Shown piece after piece: positions 1-64,000 of a DNA stretch of 64,000 nucleotides. Source of the stretch: Asterochloris sp. CNOR1 (Eukaryota > Chlorophyta > Trebouxiophyceae > Trebouxiales > Trebouxiaceae); contig OZ017750.1 of assembly GCA_963969365.1 (NCBI GenBank), forward strand, positions 2,790,001-2,854,000, written 5' to 3'. Below the pieces are notes generated by a model that did no database searches, had not been told where the DNA came from, and was given only the letters and a program-made list of their open reading frames with translations. How positions within the stretch are numbered: the stretch's first letter is position 1; the number at the start of each line of letters is the position of its first letter. The translations under genes and the position numbers were made by a program.

Positions 1-3000
1 CTGCCTGCAGCTGCTGCACATGCTGCTGCAAGGCAGCGGGGCGACAGCAGCAGACCTGCTGCTGAGGCAGGCTGCAGCTGCCAAGTGCATTGCGGGGTGC
101 CTCAAGGGAGGCCAGGGTCCAGCAGTGAGCACCTCTGAGATCCACGCACACGTGTCAGGGGTGCTGCAGTCATGTTGCTTTGCTGGCCTTGTGGATTGGT
201 CAGTGCCACAAAGGAGGCAAGTGACAATGGGGAGCCATGCCAACTCACGCACACAGGCCTGCACTACCTGCTGCACATCATGGTGCTTGACTGACCCAGT
301 CTCCCGGTGGCACACCCCTGCTTGGCTATGCCTGTGACTTCATGATGTTGAATTCTATGCTTGCATTGACAGTTTGTGTGGAGCCTGTGGGGCCCTTTGC
401 TGCGCCTGCCTCAGCAGACAGCTGCTCAGTGCCTGCCAGCCTGCCCCTCCCTGACGAGCCAAAGTCTCACATGCAAAGCATGGGTGGCCACTTGTTGTGC
501 CGTGCTGCGGTGTAGGCCCAGGCAGCAGCTCTGGCAGTGTTGGAGGTCTGCAGCACTGCTCAGCTGTGGGTAGGCCGCCCTGGAGTGGTGGCCAGCCTTG
601 TGACCCTGGCATCCCAGCCTGCACATGCACAGCAGGTCAGTGTCTTTGTGTAGACAGTCATTGGCCTACATGCCCTCGAGGGCCTGCTGCAGGCCGGGCA
701 CAGCGTTGCTCTGCACACAGCCTATAGAGTGTGTGCCTTTCGGAGCCCAAACTCATCCAAGAGATCGCCAAGGTTCCACAGCAAGACTGTGCCATACCCT
801 CCTGACCACTCGAGCAGCGCCAGGTCCTCAGGTGGCCCGCTGCAAAGTGTACACGCCGCTGCCACCGCCTGCAGGCCATCACGGCCCTGGCTGGCCTGTC
901 CACCACAGGTGCAGGCTTCCTCGACGCCCTGCATGCCTGCCGTGGTGGGCAGCACCTGGTGCAGGCCGTGCTTCAGCAGCCGCCCCAGGGAGAGTGCATC
1001 GAGGCGGCGCTGCGCTTGCTGAAGGTGCTGGTGGCAAGCAGCGCAGCTCACAGGTGGGGGACAGCACTCAATGTGTCACCTGACTCTGCCCTGCAAAAGA
1101 GACTTGACCCAGGCTACATACTCAGCAGCAGGTGCCAAGCATCGTGCAAGCTTGCCTTGCTCAGGGGGAAGTCAGTCCAAAGTTCAACTGTCTGGCACAG
1201 AGTGTTACTGCCCCTCCTGAATTGCCAGTGGCAGGCAGCACAGCCCACAACTGACAGGAGCAGTCATCATGTTTTCTTGACTTGACTTGCTGGGGGTTGG
1301 GGACCCTAGACACGTCCAGCAGCCTGCACACCGGTAGGCCGTACAGTCTGACAGGTTTGAGGACCTGCCTTCCTACCACAAAGGTCCAACAAAATTGCCA
1401 GGGCAAAAACAGCAGCAGCTTGAGGAGGCTGACCTTTCCATACAGATCCGCTGTCTGTGTCAAGGTACTGGCAGCCAGCAGCAGCACAGCCTAAAGATGG
1501 GGGACCAGTCACCACATCGCCTCAGTGGCATGTTGTGCAGCATGTCCCGCAGGGAGCAATGCAGTCTGGCTGAGCGTCGCTGAGGGTGGCTGCTCCTCAA
1601 AGGTGTTTCTGCGAGAAGTCAGCAGTCAACACATAAGGAAGACCAGTCACCATGCTACTTCAAGATTGGGTGTTTCCTGTCTATTTGTTGTGAAGCTTTG
1701 CTTGCCTGAGGCGCCTCCAGACCTCCTGCATTGCAGCCCACATACGGGGAGTGCCGTCCTCAAGTGACCTCAGGACTGGGGTCAATCATGTGGAGTGCAG
1801 GAATGCCAGACTTCCTGGCTGTGTGCAGCACCACAGTGGCTTGCAGAGCCACGGCGGCTGGACCTCTGGACAGGCTTGAAGGCTGCTTCACCTTTGTGGC
1901 ATGCAGCAGGTGCTGCGTTGCGTTTCAAGGCAGTGTCTGTGAATCTCAAGGGCTGCAGGCTGCTGGCCTTCACATGGCATGAGGTTTGGCTGCAGGGCTC
2001 TCTTGCTGAAACAGAAGGGCCCCCGCTTCCTGATGAAGGCCCTCCAGACCAGCCGGGAGGGCAACCGGCAGCTGTCAGGGGGCATCCTGGCCATCCTGGC
2101 AGGCGCCAGCACCTGCGGGGCTGTCAGTGCGGTGAGCCCTCATTGTCAGCTGTTATGGGATGCAGACAGCATTGTGCACATGAGCAGTGTGCCATCAGCT
2201 CACTGCTGGCGTGTGGTGAGCCATGCCTGCCTGTTACCATTTCTTGCGCCGCACCTGCCTGTTTTCACTGGCAATGTATGGCAGAGGGTTGTGCTGAGCA
2301 CCACCTGAATGTGCAGCAGGGCCTGACTCTGTTGGTGGCTAACCCAAGGCCCTGTGCGCTGTTTGTTACATCTGATGTGTCAGGACCCGAGTGCTTCAGG
2401 TATGGCAGCAACCTTGAGAGGAGCCCTCCTGCGCTGCACAGCAGACCTTGCCTGCTTCATGCAACAAAGTGGCCTGTCTTGAAGGATTCAGGCCAGGGCT
2501 GTCTTTTCCTGCGTATTGGCAGGCGCATGCCTGTTTAGACCACAGGCGCTGCCCTGTCTGCTGCACAGGGGCTGCACTGGTCGCCCATGCGCGGTGTCGT
2601 TCACTTTGCACACTGATGCGCAAGCTGTGCTGCCAGCTGCAGCAGGGTAGGACGGGGCTGCACTGGGCAGCTCACTTTGGCGACGCCTCCCACCTGCGGG
2701 ACCTGCTGCACGCCTCGCTGCCAGGGGAGCCTGAGGCTGCTGACGCCAGCGGGAGCACTGCCCTGCACATTGCTGCCGAGAACGCTCACACGTGAGTCGT
2801 CCAGACCCTCTTGGTCATCTTGCAAGGGGGAAAGACCAAACGTTTAGCGGCTGCACAGGCTGCAGGTCACTCCAGCCTGAGCTTTCAGCCCAGTGTTGCC
2901 CTTGACGAGCGTGCGCCATGAAATAGTGATCGCCCTTTGACTTGCCCTGCTCTGAGGTTCCTACCAGGTTGACGCTCAAGCACTCTTGCAACTGAAGAGG

Positions 3001-6000
3001 TTTGCTGCCAGGACCCCAGGTCGCTGGCCCATGCACAGCTCCTTGGGACCCGCTGGTCACACCTACATGGCTATCACCCGCTCTCACAGGCTGTGCCCGC
3101 CGGCCCACCTGCAGGCCCTGCGTGTCTCGCCTGCTGTTGCATGGCTGCGACACTCAGGCCCGCAATCAGGCCGGGCACACCCCTCTGGACCTGGCTGTTC
3201 CAAAGAGCAGCACTGCTCGCCTGTTGGAGGAGGAGGCGGGCGCCCGCAGCTACCTGGAGCAGCAGAGGCCTTGCAGCACAGGTAGGCTTGCACTTGACTG
3301 GTCGGTGTTGGGTTGCTGAGGTAGCCAGGATCTCCCGGTCAGCTCCCTGGGGCAGCAGAGACCCTGCCATGCATTGTCTAAGCCTGTGTGATTGTTTCTC
3401 TGGATAGCTTGTGTTTTGTTTGGCACCTGGAGCTCCCTGGAGCAGCAGAGCCCTGGCCATGCAGGCAAGCGACCGTATCCGTGTTGCATGCCAGACAATG
3501 CTGGCCACAGTTTCTGGACTTGCATTGTGGTGAACAGGCGGGCCTCATCGGCTGCCTGCATCAGCTGAGAGGCCCTGGCGCGCAGCTGCCTGTGCCAGAC
3601 GAGCATCTGATATCCTCCATGCGCAGTACGCAACGCCCATCGTGATGCAAGGTTAAAAGGTAACTGCCTTGAGCTGCCACAAAGCTTGGCAGCCAAGCAG
3701 CCAGTAATTGAGCTATTGCTTACGCCCGCAATGTTGCTGGGACACCGGTGCAGTGCCAGCGTGCTCTCCTGTATTGCTAAGGGGCTGCCTCATTGCCCCT
3801 GCAGTGCTACTGGGGAACAACAAGCCAATGCCTGGAGGTCCCAGCCGTTGCAGCCTGTGCCCTCTGACTGGCCAGCTGGAGCTGCTGAGCGACGCACCTG
3901 CCAAGGCTGACAAGCGTCGTCTGCCAGGTGTAGAGCAAAGTTGCATCGAGCGATGCTCTCCACTCATTGTGCTGCGCTGCACATGCTGCAAGCAACCCTG
4001 TACTGAGATAGCATGCATGCTGCAGCCAGACTGCCGTTCCCCAGCCACTTTGAAGTGTCCACAATGCGCCTGCACTTACACCGCAGCTGTGAGCAGGCAC
4101 TGCCTGCCATGTTGGCAAGCCCGAGCAGCCTTACTCCATGCCTAACATGCACATTCTGTACTCTCATCATCTTTGACGACTGTGCAGGGCTGAAGCGCCT
4201 GATGCGGGGGTCACACCCGCAAAAGGTCCCCAATGCTGAGCCTGTGCGCACGTGCCTAGTGCTGCCCTACTGGGTAGAGATGCAGGAGGTGGACCCCATG
4301 ACCCTGGAGCTCAACATGGCGGTGCCCGACCGCATGCTGGGTGGGTTAAGTAGGGCTGTGCAGTCGTGTAGGCTGAACTGGCCCTGCATGTGTGTGGCAA
4401 ATAAAGAGATAGAGACAGCGCCAGGCTGCCATGAGGTGCGTGCAGCTGTGCCTGGCCACACGCTGGATGGGCTGCGAATGACTTTGCAGATGTTCACAAT
4501 GAGCTGGCTTTGGGGTCTGGGTTTCAGTCAATGCAATGGAGGGTGGCGCTGACTGACTGCATGCGAGGTGAGTTGCATGCAGACGTGTAGCAGAATAGGC
4601 GGGAACTGAGCAGTGACCACGGAGCTTGACCTGGCAGTGCCTAAAAACATTGTGGGTCAGTGAGGTGGCATATGGCATGTGCCTCATGTGATGCAGCCTG
4701 TTTCTCCAACCAAGCAGCCGTAGCTTGGCTGTGGCTGACTGTATGCTGGGGTGTCGCTGGTTGCGCATCCTCCAAGCATGCTCCTTGCTTGCTGACACTG
4801 AACGTCCAGTGCAGTTTATAAGAGTGTCCAGGGTGGAAAGTCAACCTGGTAAATGCTGACTGCATGCTGAGGGGGTTGCAGAGGGCTTTTATGTTGAGCT
4901 CATCATGATTCTGTCTGCTGAGCACGCGCAGTCAGCAGGTGCACTGTGAGCAAGCTGATGCTGGTTGTGGCTAGGACGTCGGCCAGGCGACTAAAGCAGC
5001 TCATGGCTTTGTCTGCCTGTGCACAATGTGATTTCAAGCTCTCTCGCTCCTTCCCTGCAGGCATGGAGGGCATTGGCCTGATGCACCGCGCAGTGACCTA
5101 CAAGCGCGTGACCATCAGCATGTGCACTCCTGGGGAGCTACGCAGGGCCATCAAGGCCATGCTGCGCCGAGGCTTCCCCGCGCTGGTCCGGGCCAGGCAG
5201 ATGCTGCAGGCACTCAAGCAGAGCAGCAAGGTGCGAGCAGCAGGATCAGCCTGGGCATGGCACACCTGACAGTGCGTCAAACCCTTACCTGTGCAGGTTT
5301 GAGCAGCGTGAGCTTGCTTCACCGGTATGGACCAGGCTGGACTGCTGTGTTCCTTGCTGGTTTCACAGGAAGTCAACACTGGTGCTATCCCAAGACACAG
5401 CCGAGGCAAGACTGACCCCCCTGCACTGCTTTGCAGGAGGGAGGCAGCAATCTGCAGGAGCAGTACGACACCATGCAGGACGCCATGCTGGCAGCCATCG
5501 CAAGGGTGAGCTCATTACTTGATGTTACTCAGTGGTGTGTTATTTTGGTCCTGTGCACCCACCACTGCTTTTGGCCTGCCCTCGCCACGGCCTGCTGTTG
5601 TGGGTCTGCTGCCAAATTGAGCTGTCCACCACACTCTGTGCATCAAGTGTGAGGCAGTGCAAGTGCACCCTGCCTCTGAGCAGGGCTGTTCCTGCCACCA
5701 AGGACTATGCCTGCATGCAAGGCATGCCTGCCCCACGCCTGATGAAAGCGCCTGTTTAGGTAACTTGCGCGTTGGGCCACAGCTGTGCAGGCTCTGACAT
5801 GTGCACGGGCTGCTGCTGCAGCTGACGGCCTTTTGCGCCAGCGGCGAGCTGGAACCCGGGTACGTCAAGGACGCTGGCGACCATGCTGCAATGCTGGAGC
5901 GGGCCCGGCTGCAGCTGGCTGCCCTCACTCTGCTGCAGCAGAAGGCTGCTAAAGTGAGCTGCCTGCCAAGTGGCATGCACAGTAACACCCTGGAGCCTGC

Positions 6001-9000
6001 CATCCTGCGCCCACTGTTCACACCAGTCACAGCAGAGAGCTGTAGTGCCTTCTTCATGTGCTCTGTGCTTATGTTGCTGCCTTGTTAGCTGTGCTTTCTT
6101 GCTCGCACACTTTGTGCATGTGCACGTCCGTTTTGACTGGCAGACAGCTCCACCTCTGTGCGTGCAGATGCTGTCTGGAGGTGCCGTGCAGCCGTCCAAG
6201 CTGGCTGCTCTGGAGGTGGAGACCACAGGTGGGGCTCCTGCTTTGCCATTTGGCAGCTGTGTGCAGTTTGAAGTGGCCCATGGCATGTGGCAACACTGGT
6301 CTGGCACGCTACAAAGCAGCTGCACGTTTTCCTTCAAGTCCTGGCGTGGATGCCATGCAACAGCCTGGCTTCAGATGCTACCTTTGCAATCAGCTGTGAA
6401 GTAGACGAGCACAAGTCACTCTCACCATGTGCTGACGTTGACTGATGCCCCACCCCCATGCAGAGGCTGCAAACGTTGACCTGAACCTGACCTCATACCC
6501 CTCATGGGCCGCACGGCAAACAATGCAACGCATCGCTACCTTGTGTCATGCAGAGGCAACAGTGCTGGCCTGGACGCGACTGTTCACTGCGAGAGCAGCA
6601 AGCTGAATCAGTGCTGCTTTCTGTGATGCAGGGACAACAGAGGCCAGCCTGGACACCAGTGCTGTCTCCAGCACTGGCCTCGCTTTGCCACTGCAAACCG
6701 CCAGGGGTGACCCGGCAGCCTCGCCTGACGTGGGAGGTCCTCAGTCGCCCGATCTCTCCAGTATCAGTGCTGCGAGCACGGCAGTTCTGCCCAGCGAGGC
6801 CACACATGGTCGCACGTCCAGCGCTGGCACCACTGCCAGCGGCGACAGGCTGCGCCTAGGCAGCACACCAGCACGTGCGCCTGCATCAGGTGCCGCCCCA
6901 CACTGGTAGCATGCGATTGTTGAGCCAGTGAGGCCACGCATGACCACATGACCATGAAACAGCTTGAATTGCATGGCACCTGCACCTGTGCCAGGTCTGC
7001 AGGGGATATCTTGGCGCACAGAGTGATTGACCTGCTCACTGGAGGAGCACGCAGTCTGCCAGCTCAGGCAGCAATTCAGGGCTTGCACTGTTCCCGGCAG
7101 TGCAGCCATAGCTGTGTAGGCTGAACCAGTGTGTGCAAGCTTGCCACTCCATCAGCCAATGAATGCAAGCCAACCTGACCGCCCGCTTTGTGCTTCTGCA
7201 GGTACCGACATGGTGGGAGGCACAGAGGACATTGCCAGCATTGGCAATTTCAGGCTGAACCCGGTGCTGCTGGCTGCCGGCAATGGCAGCGTGCAGAGCA
7301 GCGACCCTCTTGCGCTGGACAGCCTGTACGCCGACCCGGTGGGGGCAGCACCCGACAGGGCTGCAGAGGCCTGTGCACGTGCAGAGCTTCGCGCCTGGCA
7401 GCAGCAGAATCCTGGGCAGGCCGCGCCTGCAGGGGCTGGCAGTGCGCAAGCTGGGGGTGTACCTCCGTCCATAGCTGCTAGTGAATCTGGAATGCTGCAC
7501 GCTGCAGCAGCTGGCGACAGCGATGCTGGCTCTGGACACGCGGCTGCAGGCCAAAACCAGTTGGCAGGCACCAAGCCAGCTGCAGCCCAGCATAGTTGTG
7601 TGGGCACAGCCCCACCACCTGCTGCTGTCCGCGGCCTGCTGGCACACGCTGGTGCCACCAGCACTGCTGGCAGCGACGTCGGTTGCGTGTCTGCAAGCCT
7701 GGAGGGCGCCATCCCTGAGGGGCACACCACTGTGGGGGAGCTGTCGCGGGCGGTGGTGGGAGCTGTGGCTGCGCAGGTGGAGGAGGCTCTTGACCGTGCA
7801 GTGCAGGTGAGATCTCCATGTGAGGTTCGGCCATATCATGCTAATGCAGGTGCTGCAGTGGATGGCTGTGCAGCTCGCCTAGCCAGCAGTCCTGCACCCG
7901 CTCCAGATCGTGCAACCTGCTGCCATACTGGCTGGTCTGTGCTTGCTTGACACACTGATGCCCAGTCTTGATGCTTCATCCCAGCAGCTGACGAGCTGAC
8001 AATCCTACATATTGATGGACAGAGTGCAACCTGCACACCTGAAATTCCGCTCAGCATGCCCTGAAGCTTACCCAGCACGCGATCCTGCACCATCCTTACT
8101 CAATGCCACCCCTCAGAGTCTGCTATAGTCACATATCAGGCAGAGCTGCAGCTGCCTCATCAAGATTGGACCCAGCTCACCACTCTTTGCTGCCTTCTTG
8201 GCTCTCAGCCTGACCCTTGTCTGCTTGTGCCCTGCAGCTGACCCAGCAGGCTGTCCTGCACTTGCCCCAGGGTGTGCAGCCTGCCACAGCTGTGGACGAC
8301 ACCATGGCGGCGCTTCAGCAGGTCACTGCCGACAGCATTGCCCAGCTGGCAGAGCTGCTGGAGACCGCGATGGCGCAGGCCGCAGCTGTCACGGCAAGCA
8401 ACATGGTGAGGCTGGGCTGCTGCAAGACCAAAGCTGCTGCACTGCAAGGCTGAGCTGTCCGGGCAACGTGGAGCAAGCAGGCATGTGTGAATGAGCAAGT
8501 GCTGCTTCTGCTGCCACAGACAGGGCCTCCCACCAGCTCCAGCCACAATTTGGCAGTGCAGCAAGGCATTGCTGAGACTGTGTGGGTGGCATTCACATCA
8601 GTGCTGCTGTGCGTGCTGCAGGTGCACAGTGTTGGTGATAAGCGAGCTGAGGCGCAGGCCCTGGTGGCGGAGGCAGTGGCTGACAAGCTGTCCCCCAAGG
8701 CAAGCCCCTGTGCAGTACTGCCACAGATGCTCGTTGCTGCCTGAACTCGGCTTGGACTGCGCCCCTCAGCCCGATTTGTGCCCTGCCTGGCGTCTCAGCT
8801 GTTCTACTATATGCTGTCAATGTCAGCACAGTACAAGAACCGTCTGTTACCAGGATTTATGCCCCTTGCATCCACTAGGCACACCTGCAATTCACCAGTA
8901 TCTAGCGTCAGCCACAGGCCAGCAGCCTGGTAACGGTTCATCACACTGATCGTGCAGGGCAAGGCTACAGGCTTCTGCCAGGCCCCCCTGCTGGTGTGTA

Positions 9001-9857
9001 TCAGCGGCACCAGCAGCCCGTCGACTGCAGCGCGGGGCCCCAGCTCTGCAGTCAGGGCCAGCCAGGGGACATCGCCTGCCGACAGCCAGGGCAGCCGCGT
9101 GACCGCCGCTGTTGGCATGCGTGCAGTGCGGCAGCTCATGCTGTCGTGGCCTGATGCTGCAGTGGAGGCTGCCCAGGCTGGGGCTGAGGGGGAGGGCAGG
9201 CAGCTGAGTGGGCAGCTGAGCCGGCAGCAGTCGCTGCTGAGTCAAGGGGATGCGGGGCTGCAGGCGGTGTTTTCCAAGGCACCTGCCAAGTCGGCAGCTG
9301 ATGCCGCGGTGCAGTGCACTGGGGATGACCTGAGCCCCCTTGGCACACTGACCGAGCCGCACATGCAGGCATCACATGGCAAGGCAGCCCCGCCTCAGTC
9401 GGCAGTAGGCAGAGAGGCAGGCACGCCCCCCTGCAAAGCCCCTGCCAGGCCCTCGCATGCACAGCAGGCCAAGCGCACCGCAGCAGCCGGCAGGAGGGCA
9501 TCTACCTTGCCAGCAGGCTCTACCCGGAAGGCCAAGGCAATGCCTGGCAGCACCACACCTGCAAACAAGGTCCGCTTGCCGGCTCCCGGCAGCCTGGCCC
9601 TGCCCGGCTCAGAGTCCCGCACCAGCACCAGCAGCCCAGGCAGCTCAGGCTCAGCGGCCCAGGCAGAGGCAGTCCTTGCCCTGCTGACGGTGTCCCCCGG
9701 CGGCAGCCTGATGTCACCGGGCGAGGTGGCGGCTAGCGGCGAGGCGACGATGGAAGCTGCAAGGACTGCAGCTGCGGGCGTTGCTGCTGCAGCAAAACAG
9801 GCTGCAGCTGCTGTGGAGGCAGCAGCAGGCAGGTTCACCAACTTTGCTTATATATGA
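1..9857 (+). CDS. Armadillo-like/ankyrin-repeat protein with long disordered tail (5' end outside window)
   Basis: I do not recognise a specific ortholog. Exons that chain with consistent phases are 875-1053, 1996-2131, 2643-2791, 3115-3281, 3805-3927, 4188-4340, 5061-5230, 5437-5505, 5822-5953, 6168-6228, 6632-6889, 7202-7806, 8238-8405, 8622-8699 and 8958-9857 (1115 codons plus stop). A further exon at about 11-115 (LLHMLLQGSGATAADLLLRQ) suggests the gene starts left of the window; what links it to 875 is unresolved. The first exons are Leu/Ala-rich helices of armadillo type. Exons 2643 and 3115 give two ankyrin repeats (GRTGLHWAAHFGDASHLRDL; NQAGHTPLDLA). A conserved-looking helical part follows (4188-5953). 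From 6632 to the stop the product is low-complexity Ala/Gly/Ser/Thr, ending in an Ala-rich helix. The intron at 8700 has a GC donor. The likely role is protein-protein binding, by family only. The gene could be joined to the next one. Confidence 0.62.
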
Positions 9858-10177
9858 TGGGGCTGCAGCCTGCAGCAGCTGCTTCACCAAGCCTTCAGCA
9901 TGCCATCGTGCCTTCCCTTAAACGCACGAGCCCACTGCACACTGGCTGACACCCCCTTGGACAAGCCTGCCGTCTCCTGTCTCTACTCACTGTCACTCCA
10001 CCACTCTCTACTCATTGTCACTCCACCTTGATGTGTGCCTTCAAACAACCAATCGTCCTCCTGGAATGTTCCTGACAGCGGCCATGCCTGGTGGCATAAT
10101 CACCGCAGCTCACAGGCCCCTCTGCGGACTATGACCCCTGCATATGGCCATTGTGCTGCACAGGCACTCTGCCCCTC
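9858..10177. other. Intergenic spacer between two disordered-protein genes
   Basis: No gene is seen. It contains two copies of a 25-bp unit (CTCTACTCACTGTCACTCCA and onward) at about 9981-10005 and 10006-10030. It should hold the 3' untranslated region of the gene ending at 9857 and the promoter of the gene starting at 10178, unless the two are one gene. Confidence 0.4.
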
Positions 10178-13100
10178 ATGCTCTCATCACTGCCAGGCTG
10201 CTCTGCAGAAACCCCTTCCCCTGACGGCAGCAAGCAGCTGGGGGGCCGCCGCATTGTGTGGGACAGGACGCCCCTGGCCGAGGCCACCAGCGAGTCTGCC
10301 CACAAGCAGCTCGTACACGTGCCAGCCAGCGCCCCTGCCCAGCAGACAGAGGGGGTGGAGCCGGCGGGGACAGACAAGTTCCTGGCACTGGAAACTGCAG
10401 CAGAGGCCGATGGCGATGGAGGTGAGCTTGCCGTCCAGCAACCTGCCCCTGCTAGAGAGGGCTGCAGTGGAGAGACAGAGGGCGACGCAGGTGCACCTGC
10501 CATCCTCAGCACCCTGTCTCTGAGCTGCAAACATGTTGCGCTGCTGACTGCTGCGGCAGGGGCAGTGAGCAACGCAGGCAACGACAACACACGACCAGCA
10601 CCAGCGTGTGTGGCTGTCTGTGCATGGAAGCAGCTGCGCAGACAGCTTCCTGGCAGTGGAAACTGCTGTCGCAGGTGCAGCTGCCACAATTTGTGCTTGT
10701 ACCTGGCAGCCCTGGCGGGGAAGAAGTGTCCAGCAACCCCTGTCATTATTGCCTTGCGGCGTCAAGAGGCGACCAGTTGCAATGCAGCACGCTCTAGAAG
10801 AAGTCATCACGTCTTTGCCGGTGGTTCTCATGCTGCATGAGGCATGCTGACATGCAGCACGCTTATGAGCTGTGAGAAGCCAGAAGATGTGCTCACTGCC
10901 AGCCTTTGTGCTTCAAGCACCAGGTGCAAGCGGGGCGGATAGCACAGCATATGCCACCCCCTGAGCTGGGGCAACATCATGGCTGCAGACGATGAGGATG
11001 CGCAGCAACACACTGTGGCGGTACGCTTGGAGGATGAGCAGGGTCCTCACACTGCAGGTGAATCCCTGTCAGGGTTGCTCTGCTGACGCAGCTCACTCAG
11101 CTAATAGAGGCAGCTTCCGAAGCAGCTAGTGAGACCAGCTTTATTCAACCTGAATGTCCATGTGCTGAAGTCTTTGAGCAGCTTTGCATGAGCTGCACTG
11201 TGACTTTGCTGACCTGCTCGTCGCTGCATCTCAGCAGCTGGGACACCATCTGCATGGGCATGTGCCAAGCTGTAGCTGTCCGTTCATAGGCATGTGAGCT
11301 TTGGAGTGCTGCTCTTGGGCGGCCGCACCCCGACTTGTGCTGAGAGAGCGCTCAGGTGGCAAGCTGAATTCTGGTTGGTTAAGCGTTTGCCTGCTGCCTG
11401 CTTTTCTGTCCTGAGTTCTGTTGTGGCCCCATGCAGGTCAGCTGTCCCTGGATGAGGTAGCTGCCAAGGACCACGCAGCTGCTCTCGCCGTGGGCCTGCT
11501 GGCTGCAGAAGCCTTCCCTCAGGAGTTCAGCAGCGACAGCCCGCACGCGCTGCTTTCGGCAGCAGCGCCAGAGGATGGCCGGCAGGAGGGGCTGAGCAGC
11601 AGCGGCCCAGGATTGCTGCCTACTGAGGGGCTGGTGGGCCCTCCCTGTGCAGGCGGTGAGGGGCTGGAGGGGTCCAGGGCTGCACCAGGCATGTGGGGCA
11701 CACAGTCCATGGGAGGCTCCATCTCGTCTGCCAGGCTGCCATGTCAGCCAGTGGCGGCCAGCACTGATGCTGACGCTGCCTGGGCTGCTGATCTCCCAGC
11801 AGAGCTCTCAGCTCGCAGGACCTCAGATGCAGCCCATCACCTGCCAGCTGCCGCTCAGCCTGGACCAGCAAATGCCCCTGCAGCCCCTGAGCCCTTCTCA
11901 GACATCACAGCCCCGCTCACCAGCAGCCCAGCGGGGCCTGCACCCAGCGCACAGGGCGCCGGCAAGCCCTGTGGGAGCAGCAGGGTTGCGAGAGGCCGCA
12001 GCAGCCCCCACACCCCTTCAGACCCGGCGGTGCAGCTGCAGCCAAAGGCAACAGTGCAGCCGGGTGCGCCCATGAAGGCTGTGCCCTGTGGCAGCAGCAG
12101 TGGCAGCAAGCAGGAGGAGGGTGGCATGGAATGTCAGCGCAGGCAGCTGGACTTCAATGGTGCTGCACCTCCTAGGGAGCATGCCGCACTATTTGAGAGC
12201 AGTGCAGGAGACCTGGACGGCAGCACGGTGCCCCCTAGGGGCCCTGCCGCCCTATCCGCTGCCAGCCATAAAAGACGGGAAATGGGGCTGCAACAGGCTG
12301 TGGGGGAGTCAGGTGAGGGCTTTGTGCCTGTCCTTGCTGTTGCGGGACAGCAGTCTGCCTTCGATCCCAGCCGCATTGTCGTAAGGTTGAGTCAAGCAGC
12401 GAGAGGGTCTGCTGCACACTGACGAACCCAGCATCATTACCCTGCCTGTTTGTGCATGCTGGTCCTTCTTTGGAAGGAACGCTGCACTTGGCCTGCAGGT
12501 GCTTTGGAGGAGTTTGGGCTGTGCATCCCAGCCAATGCTGATGGCATGACGCCCAGCAGGCTTCTGCCTCCACCAGCGCAGTCTGCAGGCGCTGAGGCAG
12601 CCATCGGCGCTGACCTGCTGCCCTCACGGCTGCCCAGAGCCCCAGTTGCATGGGAAATACCCACGGGCAGCCGGGCAGTGCAGCATGCAGCTGGAATGGA
12701 AGCAGGCAGCAGCCGCCCTGGGGATGGTGAGGCTGCTGGCAGCACAGGCATGGAGCAGCTCACCTCCAAGCCCTTCGAGCGCTTTGGGGCAGTGAGCGGG
12801 CAGGTCTTGACAGCCTGGCAGCCCGAGGGCAGCAGGGCAGAGGCGCCCCAGGGGAGCCCTACTGTGCAGCCACACCTGGTGACGCCCAGCCAGGAGGCCA
12901 CCAGTGCGCAGGCGCTGGTGGAAGCACCTGCAGAGCAGGAGGTGGCAGCCAGAGGTGCTGACCCAGCACCTGCTGCGCTAGGGAGGGCAGTGGCAGAGCA
13001 GGGGCCAGCCATGGCTGGGGCCATACTGGAAGCTTGCAAGGCTGCTGCAGCACCCAGGGCGGGGGCCATCAATGTCCCACAAGGAAGCAGGGGCACAGGG

Positions 13101-14605
13101 GCGGCGGTGCCCCAAGCGGGCAGAGCCGGCAGCCGATCAACTCGGGCGCCAGCATCTGCCAGCAGGACTGGTGCCAGTGCTGCTGGACGGCCTCAAAAGC
13201 TTGCTGAGCTGCCAATGGCTGTGGCAAGACCCAGCAAGGCAGCTCTTGCCCTCGCAACCAAGCAGCCCAGTAACATGGGCCGGCAAGCAGCGGCGGTGAC
13301 GGTGACTGCAGCAAGCAAGGGGCCTGTGGAGATCGTCGACAGGGCTGGTGCTTCAGCAGGAGCGGCCAAGCTGGTGAGTTGCAGACACATGCCCCTGCAT
13401 TTAAAGACCTGCTGTGCTGTTGCACATCTGAGGTGGGCTAGCAGGTGAGAGACAGAGGGGCAGGTCAGCTTTCATGATGTGAAGTGTGCTGCCTTTGGCA
13501 ATATGGATGATATTGAGGTGTGCGCAATGGCCCCTGCAGGTGGGAGCTTGCCTGTGGTAATGATGTAAGCGTGCTTTCACCTGCATTGGGAGGCATAATG
13601 GGCCGTGCCTGACTCCTGTGCACAGTGTGTGCACTGTTGCAGCGCTGTCAAAGCAGTAAATTGGTGCTGCAGGACGCTGGAAAGCCCACAGAGGTGGTCG
13701 TCACCAGGATTGCAGGGTCCAAGGTGGAGCCACTGAGGGCTGGCCAGGTAAGTGGATTCTGCTTCGTATAGACCTGCACGTGAAGACTGTGCCCCATATG
13801 AGGAGGTTGCGTGGCACTGTGTGTCCACAATCAAGCACCAAAAGGGCACAGCCATGCATTTGTGCAGCTGGGGCCTGGTGGTACACCAGCAGGAGGAGTC
13901 CATGCTGGCTCACGCAGAGGTCACATCAACGGACACACCTGGGAAGCCTGACTGAAGCAGCACTGCTGGTCGTGCAGGCTGCAAGCGATGCAAGGGGTGT
14001 GGCGGCCAACAGGCGGGCAGGTGGCATCTCTGCCGGGCAGGCAACGGCCCAGCCAGGGCCAGCCAAGCCTGTGCTGCGCAACAAGGCCGCACCGGCAGAC
14101 AGTTCAGCCGCCAAGTCACATGCACGTCGCAGCGACTTGTCTGCTGGTGCCCAAACGGCTGCACAGGGCATTCCAGGCAAGGGCGGTGCCACAGGGACCG
14201 CCGTAGGCAAGCTGTCATCTGTCAGCCAGGCGCCTCCATCTGGCAAACGCTCTGCAGGCTCAGCCAGCTGCAGCGCCAAAGCAGCAGGTAATAGTGCACT
14301 CCTTGCCGTGCTTTGAATCATGGCTGTGCATTGCTGACGGTGCATTCCAACTTCCCGCAGCGCCACCTTTGTGTGGTGCATGCATGGTCTACAACTGCAA
14401 GTTGACGACGGTCATGCCGCTGTGTGCAGGTGCTGTCAAGGCCCAGGAGAAGCATGGCGGTCAGGACGAAAATAATTCACAGGCGGCCAACTGCCCTCGG
14501 CCCAGACCTGCTATTCCCAGACTCAGGCTGTCGGCCCTGCCAGGCGCACAGCATGTGACACAACATGTAGCAAGCAGGAAGTTGTCCCAGGGACGGTGGC
14601 AGTGA
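10178..14605 (+). CDS. Hypothetical disordered Ala/Gly/Pro/Ser-rich protein (874 aa)
   Basis: Not recognised. The model uses ATG 10178 and exons 10178-10421, 10989-11057, 11437-12312, 12499-13373, 13673-13747, 13978-14287 and 14430-14605 (TGA). Junction phases agree throughout and the total is 875 codons. The N-terminal part has an acidic stretch (around DGDDEDAQQHTVAVRLEDEQ after splicing) and a short helical block (VAAKDHAAALAVGLLAAEAF). The remainder is low-complexity with clusters of basic and Ser/Pro residues, and it has a short conserved-looking exon at 13673 (DAGKPTEVVVTRIAGSKVEP). There is no membrane segment or signal peptide. Composition resembles the tail of the upstream gene, so a shared origin or a single transcription unit is possible. 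The function is unknown; a scaffold or chromatin-associated role would be a guess. Confidence 0.5.
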
Positions 14606-15810
14606 GGCACAGCACTGCACAGACTGGGGCACTGTCATGCACTTTCTTCAGCAGAGCAGCTGGCCTAAACCGTCATGCCTAACAAAAGCTGTCAAGTTCA
14701 AGCACATGATGTACGTGCCATTGCTCAAGATGACCAGACAGAGAGTTGATGCATCCCCTATTGCATATGCCTGGCTCCAACACCGCGAAGCTCTTTGCAT
14801 GTCGTTTACCTTTTCTACAGTAATCAAGCATTTGCCAGTCTGAACAGTGGTTCTCCAGACTGCAGCGCGAGTCACACAGTACTGACTCGATCTTGCCATT
14901 CCAGCTTTGTGCAGCATCACTGCTCTTGTCCAGCCGCTACAGGCAGGTCTGCTTGCGCAAGCAGCTGGAAATGACCAGCATGCTGGGCACGGCAGTCTGA
15001 AAGTACAAGCACACATCTCCACGCCGACTGGTTGCTTTCAGCCTGCTCACAGCATGTCAGAGGCTTAGCCATGCCATTTGGTCGCAACAGGGTGCAGCCC
15101 AGACCAGCACCTTCACATCGTCAAGAGCACTGATTCCTACTCACATCCCTGCCGGCATTACAATGCGGCATATGCAGCGCTGCAAGCCTCCTGCATGTGA
15201 CAGCAATGGCAGCCTGGTGACAGCAATGGCAGCCTGCAGGCTGCCCTGGAAACGATATCGCCAATTGTGTACTCTGCACCAAGCGCCACCTGCATTGCCT
15301 GTGCCATCTGGGCATTGGTTCGATCCTATGCAGTCTACTTTGCTGTCTCCTTCAGCAGCTGTGGCCCTGCACATGTCAGCGGCCGCAAATGCATGAAGCC
15401 CCAGGCCAAGAGCTGCAGGTTTCATGGGACAGGCTGCTGCATCTGGAGGCTGCAGGCCATGCTGAGGGAGCTGGACTTCCTGCGGGCTCTGCACAGTTGG
15501 TGGCTTTGGCAAAGCTACCAGTGCTAGCATAGCACCTGTGCACCTCAGCCTGAGGAAGAAACCAAACTGGTGCTCTGCTCTAGAGGGCTGCTTGTGAGCA
15601 GACGCATTGATGCCAGGCCTTAGCACTGGCCCCTGCAAGCGCAGCTGAAGTGGCCCCATCCCGGCAGCGCCATTGCTGTGCTCTGCAGGCACTGGACTTG
15701 CCGAAGGCCTTTGCGCAGCACAGGGATACCTGGAGCACATTCGTGAATGAGGTGGCAGGCTGCCATTAAAAAGCCAGATCACGTACTACTTTCAGGGACC
15801 AGACTGCAAC
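14606..15810. other. Convergent intergenic region
   Basis: It separates the 3' end of the gene at 10178-14605 (plus) from the 3' end of MSH4 (minus). I see no exon chain in it. The open frames on either strand lack family similarity and splice context. Confidence 0.5.
15198..15237. repeat. 20-bp tandem duplication
   Basis: Two adjacent copies of TGACAGCAATGGCAGCCTGG, differing only in the last base of the second copy. It lies in non-coding sequence. Confidence 0.8.
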
Positions 15811-18800
15811 TCAGTGTTTGATAGTCAAAAGAGCCAGGCCCTGGGCCTGCTGTTTCAAACACTGCAGCTGCTCCTTCAGCCTGTGGCAGCCTTCATCATC
15901 CTCACAACTCCAGGCATCAGCCAAGCTGTACACCTGATTGCATGGGACACAGGCTCAAAAGCATCTTGGCAGACATTCAAGGGCACATTTGCATGCAGTG
16001 ACTGCTAAGAACGCCAGCCAGCCCTTGCATGAAGAACACTCACCTTGTCAGCCAAAGAGTACATGTTTGAGAGTTGCTGATGTGAGTCATCACCAGCCGG
16101 TAGCAAGGTCCCATGGGCTGACTCAGCTGCAACCAGCTCTGCTATCCTGGTGGCTCTTGCCAGCATCTGCAGCACATCACATTCACATTTGGCAACTGCA
16201 TGCTGCACACAGACTCGCATGTAGAGCCCAGGCGCAGCAAGACCAGGACAGCGATGTAAACGGCACACGACACAATTATCATGCATGCATCAGCCTGCAG
16301 CCCATTGCCTTTTTCAAGGCCTTTCCGTTTGATATCAGCACCTCACAGTGCAGAGTCCGCTGCTGCTGGCCAGCAGAGCAGCAGCTCAGGATACAATGCA
16401 GCAGTCGCAGAGAGCCTTGACTCACTCCCTGATCCATTGCCATTGCCTCTGCCAACAGCAGGCCATAGTGTAGGTTCTGCTGCTGACCAGGCAGCAGCTC
16501 TCTCGTGAAGTTCAGACTGCTGCCTGCTGCATGGACCTTGAAATGGTGCAGCCTGCAGTTGGGGTAGACCTCTGGTAGGGCCTCCAGCTTCTGGAAGTGA
16601 GTTGCCAGTAGAGTGGGGCAGCCTGCACGCATTGATTGACAGCCGTGAGAGTGTCTGACAGGGTGTTGATTCAGGGTAGCAGCAGCAAAGTCAGGCTGCC
16701 CGCCTTTTGTAGCATGGCCAATTGATAGTCTGTCTGCAGAGAATCTGTCCTGCAGCGCTGCTGCAAACCAGTGCAGGCGGGCGGAGTCTTCGCCCCATGT
16801 TGGCCCGCCGCAAAGTCCCACAAAATGCCCTCAAACAAGCTACCTGCCCTGCCGATCCAACAACTGCCAGCAGGCGCCCACCCAGGTTGATGAGGTGCTC
16901 GGCCATGGCCCATGCAATGCCAGTCCCATCCACTGTGGAGGTGGAGCGCCCCAGCTCATCAATGATCACCAGGCTCCTGCAGGAGACTCCACTTATGTTG
17001 GTGGCCTCAGGAGGCTGCTGATCCTGCATGCCAGGATAAAATGGCCTGCCCGGGCTCCTAAAGCCCCGAGCGCCGCCCGTCTCAGAAGGGACAACTTGGC
17101 ACGAGGGGCATGAAGGTCACATGGTGCACGTCTCACCGTTGGGTACCATGCCTCAAGATGTAGCTCATCTCTTGCATCTCAACCTGCAGGAGGACATTGG
17201 CACCTGGGCCCTAAGGTGAGGCCATTGCAGGGAGCATGCCCGCTTGAGCCAAGGCTCAGCTGCGCCAGTTTGGCAGCAGACATGCTGATCAAGATTGCCC
17301 TCAAACACAGATCTGTGATGGCGGGGGGACGTCAGCAACTGGGTTATGCAGGTCCAAGCCAGCGTCATAACGCAATTGGCATCTGCTGCAGTGACGCTCA
17401 GAGCAGAGCACATGCAGCATGGGCCGTTTCAGCAGCTGCCATCTGTGCACAGGCCTGCCCAAATTTGCAACAAACAGCAGGTGTGCCCCAGAAAGCTGCT
17501 GCAGTCCACTTGTGCAGCCTACAGCTCGCACCAGGAAGCTGCTGGAGTTGTCCTCGATGCTGTCCTGGGTGCCAATGCGGGTGAATATCTTGTCCACCAG
17601 CCTGATTGATGCATACTGAGCAGGCACAAAGGAGCCAATCTGCGCCATCACAACAATGAGGGCCACCTGCAAGCAGGATGCGCAGCATGTCTGCAGCGCT
17701 GCCTGCTTTTCATGAAATGCAGGAGTGCATCAGGGCCTGGCCTGATGCGGTTAAGTTGGAAGGCCCAAAAGGAGTAGACAGGGTGGCACAGAGTTGTCTG
17801 CATCTTGTATTGTCTTCCCAGAGCATGCCCAGTCTGAGTCAGGCATACTTGGCAGGCATACAGGAGCCAGTCTGGGCCATGTCTGCAAGTAACGGGGTCT
17901 GCACTCAGTAAACTCTCTGCCACCAGAGCATAACGTGTTGACGTGCACAGCCACAGGAGCCGTTTTGTACCTTGAAATCAGTGGGAAACACCTGCAGGCA
18001 GGTCTCACTGCACTGCTGCAGCCCACCTATGTCCATACAGCAAGCAGCCACATCTGGGAGTTAGACCAATATATGCCCCAGCCGACCGTGATGACTTGCA
18101 ACCAAGGCGGCCGTGCTGTGCCACCTCATGAAGGGATGCCTGTCTGGGCACACTTGGCAGGCAAACATATCAGACCACCTACTAGTTCATGCATTGCACC
18201 TCTTCAGCACTGCCATGCTGTGACACATTGTGCAGATGCGCAACAGCCTTGTCCGAGTATACATGGCGGGCACACACAGGCAGGCACACACATGCAGGCA
18301 CACATGCAATGCATCTCTGCAGCCCTGCCAACAGCTGCCGGCTGAAATGAAGGTCCAGGAACTGAGTAAACCTCAGCGAGGCTTTGGGATGTCCAGTCAG
18401 TTACCTGCCTCAGGTAGGTGCTTTTGCCAGCCATGTTGGGCCCTGTGATGATGTGCAGGCTGCAGGTCTCTGCGAGGTAGGTGCTGTTGGCCTGGAATAT
18501 CCCCTCCATGGCTGCTTCCAGGGTGGGATGGCGGCCATCCACAATTGCCAGGGGCCCTACACCAGAGCCATATGCATGCCCATCAACTGCGTTCTGGTGA
18601 GTTGGGGAGTAGCATGTACAGACCCACAGCTTGGGGTGTGGGATGCAAAGCACTGTCCTCAAGCACATACGTATGGCATGAATTCTTCTGGGCCTGCATG
18701 CTGCGTGCTGCCTGCAGCCGCAAGCACCCACGCATTGCATGCCCCCTTGCAGCCATTCCAAGCCCCACAGCAGCTGGCAACACTCTGCTCACCAGTCTCT

Positions 18801-21800
18801 GTGCAACGCGGCCGGACATACTGTCCCACTGAATTCTGTGTCAGGTCAGCCAGGGATACCAGCATGTCCAGCAGGGCAATGCTGTCTAGCAGCTTGTGCA
18901 GGCGGTCCAGGTGCTGCACAGCCGCTGCCAACGCATTGCCCAGCACCTGCAGAACGTTGGGGTGAAGTATTCAGATATGAGGGAGGATCTGCAATGGGTG
19001 CAGCATGCCACAGCCGCCACCTTGCTCAGCACCTGCAGCAGGTTGTTGAGCGGTTGGGTATGTTGAAGGATCTGTGCAGACAGTCAAGTATCGCTCAGCC
19101 GGCGCCATGGCAGGTGCACAGCCCGCGCCATGCAGCAGGCTGGCCCGAGCACAGTATGTGGGACAACCTGCGCAGGTGGTCAAGGCACATTAATGCCACG
19201 GCTTCGCTCAGCACCACCAGCAGGGTGAGACTGCATGAGCCTGTGCCAGCACATGGTGCTGCTGACGGGGTGCTGCAGCATCACCCTGGCTGTGAAGCTC
19301 ATTGTTGAAGCTCACAGAGCCTGGCTCTGTTGCACTGACAGAAAGTGAGATACAAGCCATACATAGCAGTGCCATCTCCACAGTGTGTCACCATAATGAT
19401 GCAGCACACAAGTAGTCATGTGGCTGGACAGGACACTGCACCTGTTCTGTGAGAACCAGGCAGTCGCTGGCTGCCTTTGCCAGCCTGACATTAAGGGTGT
19501 TGAGCTCCTGCGTGGTGCAATCCAGGCTGCTGGTGCCCCTGCTCTGCAGGGGAAGGAAGCCGGCAGGCAGGTCCGGTGCTGTGCTTCCGCCCTCAAGGCT
19601 CGTGCCAGGCTGCTGCAGAACCATGTAGAAGCCTCGCTTGGCTGTGTATTGCACCTGCACAGAGGCGCAATGCAACCTCATTTGAATGAAACGTGACGGG
19701 CACTACCTGCCTCGACTGGCAGTAAACAAGCAAAGCTCACAGCCTGACCTGGAGTCAAGTGCTGATGCCATGGAGCCGCCACCTCTTGAAGAGTAAGGCA
19801 AGTTGATCGCAAAGAAGGCTCCATTGTGTCCGGCACCCCTTTTCAACTCAAAGCAACCCTGCAAATGTCACTAACGTCCAGGAGGCAGCCACGCCAAGTG
19901 CAACGCTTGATGCCCATTGTGAGGCTGTACAGGCCATGCTGCATGCAGGAGGTCTCTTCATTATGCACTTGCTCATGCCGCTGCCTTGTGTGGTGGAAAC
20001 AGGCACCAAAGGCCACAAACAAGTGCCCACCTTGAGGCAGTCAAGGCTATGCTGCTCCCGATAGGTGGCCATCAGGTCGTGCACCTGCTGCGTGGCCCGG
20101 CAGAAGACATCACGGGCCAGGTCCAGCATGCCCTCCAGCCCTTTCCTGACGGCAAAGCACTGCTGCACCTTGTTGAGGAAGCTCATCTTTGCTGACTGGG
20201 TGTCCTGCAGTGCAGCAGGCCAGCGGGGTGGCAGCCCACATTTTTGACCGGCACTGTCCTTGCTGGCTTCACATGCTGCAGCTCAAAATGCAACAGAAGC
20301 AAGTATGGCAGCAGCAGTGAAGGGCTCAGCGTTTGGGCATAGTATCTCCCTCTCTGCGCTGGGCAGCAAGTGCACCAGCAGACCGCGTATCGTACAATAT
20401 GTGGCACAGCAGCTGTACCAACAATGAAGAAGGGGTCATTGAAGGGCTGGATATCTGCATGTTGGGGTCTTGCCCGCTGCGGTGAGCGCCCTGGCCTTGC
20501 TGCATGTCATCGCACATAGTGCACAGCATCCTCCATTAGGGCTCTGGAGGATGTATGTCAGCATCGAAGTGCACAGCGCGCTCCATAAGTGCACCAGCCT
20601 TGCTGCATGCGACCTTTGACATGCGCAGCACGCGTTGTGAGCGCTCTGGCCTTGCTGCGCCTGGAGGCAGAAGATGCACAGCATGCTCACCTCGTCCAAG
20701 GTGTTGTCCACAGTGGACAACAGGTCGGCGAAGACTTCGTGACTGAAGGTGGCCTGCACAGCCTGCAGTCAGGAGCCACTGTGAATTCTGCTGCTTATCA
20801 GGCTGGCCGAGCCCAATATGGTCCTTTGCACAGCAGCAGACATGGTGGTCAACAGGCAATCCACCGCAGCTTGATGCAGCTTCTTGCAGGGGTGCCATTG
20901 GTGCACCATTCCAGGTCGAGTGTGGACTGTCCTCTCACCTGCAGGAGGCAGCTGTCTGTGCATTTGAGAGCCTGTGCCAGACAGGGCAGCGCCTGCAGGG
21001 TCTCCCGCAGCAATATGAGGCTCTGCACCACCAGGGCGATGCGCTTGCTGGGGTCACTCTTCCCCTGGGCAGAGGGTCGGTGTGCCAGCTGACTACACAC
21101 CCTGCAGTGCAGCAGGCAAGACGACCATGCAAACATGGATGGTGGACGCCCAGCGGCGCAGCAGATGGATGGCTGTGTGCAAGGCCATTGCACACCTCTA
21201 AGGGAGCAGCCGTGAGGGTGAGAGGAAAGGCTGGCAGCACATCCTGCAGGACAGTGCTTCAGCTGCTGCCTCATAGAGTTACACAGCAGCCAGCACAGCA
21301 TCAACTCAAAGGCACTACTAGCTGAATAGCAGGAAGGCCTGTCAGACAGAGCCATGCCCAGAGCAATGCCCAACAGCATTGCTGATAGCCAACCTGTCAA
21401 GGTCAGGCGGCAGCTGCCCCAGCATCTCTTTCAGGTCACTGGCCAGCTCAGTGTTTCCACACAGCTCTTGAATGGCGTCTTGGCGCAGGCTGATGGTGGG
21501 AAGATCAGTCAGCGGCTGCAGCAGGTTGGCTCGCAGCAGCTTGGCCCCGCACTTGGTCTTGGTGCGATTCATGAGCCTGCATGTCAGTGGTGAGCCTGCA
21601 CTCTTTCTCAGTGTGCATTCAGACAGCATTCTGCAGCCCACGCCTGCATGCAGGCTCATGACTTGCAATTGGGGTCTCACTGGTCTGCTGTTCCATCAGG
21701 CAGTATCTCGATCTGTCACACAGGCTTCTCCACTCGTCAGCGTGCAGCAGTCACAGTGGCTGGCAGGCAGGTGACCTTCCAAGAGTTGACCCAGGGGGCA

Positions 21801-23454
21801 TGTAGCACACTACTCTGGTACGTGGCACAGCGCCTCAGCAGACTGCCCACTGATGGGCACTGACCCCCCTCAGACTGATTGCCACAGCGCTCCTGAACAG
21901 GCCATCGCACTTGAATGCACTGCTCCTCCCAGTCTCAACTGCCTCAGTGCACCTGAACAGACTGTCGCACTTGTGGGCACTGCCCCTGCCAGTCCTGATT
22001 GCCTTCACCAGCTCCAGCGATTCAATGCTGACTGAGTCAATTTGCATGTGCCCGTCTGGGCTCAGGAAGCCCACTTGCACGCTCTTGGGAGACAGTGCCA
22101 AGTGCTGCTCATCTTGCAGGTACCTGAAGGCAAAAGCCTGCATGAGAGCTTTCAGCTCAGGCTGATCATGGTGTAGGTGCAGGTGAGAGCCTTGTGCCAG
22201 CCCAAGCTGCAGGTGTTTACAGATTCCCCCGGGGCCGTGCAATACCTGTACGCAGCCTTCAGCAAGTAGCCCTGCATACAAGCCGTTTCAACCCCTCCAA
22301 GGGCAGGCTTGATGCCTTGCTGCATGCAGCATCCAGATTGGTGCCATGTAGGCAAGCTCTCTAAAGGCTGAACGTCTTGCAGGAGTACGTGCAGGCGGGT
22401 TCAGGTGCGGTCACGCATACAAGTGCAAGCAATGGCCTCAGCCCTTTGGGCTCCCTTGACAAACAGGAAGCCTGTAGTCCAGTTTACATGCCCGACACAA
22501 TTTCAGGCTCATGACCAAGGGCAGAGCAATAACAGATGTCAAGACATTGCAACACAGTGTCAACTTACGTGAGCAGCGCACCGCAGGCACCCAGAGCCAG
22601 ATACCAGGTGCTGTGCACAGCTGCTGCCTCCCCCAGCTGGTGCGAGTCGTTGCTGCCATATTGTGACAGCAGCAGGGCTCCCTGCACAAATGTAAGACGT
22701 TCTGACAAGGTTTGCTGACATGCAGAACAGGACCGAGGAGGCGTCCCTGCCCTGGCAGGGACGTTCTTGCTGAAGCTGGCAGCCTTCATGGTCAACTCAG
22801 GATCTGCACAGGCGCTAGCTGCAAGTGACTGCAGGGCTCAATACATCGCCTTCCCTCCTCCCAGCGGCCTGCTAGGCATTTTGATGTGACGAGATTAAGA
22901 TGACAGGCCTGCCACATGACTGGACACTCACATTGCTGTCATCGAAGCTGCCCCTGCTAACAGGGACCTGGTTGTACTGCGCCACGGCCTCGTTCAAGTT
23001 CCTGAGCTGCTGCAAAGTCTGTGGGCTGGCTGTGACAAGCAGCTGCTCTGGCTCCAGGACCTCCAGCAGGCTCCTGCAGATGGACAGGATGGGGAAGCGA
23101 GCCCTGACAACCCCCTGGTCATATGGCATCATGCAGCGCGTGAGACATCAAAGATGCCATTGCTCGCAGTTCAGCGCTGGCCAGGAAGAAACACATCCAT
23201 ACTTGGTTGAGCTGTACGACCTGCTGGTCTCCACCAGCTGCACCAGAGCCAGCTTCAGGCTGCTGGTATCCAGTGCTGCAATCCCAACCTGCAGGCACCT
23301 ACGAGATCCCTGTCTTGTTCAGAAAGCAGCCGCTTGCTGATCATGCAATCACCTCTCCCGCCCTGTTCTCCACTGCTGCGGCTATCCTTGTGCCAGGCTC
23401 TGGCTGCAGCTCCGAATATGCGTTTGAGCCCCCCCCGTTTCTGCTGACAGACAT
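15811..23454 (-). CDS. MSH4: MutS homolog MSH4, meiotic crossover factor (808 aa, 18 exons)
   Basis: MSH4 pairs with MSH5 to form a sliding clamp that stabilises recombination intermediates and promotes crossovers in meiosis; it does not take part in mismatch repair. Exons (5' to 3' on the minus strand): 23353-23454, 23203-23288, 22932-23073, 22569-22681, 21953-22123, 21394-21576, 20939-21092, 20691-20753, 20031-20204, 19442-19654, 18793-18946, 18405-18556, 17532-17666, 17137-17183, 16882-16976, 16426-16622, 16044-16166, 15811-15933. All phases fit and the sum is 809 codons from ATG to TGA. There is no N-terminal mismatch-binding domain with Phe-X-Glu, as expected for MSH4. Walker A is GPNMAGKST (about 557-565), the segment [19 protein letters not shown] is typical of MSH4, Walker B is LVIIDELGR (about 632-640), and the ATHF motif is near 668. 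Similarity to animal and plant MSH4 continues through the lever and clamp region. The gene has no frameshift or missing catalytic residue, so it is probably functional. Confidence 0.96.
21843..22012 (-). repeat. About 60-bp tandem repeat overlapping the 3' end of an MSH4 exon
   Basis: On the minus strand, the last ~60 bases of the exon at 21953-22123 are repeated once almost whole (about 21893-21952) and once in part (about 21843-21892) inside the following intron. The exon copy ends with the used donor (CTGTTCAG, then GTGCAC). The second copy has CTGTTCAGGAGCGC, so the donor GT is lost. Confidence 0.7.
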
Positions 23455-23631
23455 CCTCAATGGCGGGATTGCAGGAGCAGGATCGAATCAAGCCCTTTGG
23501 ATGTCATGTCTCTGGCACAGGTGTGCAGCACGAGGATCACGACTGTTGTGTTGATGTGAACGTAGGTCAACTCTTGCCTTCTTGCAAAGCTATCGCTTGC
23601 CACTCAGCATTTGAATCTCTGATCAGCCAGT
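23455..23631. promoter_or_regulatory. Short divergent promoter region
   Basis: Only 177 bp separate the start codons of MSH4 (minus) and the epimerase-like gene (plus), so their promoters must lie here or overlap 5' untranslated regions. No clear TATA box or known motif is visible. Confidence 0.45.
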
Positions 23632-25362
23632 ATGTGTAGGAGCATGCTCCAGGGTTGCGGTGCCTGCAGTCACCACACCTTACCCCCTCAGACAGCCTGG
23701 CATGGTAGACCACCACAGCTGCGCCACCCTTGGGCCATCAATCCATCCAGACCTCAGTCTCACAAACCAGGCTGCACCTTCTGCCATAGCAAGCGCATGG
23801 GAGAGCGCTTGACAGCAGTGTGCTCCGCGGCGCAAGATTCCAGCCTTCTAGTGGTGGGGCCAGGTGTCCTGGGCAGTTATGCTGGAATCCTGTGGCAGCA
23901 ACAGCACCCTGGTGCAAGAGTCATTGGACAAACCAACAGCCAGAGCAATCATGACAGGCAGGCTGAACAGTATCTATGGCTGCTGTTTGCCCAGCAGGTC
24001 CTGACTCAGCATTTGAGTGCTGAAATTGGAGCCATGCTGCACCAGTGCTGCTGGAGGGCCCCAGGCTCGCAGGTGCCAGACTGTGTGTCTGCCGCAGGCT
24101 GTTGCGGATGGGCATCCAGCCTCGCCTGAAGCAAGATGCAGGCCCTGAGAAGTTTCCCTATGTTCTGTTCTCTGCACCCCCTTCTGGAAGTGATGATTAC
24201 CCAGGCGAGGTAAGCATTCAGTGCTGTAGAGTGCTGCCTACTCAACAGTACTGTCTGGCCTGCTGCCTCCTGCTCCAGCAAGGGAGCATGCCATCCTCGA
24301 CTGCAGTGCAGGTAGCAAAAGCAGTGGATCTGTGGGATGGCAGTGGAGGCTTTGTGTTCACCTCTAGCGCAGGGCTGTACACTGTAGAGGATGGATCGCA
24401 CTGCAATGAAGACTCGCCAACTGCAAAAATTGGCAGCTCAGACCGCACAGACAGGTGTGCTATCTTGCGTCTCAGGACTTGTATCTTTGCTCGTTCCTAG
24501 ATCAGCATAAGTCCATCTGCTCTGCAGGTTACTGAAGGCTGAGCAGGCGGTCCTCCAAGCAGGAGGGAATGTGGTCCGGTTTGTCGGTCTGTACCATGCA
24601 GATAGGTAGAGTTTGATGCTGGACAAATGTCAAACACGATTTGCAATGCAACGAGTTGCCTGCAGGCCACTGCCTGCGCTTAAGCACAGTGGCGTCGTCC
24701 GTCATGCAGGGGCGCACATACCTTCTTCATCAGACAAGGGAAGGTTGCGCGTTGGGGGGGGTACACTGTAAACCTCATTCATTATGAGGACGCTGCCAGT
24801 TTGAGTATAGCGGTGAGTCTACTCGCAGGGAGTAGCAGCTGATTCGAGGGCTGGTGGGAGGGGAACAAGCGGCTGTGTGATAGGCCCAGCGCAAGAAGCT
24901 GCTTTGGGGGCAGCAGGCCTTCTTGGTGCCAGAATCACTGGCTAGTGCCTCTGCCAATGGCAGGTCCTGACGTGCAGGCGCTCAAGGCAGCTGCTAAAGG
25001 CTCCCGAGGGCAGATGTATGTGGGAGCAGACGGGTCCCCAGTGACTTTCCAGGTCTGCCAAACAATCCTGATGCTACCATCAGCAGATTGTGAGTGCTGC
25101 TGGTTGTCTGGACAAGCCTGCTCCTGCCTGGGTGCAGGACATGATTGATGCTGCCCTGGCGTCGGGCAGGTTCAAAGGCTCTGTAGAGTTCACAGGAGCA
25201 GAGGGCAACAGCAAGGGCAAGCTGATGTCCAACAAGAGGACTCAGGAGAAGCTGGACTGGGCCCCAAAGTATCATTCCTTTGAGGAGTTCATGGCCGCCG
25301 GTGGCAAGGACTCCTACTCTGCCTCAGATCTGTACTCTTGCATGGGTGCCCCCCATGAATAG
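23632..25362 (+). CDS. NAD(P)-binding Rossmann-fold protein, nucleoside-diphosphate-sugar epimerase-like, probably plastid-targeted
   Basis: The protein belongs to the extended short-chain-dehydrogenase/epimerase family, close to an uncharacterised plant plastid group; the substrate is unknown. Exons: 23632-23957, 24098-24209, 24312-24454, 24528-24605, 24710-24812, 24978-25052, 25087-25362. Together they give 370 aa with consistent phases. The first ~55 residues are rich in Ser/His/Pro/Arg and look like a transit peptide; ATG 23641 is an alternative start. The nucleotide-binding glycine motif is LLVVGPGVLGSYAGILW. Family blocks follow: FPYVLFSAPPSGSDDYPGE, GGFVFTSSAGLYTVEDG, GGNVVRFVGLYHADR, YTVNLIHYEDAASLS, and the C-terminal LDWAPKYHSFEEFMA. 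The first intron needs an AG/GCAGGC donor (GC-AG type). The gene is divergent from MSH4 with a short spacer. Confidence 0.85.
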
Positions 25363-25535
25363 CTCCTTGATCAGGCCCTCTTTATGCATCCAGTCTGCTC
25401 TGTCTTCAGCAATTGTCTGTTTGACTTCAGTCAAACCTCAGAAATGGAAAGGCCAAGCTATCTGCGCCTAAAATAGCTTGCGCATTTTGGCGCGAGGTGA
25501 GGTGTAGCAAGGCTCACAGCACCAGGAGAGTCGTA

Positions 25536-28500
25536 ATGCAAGGCCACAGACACCCGGACCTTGGCAGCAAGCTTCTTCAATCTGTCCCAACTGTCCACAG
25601 TCTGAACAGGCCATGCTCGCGATCAAGCAGGCTGATGGTCCATGCGGAGCTGTCTGCCAAGGGCAAACGGCACAATGCAGAGGCCATCACTGTCAAACGC
25701 ATTATGGGTGAAGGGTCCTATGGCCAGGTGCCCACCTCATGCAGTGCAGCATTGCTGCTTGCTTGCTGCAGACAGCCCAAGTCGCCGCTGAGGCTGCTTA
25801 TCAGGGCCAAATCTTCACCAAGGCCCCTGCCCATGGCTTCGTCAAGCTCAGCAGCTGTCAATAGACGAGCCTGTTGTGCAGGTCTTTGAAGGGGCTCTGT
25901 ACACAAGCGGAAGCAGTAAGCGGGTTGTGCTAAAACGCGTCAAGACGCAAGTTGAGGTGAGGCACTGGAATGTTGCAGACGCTTCCAGGAAGACAAAAGT
26001 GCAGGTGTCTCAGGTGCGCTCCACCCAGCAGGAGTGTCCTGACTTCATGTTGCAGACAGCATTGCATCCTGCATGCTCAGCAATGTTCGCGGTTGGCTGC
26101 AAGGCTGACCTTCTTATGGCAGCGCAACACCGGCTCCCCGACCGCAAACAGAATCTCTGCAGAAGCCACCAGAGTGAGCCCTCCTGCTGCCTGCAGGGTG
26201 CCACGCAGATGGGTCAGATGGAGCACCTGCTGAATGTGTATGCCTCCAGAGCAGCGCCTGGCAAGGTGGCAGACTTCATAGGGTACATTGACGTTGCCTC
26301 AGCACAGGCAACACGCCAGTTGTCTGAGGGCACCTGGCTGGTAGGTTCTGTGCAGCAAGCCCATAGATGGGGCGTCTAATGACACTGAAATGTAGACTGC
26401 CTGCAGCATTCTCCCCAGAGCAACCTCACTCATTCAGGAGCTTACTTAGCCAGCCTGTCTCCCCAACCCCTGCATTGCCACAGCACACCTTGCCCATGCT
26501 GGCAGTGCATCCTGGTGCAATCTGCCAGTTACCTATTACCTCAGCCGCAAAGTTGCACCTCGCTTTGGCATTCAGCAGGCTACAGATGCAGAGCCTTCAT
26601 GAGGTCATGCTGCCCCTGGCTGCAGATGTGGAGATATGAGGGGCACCGCACTCTGATGGACTATTTGAAGCGGCGAGACTGCATCAGGACTCTGTCTGAG
26701 GACCTCAGAGTCAGCGAGCAGGCTGTGGTGGCCACAGTCATGCGCCAGCTGCTCGAGGGCATCTCGGTCAGCGCTGCTGCCTGGTCCTTCTCCCCAGCGC
26801 TGCTCTGTTGTCATGCTGATGCCGGCCGCATTTTGAGTCACAGGCACATGTCTGCGCTGCCTGCACTGCTTTCCTTTTGTGCTGCATCTGCTCTGCTGCT
26901 GCAGGTCTGATATGCATAGCTGCCATCATGTCTGGGTGCACTTTCCAGAAGGATCTTCTGACCAGTAGCACAGCTGACGTGGCTGAAGCAGCAAGCCCCA
27001 TGCAAGCTGGGCCTCAAATGTAGGTGCAACACAGCAGACTCTGAGGTAGGGAGAAGTGACGTGCCTGCCTGCAGGCGCTACATGCAGCTGGTCTGATTCA
27101 CAGAGATGTGAAGCCTATGGTGAGCAGCTTTGCTTTGGTATGCTTGAGATGCAAAGCAAGTTTTGCCTTCTTGCTACGCATCACAAGTGCAAAGCAGGAA
27201 CAAACTTGTAGCAAAAAGCCATGTTCGCTTTTACGGAGCCATGGCAGCCATCCATGTGGTTGCCCCTGCATGCAGCACAAGCCCCCGCAGCCTCACTGTC
27301 CACTCACTCTGCAGAACATCATCTTTGCTGAAGAGGAGCGGCGCTTCAAGCTGATTGACCTTGGAGCCTGCGCCGACCTTCGCACCGGCACCAACTATGT
27401 CCCTGATGAGTCCATTTTGGACCCCAACTACTGCCCACCTGAGCAGGCAAGGGCACCTCATGTAACCAAACCAAGGGGGGGTTGTTGCCAGTTTCAACTC
27501 TCAAGACCATGTGCCAATTTGTGTGCAAGTCTCAATGTACAGCAAGTCTCTGGTGCCCCTGCTGTACCTGTGGCCCTGCTGCTGGCAGTGTCTGACCATG
27601 TGCCTTTTACTGTGCTGCAGTACTGCATGCCCACTGACGCCCCTCATCTTGCAAAGGCGGGCATGTTCAAATTCGTCATGTCGCCCCTGCTGTGGAAGCG
27701 ATTCAAGCCAGACCGCTTTGACAGCTACTCAGCAGGTGTGGCAGCACAGCATGCTGCCAGCACTGCATCAGGCGGTCCAAGCTCACAGGAGGACACTGCC
27801 CCTGCCCATTACTTGGTATCTGCACTTGAGTGCTCCCCTGCTGCTGGCAGCGCTTTCTTGTAGTGTGCCTCCATACCGCCATCACTTGGTCAGGCACAAG
27901 ATGGAGGGCTTACCTCCTACCAAGGCTTGACCTCTTGAAAGCTTTGCTGCACCGCTGGCTCCCTGTCAGGTCACTGTGCAGAGCTGCACAAGTCATCTTG
28001 CAGGTGCTTCAGTGCTGGAAATGTCCTTAGCTCAATCCCGGGCTTTGCTGCAGGCCTGGTGATGATTCAGCTGGCCATCCCCAGGTGCCGCAGCAACGCT
28101 GGACTCAAGAAATTCAGTGCTGAGATGAAGGCTGTGGGTCATGACCTATTCAGGTGAGATCCCTGCAGCGTCAGAGCTGAATGCCTGTGGCATGCCGCTG
28201 TCCTTTGCATGCGTTTCAGGAACATGATCCCGGCTGACAACCTTCTGGAAAGGTGCAGCCGGCTTTGCCTTGCACAACCTTTGTGGGTGGTGATGTGACC
28301 CCTCTGCTGCACTGCAGGTGGAGACATCAGGCCAAGCTGCCCCCCAAGGAAAGCGCGCTGATGGATGCTGACAATGGGGCAGGGTGGGAGCTGGCCGAGT
28401 CGTTGTTGCGACCGCGCGCCATCAAGGCAAGCACCTCGACTGGGCCTGCGGCATGGTGCATCCGCAGTCTTGCACACCTGCACAGATGAAATCCTCTGCC

Positions 28501-31500
28501 AAAATCAATTGTGGACAGGCAGCGTGACGCTGTCCTGGGGTGCAGGCCAATGCAGCAAAGAGTAGAAGCTTCAGCACAGCAATGCAGCTGAGCCGGTAAC
28601 CTGTACAGTATTGCAGGAGCCATCAAGGTACAAGCCTCTGAGCCGGAGCCCTCTGCTTGCAGGTGGAGAAAGAGACTGGCGCCGTGACCTTTGAGAGCAC
28701 AAGGGCAGAAGCCATCCGCATGCCGGCTTCTGTGGCGCTCACCCACAGATTCCTGAAACAGGTAGCCTTCAGCCTGCAGCTTGGCTTACCGCAATCCACC
28801 CTATCTGCAGTGCCTGGCCCCTGCTGCGAGACACCCTTCTGATCCGCGCTCCTGACCTCATATGACTCCAGAGTCTCACTTGCACGTGGCTGGTGAGACA
28901 CCATGTTGCACCCTTCACACGATGTGGCACAGGACTCTGTGCCTGCTGCAGAATGCCAGCCTCTTCTGGAAGCCAGACATGCGGTGGGTTGCTGTGAAAG
29001 CCCTCACAGTGCTGGATGTGCTGGCTGCTAAACCTGCCAGCTGCAGGCTCAGAACCCCACCTGCTATCAGGAGCCCACCTGCTATTTCACAGCCGCTGTG
29101 CTGAACACCTCTGTCAGCTGCAGGCTCAGGAGCCGAGCCTGGACAACATCCAGCAGCAGCGCTCCGCCCTCTTCAGCAATGCTGGTGGCAGTGGCCTCTT
29201 CCGAGCTGCAAGCTTCAGCCTGCTGGGAGGCATTGGGTCCAGCAGCGGCAGTGTCAAGTCTGGGTCTGGCAGTGTGAATCAGCAGAGGGGCTCTCGGACA
29301 GATGCTCCAAAAGGCAGCGGCTCTGTCAGGGGCGGCGGCCAAGAGAAGGCTGCAGGTGGGGCCCTGCTTCAGCATGCATACTTGGCAAATGGGTCGCCAG
29401 ATGTCATACAAACCATCAGCATGTCCCTCTGAGGCAGGCCCCTGGTCCTCACTGCCCATTGCAAGCTGAGGGGCTCATCACAAACGTGGTGCGCCTCTCG
29501 GTGTTGGGTCCCCTGTCAGAGGACAGGCTGTTGGCGGCCCGGCCAGACAGCGCAGACACACCCAGCATGGGGCAGAAGGCTCATGTTGAAAGGGGCCCTC
29601 AAATCGCAGTGCACAATGTGCAATCCTCCGGTGACTGCTGTGCACCTTGCTGCGGGTGGCTTCAACAGGAGTGCAGGTGCTGCCCGACTACAAGACTGTG
29701 TGTGCTGCTGCCCAGCGAGGCCAAGCCTTTCAGTCGCACCCAGCTTGGACCCTGAGGCGCAGTGTGTCCCTGGCTGCTGTCCACAACCAAGCACAGCCCT
29801 TCAGTGTTGAGCTGTGTCTTCTTGTAACACAACATGGACTGCTGTGGCCTGTGCAACCACAGTCCATTGCTGCTGCCATGGCCCACTCGATGTCTCCGCA
29901 GTGACTGTGCAGGCACTGCATCATCCTCCTCCAAGCCAGCTGCACGCAGCGGTGGGGCTCTGGACGCAGCTTTTGGCATCTGGCGGCGAGCCACCTCCAA
30001 GCTATTTGAGCTGGAGTCCAAAATTGCAAATCAGGTTAGCATTGCTCTTCAGCGCCTTAGGCCATGTCACAGAATGTCAGGCTGGGCCACATCACTTTTC
30101 AAGCAAGTGCGGTGTGCGTGTACAGTAGTGCAGATGGTGAGTTGAGGACAAGCACAGCTGGAAGTATCATGCTCAGCCTGCTGTGCATGCTGGACCTGCT
30201 TCCACGAGCTTGCAAAGCTGCAGAAACAGGCTTCCAAGAGCAGGCATCAGTGCTGCATTTGAGGTGTGTCTGGATGGGCAAGCGCTGGTTGCAAATGGCT
30301 GAGGCTGTCGCCCTCTTTGTGTGCAGTCCTCGGCGGTGGAGCAACAGACCTCGCGGGTGCAGAGGCTGCAGGCTAAGGTGGCTGCAGGACAGGCCAGCAG
30401 TGAACAGCTGAAGAAGCAGCAGGGCATCCTCAGCAAAATGCAGGTGGGCTGAGGACCTTCATCTGGGGTCCTCTTCCGCAACTGCCGCCGTCCAGACAGA
30501 GAATATTGGCAGGCTGCCTGGCGCTCATACCCAAGCAAGAGGCTGGCACAAAGCTGCTCCAGGGCCATCCCTGCACAGCCACTGCAAGAGAATCACAGAG
30601 GGGTCACCCCTTTTTTCGAGTTGGGTGGTATTGCCTCTGCTATCAGAAATGCTGTCTGCGCTCTATGTAGGGCAGCAGGAGGCAGGGTTGTGATCCTCCA
30701 TGTCCTGTCTGCAGGGTCGCCTGGGCGGGCTCACATCTGAACTTCAGAACACAGCTTCAGGCGCCAACAAGGTATTGGGCGGCCTTCTGGGGGGCAGAGG
30801 CAGCGGGTCCACCTCTGGCCAGACCGAGGCTGTTACTGCTGCAGCAGCTGAGGCTGAGCAAGAGCAGACAGGCAAGCATCAGCCTGGGCTGCACACATGT
30901 TGCATAGCGTGTCTGTCAGGGAGTCCCCCTGTTCTACACTGCGCCTGGGCGTCAGTAGTTCTCAAGGGGATGTTCATCCCTGCATGCTGAGTGTTGAAGC
31001 TCTCGTGCTTTTGCCAGCATGGTGTCCGCTTGAAGCTGCAGTGTGGTAGGCTGGGCAGCATAGACTGGCCATTGTTGCAAGCTACCTTGTAGCTAGAGCC
31101 CAGCTGCTGCTGGGGACAGCAGATGCCTGCATTGACAGGCAGCCAGCAGATGCGTAGCGCATGGGGCAGTGTAAGACTGTGCTCAGCACGCCTGCACGCA
31201 GCTCCAAGGCGTGTGCCCTCCCATGTGGCGCCTGCTAATAGCACATTGTGGAATGAAACCTCACAGTCATGTATCCTGCAGGCAGTTCCAGGGCGTCCTG
31301 GTGGTCGCGCGGCAGCCAGAGCTTCAAGGAACAGCTTCAGCAGGCAGGGGGGCGCAAGGGGGCCAGCGAGTCCCAGAGCCCTTCCCGAGGTTCCAGCTCA
31401 CAAAGCCCCACAAGAGGCCCACGCAGCGATGTGCCCCCCTCGGTGCTCCAGCGGCGGCCATCTCAGGTCGAGAGGCCTGCACCCGAGCCAGCTCCCAGCA

Positions 31501-34500
31501 AGACAGCCTCTGTGCAGCCAGCTGTGGCCGAGCGGCGCTCGGCGGGGCAGGCGGGGGCCAGCATGCTGTACGCAGGGCTGAAGTTCACAGGGCTGGCGCT
31601 CAGGGTGGCAACAGACCTGGCCAAGGCGGTCAGCACGGATGCAGAGAAGATGGTGGCTCAGATGGAGAGCAGCAGCAATGACCGGGTGAGAAGCCTGTCA
31701 AGTCAAGAACGTACAGTTGCTGGTACCTCCAGCTGTGGCTTGTCTCGCAGAGGGCCAGTCAGAGGTCACAGTGCAGAGAACAGCAGTGACCCCTTGAGGC
31801 TGGGGTCAGCTGCCATGCCACAGATACTGCACAGACAGTGGCATCTGCAGCTTGCTGGAGCCCTGCCCGGACTTGGTCAAGGCAGGTGTGGACCCCTCAG
31901 ATGCGGCAAGTCACTACATGTGCACTAGATGGTTTTGTCTGACTGCGTGTGAGGATTACAGGGCTGATCCGATGCAATGTCCTCAACAATCCCTCAAGAA
32001 AGTGCAGCGCCTGCTGGCAAAGCATACTCAAAACTTGAGTCAGTTGATGAGAAGCCCATCTGGATAGTGTCTGCCTGCAGCGACACAGCAAGGAGACTCT
32101 TGCAGCGTTTGTGGACCTGCTGAGGGAGGGCCGGCCACCTGTCCAGTCCAGCACCACCTACAAACAGATAGAGCGTGCCTACAAGGGCGAAGCACGCTTT
32201 GAGGCTCTGCCGGAGAAGCAGAGGTGAGCTGCCCAAGCTATCAAATGTCCGAGGCCCAGCCAGCAGAGGCGAATGTACTGGTCCACTGCTTGTCGGAGTC
32301 CTGATAACAGCGCGAAGGTGACCTGCTTGGAGCACTGCCTGTTTGAGGCCCAGCCAGAGGAGCAAGGTGAGCTGCCTGCCAGCTCTGCTTCCTTGGGGCC
32401 CTGCTTGAGAACTGGAAGGGCACCTGCCCCACTGCTTGTCTGGGCGCTGCATGAGAAGCAGAGGTGGGCTGACTGGCCTGCGGAATTGCTAAACTCAAAT
32501 GCCTGTCAGGTGTCATACTGCTGTGGGGCCCTGCCGGCAAGCAGTTCTGCGTGGTGTGGCCTCAAGCTTATGTGGCAGCAATGGCGTGTAGATGCCTTAA
32601 GCACTGCAAGCAAAAGAGATTTGGAATGGCTGACTTGGTGCAGTACAGCCAGGCCTTCAGTGTTCAAGGCTGGCTGGCTTGAGCCGTGCCCAGGCAGAGC
32701 TGTTGGCAGTTCAGCAGGCCCTGCTGTCTTCCTCTGGACGTCGCTGCAGAAGTCCTCCGTAGTGCCCTCCTGCTGCTGCAGGCGCCAAGCATTTGAGTCA
32801 TATGTGGCTGCCATAAAGAAGCTGGAGGATGCTGCCCAGCAAGAAGCAAGAGCCAGCTTCAAGGTGGGTCAGGCCCCTTACACTGTGGTGGTTCCACCTC
32901 TGGAGGTGGTGACAGTCGTTCAGGGCATAGAGACTTCCATCTTGTTGCACCGTACTTGCCTTTCTCAGGGAGCAGGAAGCAGGAGGGCACAGCACGTTCT
33001 TGGCTGTCACATTGCTGCCTGCAGCAGCTATACGTATTGTCAGTGCCTGCCGGACTGCCAATCTGGCGCTGCATTTGAGTAAAGGCACTGGTAAAGTCCA
33101 GTCTCGTTCATGCATGCAGAGACTGCTGGTGCAGTCGGATGTGACTGTGGACAGTGAGTGGAGCAAGGTGCAGCTGCGCCTAGCCCGCAACCCAGCCTTC
33201 ACAGCCCTGGCCACCCAGGAGGAGCGCCAGGCCATTTTTGCTGACTACCAGGCAGAGCTGCGGGCAAGTCTCAGTGATGCCTCTGAGGTCCTTTGGTTTT
33301 ACGCGGCGCCACCGTGGCCCATCACTGTTCGCTCAGAGACACGCCTGACAGCTCTCTAGCATGCTTTTGAGTGGCACAGCAGCTTGCAACATTCAGCGGG
33401 GTGCTGGCGAGGGGAACAAGCTGCCAGCCCGCAGCACCGAGCTGTCAGCGCTTGGCCAATGGCCAATGCCATGAGGCAGCCCATCCAGATGGCAGTGTGC
33501 TGCAGGGGCCTCAGCGAGAGGGAGCACGCTGCAGCACATGCAAGTACAGTCTGTGCAGCTTGCGCGTGTGCTGCAAGAGGGCCGCATGGCTGCAAAGGCA
33601 GTTTGGCGCACACGATGAGACTGTCCGCTACTCTTGCTGAGCATCACCTCCTGGTGGGCTGCAGGCGGCTGAGCAGGCTGCTGAAATGGCTGCCAAGGCA
33701 GAGGACAATTTCAAGGAGCTGCTGGACCAGCTGGAGCCCCCGATCACTGCCAAGACAGCCTGGCCAGCAGTCAGGCGCCAGGTGAGCACCAGCACAGGCC
33801 TATTCAGAGCCTGAGTCAGATGACAGAATCTCTCTTTTCCCATACATCGCAGCAGTGCCACCAGCTGCCTCCTGGTTGGGGTCAGGCATGTGTACCCTGC
33901 TCTGAGGCAAGTCCTCATTCAGCGCCACCCTGTTAGCAGCGTGCTGAGCTCCCCGCCTGCGGCATCCTGTCTGACGTGCTATTCTGCGCTTGAAGTGCTG
34001 ATTCCTTTCTGCAGATCTGGCGGGATCCCCGCTTCAGCGCCATCCCTGAGAAGAGGTGCCGCACCCTGTTCAACGAGCTGTCCACGATGCTCAAAGATGC
34101 AGAGGACTTTGCCCGGGCTGCAGCTGCAGCTGCTGAGCCTGCAGCAGCGCCTGCTGAGCTGCAAACAGACATTGGGGCCCAGATGGAGAGGGCAGAGGCT
34201 GCAGAGCCGCAGCCAGACGTCGCTGGGGTGGAGGCTGCAGGTGGGGCTGCAGCTGGGCTCATTTCAGTAATTAAAGTTGCATGTATGTGGGCCAAGCCTA
34301 TCAGGCGTCCCTGCTGAAGCAGAGGCAGATGCGGGGGTCCAGATGGGAGGGTCTGCTGCAGGTGGGGGCTGTTGCATGCCTGCCTGCCTGTGTTGTCTGC
34401 TGAGCCTGTAAAGGAAGGGGTCTCAGGCGGAGACAGGGCTGAGGCTGCAGCGTTGCAGCGGGTGGCAGTGGCTGCACTGGCAGATGCAGAGCTGTGCAGG

Positions 34501-35397
34501 GATGGTGGGGTCCACTGTGAAGGTGCGTGGCCTTTGTGTGTGCTGGCGGTGTGGGCAGCTGGGGTGTCTGCAGATTGTGGGCGACATAAGTGCTGAAGCA
34601 CCTAGGTCGAAAGACCACAGTTGGGAATGCTGGTGTTGCCGTTTGGGTCTCTGCTGGGCTCACGGCAGAAGCGGCCCAGCATGCTGGCTGGCCTGACAGG
34701 TGCATTGAAATGCAGTTGGCGCAGCAGTGCTACCTGGCTCTGCAGGCACCCTCGCTGCTGCTGGAGCAGAGCCCACCGCAGAGCAGATTGAGGCTTTCAA
34801 GAAGCTTCAGGCAGAGCAGGAGCAAATGCGCCGGGAATATGCGCAGATGCAGGTGAGTCTGAGCGGGGCTGGGTTGACACAGCTGTGCTGCGATGCTTGC
34901 TAGCATGGATGGTTGGTGCGCCTGCTGAAGCGCTTGCTGTATTGTATGAGATGCCCACATCCTGCAACCAAGCAATGAGTAGCTCATTACCTGTCTCTGA
35001 CTCTGGCAGGCAGCGAGCATAGCCCTGCCAACTGTGCATCCTTCACCTTGCCGCCAGAATCTTTGCTTGGGAACGAACTGATGAGTGGTCATCCTTGGAC
35101 AGCTGTGATCTCGAGCCAGTGTCACCTCTCTCTGTGCAGGCCAAGCTTTTGGACATGGAGGCACGCCTGCAGCAGCAAGCAGCCAGCCCCAGCAGTGGGG
35201 ACCAGGCAGGCTTTAGCAGCCCCGCCGCAGGGGCTGGTGATGGTGGCGCCTCTGCAGAGGCCAGCCCTCTCAAGGGCAAGCAGGAGCTGGTTGACATGCA
35301 GCAGCAGATCAGCCAGCACCTGCAGCAGAGCGCCCAGAAGGAGCAGGACCTGCTGCAAAACCTCTCCCGCAGCAGCCTGAATGGTCGCATGCCCTAG
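25536..35397 (+). CDS. Stt7/STN7-STN8-family protein kinase fused in frame to coiled-coil and FF domains (1172 aa model)
   Basis: The kinase part resembles the thylakoid kinases Stt7/STN7 and STN8/STL1, which phosphorylate light-harvesting and photosystem II proteins. Kinase exons: 25536-25727, 25882-25956, 26197-26340, 26626-26766, 27075-27119, 27315-27446, 27621-27735, 28054-28153, 28318-28426, 28663-28761 (384 aa). After a short basic, transit-like N-terminus come the glycine loop GEGSYGQ (58-64), VVLKRVK, HRDVKPMN (193-200) and DLG (214-216) in place of DFG, as is usual for this family. The block LDPNYCPPEQYCMPTDAP is diagnostic. The lumenal Cys pair and membrane segment of Stt7 are not seen. 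The frame then continues with matching phases through 29124-29355, 29466-29630, 29669-29761, 29913-30034, 30327-30443, 30715-30871, 31282-31685, 32081-32223, 32782-32863, 33120-33263, 33665-33781, 34015-34240, 34746-34852 and 35140-35397. Four introns have GC donors (27447, 28427, 30872, 33264). The kinase could instead stop by read-through at 28842, making two genes. Confidence 0.7.
29124..35397 (+). other. FF-domain and coiled-coil module (C-terminal part of the kinase model, or a separate gene)
   Basis: This entry records the downstream half in case it is an independent gene. First comes a Gly/Ser-rich linker (SLLGGIGSSSGSVKSGSGS), then a coiled coil (TSRVQRLQAKVAAGQASSEQ) and a second linker. 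Three FF domains are visible. FF1 (exons 32081 and 32782) starts TLAAFVDLLREGRPPVQSST and contains ARFEALPEKQR. FF2 (32782 and 33120) contains FKRLLVQSDVTVDSEWSKVQ and NPAFTALATQEERQAIFADY. FF3 (33665 and 34015) contains FKELLDQLEPPITAKTAWPA and DPRFSAIPEKRCRTLFNEL. FF domains usually bind phosphorylated peptides in nuclear transcription and splicing factors such as PRP40 and TCERG1. The end is Gln/Glu-rich coiled coil. No plausible ATG with a promoter-like gap was seen between 28762 and 29124. Confidence 0.72.
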
Positions 35398-35773
35398 GCT
35401 GGATCTTGATGGCTGCAGACCTCATGCACACCACACGCTCTAGGAACCCAGATGGCTGCCAATTTTGTGGCTGGCTAGCCGCCTTGCGTTCTTTGCTGTC
35501 GTTTGTGGAGTGCATCCTCTTTGAATCTATTCCCAATTGTTTTGTGGCAAATTGTGTATGTGAGATCAAGAGAGAGTCTGTATTGAGCCAGCAATCCTTT
35601 GGCAATGAGCCCCCTTTCAGACCATGGTAGCTTATGCTCAGTGCCCTTCATAATGACATTGTCAGGGTCAGTGTTTGAATGAGAAGATGCAGAATTCAAA
35701 GGTGGACCGCTGTGGTTTGAACCCCACCTAGAGATATCGAATAACTGACAGCACTGACAACAGAGGAAACCTG
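35398..35773. other. Convergent 3' intergenic region
   Basis: It lies between the stop of the kinase/FF model (plus) and the stop of the coiled-coil gene (minus). It is AT-richer than the surroundings and nothing coding is seen. Confidence 0.5.
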
Positions 35774-37582
35774 TCAGTGGTGAAGGCTGAGGCTTTCCTG
35801 CTGCAAATCCTGCTGCAATGAGCTGAGGTTGTTGGTGCTGCGTTTCATCATCAGATTCAGGAGGTCTATGAGGGCTGCTGCTGGGTTCCCCTGGTTGACC
35901 GCCAGCGCTGCAGCTGCAATAGCCTCTGTTTCTGCATACTCTGCACCGGACTGGTGTTGCTGCAGAATGCTGTGCTCGTCGTCGCTGACACCTGACATCC
36001 CCTCATCCTCTGCACAGACAGCATGCAAAAGCACTGGAACACAAGGTGGCATGCACAGACAACGTTGGAAACGAGTGTCGCAGACGTAACCAACCAGACA
36101 GTGGACCCACATTGACTAGCTGAAACAAGGCCTGTGGTGCTTCATAGTGCTGTTGTGTCAATCTCGGCCATTTTAAAGACGCCATTGCCCAGCAGCTTTT
36201 ATATTGTGCCTCCCTTAAAAAGGCTGCCCTGTCCGTCACCCGCATGGCCTCCCTGAAGGCGCAATGCCGTTCTGGAATCACAGCAGATCTGGGCCAGCAG
36301 CGCAGACAGCATGGCCGCCCACCTGGGTTGTGCCCCTCTCCAGACAGGCTGCCCCGCCCCGCTCCTCGAAGCTGCTTGGACGTCCCAGGCGTGTCCGGCT
36401 GGGTCAGCCCGCTGGAGCTGGGCGTGGCGCCTGGCCCTGTGCCGTTTTTGCTGCCGCGGGAGGCCCCCCGTCCTGGCGGCTGCAGGGTGAAGGAGTGCTT
36501 GTGCGGCTGCAGGGCTGCAATCAGCTTGACCAGCAAGCGGTTCTCCTCCAGCGCAGCTGTGACCTGCAGGGCAGCCGTGCTGGGGGTCAGCCAAATGCAT
36601 CTTTGAGCGCAAGAGCAAGTGAGGCAGGCAGCTGCAGGGCCATCAGTACGGATGGTGCCGAGGCATCTTGGCAGGACTCAGCCATACAGCTGCACTGTGC
36701 AGGCTGCACGCTCCTTGTACGGAATGATATGACCGCTGCAAGTGCCTGTAGGTGGGCCCACTGTCATGCACTGTGTCCAGCCTTCAAGCAGCCAGCGGCT
36801 TTGCATCAAACATGTGATGCTGGGGGCCATCTGTCCATTATTGAATCACACAGGCCGATGCAGCAGCACAGCGCCAGTGCTGTCTGCGAGGTTAGTGACT
36901 GAGAGCTGGCCGATGGAACCAGGGCGGTAACCTGCCTGCCCGCAGGCTCACAGCCTGACAGGCGCCAGGCAGCCTCACCTTGAAGTGCATGGTGGCCAGC
37001 GTTGTGTGCAGGGCCAGGTTGTCGGACCGCAGGCGTGTGCACTCCTGCGACAGGTCTCCTGTGCTGGGCAGTGACCCCGTCCTGACCCTGCAGGCACAGC
37101 ACCCTGTACCCTGGGGCTACATCAGGCTGGGGCTGCACGGGCTCCAGCAGGCCTCAGGCAGACCCACACGCCCACCTGCCCATCAGGATGCGCATCAGAT
37201 GGTGTCCCTCAGGTGCAAGGCCACCATGTGCGCCTTTGCACCCAGCGGACTCCATATTGCAGTGAATGCTCCATGTTGGCCTGTAGCCTTTGTACATGAC
37301 CATACTGTGCCTCCACTTTTAAACAGCAGGACCCGGCTTGTGCTGCACAGCACCAGCAATGCTCCAATGCATGTGGCCCCACCTCTTCAGAGGGGGCACT
37401 GCAAAGCTGTTCCCGTCGCCGACAGCCTGCTGATGATGCGCTCCTGCCGCTGCTGCGCTGATGTCTGCTGGGTTCCAGGCCACTGGCAGCACAGGGCTGA
37501 GTGTTCCATAGTTCATGCCGGTGGCGGTGGTGTTGCCCGCGTCTTGCGTCCACAGGTTGTTGTCAAACACTGTGCTTTCCAT
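35774..37582 (-). CDS. Hypothetical nuclear coiled-coil protein (261 aa)
   Basis: Not recognised. Exons on the minus strand: 37383-37582, 36979-37087, 36323-36563, 35774-36009. Phases agree and the total is 262 codons from ATG to TGA. After an Asn/Thr-rich start, a basic patch PPLKRVRTG is a possible nuclear localisation signal. It is followed by a leucine-rich coiled coil (DLSQECTRLRSDNLALHTTL, then ALEENRLLVKLIAAL). A disordered Gly/Ser/Pro segment comes next, then an acidic stretch (EDEGMSGVSDDEHS) and a helical C-terminus (AAALIDLLNLMMKRSTNNL). The layout suggests a dimerising regulator, but there is no full bZIP basic region. The acceptor just upstream of the ATG may mean an additional 5' exon. 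The mobile element begins about 525 bp upstream, so its promoter may be affected. Confidence 0.6.
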
Positions 37583-38107
37583 GCCGTACACTGCAGGGCA
37601 GCATGGCAATGCTGCTGCAGCACAATCAAGACGTGACTCACTTGTGCAAGCATGGTGCCTTGGCATGGCATGAGCATAGACAGGCCCTGAAAGGTCCTGC
37701 AGGACATGCACGCTGCCTGCCACAATACCATTGACCTAGGTGCAGGCTTTTTGAGCAGGCACACGGTCGCTGGCATCCTCCATGAGCGCGGCTTGCTTAC
37801 TTGGTCTTTGCAGAGCCTTTGCTGTTGTAGGAGGACCCACTGTGGGCCTTGGCAAGGTTGTGATTGACCTTGGCTGCAATGCCCTGGTTAAGGCCTCCTG
37901 CTGATGATTCAATGCATGTCTTGCTGGCCTGACAGCAGAGGCCTTGCCGAAGCGGCTGGGTTGGTCTGTAGTGCCGCTTGCAGTGGGTCCGGCTGTGACC
38001 GATCACTGCTTATGCTGCTGGCAAAGGCTTCTCTAAGCACATCAATGTCAGTGTGCCATCATCAAATTCAGCAATAGGTGCGCTACGGGAGGCTCGTCGA
38101 AAGACTC
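37583..38107. other. Upstream region of the coiled-coil gene, left flank of the mobile element
   Basis: No coding exon is supported. The stretch changes from the TG/CA-rich local composition to more AT-rich sequence near 38040, just before the element-end hairpin. Confidence 0.4.
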
Positions 38108-38140
38108 GACCTATTATAAGCCATGTAACACCCTGCGACA
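38094..38140. repeat. Left element end: hairpin plus inverted repeat
   Basis: GTCGA (38096-38100) and TCGAC (38106-38110) form a perfect 5-bp stem with loop AAGAC. Next come GACCTAT and the 21-bp repeat 38120-38140, whose inverted partner is at 45946-45966. Confidence 0.6.
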
Positions 38141-38297
38141 AGGCGTGAAACTTTAAGGCCTGCTTCGCGACAGAACTCTGTCATGGTGCTCATGCCCACC
38201 GGAAGACATTTTGAAAGTGTTTGAAGTTCATATCAATGAGCTTAGGCCTGTGTGCCTACTTAGAGCTTTTCAATCTCACTCCATAGGAAAGCAGGCT

Positions 38298-39374
38298 ATG
38301 ATGAAGTCTCAGCGAGGCAGCGGCAAGAGGCAAGACCGCAACTTTGAAATTGTTGTCAACCACATCACCATCAATGAAGACCAGCTGCCTCAGGTCTCGC
38401 GGCAGAGCATGGCGGCTCTGAAGGATGTCTTTGGACACAACATCAAGAAGTACTCAGGCACTCTTCACCACAAGACAGGCAACGAGCATGTACATCTCCT
38501 TGTGATGTCTGCAGCTCCTAAGACCAAGAGCCCTGTCAAAGCCAGTATTGCTGCCTCCATGGCACTCATCTTTGGCACACAAACTGACTCTGTGGAGGTC
38601 AAGTTGTTCAATGAGTTGAAAGCAGATGCTGGACCAGCTCATGGCCTGAGGGGGCTTGGCGACTACAGGTCGCTGTACGTGAACAACAATGACCATGAGA
38701 ATCACCGCCCAAAGGATCCTGAGCACAGGACGGTGGAGTTCATGTGCGGAGGAGAGTGGGAGATCTCGCATGGAGGCACCAGAATTGGTGCCGGGCGGCA
38801 AGGCCCGGTGCAGGTGGCCACAGCAGCTATCAAGGCAGGAACTCCAGAGTTGCAATGCAAGACGTATGAGGAGTTCGAGCGTCTGCTGAAAGCCGCCGCA
38901 GAGAGTGTGGGTTGCACAACGAGCGCCTTGCCAAGGGTGTTGGCCAAGACCTCTTTTGGCACAGTGCCAAAGCGCAAGGAAGGCAACCTGATTCGCAATC
39001 CTGCCTATGATGAGGAGGAGTTCAAGGCCCTCCCAAAGAAGCAGCAGACTATCCAGCGGAAGCGCTCCATGAAGTACCTGCAAGGGCCCAGCGGAAGCCT
39101 GCGAGAGGAGCCACTGGTGGTTGCTCATCAATTCTTAGAGGCGCACCCTCCTGACCTTTATCGATTCAGGCTCCTTGAGCCTGTCAGGAAGCTACAATCT
39201 GGATGTGGCTACCTTTCAGTTGCAAAGTTGAAGCAGCTCTATGAGGAGGCATTTATCAATCTGTTCAAGGACTACCCACCTCCTGAATGGACGTCTGGTC
39301 GTGCGCCAGCAAGGGCATGTGTCAGTTACAATCTGCCCGCAGCAGTTATTGCTGATGTGATGAAGGCCAGATGA
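38298..39374 (+). CDS. Putative HUH endonuclease (Rep-like), intronless, 358 aa
   Basis: Single uninterrupted frame; the first in-frame ATG is 38298 (a second follows directly), and the open frame extends back to 38211 without an ATG. The key feature is EHVHLLVM at residues 63-70, a His-hydrophobe-His motif after a beta-strand-like segment (KKYSGTLHHKTGN). HUH enzymes use this to bind the metal for DNA nicking. A Tyr pair follows about 60 residues later (GDYRSLYVNNND, Y123 and Y127), a plausible place for the catalytic Tyr. The C-terminal half is basic and charged (KRKEGNLIRNPAYDEEEFKALPKK) with no helicase motifs, so it is not a Helitron-type Rep-helicase. Lack of introns in an intron-dense genome suggests recent mobile origin. 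The family is not proven; HUH-Y1 transposons of algae (Replitrons) are the closest known idea. Confidence 0.5.
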   Translation: MMKSQRGSGKRQDRNFEIVVNHITINEDQLPQVSRQSMAALKDVFGHNIKKYSGTLHHKTGNEHVHLLVMSAAPKTKSPVKASIAASMALIFGTQTDSVEVKLFNELKADAGPAHGLRGLGDYRSLYVNNNDHENHRPKDPEHRTVEFMCGGEWEISHGGTRIGAGRQGPVQVATAAIKAGTPELQCKTYEEFERLLKAAAESVGCTTSALPRVLAKTSFGTVPKRKEGNLIRNPAYDEEEFKALPKKQQTIQRKRSMKYLQGPSGSLREEPLVVAHQFLEAHPPDLYRFRLLEPVRKLQSGCGYLSVAKLKQLYEEAFINLFKDYPPPEWTSGRAPARACVSYNLPAAVIADVMKAR

Positions 39375-39802
39375 TGCAAGCTTGTTTACAAGATCATGAA
39401 ATTGTCTGAATCACCATGCCACAGCACAGGTGTGGAAGGTGCGTCCACGTACCACATCGTATGATTTTGTAACAGATGCACAGATTGCGCGAGTGCAGCC
39501 CTTTTCAAGCCCCCAGGAGGTCCTCTTGTGCCACCATGGATTCAAGTGTAGCCAATGCCAGGCCCAATTAGCCACCATATGTGTTGGTCAGGCCAGCTCC
39601 CTTAGGTTGATGCCTTCAAGTGTAGTTCAAGTGTGGAGGACCTTTGTTGTGCAGTGGCTAGCCAGAAGTATTTGATTGGCCCAGAGGAAGGGTTACACGG
39701 CAATGCAGATCTTCGATTCATGTAGACCAAGAGTGTTTCAAGTGTATTTTGTCAGGAGGCAAGCCTTGAAGGCTTGCCCCCCAAGATAACATGTGGTTTT
39801 GT

Positions 39803-39888
39803 GGGCTGACATCTCATTTCTGGGTGGCATTTGACACCGCTCAGTGAGATGTGACTTTCAGCAGTTCAATGTGACTTGCTGAGCTTGG
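39803..39888. repeat. Diverged direct repeat, copy 1
   Basis: It resembles 40763-40860: shared blocks include TTGACACCGCTCA versus GTTACACTGCTCA and TGACTTTCAGCAG in both, in the same order and spacing apart from small gaps. Flanking sequence (CTTGAAGGCTTGCC / CCTCAAGGGGCTTGCC) is also similar. Confidence 0.55.
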
Positions 39889-40762
39889 AAACTGGCACAC
39901 GGAGACTGAATTCAGGAAGGGGAGACCAGCCATTTCAAAAGTTTTTGACAAGTCTCATGAAACATCATGCAGAAACGTCAGCAGAACAGGGGGCAATGTT
40001 GGGCTGTAGCCACACAAGGGTCCAGACAGAGTTTGGTTCCTCTGCTGCATCGCTGCAGAGAGGCAAAGTCTCACAGGTGGCAGCTCCCCTGACCAGTGGG
40101 TCAAGTGGGAGGGAGCCATGAGAGCTCTCCTGATGGGGCATCAAAGCACTGACACAAAGGACACACAGGACACATCAAAACAACCCCAGCATACTCAGCA
40201 AGCTCACGAGTCTGCTCCAGGCACCCAGGCAGATTGCATGCATGCCAGCAGCTGCGGCCCTGGCAGACTGTGTCCTTTGTGTCTTTGTGTCTCAATGAGA
40301 TGTAGAGATGTCTTGGGAGGTGGCACATGGATGGCCTCATGCCGATCTGTGAAGGGCAGGATTGGCCAAAGCCACCTGGCTTTCCCCATTTCACCAGGGC
40401 AACACTGCTGCAGCATGTGATGACAAAAGGCATGTTGCCTTCCTGACCTTTGAGCATCTTGCTGGTCCTCCCTGAGACAATGTTGTGTTGCAGCTGGAAA
40501 GGGACCTGCCTTTGACTGAGCCTTCTTTGTGCCCCGCAGGCCCTGCTCAGGGCCTTGGCCTGCAATGCTGCCACTTAAACCACTTCAAGCTGATATTTCA
40601 GGCTAGTAAAGTGTAACCATTTGCTGAGTGCCACTCAGTCCAGTCTCTGAGGTGCTTCCAAAGAGAATTGTGACGCTAGGTATGTAAACCAAGCCTGGTA
40701 TCAAGGCAAGTTTGACAGAACAGGCCTCAAGGGGCTTGCCCTGGTGGGAGGCATGTGTGTCT

Positions 40763-40860
40763 GTGGAGTGATTTCTCACTTTTTGAATGATGTGTTACAC
40801 TGCTCAACACTGTTCAAACATGACTTTCAGCAGTGAAATCGTGACCTGTGCAGGTTCTGG
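40763..40860. repeat. Diverged direct repeat, copy 2
   Basis: This is the partner of 39803-39888; the two copies lie about 1 kb apart between the HUH gene and the recombinase. They could be old subterminal sequences or binding sites. Confidence 0.55.
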
Positions 40861-40896
40861 CGGTAGGAATGGTCAATTAAACAATTAAAGGCTTGC

Positions 40897-43884
40897 TCAG
40901 CCACTCTGCTTACGCTTGCCAAGCAGCTTGGAGTCACTGCTGTACCTGCTGCATAGCTGCTGCAGTGAGCTGGTTGTCCTGGTGGGGGGGATGCGCTCAC
41001 GTTCCATCTCTAAAGCCCCGACAACAGCAGCCATGGTGCTTCCCAAGCCAGCCATGCGGGTTTCAATCTCAGCAGCAAGGCCGTTCTTGAATCTTGAGAA
41101 GGCCGTGCTGCTGGCTCTTGCTTCCTTCTTGCTGCCATGCCACCTGCGGAAGTCTGAAGGCACTGCTGAGATCTTGGAGAACGCCTCAAATGCTTCTGGC
41201 ACTGTTTGAAATTCTGAAAGCTTCCAGACCTGCAGCTCATAACAAGGGGAAGTACAGTCTGACCAGTACACAGGCGCTCAAGCTGAAAGGCAATTCGACT
41301 GCACACCTGCTTCTCTAACAAAAAGGAGTCCCTCTCATCCGAGGCGCTCAGCGCACTGAGGGACTGAGGCGGCAGAGTAATGCCATAGCTGGCCTGTGAA
41401 GCCAGAGGCACCCATGGGATCGGTTTGGCTGATGCTGGGGGCTGGACACCGGAAAGAGGCACCTGAGGCAGCATCACCACCGGGGCCAGAGGCGTGGCCT
41501 CCTTTCCACCCAGCGTCTTGAAGAAGAAAGCCTGCGACATGGAAGGGCAAAGGTTCAGAGCAATGCATGTCTGACTACAACACCTAGGGCCGCAGCGCTC
41601 ACCGTTGGGTTGGTGAACAACAAATTCCTGTCGCTGAGAACCGCCTCAGCAGCAACGTGTTTGTCCCACGTCTCCTGCCGCAGCTGCTTGCCTACAGCAC
41701 TCCGCAGAAGGCGACTGGCCGCTGGCGGGATGGTGCGAAGCCACTGGTCCCCATATGAATCAATTCTCAAGCTGGCATTCTGCACAAACACGTGCCGCAG
41801 GTGGTCGATGGCCCTCAAGGGCGCCAGCAAAGGATGTGCAGGGTGGCATCGCATGCCAGCTTGGCGCAGTAGCACCGTCAAGCCTGGGATGATGCGGTCC
41901 AGCACATCCTCCTCAGCCTGCAGAAGACAATCAGATCAGTCCCCCCAATTTTGGTGATTTGTGTGAGAAGCACTGGCACTGCAGTGACCTTACCATGAAC
42001 TCAGCCTGACCCAAACGATGATTCTCGTGCCACTCCCGTCCCCAACCAGCCAGCCTGTGGGCTGTGTCTGGGTCAAAGATGCAGTACAGGTCTGTGGTGT
42101 CGGACTCATGCCTGCAAGGCAAAACACTGGTCAGCTGAGGACGATACTGTTCAGAATGCACAGCATGGCCTGAGTTGCCTACCTCGCCGCCATCTTGATC
42201 TCCGCTTTGTTGATGCCCACGCTCTTAGCCGCCTCCACACCATGCTTCTTAAATTTGTGGCTGACCTCCCCTTTAGCTGAGTACCCATCAAGCCTGCCAC
42301 AGGGCACGCCTGCAGAGTAGCAAGCCACAGATGTCACCAATAGCCATGTCCGAAAGCTGCGGCATTAACGCACTGGCTCACCAGCAAGTTCAAAAGCCTG
42401 CCGAAGGTGAACGTTGAGAGTCTCTCCACTCATGGGCTGGTTCCCCTGCATGCTAGGGGCGGCAACAATGAACTTGGCCAGATCCTCAAGTTTGATGCCC
42501 TGTGGAAGGTGGCGACAGCCAGGTCGGCAAGCGCTGCCTGAGGACAGATGCGATGGTCCCGGTACCTGTGGCAGGGGAGGCATTATGACTGAGAAGACAC
42601 TGCAGCACACTGCCCAACTGTGACTGTCCTGACAGCATGAATGCGCATACCTGACGACACCAGGAATATCCACCTGCCCAGGTTTCACAGTCTTCCCTTG
42701 CATGCTACCAAAGAGGACTGCCACAGAGGGCACTGGGCTGACATTATCCTGCGTCCTCAGTGCCAGGCAGCTCCAGGGAAGTTTGCGCAGGTCATCAGAG
42801 CGGCCCAGTGTGGCTGGCATGAAAGTCATTGCCATCCTCAGCAGGTAGGTCCATTGCCACTGCTTCTGCTGGAAAACTGTTAGCAGGGACTGGCGAAGCT
42901 GCCCTGCGCTCAGTGCGGCATCCACCTGCAGATGCAAGCAACAAGCTGGGGTTAGATACGCCATCATTCTGTTGGCACAAGACGCTCTGACCAGGCTGGT
43001 ACCTACCTGAGCTGCCACTTGCGCGTTGAGGTTCTCAGCCTGCATCTCCCTGCCACGTGCACGGACCAAGTCCCTGACCGCCTGGATCTCCAGGGGTGCG
43101 GGTACATCTGAGTTGATGCGGCCCTGTAAGTATTGCTCTCTGCGGACCTCCTTGAGGTGGCATAGATAATCACTGCATGCACCAGGCCAAGGGTTGGGAA
43201 GGGTGGGACATGAGCACAGCTCAGACACAGCAGTGGAGGGGCCTCTCACCCCACGCTGCTGAATGAGTAGCGAGCACCATTCTGCTGCACTGCCTCATCC
43301 ACAAGCCACATCGAGAACTCAAGAATCTTGGCCTGAGACATGAGGTCGCCATCAGGGTATCGGTGCGCCTCCTGCTCACAGTATCTCTGCAGGATCACAT
43401 GCGTGTGAGTGACATGGCCTTGGAAGCCTTAAGGGGGCCATAAGAACAGGAGTAAAGGCCATGCAGCGCCTACCCTCCAGAGCTTGGCAGCTGATCTTTC
43501 AGCCTGGACTGTGTTCTGTGGCTTAGCTGCACCATGACGGGCATTGATGAGCTGTGTGAGCTGTAGGATACGAGCTTCCTCCTCAGGAGTGTTTGGCATT
43601 GCTGCTGCCAAGCCAACTGCTGCGTCTGAGACTGGTGCTCCATTCTGCTGGTCCAAAGTCTCTAAACTGTGCACACCAGGGGCAGAGGGCGGCACTGGCT
43701 GGAGATCATCCACCACTCCAGACAGGTGTCTGCAGGCTTGATCAATGGCCGCTCTGAGGGCAGGGGGGCTGTTTGGGGAGCAGCTGGCACGCAGTTGTGC
43801 TGTGTAGTTGTCAGCTAGCCCCAGGCTGATAACATGGTTGATGTAGCTGCTGTACTCAGCAGATGGCACCTGGTAGTGCTGCAT
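40897..43884 (-). CDS. Crypton-like tyrosine recombinase, ten exons, with one apparent frameshift
   Basis: Exons on the minus strand: 43474-43884, 43250-43386, 43007-43172, 42651-42925, 42382-42565, 42183-42309, 41994-42111, 41603-41917, 41307-41531, 40897-41229. The start ATG is at 43884; an earlier in-frame start would have to be non-ATG. The catalytic core is recognisable: the first Arg in ATLGRSDDLRKLPWSCLAL, the beta-hairpin Lys in GSMQGKTVKPGQ, then YRDHRICPQAALADLAV, then VSHKFKKHGVEAAKSVG (HxxK where HxxR is usual), and the Tyr in HESDTTDLYCIF. A C-terminal coiled region ends in basic KLLGKRKQSG. Between ADLAV and GIKLEDLAKF (about 42500-42520) the frame changes by one base with no usable intron, so this copy is probably inactive or the assembly has an indel. 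It belongs to the element at 38108-45985 and is divergent from the protease gene. Confidence 0.72.
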
Positions 43885-44186
43885 GAAGGTCGATCTAGGG
43901 CACTTTGGCGCGCTAGGGTTTCTTGACCTAGTACTTAGGTCGGCAGGCAATATCAGGCGTATGTTTGTAGGCGAACCCTCCAGATAGCGGCAAGTGATAC
44001 CCGGTAAGCCACACCTGTTCACAAACGCACCTGCAACCAAATTGTGCGGGCATGAAGGACAGCTGTGCCAAGCACCAGATTGCCTGTCTGCTCAGCTGAG
44101 CGCGCTTTCTTGTTGTTAGCCATTACTTCTAGCTGAAGAGACACTGACCATCCCTCTGTCTTTGTTGCCTGCAGCCCCCATAAAAA
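43885..44186. promoter_or_regulatory. Divergent intergenic region of the recombinase/protease pair
   Basis: 302 bp separate the recombinase and protease start codons, suggesting shared control. Just before the protease ATG the sequence reads CCATAAAAAATGG. No known operator is recognised. Confidence 0.4.
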
Positions 44187-45695
44187 ATGGCAGAACCAAC
44201 TTCCTCATCGCTGGATGACCTCAAGAAGCGGCTTGACGAGTGCAGCAGGCAGATAGGAGAAGAGCTTGGCAAGCGGCCCGTCAATGACACCCGGGTCTCG
44301 CAGTATCAGAAGTACGCAGACATCCTGTTGGAGCAGATCAGGCTGGCTTCAGGTGAGGCTCAGTATCATGAGGTCTATGCTGTGCTGTCAGACATCCCGG
44401 GTTTTATGCCAGCTTTAAGCCACAGGTGAAGTCTGCAGGTGCTGTGGTCCACCTGCCCACGCTTCGCTGTTTGCAGCTATTTTGTGTGTGCAAACACTTG
44501 CAATTGCTGGGCTGCATGTCATGGTCAGGGCCACAGTGCAGTCATGCGCTGACAGAGGTCAAGTCCACAGGGGAAGTTTTGCTCAAGGGTCGACCAACCG
44601 CCTGTGTTCACAACACAGTGTGTAAGCTGGACAAGGCATGGTATCTTGTGAGGGGTGAGACATCAGTCACTGCACGGAGGTGGGCCCTATGCAGTGCACC
44701 CAACCTGCACTCAGCTGAGTCCGGCGGCACACCCTGTACTAGGGCAAATACTCAATCTCACTCACATGTTGATGTGCTTGTGGGTCTGCTGCTCAACAGA
44801 ATCAACATTGCTCTGCAGCTGGGAGGGGTACAGCTGACCTGCTGCTGTCTGAGGAAGCTCTGGACAAGGTGTATCGCAGCATCTTCCTGGTGCTTGATCA
44901 GGATGGGGATTGCGTGGGCGGTGGCTTCTTCTATGCGCCTGGGAAGGCCGTGACAGCAGACCACAACTTGCTGCCTGCACAGGGGTAAGCTGAGGTTGGC
45001 CAATCAGTCCGTTGCTGTGCTGAAGTAGCACCTGCCATGCTGCTGCAAGCAAAATGGCAGTCCCTGTTGCCTCAGTTGCCTCACCAATTGCAGCTGAAGA
45101 TGCGAGAACAGGGTTGATCCCTTGCAGATGTTGCTTTTCATCAGCAGCAATTTGATGGGATGACCTCACACTCTGCAGGAGTGGCAACACAATGATGATT
45201 CGCACCACCAAAGCCACAATCCCAGTTCTGATTCGAGAGAGAAACACACCCTATGACTATGCCCTTCTTGAGTGTGGAGCTGACGTTCAACAGGATCACC
45301 TGGTCGTTGCCAGCCCTTCAGAGGTTCTGATGGGCAGAGCGTTGACGCTGTGCGCCTTTCAGATTGGTCTCCGCAAGGACTTGCCAGAGTGGGGCAAGGG
45401 CGCTGATGTCGACATGGGCCTGTTGCAGGCCAGGGGCTGCAAGCTGTCTAAGCAAAGGCACCATCTGCTGTATGATGTCTCAAGCGTGCCTGGCGATTCC
45501 GGGTGTGCACTGGTCTTGTATGACGGCAAGGTTGTGGGAATGCACCTGGCCGCGGCAAACACTCTCGTAGATAACCTGGATCGTGCAAAAGAACTTGATG
45601 CTCAGATGAACGAGGTTGCAGAGAGCATCGCATCATTCGCCGCCGGCACTTCACAGCTGGGGATCGCCCTGCTGTGCCATGCCTTCGTAAAGTGA
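44187..45695 (+). CDS. Trypsin-like serine protease (282 aa)
   Basis: Exons 44187-44352, 44819-44984 and 45179-45695 (TGA) give 283 codons with consistent phases. The N-terminal ~70 residues are a charged helix (DDLKKRLDECSRQIGEELGK). The chymotrypsin-fold domain then has all three catalytic residues: His104 in VTADHNLL, Asp137 in PYDYALLEC, and Ser218 in VPGDSGCALVLYDGKVVGMH. There is no signal peptide or membrane segment, so the protease should act inside the cell. It lies inside the candidate mobile element, divergent from the recombinase, and 170 bp before the right-end tandem repeats. It may process an element protein or be captured host cargo; neither is shown. Frames are intact, unlike the recombinase. 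Confidence 0.75.
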
Positions 45696-45866
45696 ATGTG
45701 ACATCAATGCTGCATGTACATCAAATTCCACCTTCACTCCATGCTCACAAAAGTTTGAGGGACTTATCACATGCAATTTTAGGACACCAAAAATTGCTGC
45801 CTCACAACCAAGATGGCATTAACACTGATCACTGACAACAGGCATGTCTGAACCTTCTGTGATAAA

Positions 45867-45977
45867 TGACATGTCGCGGGGCGTCCGATGGCCTGTGATA
45901 ACTTGACATGTTGCGGGGTGTCACACGGCCTGTGATATAATGGAATGTTGCAGGGTGTCACATGGCCTGTGATATAA
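45867..45977. repeat. 37-bp tandem repeat, three copies
   Basis: Units are 45867-45903, 45904-45940 and 45941-45977. Each reads TG(A/G)(C/A)ATGT(C/T)GC then a GG-rich core and GGCCTGTGATA. Unit 3 contains the inverted partner of the left-end repeat. The copies diverge slightly, the outermost two being closest. Confidence 0.85.
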
Positions 45978-45989
45978 TGACCTATATCA
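45970..45989. repeat. Right element end hairpin
   Basis: TGATAT (45970-45975) pairs with ATATCA (45984-45989) around loop AATGACCT, just after the third tandem copy. The 7-mer GACCTAT shared with the left end sits in this hairpin. Confidence 0.5.
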
Positions 45990-47802
45990 TCTCAGGTCTC
46001 ACTACTGAGTTTGCTAGATAAAACCAGGGCTGCCTGTGTTGCGCGATGCAGACGGGCTGCTTGCCAAGAGCTGCTCCAGGGACAAGCAGCCGACATTGAG
46101 GGCGGGAGCAGATGGGGTTGGCTGCATTGCTAGGCGTCTGCATGCATGCTGCATTACTGGTGCTGCTGAAGCGCTATTTCTGTACCTCAGCACCAGCTCT
46201 TCTTAGCGAGGATACTGTGCTGCCTTTGAGACATTGACTTCATGCAATAAACTCTGTCCACAGCTTCACTTGTAGCAATTCACCCCGTCTGCATGAGTCT
46301 GTTATGGGCCAACATGAGACCCTGGTGCCTTCAGACTGACGACCTTCGAGGCCTTGGATTCGAAGGCTCGGATCATGAACAGACGGACCGCTCTCCCATG
46401 GGCACATCACATCTTACCTGCAGGCCTTCTCGCACAGCACAATTGAAAAGATTTCTGCATATTCACGAGCCACTTCAGACTGTCAACGCATTCAGTGCAT
46501 GACGAAGTGAGATGCATTGCGGCCAACATGCACATGAAATTGCACAAGGCGCACAGGAGGATGGGACTCACAAGTGCAGGCATGACAGGTGTGCGAGGAG
46601 GCGCACATTCGACTGCTAGGACTAGCTCACGAAGTGGTACATGTAATGCAGTCTGTGCAACATACCTTGAACTTGCCGAGCCCTCTGGCACCTTTGCATC
46701 ATTGTGGTGTTGTTGGGTGCTGCATGATACTCTGGCCTCAGTTTGCAATGTGTTGCGCTCATCACAAGGATTGGTAGTTGTTCCAGTGCACTGATCTTCA
46801 TGGAGCTTCTGTGTGGCATTTCAATGAATGCCTCTCCGCGGTGATGCAGTGTGACCCCTTCAGTGCAGCTTGGCTGAGCTGCCCTGCCTTCAGGGGTTCT
46901 ATGATACGAGGGATCACTTGGAGCAGGGTAGGAGAATGGCCCTCTGTCATTAGGTGACCCACCGCGGACCAGATTGCTGCCAGCTCTGTGTTTCACCTTG
47001 GGTTTCATTGAGGCCTTCACTAGCCCCAGATTTACTCCTTGGAACCAGTACTAGCTTCCACACTGACAGCTGTGACTTTTCAGACTGTTGAGCAGCAGCA
47101 TGAGCTCGAGCTTTCTCACGCTCATCCTACCAATCTTCTGGCTTTGGCGCTGCGCAGGTTGTTCAACAATTTGTTGTTGCACTCCATCTTCACTTCATCA
47201 ATCTCAACAATGCAGAATGCCGCTCCGCAAGGTCCACCTCTGACATGCCAGTTGCACCCTCCACCGACAGCCTACCTGAGCACTTGATAGAAGGGCATTG
47301 TGCCTCTGACGGCAGCCCATACAATAAATGAGCCATGGCCTGTTGGACCGGATCTGCAGCAGCCATTGAAGCCTACTCTTCCACTTGGTATGCTGCAGAA
47401 AGCTCAGGTGTCTAGAGAAGAAGTGCAGCTACCTTAGACTGCTGAAAGCTAAAGCCTCATTGAGGGCGGTACGTGCTGGTCTTGCATTGAGGTTCACCTC
47501 TGTAGAGTCTAGGCAGCCCAGAGCAGGTGATGGAAGGCCTGCTATGCTGCTATGGCCTGAAAGCTTGAAGCGCTGCTGTCCTCTGTAAGTAACTGTCAGA
47601 AGTTGGGTCTTGAATGAAGACCAGAGCGCTGGCAGTCAGCCCTGTGGTCAAATTTTGAGACCCTGCTGTAGCACAATGCACTATACAATCTGCATATATT
47701 CTGCATGCACAGCAATGAACAAACGATAGGTCTACAGGCACTCACAGCCCTGCGCCATTTGGTATCTGTGAGGTTATAGGATTCACACAGGCAGCATGAA
47801 AG
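45990..47802. other. About 1.8 kb without a supported gene
   Basis: Several short frames exist on both strands, but none chains into a gene. A minus-strand stretch near 47440-47545 reads GCLDSTEVNLNARPAR, faintly like the first catalytic block of PIF/Harbinger transposases (GxxDxTxxxxxxP). It may be a transposase remnant. Composition is as AT-rich as the neighbouring element. Confidence 0.4.
47190..47366 (-). other. Short open frame, possible gene remnant (58 aa)
   Basis: From ATG at 47366 (MAAADPVQQAMAHLLYGLPS and onward) to TGA at 47190. Near-coding text continues in another frame beyond the stop (VKMECNNKLLNNLRSAKARR). Its codon choice looks protein-like, but there is no family match. It may be an exon of a decayed gene together with the transposase-like stretch at 47440-47545. 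Confidence 0.2.
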
Positions 47803-50164
47803 TCATCGTGAGACCAGCATTCTGACATTGCAGTCTGACTTGCGCAGCCGCAGTAGCCTCTCCTCACGCAGCTGGAATCCCCTCTCACGCAGCCGCGTCT
47901 CTGTCTCACGCAGATGTGCAAGCTCCTTCTGATAGCCTGGCATTGTGCATTCCAGCTCCTTGGCTGCTGTCACCACTGTGCTGATCTCGCCCTGCACGTC
48001 CTTGAGCTGCTCGTCCAGGGAGGTTCAGCACCCTGAACATATAGCGATTGAGTGAGCAGCCTTGACGCTCTACCACTGCAAGCTTTTTGCCCCAGTGCCT
48101 GCCTAAAGGGAGCCATCCTCGTGCGAAATACATTGTCACAACATCCTGACCTCTCACGTCCATGCATCACTCAGTCGTCGGCACCAAGCACATGTGCCAC
48201 CATGTGCACCTGCCTCTCACACCACCATAGTCACTCGCTTGCCTCAGCAGCTTGCTTCAAGACACCGTCCCTCTGCAGAAGGCGCATACAGTAGAGGTGT
48301 GTGGCTGAGTGTGCAGTAAGCACGGCCTTCTCGGGTGAGCCAAATGCCTCCATTGGGACGTCCGCTGCCCACTCTGCAGTGCAAGGAAGGCTGTACTTCG
48401 ATGAGGGGCTCTGTCAACGTGGAACAGCTGCCAGTTGCACACTGCCTACCTGACGGCGGCCTGTAAGCTAGCAGGTTGGCTTGCACCATGGCTTGCACAG
48501 CTTGCTTGCCGCCTGTCTTCAACTTCTGGTGGGCATCCTGAGCAATGACTGCCGAGTGTTTAGCCTCCAAAAGGAGCTGTAAGATGGTGCAATATTGCCC
48601 AAGGCGATAAATCACCTTCAATGCTGCAGCATGGCAAGGCGTGCTCACAAGGCGCCCATGAAACAGCTTAGTTTGATGAAGCTCAGGTTATGGTCGCATA
48701 GCAAACATCACCCACCCTTTTTCCAGTCCTTGAGCGATCTATGCTGCGCAATGGCTGCAAGCAGGTCTCCTGCATTGCCCCCACACACCTGCACATGACG
48801 AAAAGGTACTGCGGCAGGCGCCAGCCATCTGGCCATCCCTCCGCTGCACTTGAAGGTGTGCAAGGTGACAGAGCAGGAAGTGAACCCTTGGTACATGCAT
48901 GGACACACACCTCAAAGACTTCAGCCCACTCGGCGTCCGCAATGGTCGCCCCCATGTTCTGCTCCAGGTAAAGGCGTGCCTCAGCCTCTGGGAAATTCCC
49001 AATCACCTCAGTCTTGGAAAATTTACTGTCCAGCTCTGCAGGTGCACTAAGGCAGTAAACATGCGCAACATGTGAGTGTCAGCCAACTGACGTCACGATA
49101 CTCACTCTGCTTTATCCAGGTGATGCAGCTGTATTCTGCAGTGGCAATTATGACATGAGCCTGGCAGTCCTGCTTGCTCACCTGCAAAGCAGCAGAGCAC
49201 ACTTGGCACTCTCTGACAGCAACACCTCAAACACAACAATACAAAGGCAATCTCACCTGCACAAGAAAACTTAGCAGGGCATCCAGATCAGCCTCCATTG
49301 CTGCACCGCCCTTGTACCCCTTCATGAGGACATTAACCTCATCAATACAGATGACAGGCAAGGGGATTGTTGCTTGATGCTGTTTCTGTGTTGAGTTTAA
49401 GCAGGTTATTATAAGCTTTGATGACATCATTCAAGCTGCAGGGTGCTCCCTCAAAAAGCTGTTGCAAGGACCTGGCAGCCGCACAATCGGCTCAACCGGG
49501 GCTCCCCATAGGTTGAAGATTTTGAAAACGCCATATGCAGAAGCAGCATCTGCTACTTTGCCAGTGGCCTTGATGGTTCTGCTTCAGCTCGTAAATTTGC
49601 TTTGCCCCCTGGTCCTTGAGCACTTGTGCCATGACGCCACCATCAGTCAGCCTCTGAGACCTTCCATCCACAAATGCCACCAGTCCTTTGCGCTTGTTCT
49701 TCCCCACCAGCACCTCCTTCAGCAGCCGCGACTTGCCACTGCTGCAAGGTCCCACAATCACCAGCATACTCTCCTCAAGCTGAGTCAGCAGGAAGGACCG
49801 CTCTGTGTCCCTGTCGAAGAGGTCAGGCTGGAGCTGGCCTGCAGCACAAAGACGTCATTAGAGTATAAAAGAGGTTGTTGGTGTCTGCATATACCTTGGC
49901 CTGCATATATACCTTCACAGGCCACAATGAATGAGGTCTAAACCTGCAAACCATGAAGGCAGGCGTTCGTTGCAGGCCAGCAAGCGCCACCAGCTCTTCA
50001 GGCCTCCAGCTCCTTAAGGCGTTCACCTGAGTGCTGGGCGCCCCCGTGGGGCACGCAGCCTGGGATCGACATGCATCTGCCCACCACGAGGCAGTCGCAG
50101 AAAGAGGCCGCCACAGAGGGCCATGCCGACAACAAACAAGCTGCGGATTGGCGCAAGCCTTCAA
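47803..50164 (-). pseudogene. Decayed P-loop ATPase gene (plant/algal archaeal-ATPase-like), several frameshifts
   Basis: Recognisable pieces, 5' to 3' on the minus strand: 49257-49838 (FDRDTERSFLLTQ; Walker A GPCSSGKSRLL; Walker B LPVICIDEVNVLM), 49106-49181 (AHVIIATAEYSCITWIK, sensor-like), 48911-49035 (EVIGNFPEAEARLYLEQNMG), 48716-48788, 48450-48623 and 47803-48150 (Glu/Arg-rich coiled coil). Exon junction phases agree, but the frame jumps without introns near 49560, 49478, 49388 and 48025. The N-terminal part is unclear: a possible exon near 50030-50164 looks like an organelle-targeting sequence. Related ATPases in algae and plants are mostly of unknown role, some linked to organelles. 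Four indels mark it as a pseudogene unless the assembly is faulty here. It is divergent from NDPK with about 70 bp between. Confidence 0.65.
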
Positions 50165-50234
50165 GTTTCACGCTTTTGACGCAGGGTGTTACATGGCTTT
50201 ACTTTAGGTCTGTGGATCCCTCTGCCCAACAAAT

Positions 50235-51499
50235 TTGCCAACGATGCTCACCGGCACATGTCAGCTGCATCAGCTGCCTGCAGCTCGCAGGCTTCATGTC
50301 ACCAGCCTCCACCTGCAGCCACACAGCCAGCCCAAGCGTCATGCAGCCCATGGGATACTCAGCATGCGGCATCACCTGGGAGGTCTCCAGCTGCACAGCT
50401 GCAGTGCACAGATTGCTGTATCGCCTGCCAGAAGTGGGGCAGGTGCAGTCAAGGCAGAAATCTCGTATATCATGATCAAACCAGACGGGGTGCGCGAACT
50501 CATCACCAACACCTGCACATTCCCAGGCCCAGGTGGGCAAAGCGGAAGATTGATTTGTGAAATCTTGAATTGCAGGTCCAAAGGAAGCTGGTTGGCGAAA
50601 TCATTCAGAGGTAAGCTGCACAGCATCGCTATGTGTCTTTGGAACTGGCTTGATTGCCACAGATGGGCGGCCAGCAGCCCCGCCTCATTGCTGCTGGCAC
50701 CCCACCCTGAGCACCACTGGTGCTGGATCTAAGCGTTGCTAAATGTAGAATCGAGAATAAAGGCTTTACTCTGCGGGCGCTCAAAATGTTTGTGCCCAGC
50801 AAGCAGCTGGCAGAGGAGCACTACAAGGACCTGAGCTCCAAGCCCTTCTTCAAGGACCTGGTGGAGTACATCATCAGCGGCCCTGTGGTGGCAATGTGAG
50901 CTTTTCTGCCTGCCTAAGGTATGGTCGTCACGTGCTATCAGGCAGCCTCCTGCCCTATTTAGCAAGACTGTGCTGCAAGCCTGTGTCAGTCTCCCTCTTG
51001 ACCTGCTCTGGGTGACAACATGAGGCTGTTTGTGTAGTAGTTGTGGTGCTGTCGAGCTGCTCCCAATGAGCCAGGGACTCTGGCAGCCTCATTTGCAGCA
51101 TGATGACCCTGCAGGATCTGGGAAGGTAAGGGCGTGGTGAAGAGCGCGCGCAAGCTGATAGGCGCTACCAACCCCTTGGAAGCCGAGGCGGGCACCATCA
51201 GGGGAGACCTGGCCATTCAGACTGGACGCAATGTGGTGCATGGCAGTGACAGCCCTGAGAATGGGGAGCGGGAAGCAGGTCAGCCACCCTTCTGGGTGCA
51301 CTCTGTGCCTCCCTGTACTTGTGACCTCCCTGCAGTGCATGCCAGTAACCTCTCTGCGCTGTATGCCTGTGTGATCATGTCAAAAGTGCATGGTATGTCA
51401 CCCAACTGGATGCTGTGTCTGCATGCAGCTCTCTGGTTTGGGGAGGACGACGCCCAGGTGCAGTGGCAGCCCAGCCTGGCCCCATGGCTCACAGAATGA
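50235..51499 (+). CDS. Nucleoside diphosphate kinase, probably plastid-targeted (223 aa)
   Basis: NDPK transfers the gamma phosphate of ATP to other nucleoside diphosphates through a phospho-histidine. Exons: 50235-50489, 50576-50610, 50749-50895, 51115-51278, 51429-51499; phases agree and the sum is 224 codons. The first ~75 residues (His/Ser/Arg/Gln-rich) look like a plastid transit peptide; ATG 50244 is an alternative start. The core has [35 protein letters not shown], and [20 protein letters not shown]. The active-site histidine is H188 in NVVHGSDS, and the C-terminus is APWLTE. The 5' splice site after exon 1 (GGG, then GTGCGC) is unusual but restores the conserved DGVQR. There is no sign of decay, and it converges on GAA1 with 27 bp between stop codons. 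Confidence 0.95.
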
Positions 51500-51526
51500 A
51501 CTGGTCGCCCTCCCCTGACTTGACGT

Positions 51527-54500
51527 TCATGAAAGAAAACAATTCAATATCAGTGTGCAACATGTGAACACAGGCCCAATGAAGCCAAGCACTGCCATAC
51601 TGCTCACTGTGCCGAGCCAGTGTCTCTGTGGCACCCAGCTGGCAACAATGGCGGGGCTGGCCAAGCATGCCACAAGACACATTGCGACCATGATGTTGCG
51701 CTGGCGCCAGGTTGGGCATGGCTTCACAGATGCAACCAGCGGCAGGATCACGAGCATTGACAAGACAGCAGTCGCCCATGAGAGGCACACTAGTGCTGCA
51801 GCAGCTGCTCCTGCAATGCTCAGCGTCAATGCCTTGAGCAGGCAAACTGTGGCTGCCCTGTCACGCCAATGTTTGCTGGTGGCTGACTGGCCCCAAAAGA
51901 GGGTGGCACCGACTGCTGCTGCTGTGCTGAAAGAAAGGCCTGCCAGAAGATTGCTGCTGCTAGCCTCTGAAGCATGTTGGTGGCTTGTGAACACCACAGC
52001 AAGGATTGCAGCAGCAGGGACGCCAAAGATGATGCTGATGAGGTGAGCTGCTCGGGCCCACAGGCCCTGGATATGCTTAGCTGAGCATGAGCCTCTGCCT
52101 GCCAGCTGCTCTGCAGCACTGACATGGACTGCTGCCTGCAGCCACCCAGCAGAAAAGCATCGGCAAGCCTGTAGGCACATGGCCCCAGAAGTTGTGGCTG
52201 GCCTGGGGGTGACTAGCTGGCACATTCCTTGCAGGGCAGGCTCTTTGAAGCCAGGTTATGTTGGGTTCATCGGTGGTCAAGATTGAAACCATCTCATGGC
52301 TGCGCTGGCTGTGGCCAGTGGCCCTGCTGCTCAACAGCCCGCAGTACCCTGCACCGAAGGCCTGCCACCCAAGCCATCACCGCCACGCAAGCTATAACCA
52401 CGACAGGACGCCAGCACTGACCTGCAGCAGCGTGGCTGCCACCAGCAGGCCCGCAGGAATCATGTAGACCTGGATTGACACATGCCAGTCCAGCGACAGC
52501 AGCAGGTAGAGCGTCGTGGAATGGTGCAAGCGCTCCAGCAGATTATTCAGGCTCCGCACCGTCAGCTCTAGCAGTTCTGCCAGCCTGAGCATGCCCTCTT
52601 GCTCTGACAGTGCATTTCCCTGCACACAGGGGAGGCACCATTGCACTTGCTCTGAAAGGTGCACCAGTCTGGGCGGGTCCTGCTTGGCCCTGCACGGAGC
52701 TGACCATGCTTCACACCAGCCAGCCCTGCCACCTGTACAAGTCTGAGCAGGCCTCCTGCTCGGCCAGTGGGTGCCCCTGCAGGCAGGTGAGGCACAGTTC
52801 AACCTGCTCTGACGGGTGCACTAGCCTGGGCAGCGCCTCCTGCTCTGGTCCTGGTCGGTGCTGCACACAGCGCAACATCTCCACCAGTGGCAGCGGCCTG
52901 CTGGCAGTGGCCAGCCGCATGAGCAGCATGTCAGAGCCCAGTTGAAGCCCCTAGGCAGCGGACTGACCCAACAGCAAGCCCAAGCCAGCCACCTGCTGCA
53001 GGAGAAGTGTGTTGCAGTACCTGCTCAGGCTGGAGTTCCGGAACATAACCAGCAGAGCACAGCAGTAACGCAGTCCCTGGAATGTGCTGCCCCCAAAGAT
53101 TTATGCAGAGCACTTTGTCATGCACGAGCACCTACTGCCTTGCCTGTCCAGGATGGTATACGGGGCGGATGGTCACTGCGTCCATCCCATTGACTGTGAA
53201 GGCCCCATGTGCCCCGTCTGGGACACCCATGGCTTGCTTGAGCATCATCAGCCACATGCGCCACAGCTGTCCAGCATGACTCTGCCATACAGGAGGCAGA
53301 CTGCGCGAGAATGGCGGCAGAGGGGCCTGCAGCAGTACGGGGGCGTCTCTGTAGCATCTCTGTTGGTGCTGCAGTGCCTGGGCACCATGAGCCATTGCTT
53401 CCTGATCTACCCAGGTAGGCAGACTCTGCAGGCAGTACTGAAGAGTAAACTCTGTTGGTGCACTGGGTAGGCCAAACAGCCTTCTGGGTAGGCCACTGGC
53501 ACCCCACTATTCACATGCAGTCAGCACAGAGACGCCTTCCTGTGTAGGGCTGATCAAGATGCACACGGCGTGCATGTGTAGGGCTGCTTGATATACAGGC
53601 AGCCCACCTCTGCTGAGTTGATGACCACAATGTTGGCCGCCAGCTTTGACACGGCACACAAAGCTCAGCAGCAGCAGCTGCCCATCTCATCTTGACTTGC
53701 ACGTGAGACTGGCTGCCAAGTTGCACTGTCAATATTTTGCCCATATCCCAACTTTCCGTCAGCCATGGCACTGTTCAGTGGACCATGTGGCAGCCCACCT
53801 CTGTAGGACTGATGAAGACAATATCAGTCGCCAGCTTCTTGACGAGGAAGACCAGGTCCAGCATGGGCAGCTGCCCATCCCAGCCCACCACGTCCAGCTC
53901 CAGCGCATTGATCTGGGGACCCGCCATGTCCAGGACCAGGGCCTGCTGGATGCTGGTGCCCCTGCCAAATGTGCTGTTGCTGTGACCACTGAGGCCAGTG
54001 TGGAACTCTGCCAACCAGTCCTGCAGGCAGCTTGTCGGGTGCTCTCAGGGCTGGCTGGGTGCTGTTGTGCCTCACACAGGTGCCTTTGCTGATGCTTGTC
54101 CAGTCAGCCCTGCAGGGCAAGGGCGGTACTTCAGAGAGCCGGCTGGACGCTGGCACCCTGTCAAACATGCCGATGATTGCGAACAAGCGGCCAGCATGGA
54201 ACTCTGCAAGCCAGCCCTGCAGGGCAGGGCTGCTGATGCTTTGGTACAATGAGCACAGCGCCAGACATATGCTGCTGCCTACGCAATAGCCACACAAAAG
54301 CAGGCCCTTGGCCATGGCAGCAGGCAAGGTTTGATGCCAGTACATCATGAGTTCAGTGAGTCAGCCGTATGCAGCTGCACATCCAGGGGGCGCTGGCAGA
54401 CAGCAGTGCTGCCTCCATCACCCACTGCACGTGACCGCTCCTCCTTCTGCTGCCCAAAGGTGGTCTGATCACTGATTGAAGTGCGTGCACTTGCCTCCCA

Positions 54501-55448
54501 GGATCACCTGCAGCGTTGCCAGCACCTTGCTGCGCGCACGACTGCCGGTGCTATGCATGCCTTCCACTGTCAGCGCTGCAGGTCACTGCAGCCCCTAGCT
54601 CACCTGCAGAGCTGACAGCGGTTCACAGGTGCTGTCCGGTGTGATCCAGATGATGTCCTTGGCCAGCCACTGCACAGTGGACAGGTGCAGCAGCAACGAT
54701 GTTGCAACTGTCAGGCCACTGCGATCTGCAGCCAGGGCACAAACTGCCCCTCAGGAATTGTATGGCTGCTTTGTCACCATGGTTTGACAACAAATGGATG
54801 GGTGCGCCATGCAGAACAAAGGGTCTTGCAGCTGCTTGGATCGAGGTTGCCCATGCAGGAGGGCCACAAACTGCTGCACCAGAAGCCACTGAGATGCCTG
54901 CCAGCATGCTGCTCGAGGCAACACTAGCAGGAGCCTGGTCACTGTACAGCCTGTCGCCATCCCCACCTTGTGTCCCGGGGGTGACCAGCACAAGTGCCTC
55001 CTTGCCATCTCCGCGGGGGCTCTGCAGGACGCTGTGCACCAGCCTGCACCCTGGACTTGCCTGCAGGCTCCAGGCAGGCATCCCCAGGAGGCGCAGCGTG
55101 GCTTCTGAGAGGGCCGTAGGGGTGCATGAGGCCTTGCAGGCGCTCACAGCCTGCAAGATGATGCGCTGAGCCTCTGCCAAGCTGCCTGAGGCCCTGCAGG
55201 CAACACAGGAACTTTGCATCGAGCTGCAAAGGTCATGCTCTGCGCCGCTGCCAGCAATGAAGCGCTCACCTCATGTTGGACCGAGCAGAGCCAGCCAGCA
55301 GAGCGTTCTCGTCCAGGTAATTGGCTTTGCGAGCAAGTGGCATGGCCAGCAGCAGACCCACAGCTGAGACGTAGCATACGATGGACAGGGGCTTGGCATC
55401 CCTGACAGCCCGTGCCAGCAGCCAGGGCAAGATCCTCTGCCTGGCCAT
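51527..55448 (-). CDS. GAA1: GPI transamidase subunit GAA1 (605 aa)
   Basis: GAA1 is the ER-membrane subunit of GPI transamidase, thought to help form the amide bond between substrate proteins and the GPI anchor. Exons on the minus strand: 55270-55448, 54890-55193, 54604-54669, 53799-54020, 53162-53401, 52422-52619, 51527-52135. All phases agree, giving 606 codons. The N-terminal membrane segment (PLSIVCYVSAVGLLLAMPLA) is followed by YLDENALLAGSA, as in GAA1. Then come DGKEALVLVTP, WLAKDIIWITPDSTCEPLSA, INALELDVVGWDGQLPMLDL, GAHGAFTVNGMDAVTIRP, SLNNLLERLHHSTTLYLLLS and a C-terminal domain of about 200 residues with several membrane segments. Introns hold partial copies of neighbouring exons. 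The boundary after exon 2 (TCA, then GTGGCT) is the least certain. Confidence 0.93.
52620..52935 (-). repeat. Duplicated GAA1 exon-like sequence in an intron
   Basis: Two segments about 160 bp apart (near 52629 and 52788 on the plus strand, GAGGCACCATTGCACTTGCT / GAGGCACAGTTCAACCTGCT) repeat sequence flanking the exon at 52422-52619. The minus-strand reading of about 52830-52930 resembles that exon's start. Confidence 0.5.
53598..53655 (-). repeat. Partial duplicate of the 3' end of a GAA1 exon
   Basis: It matches 53792-53850, the end of the exon at 53799-54020: KLAANIVVINSAE then GTGGGC here, versus KLATDIVFISPTE then GTGGGC in the exon. A donor-like GTGGGCTGCC is kept in both. Confidence 0.6.
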
Positions 55449-55869
55449 TTTGGTCCATTAGCCTGCAATGAACTGCCTCATCGGATCTGGGGTTGTCACT
55501 TTTGTCTACAAGAACTGAGTGTACACATCTGTGGGCTCATTGCTTGCACCAAAAGTGGCATGCTGGTCAAAGTCCACACCAGGGCTAACAAGTGTGTCGG
55601 GCAAACACAAGCTTCCATCGTCCTTCTTGATCCTCTGGAACACGGCTAACACCTCTGCCGATTAGGTCCGTTGAGGTTGAGCACCTCACCTCGCCAGAAG
55701 TCCTCACCACATCATTCGAAGAGAGCCTATGCTGAAGTCTCCTGAGTCAGGCGCTGTAAGGTGAGTTCCCTGCACATGCCACAAACTCTTGCATGTGGCC
55801 TGCAGCAACATCAACTGATTCCAGCCTGTGTGCGGTGCTGTAGGGCTCGCCAGCCCGTGCTGGTGCAGC
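55449..55869. promoter_or_regulatory. Divergent region between GAA1 and the Na+/H+ exchanger
   Basis: 421 bp between the two start codons must contain both promoters. No recognised motif is visible. Confidence 0.4.
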
Positions 55870-58800
55870 ATGGCCACCGCCGACGCAATTTTCATCCTGT
55901 GCATTGCCCTATTCTCTGGGCTGCTGTCCAACATTCTGGCCAGGCTGACACGAGTGCCTGCTACAGTGCTCCTGCTGGTCAGTTCCCCTGCCTGACTGTT
56001 GCTCCGTGAAGCTCAGAGTGCTAGCAGAACTCTCCTTGGCCTGGTGCTGCAGCTCTTCGGGCTGCTGCTGGGTGTTGGCTTTGATTTCTACATTGGATCC
56101 TGGCAGTATGTCGCACCAGGTTTGGCCATCTGGCAGGTCAGCCTCACAGCGTTGCTCATGCTTGGCTCTCAGTCGCCCTTGCAAGCTGTGTATAGCAGCG
56201 CAAGCACCCATCCTCTTTTGGCTTCTGAGGCCTCTGCGCTTCTGGGCCATCTGACATGTGCACTCGCTGGCCCCCTTGTATGTATTGCCATGGCGCTATT
56301 GAGAGCCCACACCTGCCAGCTGCCTGCAGGACATCGACCCCAACCTCCTTGCAACGTTGTTCCTGCCCCCTGTGCTGTTTGCGGGATCCCTGGCCCTGGC
56401 GCCAGGCGCCCTGCTGACGGCTGCCCCTCACATTTTCCTGCTGGGGATTGTTGGCGTGGGGCTAGGCACCGCGCTGACCGGGGTCATCTGCCGCTACCTG
56501 CTGCCTTACAGGTAGGGGCTGCCTGCTGAACGCACAGCTGCTGTAGCAGGCCACCTATCCCTCCTGCGTGGTGTTCTTGTGGGTGCTGGCACTGCACTCA
56601 CAGCAGTTGGCCAGGCACTGCTTGTACTACAAGGCCAGGCAGGCAGCCCCTGACAGCAAGGACTGGTACCAGGTGGGCTGTCTTGCAGCGCTCAGTCTGC
56701 CTGTGTGCCCTGCAGATGTGGCCATTGATGGGCCATACATCCCGGCAAAGCAGCAGTCATATTTGCACAGTCACTGCTGCCCGTGACCGCAGCAGCGGTG
56801 ATGGGGTTGCTGGTGCAGCTGCAGCCCACCCAACTGACCTGCGCTCCTGTTCTGCAGCCTGGCCTTCTGGCCCACTGCATGTGATGGCCTGTCCATTCAC
56901 GCTGTGCAGCGTGCTCTCTGATACTTGGTTAGACCTGTTCTCTCACACTGCTGCAATGTTTGCAGCTGGAGCTGGACTCAAAGCCTCCTATTTGGCGCCA
57001 TTGTCGCTGCCACAGACCCTGTATCTGCCGTGGCCCTGCTCAAGCAGGTGCGCTGCTTCCAGGCAACATGTGCTGCCTGTTCAGCAGCTACATGTTGAGG
57101 AGGCGGCAGCATGGCCCAGTGGCCTGCTCAGACAAGACTCCTGCTGCCTTACCAAGGCTCTGCCGGTCGCTCTGTGCACCCACACTGCTCAAGCCTTACA
57201 TCCTGGCAGGGCTCCATCACAGCCTCATCTGCTTTAGCTCTTTTGCAGGTTGGAGCTCCTGAGCAAGTGCGGGTCACAGTGGATGGAGAGGCGCTTATTG
57301 ATGACGGGGTGGCTGCTGTACTCTTCTCTGTGTTCCTCGTGAGATGTGCCTGTACCTCCTGTTGCAACTGACCTGCAGCAGCTGTTGGGCTTCAAGTGCT
57401 GCTCAAGCAGCATGTGCACATTTTTCGTAGCTCAGTGGGCCTGTTCAGGTGCTTGGTCCAGCTCAGAGCCTGACGTGTGCAAGCCTGAATGCCCGACCCC
57501 CAACACCCTGCTGCACCTGCTGATGCAGAGGTTGGTGGCGGGCGAGCACACCACTGCGCGAGATGTGGTGGCCACCCTGTGCAGACAGTCACTGGGCGGG
57601 CCAGCCATCGGCCTGGCCTTTGCCCTGTGCTTCCTGCTGCTTGCTCAGCTGCCCACGACCTGGCTGGAGCCCCTGGCCCTGGGGTCAGCCTCTCTGCTGG
57701 CTGCCTTTGCCAGCTTCTTCGTGGCCGAGGATGTGCTGGTAACATCCGGGATTCTGGCCACCGTGACTTTGGGCATGGCCCTGGCGCTCAGCAGTCGCAA
57801 GCTGCTGCGGCCTGGGGACTGGGCCCTCCTGGAACATGTCTGGTGAGTTTGACTTTGTTGCCTCTGCTGCTCTTTAACGCATGTAGTTGCAAGTCACGGC
57901 AGCACTCAGGGCAAACATGGAGCGACAGCTTGCTGAGCCCAATCCAATGGGCCGCTGCCTGTTAGATTGCTCAGTGTCTGCAAAAATGTCAAGCCCTGAT
58001 TGGCATGCTGTCTGCCTGACTCTGCAGGGATGGCATGGAGTGTGTGGCAAACACCTTCATCTTCGTGATTATGGGAGTCATCATTGCTGGCCAGATACAT
58101 GTGGCACATAGGAGCGCCACTCCCCTTCAGCCCAGGGACTATGGCTTTGCTGTGATGCTGTGGACACTGCTGCTGGCAAGGAACTGCTGGAGCCTAGCCC
58201 CCCGCGCTGCACTCAACTGTCACTAGGGCATCGCATAGCGGGCTGCCGTTGATGCACTGTGCATGGCCTGCATGCGGGCAGTTGCTTGCATGGCTCAACG
58301 CCTTCGTCTCAGCTCTGCAGCGTGGCGTCATGCACAGTGCATGCCCTGTGCAAGGCCACTGCCCCTGCTCGGTTGAAAGCAGCGGCTTTCTGTGCAGATG
58401 ATTCGTTTGTTCAACGTCTGCCTATTTTGGCCTGTCATGGCTCGCACAGGCCATGGCTTCCGCCTGCCCGATGCCTTGGTGACTGCCTGGAGTGGCATAC
58501 GGGGCATTGTTGGCATTGTGCTGGCACTGCTGGTGCTCAATGACTCTGCCATCACCGACGAGGCCTTCAAGCAGAGGTGCTTTTTCCTGATGGCCACCAC
58601 GGTAGTGCTGACTGTGGTGATACAGGGCTCCACCTACTCTCTTATGCTCAAGGTGAATGCTGTGGAGCTTTGCAGTGTTGTCCTGGATGGCAGCGCATGC
58701 ATGCGACATGGGTGACAGCCTGCTTGCAGGCCCTCAAATGGGACGAGAAGGCTCCAGATAAACACAACAACAGTATCGGGCAACATGATCAGGTGGCTGT

Positions 58801-58915
58801 GCCTCCCTTGAGCGTGTCGCCCGAAGCGCCAGCTGCAGAGCAGCAAGGTGGAGATCCTCAGCATCCCAATGACGCTGAGACAGCCCCTATGTCATCAGCC
58901 TGGCCTGGCACTTGA
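55870..58915 (+). CDS. CPA1-family Na+/H+ exchanger, SOS1/NHE-like membrane domain without long tail (473 aa)
   Basis: The protein should exchange Na+ (or K+) for H+ across a membrane. Exons: 55870-55977, 56053-56109, 56330-56511, 56966-57047, 57249-57338, 57529-57842, 58028-58175, 58398-58652, 58730-58915; phases agree and the sum is 474 codons. Family blocks are DIDPNLLATLFLPPVLFAGS, the unwound-helix motif ATDPVSAVALLK, and GEALIDDGVAAVLFSVF at the ion-binding helix. Then come FASFFVAEDVLVTSGILATV, NTFIFVIMGVIIAGQ and VTAWSGIRGIVGIVLAL. About ten to twelve membrane segments are apparent. The ion-site pair is Asp-Asp where SOS1 and animal NHEs have Asn-Asp. SOS1's long cytosolic regulatory tail is missing; only about 60 polar residues follow the last helix. 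The intron at 58176 has a GC donor (GCAAGG). Confidence 0.9.
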
Positions 58916-59435
58916 TGGGCAGTGTGACTGCCAAGCTTCTAAAGGCAAGTTTGCCAGCTTGCTGCTGTGCTCCCAGGCACTGCAATACAGAGGCCCCAGG
59001 GGCTGTCTTGGCTTTCAGGGACAATCCTGATAAGCCCCTCCCAACGAAGGTTACATTGACTGCTCCCAGAATGAAACAAGGCTCTGACCCTCTTGGCTCC
59101 TGGCTGTTGTCAAGACCAATTTCTTTAGCATCCTCAGCATCACAGGTTGCCTTGTCCAAGCTGCAGTGCCAGACATTTGCCCTGTTTACATACTGTTGTG
59201 TGCTGTTCTCAGCAAATGGGGCCGTCACAGGGCACGATGGGTGTTCTGGATGGGTGCAACGAAGAGGGTTCAGCCATGGATGGCGCCATGTATTGATGCC
59301 AAGGTAGCAGGAATTGGATGGCCTGCTGTGTGAAGAGTCATAGATCAAAGTCAGGGTGCATGCGTTCTCTCCTGAACATATGTTGAGCGAGGGGCCAAGA
59401 CAAAAGCAGGAGGGGCCAAGGTGCCGAGAACTTCT
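58916..59435. other. Convergent 3' intergenic region
   Basis: It lies between the exchanger stop (plus) and the stop of the AF4-like gene (minus). Open frames here show no family signal or splice context. Confidence 0.5.
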
Positions 59436-62400
59436 CTAGTTCTGAATATTCTTGACGGAGTCCACGACTTTGTGTCCAATCTGAAGGATGCGCCTGCACC
59501 ATGGAGGGGTGGTCAGCTGAGTAGAAAAGGTCAGGATGCGAAGAGCCAAAGCACACAGCTCCAGGCTGCCCCCAACAACGATGCTGGATCACCGTGCGGG
59601 CCAGCAGCAGCACTGCCAGCACGAGTTCAGCTCAAAACAGCTGCAGGGCAATGTGCACACACAGCTGATGGCCACGCACCTAAAGTCCACAATGCAATCG
59701 GAGTTCAGGAAGAGCATCAAGGAGCCGGCAGCCTCAGCAGCTGCATCCCCCTTCTTTGCAGCCTTTTCCTGGAATGCGTACAGGTCCAGCACGTTGGTGG
59801 CTGTGGTGTCGAGCAGCACCTGCATGCCTGCAGGGGGTAGTCATCGTGTCAGCAACTCAGGGCAAGGAAGTTGCTGCAAACTGCTGGATTGCAAAGTCTG
59901 GCAGGGCATGCATGCCAATAGAGGACAGCAGATCTGTCAGCATTAGGCTGCAAGAACACAGCAGATTGCTGAGGGGAAGGGAGTCGGCAACGCACAGCAC
60001 TTGCAGCACAGTGACGAGCCCAACTCCAAAAGCCCATTCATGCGAATGCTTACACTGGAGATTGATTGCAACATACAGTCTTGCCAGAACCCACAGCCCC
60101 ACGCACTTGAAGAGGTTGTGTCTCCTGCATGCCCCAGCATGGGCCCCAGAAGAGGTGCAACCTGCACGAGTCCTTGCTTCATGACCGTCACGTCCCCTGT
60201 CTGCATGCTCTTACCACAACCCTCCACGATGACTCAGGAGGTGGATGGACAAGTTGGAGTGCAAGGCTGTCAGGCCTTGGTTCTCTTGCAGACCTGTTTT
60301 GCACGCCCCAGCCCCAACGCGGCAACAACCTGCTCTGCCCATGCAGCCCTCCCATGGCAGCACACAGCCAACACCTTTCAGCCTACCTTCATGCCCCCTG
60401 CCGTACCACCAGAACCAGCTGTCTCTTTCCTTGGCCCCCAACTGCACTCCCTCACTGAACGAACCCGCACTCACTTCGCTGTGCAGACAGCAGCCGCGCC
60501 TGGTCCTCCTGCATCCACCCGGGCAGGGTGATGTCCGGACGATCCTGCGCACGCTGCGCGGTTGACTCGACGTGCCCTGCTGCACGAGGGCGACCCGGCT
60601 TCACGGGGTCGGACCCGGCACTGGCGCTACCCCCTGCACTGGCCCCGCCACCCCCAGCTGTGGCAGGAGTGGCCCCACCGCCGGAGCCCGTAGGGGCCGG
60701 GGTGCCCGTGCCTGTCGCAGCGGGAGCCTGGCTGGCGGTGGCGCCACCACTTGGCATGAGCTGGCACCCTGCGTCCATGGGGGTGGAGGCGGAGGTGTTG
60801 CTGTCGGGGGAGGTGCGCCGCACGGTCTGGGGGGCGGGCGGGCCTGGCTGGCGCACCCCCTGGCTCACTGTGGCCGGCATGCGCTCTGCAGGGCAGGCAG
60901 CACCAGCGTGAGACAGATGCAGGACAGGCAGCGTATGTGTGTGGGACGACACATGGACATCAATTTTTGACCTAGGCCTGGCGAGTGAGCTTCCTGGCCG
61001 ACCTTGGCCAGCTCTGCAGGACAGGCAGCGCATGTGGGAGACAGCAACGGGAGGGCAGCGTTTACAATGCACAGTGGCGCAGGCCTGGCCGGCACACCCT
61101 GGCTTGCTATGGCCAGGATGCGCACTGCAAAGCAGGCGGCACGCATGTGGAAGATGCATGAAATCATGACTGAGGCAGCCAGGCTCTGGCTGGCTCAGCC
61201 CCTGGGCCTGCAGGGCAGGCCCTGATAGGAACGAAGCTCACGGAGACAGCATGCGCAGACACAACATGCGCTGGTTGTCCAGACATGTCAGGACTGCCAC
61301 GCTCCCACAGCTGGCGCTGACTGGACGAGTCAGGCCATGGCTGACTTTCGTTTGACTGATGTGCATTGTGTCCTGACAGCCCTGGTGCCGACACCTAAGG
61401 CAGGCAGCATGTACCACGCACTGCCAACCATGTATGCAGGCAGGCAACGGCTTGCCAGGGCACGTATCTGCACCAGAGACCCACCCTTGATTGCCGTCTG
61501 CACATCCTCCGGGAGCAGGTCGATCAGCCCTGTACGGCAAGCCTTCAGTGGGTGACGGGTGGCCTGCAGCAGACACCAGATGGCGTCAGTGGAGACGGAA
61601 AGGATGGAGGTGCATGCTTGAGGGCCCCATGCAGGTTGCACATCCAAAGTCTGGACATGCCAGAAGGAGAGCCTGCCAGCAAGTTCAGCAGGCTGGCGCC
61701 AGAGCTGGGCATACAGCTCATGCACAGGGTTGCAGAAACCAACCTCTGCAAACACTGAGCAGATCACCATGCATAGGGAACCCTGCTGTGCCAGTAAAAG
61801 GCACTCAACGACTTCCCTGGTGAATAAGCACTGCGACAACAGCCCCAAGCTGCACCCTGCACATCAGCATGACACAGCAGGAGCTCGGCCCCTGACTTGG
61901 CCCAAGGAGCATGGGCCATGCAGCTCCGCTGCCTGAGCCCATTCTCAACAAAGAGACGGCAAGCCCCCTCCAGAAGGCTGCGCAGTGGCAGACGCTGAGC
62001 AGGCGCTTGGCTGTCTGTCAGCCCTGCCCCATGGCCTGCAGAGTTCAGATCCCTGCCCCAGGAAGACACCAGCACAGGTCACCTGGAGGCCGCGCAGCAG
62101 CATGACGCTGAGCAGGCGCTCTGTCGTCAGCTTGAAGCCCTGCTTCTGCAGCGGCAGCAGCGCGCTCTCGTGGATCTGGCCCAGCACCATGTCCAGCAGT
62201 CGAGCAATGTCCTCATACTGTGCAGCAACCCTGCGGGGTTGGAGTGAGGAGTTCAGAGTCAAGAGTCCAGAGTGACACGGCTATACAGTCCCGCCCGGCA
62301 AGAAGTGCCCAGATCTAAAGCTGGCCCGCCAGAATGGTGCAGAAGACCATCAACCAGTGCTGTGCTGGACAGAGGGCAGCAGCACATAGGCTGGGGTGTA

Positions 62401-63822
62401 GAGCTGCCCCTTTGTGTATTTTTAGGCCCAACAGGTCCCTCTCCATGACAGGCAGCAGCACTGGCTCAAGCATGTTGCTCCTCTGCCATGCGAGAGGTGC
62501 ACACCCCACAGCACCAGTGGAAGGGGTAATGCACCACAGCCCCAACTTACAGGTTCCGGCTGCACAGCTTGAATGAAACCAGGTGTGCCCACTGCAAGCG
62601 CCCAAGAGACCCCACAGTGGGGCACAGCGGGAGCTCAGCTCACCTGACATTGGCAGCCTGGGCAGGTCCCTTGCTGAGGCCATCAATGAGACCAGCTGCA
62701 TGAATGAACTTGAGGCATGCCTGCAGCATGTAGTAGATGCCGGTGGCGGTGTGCCCCTTGCCGCTGGCGTCCCGCTGTTTGGAGGCAAACTGCTTCAGCT
62801 GGCGCCCCTCCTCGTGCACCTTGGCTGAGTCCATTGTCAGCAGCTTAGGGTCCGCCGCGGTCAGCTTGCTCAGCTGGCAGAGGTCTGCCTCAAAGCAGGG
62901 CACTGCAGACAGCAGGGGTGGGGGCTGTCAGGGAGAGTGGAAGTGTCGGCAGGCCTGTGGCAGGCCCGCAGTGCCTGAGGGGCAAGGAGTAGTGTCTGCC
63001 TGGTCTGTGCAGTGCCAGGCAGCTTTTGTGTAGCCGCCTGAGTGCAGCAGCTGATGTGATCACTGTCACACACACAAGTACATCTGGGCAGCCAGTGCGA
63101 TTGTGTGCACTCTCATCTGCAAGCCACACCCCTGCCTTCTGGACAGTCCCTGCTCTGCATTGCCAGAGATAACTACTTCAGGTTGGCACACCCCTGTGAC
63201 CCACCTGCATGCGGCAACACCTGCCCAGCAGACACCGCCTTTCTCATCTTCTCAGGCTGTTGGGACGTGCCAGGCCCGCTGGCAGCCAGCACAGCCCCCA
63301 CAGCAGGTGCAGGCCCCTCCTGCGCCCTCTTGCGCTTGGGCCCCGATGCCGTCTTGGCCTCAGCAGGCGGCGCTGCCCCAGTCTGCCCCTCAGGCTGCGC
63401 AGCAGCAGCAGCAGCCACAGGGGGCTTCCCAGCCCGCAGCGGCCGCTGAGCCGCCGCAGGTTTGGTGCCAGCTGCAGGCCGCCCTGCTGGCAACATGGAG
63501 CCAGAGCCTGTCTGCTGGGGTGCTGCCTGGTGACTGCCAGAAACCAACCCAGCTGCCGCAGGCGGCTGAGGAGTGGCAGTGGCAGGGACAGGGTCAGATC
63601 CCTGAGCATGCTGCTGGCCACTGGGTCCCAGGGCCACCTCGCGCCTGGGCTCTGAAGCAGGCTGCTGCAGCGGGCGTTGCTGCTGCTGCTGCCCACTGCC
63701 CTTCGTCTCCAGGTTGAGCATGCGCTGGGCCCTCAGCCTGTCCTTGTCCAGCTTCACTCCAGCAGGCTTGGCATGTGCCAGATGGCCAGGTGTGCTGCCA
63801 TAGATCGGCGAGAAGGTGCTGC
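59436..63822 (-). CDS. AF4/FMR2 C-terminal-homology-domain protein (5' end outside or near right edge)
   Basis: In animals AF4/FMR2 proteins are scaffolds of the super elongation complex, and the C-terminal homology domain (CHD) mediates dimerisation. Exons on the minus strand: 63205-63822, 62644-62902, 62083-62230, then an unresolved part, then 60475-60885, 59680-59827, 59436-59493 (TAG). The exon at 63822 starts in phase 1, so an upstream exon lies further right. The N-terminal part is disordered with a basic cluster (GPKRKRAQ). CHD-like helices come next: SAKVHEEGRQLKQFASKQRD, GIYYMLQACLKFIHAAGLID and QYEDIARLLDMVLGQIHESA. A Gly/Ala/Pro insert (60475-60885) follows, then the C-terminal half-domain (LLDTTATNVLDLYAFQEKAA ... 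LNSDCIVDFRRILQIGHKVV). At least one exon with length 1 mod 3 must lie in 60886-62082. Assignment rests on pattern matching from memory. Confidence 0.65.
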
Positions 63823-64000
63823 CTGCAGACGGGGAATGTGCTTGCTAATTTGCAGCTCTGCATGCTCAAGAGGTGCTACGTCCCGTCAATGCTTGTGTCC
63901 AGGCAGCAGAGCTGGTGTTACCGCACATGCAAGGGGTCGCCTGCCACCAGACACTTTGGCCGATGCAGATTGCTGACAGGGCAGCAAGTCTCCCAGGGGT
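63823..64000. other. Right edge, probably intron or further 5' exon of the AF4-like gene
   Basis: On the minus strand a donor-like GTAACA near 63920 could end an upstream exon, but no coding call can be made from this short stretch. Confidence 0.3.

What the first reader, a model, noticed from the sequence alone, without database searches (positions are those of the whole stretch)
38108..45985. Possible new composite mobile element: HUH protein, tyrosine recombinase and trypsin-like protease within shared ends
Three genes of different mobility-related types lie between inverted repeats (21 bp, 19 identical) and small terminal hairpins, with the same 7-mer (GACCTAT) at both edges. HUH endonucleases and tyrosine recombinases are normally alternative mobilisation machines. 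An element carrying both, plus an intact serine protease, would be a type I do not know described. The HUH assignment and the element limits are inference.
Basis: partly seen in the sequence, partly recalled or inferred. Interest (0 to 1): 0.85.

Follow-up and report, generated by a model that had tools for sequence, protein, structure and literature searches.

The report
Cargo-swapping algal transposon with two recombinases
This is one copy of a family of mobile DNA elements, in what is probably a green alga, that usually pair a gene resembling DNA-nicking enzymes with a tyrosine-recombinase gene and carry a replaceable passenger gene (here a protease), a combination I have not found described for mobile elements of cells with nuclei.

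Summary
The unnamed 56.4-Mb genome holds 81 loci of the HUH-like gene; 67 have a tyrosine-recombinase (YR) gene facing them within 10 kb (same-strand control 1). Both ends carry the 6-bp direct repeat GACCTA, exact or one mismatch in the 19 end pairs tabulated. The flanks of sister copy L010 match an empty paralogous site with one GACCTA (right side only about 45 bp), so HUH, YR and cargo insert as one unit, Crypton-like. The protease is cargo, not a fixed third part: L021 is 99.5-99.9% identical to L018 and L020 over 1,500 bp, then unrelated from 7-9 bp beyond an internal palindrome GACCTA-N5-TAGGTC. Other cargos encode kinase-like proteins (4 of 6 scanned), recalling Crinkler-type effectors. 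HUH and YR assignments rest on motifs and sub-threshold profiles; the only three MobL hits in the genome are members of this family. Most likely: a YR cargo transposon with an HUH-like partner, integrating at GACCTA and exchanging cargo at an internal site. Mechanism and HUH chemistry are inferred. New variant of a known kind.

The parts
38108..38113 (+). Left copy of the 6-bp direct repeat GACCTA (left edge, putative YR core)
38108..38197 (+). Left end of the element, with one unit of the subterminal inverted repeat (38120-38140)
   Evidence: 47 pattern matches genome-wide, backward-read control 0; start of the shared sequence in copies
38298..39374 (+). HUH-like (Rep/relaxase-like) gene; frame open from 38211, most likely start 38298 (inferred); HVH and Tyr127 invariant in the 8 aligned copies
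39865..40732. Extra intergenic stretch (limits approximate) present in the window copy and in L010 and L011, absent from the other HUH-bearing copies compared
40900..43884 (-). Tyrosine recombinase gene, ten exons (43884-43474, 43386-43249, 43171-43007, 42925-42650, 42564-42380, 42307-42182, 42110-41994, 41917-41603, 41531-about 41300, 41229-40900; edges approximate); frameshift in exon 5 in this copy
43904..43943 (.). Conserved junction site: TTTGGCGCGCTAGGGTTT stretch plus palindrome GACCTA-N5-TAGGTC (43925-43941); end of the constant half, start of cargo
   Evidence: 57 pattern matches, backward-read control 0; cargo homology breaks here; fold no better than shuffles (z -0.46)
44187..45695 (+). 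Cargo gene: short N-terminal header (exon 44187-44351) plus trypsin-like serine protease (exons about 44820-44985 and 45180-45692), His, Asp and GDSG motifs present by eye
   Evidence: header and promoter region shared with L018 and L020
45865..45985 (+). Right end: about three tandem units of about 37 bp, inverted relative to the left end
45979..45984 (+). Right copy of the 6-bp direct repeat GACCTA (right edge)

Best explanation
38108-45985 is one copy of a family of cargo-carrying tyrosine-recombinase transposons. Shown by comparison: (1) the constant half is an HUH-like gene, a YR gene and conserved ends; (2) the unit sits between 6-bp GACCTA direct repeats and, for one sister copy, entered a site that already holds one GACCTA; (3) the variable half, between an internal palindrome containing GACCTA and the right-end repeats, holds different genes in different copies, the protease being the one here. 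Inferred: the YR excises and integrates the unit through a circle by recombination between GACCTA cores (Crypton mode); the HUH-like protein nicks the element, probably at the tandem repeats of the right end, to copy it by a rolling circle; and the YR (or homologous recombination) swaps cargo at the internal core, much as an integron does. Cargo genes are probably Crinkler/CR-type effector genes (header plus protease, kinase or nuclease) that serve element or host in biological conflict.
For: HUH-YR linkage 67 of 81 loci (to 66 different YR loci), controls 1 (same strand, downstream) and 7 (upstream, any strand). Right end downstream of 51 of 82 YR loci, controls 4, 0, 3, and of 45 of 81 HUH loci, controls 5, 3, 6. 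Empty site: L010 flanks joined with one core match C14:1988 kb at 92% over 354 columns across the junction, about 300 bp on the left and about 45 bp on the right. A second unoccupied paralogue (L042) is homologous to two right flanks starting exactly at GACCTA (96% over 354 bp). Right-end repeats run straight into a left end, sharing one GACCTA, in L057 and L058 and at L021. The base after GACCTA is A/T in 17 of 19 pairs. Cargo changes next to the palindrome behind YR regions 99.5-99.9% identical over 1,500 bp (L018 and L020 against L021). dN/dS: HUH 0.25-0.49 in 20 of 21 non-independent pairs (one young pair 0.72); YR exons 1, 4 and 8 0.16-0.22 in the 3 pairs among L014, L017 and L018. NDC10_II on the YR, E 0.063 and 0.029, with R, H, H and Y at a spacing like that of Cre (recalled). 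Relaxase profiles on the HUH region: MobL 0.0065, MobP2 0.025 and MobP3 0.15; MobL's only three hits in the genome are in this family.
Against: All HUH and YR profile scores are below curated cut-offs, and unrelated models score about as well in the same scans (DUF4630 0.039; two unrelated NCBIfam models 0.041 and 0.058). MobL matched only 1 of 8 aligned members at E up to 10, and only positions 118-199 of its 383 are matched. AlphaFold2 on the single HUH sequence failed (pLDDT 33.7). NDC10_II found nothing in a six-frame genome search (the gene is split by introns and no control genome rang). YR box II reads HxxK, not HxxR, in every copy listed. 14 of 81 HUH loci have no YR and 16 of 82 YR loci no HUH; these were not examined one by one. 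The right end of one copy (L034, behind L013) ends in GACATG, not GACCTA. Of 19 flank pairs searched, one gave an empty site. The right-end pattern itself contained GACCTA, so its presence there is partly selected; the left-end pattern did not. No related genome was available, so nothing is shown about activity, circles or spread.
Confidence: 0.68

Rival explanations
1. A Crypton-type element (the YR does all the moving) in which the first gene is an accessory protein, not an HUH nuclease; the HVH is fortuitous.
For: Ends and insertion behave as in Cryptons (6-bp direct repeats; Crypton passages). HUH profile scores are sub-threshold and no better than some unrelated models; no fold was obtained.
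Against: Three relaxase profiles hit the same stretch containing HVH; the three genome-wide MobL hits all fall in this family; HVH and Tyr127 are invariant in the 8 aligned copies.
Confidence: 0.25
2. An HUH transposon (Replitron-like) moves the unit and the YR is a resolvase or passenger.
For: Tandem repeats at the right end could be Rep-binding iterons; 5 of 20 right ends read end in TAATATGAC plus CTA or GTA, one base from a known Rep nick nonanucleotide as I recall it (the window's own right end does not). Replitrons occur in green algae and have direct terminal repeats of 5-11 bp (PMC10741241 passage).
Against: Insertion at a pre-existing 6-bp core fits site-specific recombination; the YR exons tested show lower dN/dS than the HUH gene (different pairs); described Replitrons are 0.9-4 kb and this unit is larger.
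Confidence: 0.15
3. Nested unrelated elements: a HUH+YR transposon ending at 43950 that happens to lie next to a host protease gene, and right ends that belong to something else.
For: DNA homology between copies stops near 43950 in most comparisons, which I first took for the element's end.
Against: Right-end repeats follow in the same orientation downstream of 51 of 82 YR loci (controls 4, 0, 3), and the L010 empty site needs the far right end, not 43950.
Confidence: 0.05
4. Cargo exchange is by ordinary homologous recombination or gene conversion in the short conserved junction, not by the YR.
For: Copies share about 40 bp there, enough for template switching.
Against: The break lies beside a core-like GACCTA palindrome, and the left flank of L011 is another copy's YR promoter up to within 4 bp of that palindrome, suggesting insertion there; the eight bases before L011's left end are not a clean match.
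Confidence: 0.4

Closest known systems
Crypton DNA transposons (CryptonF, Ndc10-related YR)
   Same: YR gene and 6-bp terminal direct repeats thought to be the recombination substrate (passages of PMC3212892)
   Different: Second HUH-like gene, subterminal inverted tandem repeats, exchangeable cargo, internal core palindrome
Starship elements of fungi
   Same: Cargo-bearing unit moved by a YR (search listings and abstract beginnings only; details recalled)
Replitrons
   Same: HUH-like gene, green algae among the hosts, short direct terminal repeats (PMC10741241 passage)
   Different: YR partner, larger, subterminal inverted repeats, cargo; Craig 2023 itself not held, so the proteins were not compared
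Bacterial integrative mobilizable elements and integrons
   Same: Relaxase plus YR on one element; cargo exchanged next to a recombination site (recalled)
   Different: Eukaryotic, spliced YR gene; no HUH relative found in plasmids or, by two short peptide patterns, in prokaryote genomes
Crinkler/CR-type effectors
   Same: Header plus protease, kinase or nuclease domains; such proteins include trypsin and REase-kinase types and helical headers (PMC5289972 passages)
   Different: Here as variable cargo of a transposon; headers match no Pfam profile

Membership tests
Crypton | 4-6 bp direct repeats at both termini, present once at the empty site | tested here: met
   19 of 19 tabulated end pairs GACCTA or one mismatch, 15 exact on the left and 16 on the right; one further right end, L034, ends in GACATG; empty site for L010
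Crypton | YR with R-HxxR-H-Y catalytic set (recalled) | tested here: inconclusive
   R, H, H, Y at the expected spacing; box II Arg is Lys; NDC10_II sub-threshold
Crypton | No terminal inverted repeats (passage) | tested here: not met
   21-bp inverted repeat, 19 identical, near the ends
Crypton | Circular intermediate | not testable with these tools
   needs reads or PCR
Starship | Captain YR with DUF3435 at one end, cargo following (recalled) | tested here: not met
   only NDC10_II among Pfam matches at E up to 10; the YR gene is internal
Replitron | HUH endonuclease with catalytic Tyr | tested here: inconclusive
   HVH and Tyr127 invariant in 8 aligned copies; profiles weak; no fold
Replitron | Sequence homology to known Replitron proteins | not tested
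   no reference sequences held
MobL/MobP relaxase | Profile score above curated cut-off | tested here: not met
   best 20.7 bits against a cut-off of 28.5; only profile positions 118-199 of 383 matched
CR-type effector (cargo) | Header plus enzymatic toxin-type domain | tested here: inconclusive
   Trypsin_2 in the window; Pfam kinase-type matches in 4 of the 6 other cargos scanned, one more by motif only; cargo of L020 and L021 not scanned; headers match no profile

The most novel reading that the evidence does not exclude
A new class of eukaryotic integrative element that divides the work between two machines, HUH rolling-circle copying and YR site-specific integration at GACCTA, and that exchanges effector genes at an internal core site: a eukaryotic counterpart of an integrative mobilizable element combined with an integron.
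Probability: 0.33. Interest if true: 0.92.

Novelty: new variant of a known kind. Interest (0 to 1): 0.73.

Why it matters
If right, HUH-type and tyrosine recombinases, usually alternatives in eukaryotic transposons, form a stable partnership here, and conflict-type genes (protease, kinase, perhaps nuclease) travel and are exchanged as cassettes in an alga. Several near-identical copies with different cargo and an empty site make circles, core use and cargo exchange directly testable.

Tried and rejected
First taken as a HUH+YR element ending at 43950, with the protease as host flank (note); dropped after right-end repeats were found downstream of many copies and after the empty site. Junction sites with a non-YR left neighbour (5 of the 12 read: L061, L065, L067, L068, L070) looked like a second swap; two of the five were read further (L073 and L074) and hold, by eye, LINE-like AP-endonuclease frames (L073 also RT-like), so nested retrotransposons; the other three were not followed. 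L042 looked like a full empty site; only its right side is clean.

Structure: AlphaFold2 on the single HUH sequence was useless, so no fold search was run. Open frames across joined flanks proved too common in this GC-rich DNA to serve as evidence. Besides the L010 hit, two hits span a joined junction (L021 flanks at C1:754 kb; L030 flanks at C11:2285 kb), but these are right ends of elements, because those left flanks resemble right-end repeats; not counted as empty sites. Viral contigs gave no relative of HUH or YR and prokaryote genomes none of HUH, all by a few short peptide patterns; plasmids none of HUH; PDB sequences none of HUH or YR.

Dropped rows: the three window rows of the YR dN/dS table came from wrong exon coordinates and are not used. 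Genome-wide counts are lower bounds. Of the 67 linked HUH loci, two share one YR locus. The pair L013/L034 was left out of the end table because its right end does not end in GACCTA. End pairs were assigned by order along the contig; L056/L055, 22 kb apart, may enclose a nested copy. The flank-base table was typed by hand; the upstream base of L060 was mistyped there (T, not C), which leaves 18 of 19 T or C.

In print: the listings showed no title or abstract beginning that describes a eukaryotic element with HUH and YR together; the papers were not read through. Craig 2023 (Replitrons) and Zhang 2016 (CR effectors) were not held.

Full report
Setting. The window is bases 2790001-2854000 of contig C5 of an unnamed 56.4-Mb genome in 21 contigs. 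The three contig ends read begin with CCCTAAA repeats, and the YR gene has GT-AG introns, which fits a plant-lineage alga; the organism was not identified.

The HUH-like ORF is open, the protease gene has three exons with a full-length Trypsin_2 match above the cut-off, and the middle gene is a ten-exon tyrosine-recombinase-like gene on the minus strand. In the window copy that gene is frameshifted in exon 5; the copy in L018 is open for 765 codons.

The family. A DNA search gave 69 matches; a protein search with the HUH-like protein gave 124 matches, which merge to 81 loci. In 67 of the 81 a YR exon lies downstream on the opposite strand within 10 kb, 40 of them at 2.1-2.5 kb; the 67 lead to 66 YR loci. 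The same-strand control is 1 and the upstream control 7. Left-end and junction patterns occur 47 and 57 times, backward-read controls 0. The right-end pattern occurs 71 times, control 0, and a right end follows 51 of 82 YR loci in the same orientation (controls 4, 0, 3) and 45 of 81 HUH loci (controls 5, 3, 6). These are lower bounds.

The ends are the ends of one inserted unit. In the 19 end pairs tabulated both edges read GACCTA or differ by one base: exact in 15 of 19 left and 16 of 19 right ends. The right-end pattern contained GACCTA, so the right-hand figure is partly selected; the left-end pattern did not contain it. One further copy, L013, has a right end (L034) closing in GACATG. The flanks of the sister copy L010, 96% identical to the window over the constant half, joined with one core, match a paralogous site on the same contig over 354 columns at 92%, across the junction. 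The left side matches for 300 bp, the right side for only about 45 bp. That site carries GACCTA once. A second unoccupied paralogue, L042, is homologous to two right flanks from exactly GACCTA onward (96% over 354 bp), but its left side is not a clean match, so it supports only the right boundary. Of 19 joined flank pairs searched (7, 12), only the L010 pair gave an empty site. Some copies sit at GACCTA of other copies: right-end repeats run directly into a left end in L057 and L058 and at L021. The left flank of L011 is another copy's YR promoter to within 4 bp of the palindrome, followed by eight bases that are not a clean match. The base after GACCTA is A or T in 17 of 19 pairs, the base before it T or C in 18 of 19 (L012 and L021 have paralogous right flanks, so not all are independent).

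Cargo. Between the internal palindrome and the right end lie 2.0-4.4 kb in the nine copies read. Over the 1,500 bp before the palindrome L018 and L020 are 99.5%, L018 and L021 99.5%, L020 and L021 99.9% identical. L021 shares nothing contiguous with the other two beyond 7-9 bp after the palindrome; L018 and L020 go on with a related header region at about 75% for some 350 bp and then part. The window shares that promoter and header with both at about 65-76%. Pfam scans of ten single frames from six other cargos found kinase-type matches in four (L012, L016, C15, C12), in two of them (L012, C15) above a cut-off; L015 has a kinase motif by eye only, L018 a nuclease-like motif by eye only. Frames from L020 and L021 were not scanned. 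This set of domains (trypsin, kinase with REase, helical headers) is described for CR effectors (PMC5289972, passages only). That the cargos are such effectors is inference.

How it most likely works. Shown: pairing, ends, core, one empty site, cargo replacement, and dN/dS below 0.5 in nearly all pairs tested of both genes (HUH 20 of 21 pairs, one at 0.72; YR exons 1, 4 and 8 in 3 of 3 pairs used). Inferred: integration by the YR through a GACCTA core, as proposed for Cryptons (PMC3212892, passages only); nicking and rolling-circle copying by the HUH-like protein; cargo exchange by YR action at the palindrome. The stretch TTTGGCGCGCTAGGGTTT beside the palindrome resembles E2F and telo-box promoter motifs (recalled), so the site may also simply be a shared two-way promoter.

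Weak points. The HUH assignment rests on HVH, one invariant Tyr and sub-threshold relaxase profiles. Unrelated models score about as well in the same scans, only 1 of 8 members matches MobL, the damaged copy L031 reads HVY, there is no usable model and no PDB hit. For it speaks that MobL's only three hits in the whole genome fall in this family. The YR has Lys where box II usually has Arg (rule recalled), and NDC10_II is sub-threshold and silent in the six-frame search. Five of 20 right ends read contain TAATATGAC at their edge, close to a Rep nonanucleotide as I recall it; this may be chance.

Place among known things. By action it is closest to a Crypton, by cargo to a Starship, by its first gene to a Replitron or relaxase; membership of each fails or is untested in at least one defining feature (table). 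The listings showed no printed account of HUH and YR together in a eukaryotic element, but the key Replitron paper could not be read.

Noticed in passing
window 50175-50213 (-): A further left-end-type sequence (GACCTAAAGTAAAGCCATGTAACACCCTGCG) on the minus strand, 4.2 kb beyond the element; no HUH locus or right end was listed with it.
   Followed up: partly
L073 (C12:510000-511900), L074 (C17:1909900-1911800): LINE-like reading frames (AP-endonuclease, in L073 also RT, by eye) lie directly against the conserved TTTGGCGCGC stretch of the junction site, as if a LINE targets it.
   Followed up: partly
window 39865-40732: About 0.85 kb present in the window copy, L010 and L011 but not in the other HUH-bearing copies compared; a unit inside it (40082-40325) recurs several times in L028.
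   Followed up: no
window 43904-43921: TTTGGCGCGCTAGGGTTT resembles an E2F site plus a telo-box (recalled), suggesting S-phase expression of YR and cargo.
   Followed up: no
left-end family with AAGTCAGG (L028, L029, L030): A sister subfamily with a diverged left end (AAGTCAGGTAACACCCTGCGACAC) and about 4.5-12 kb from left end to palindrome also carries HUH and YR.
   Followed up: partly
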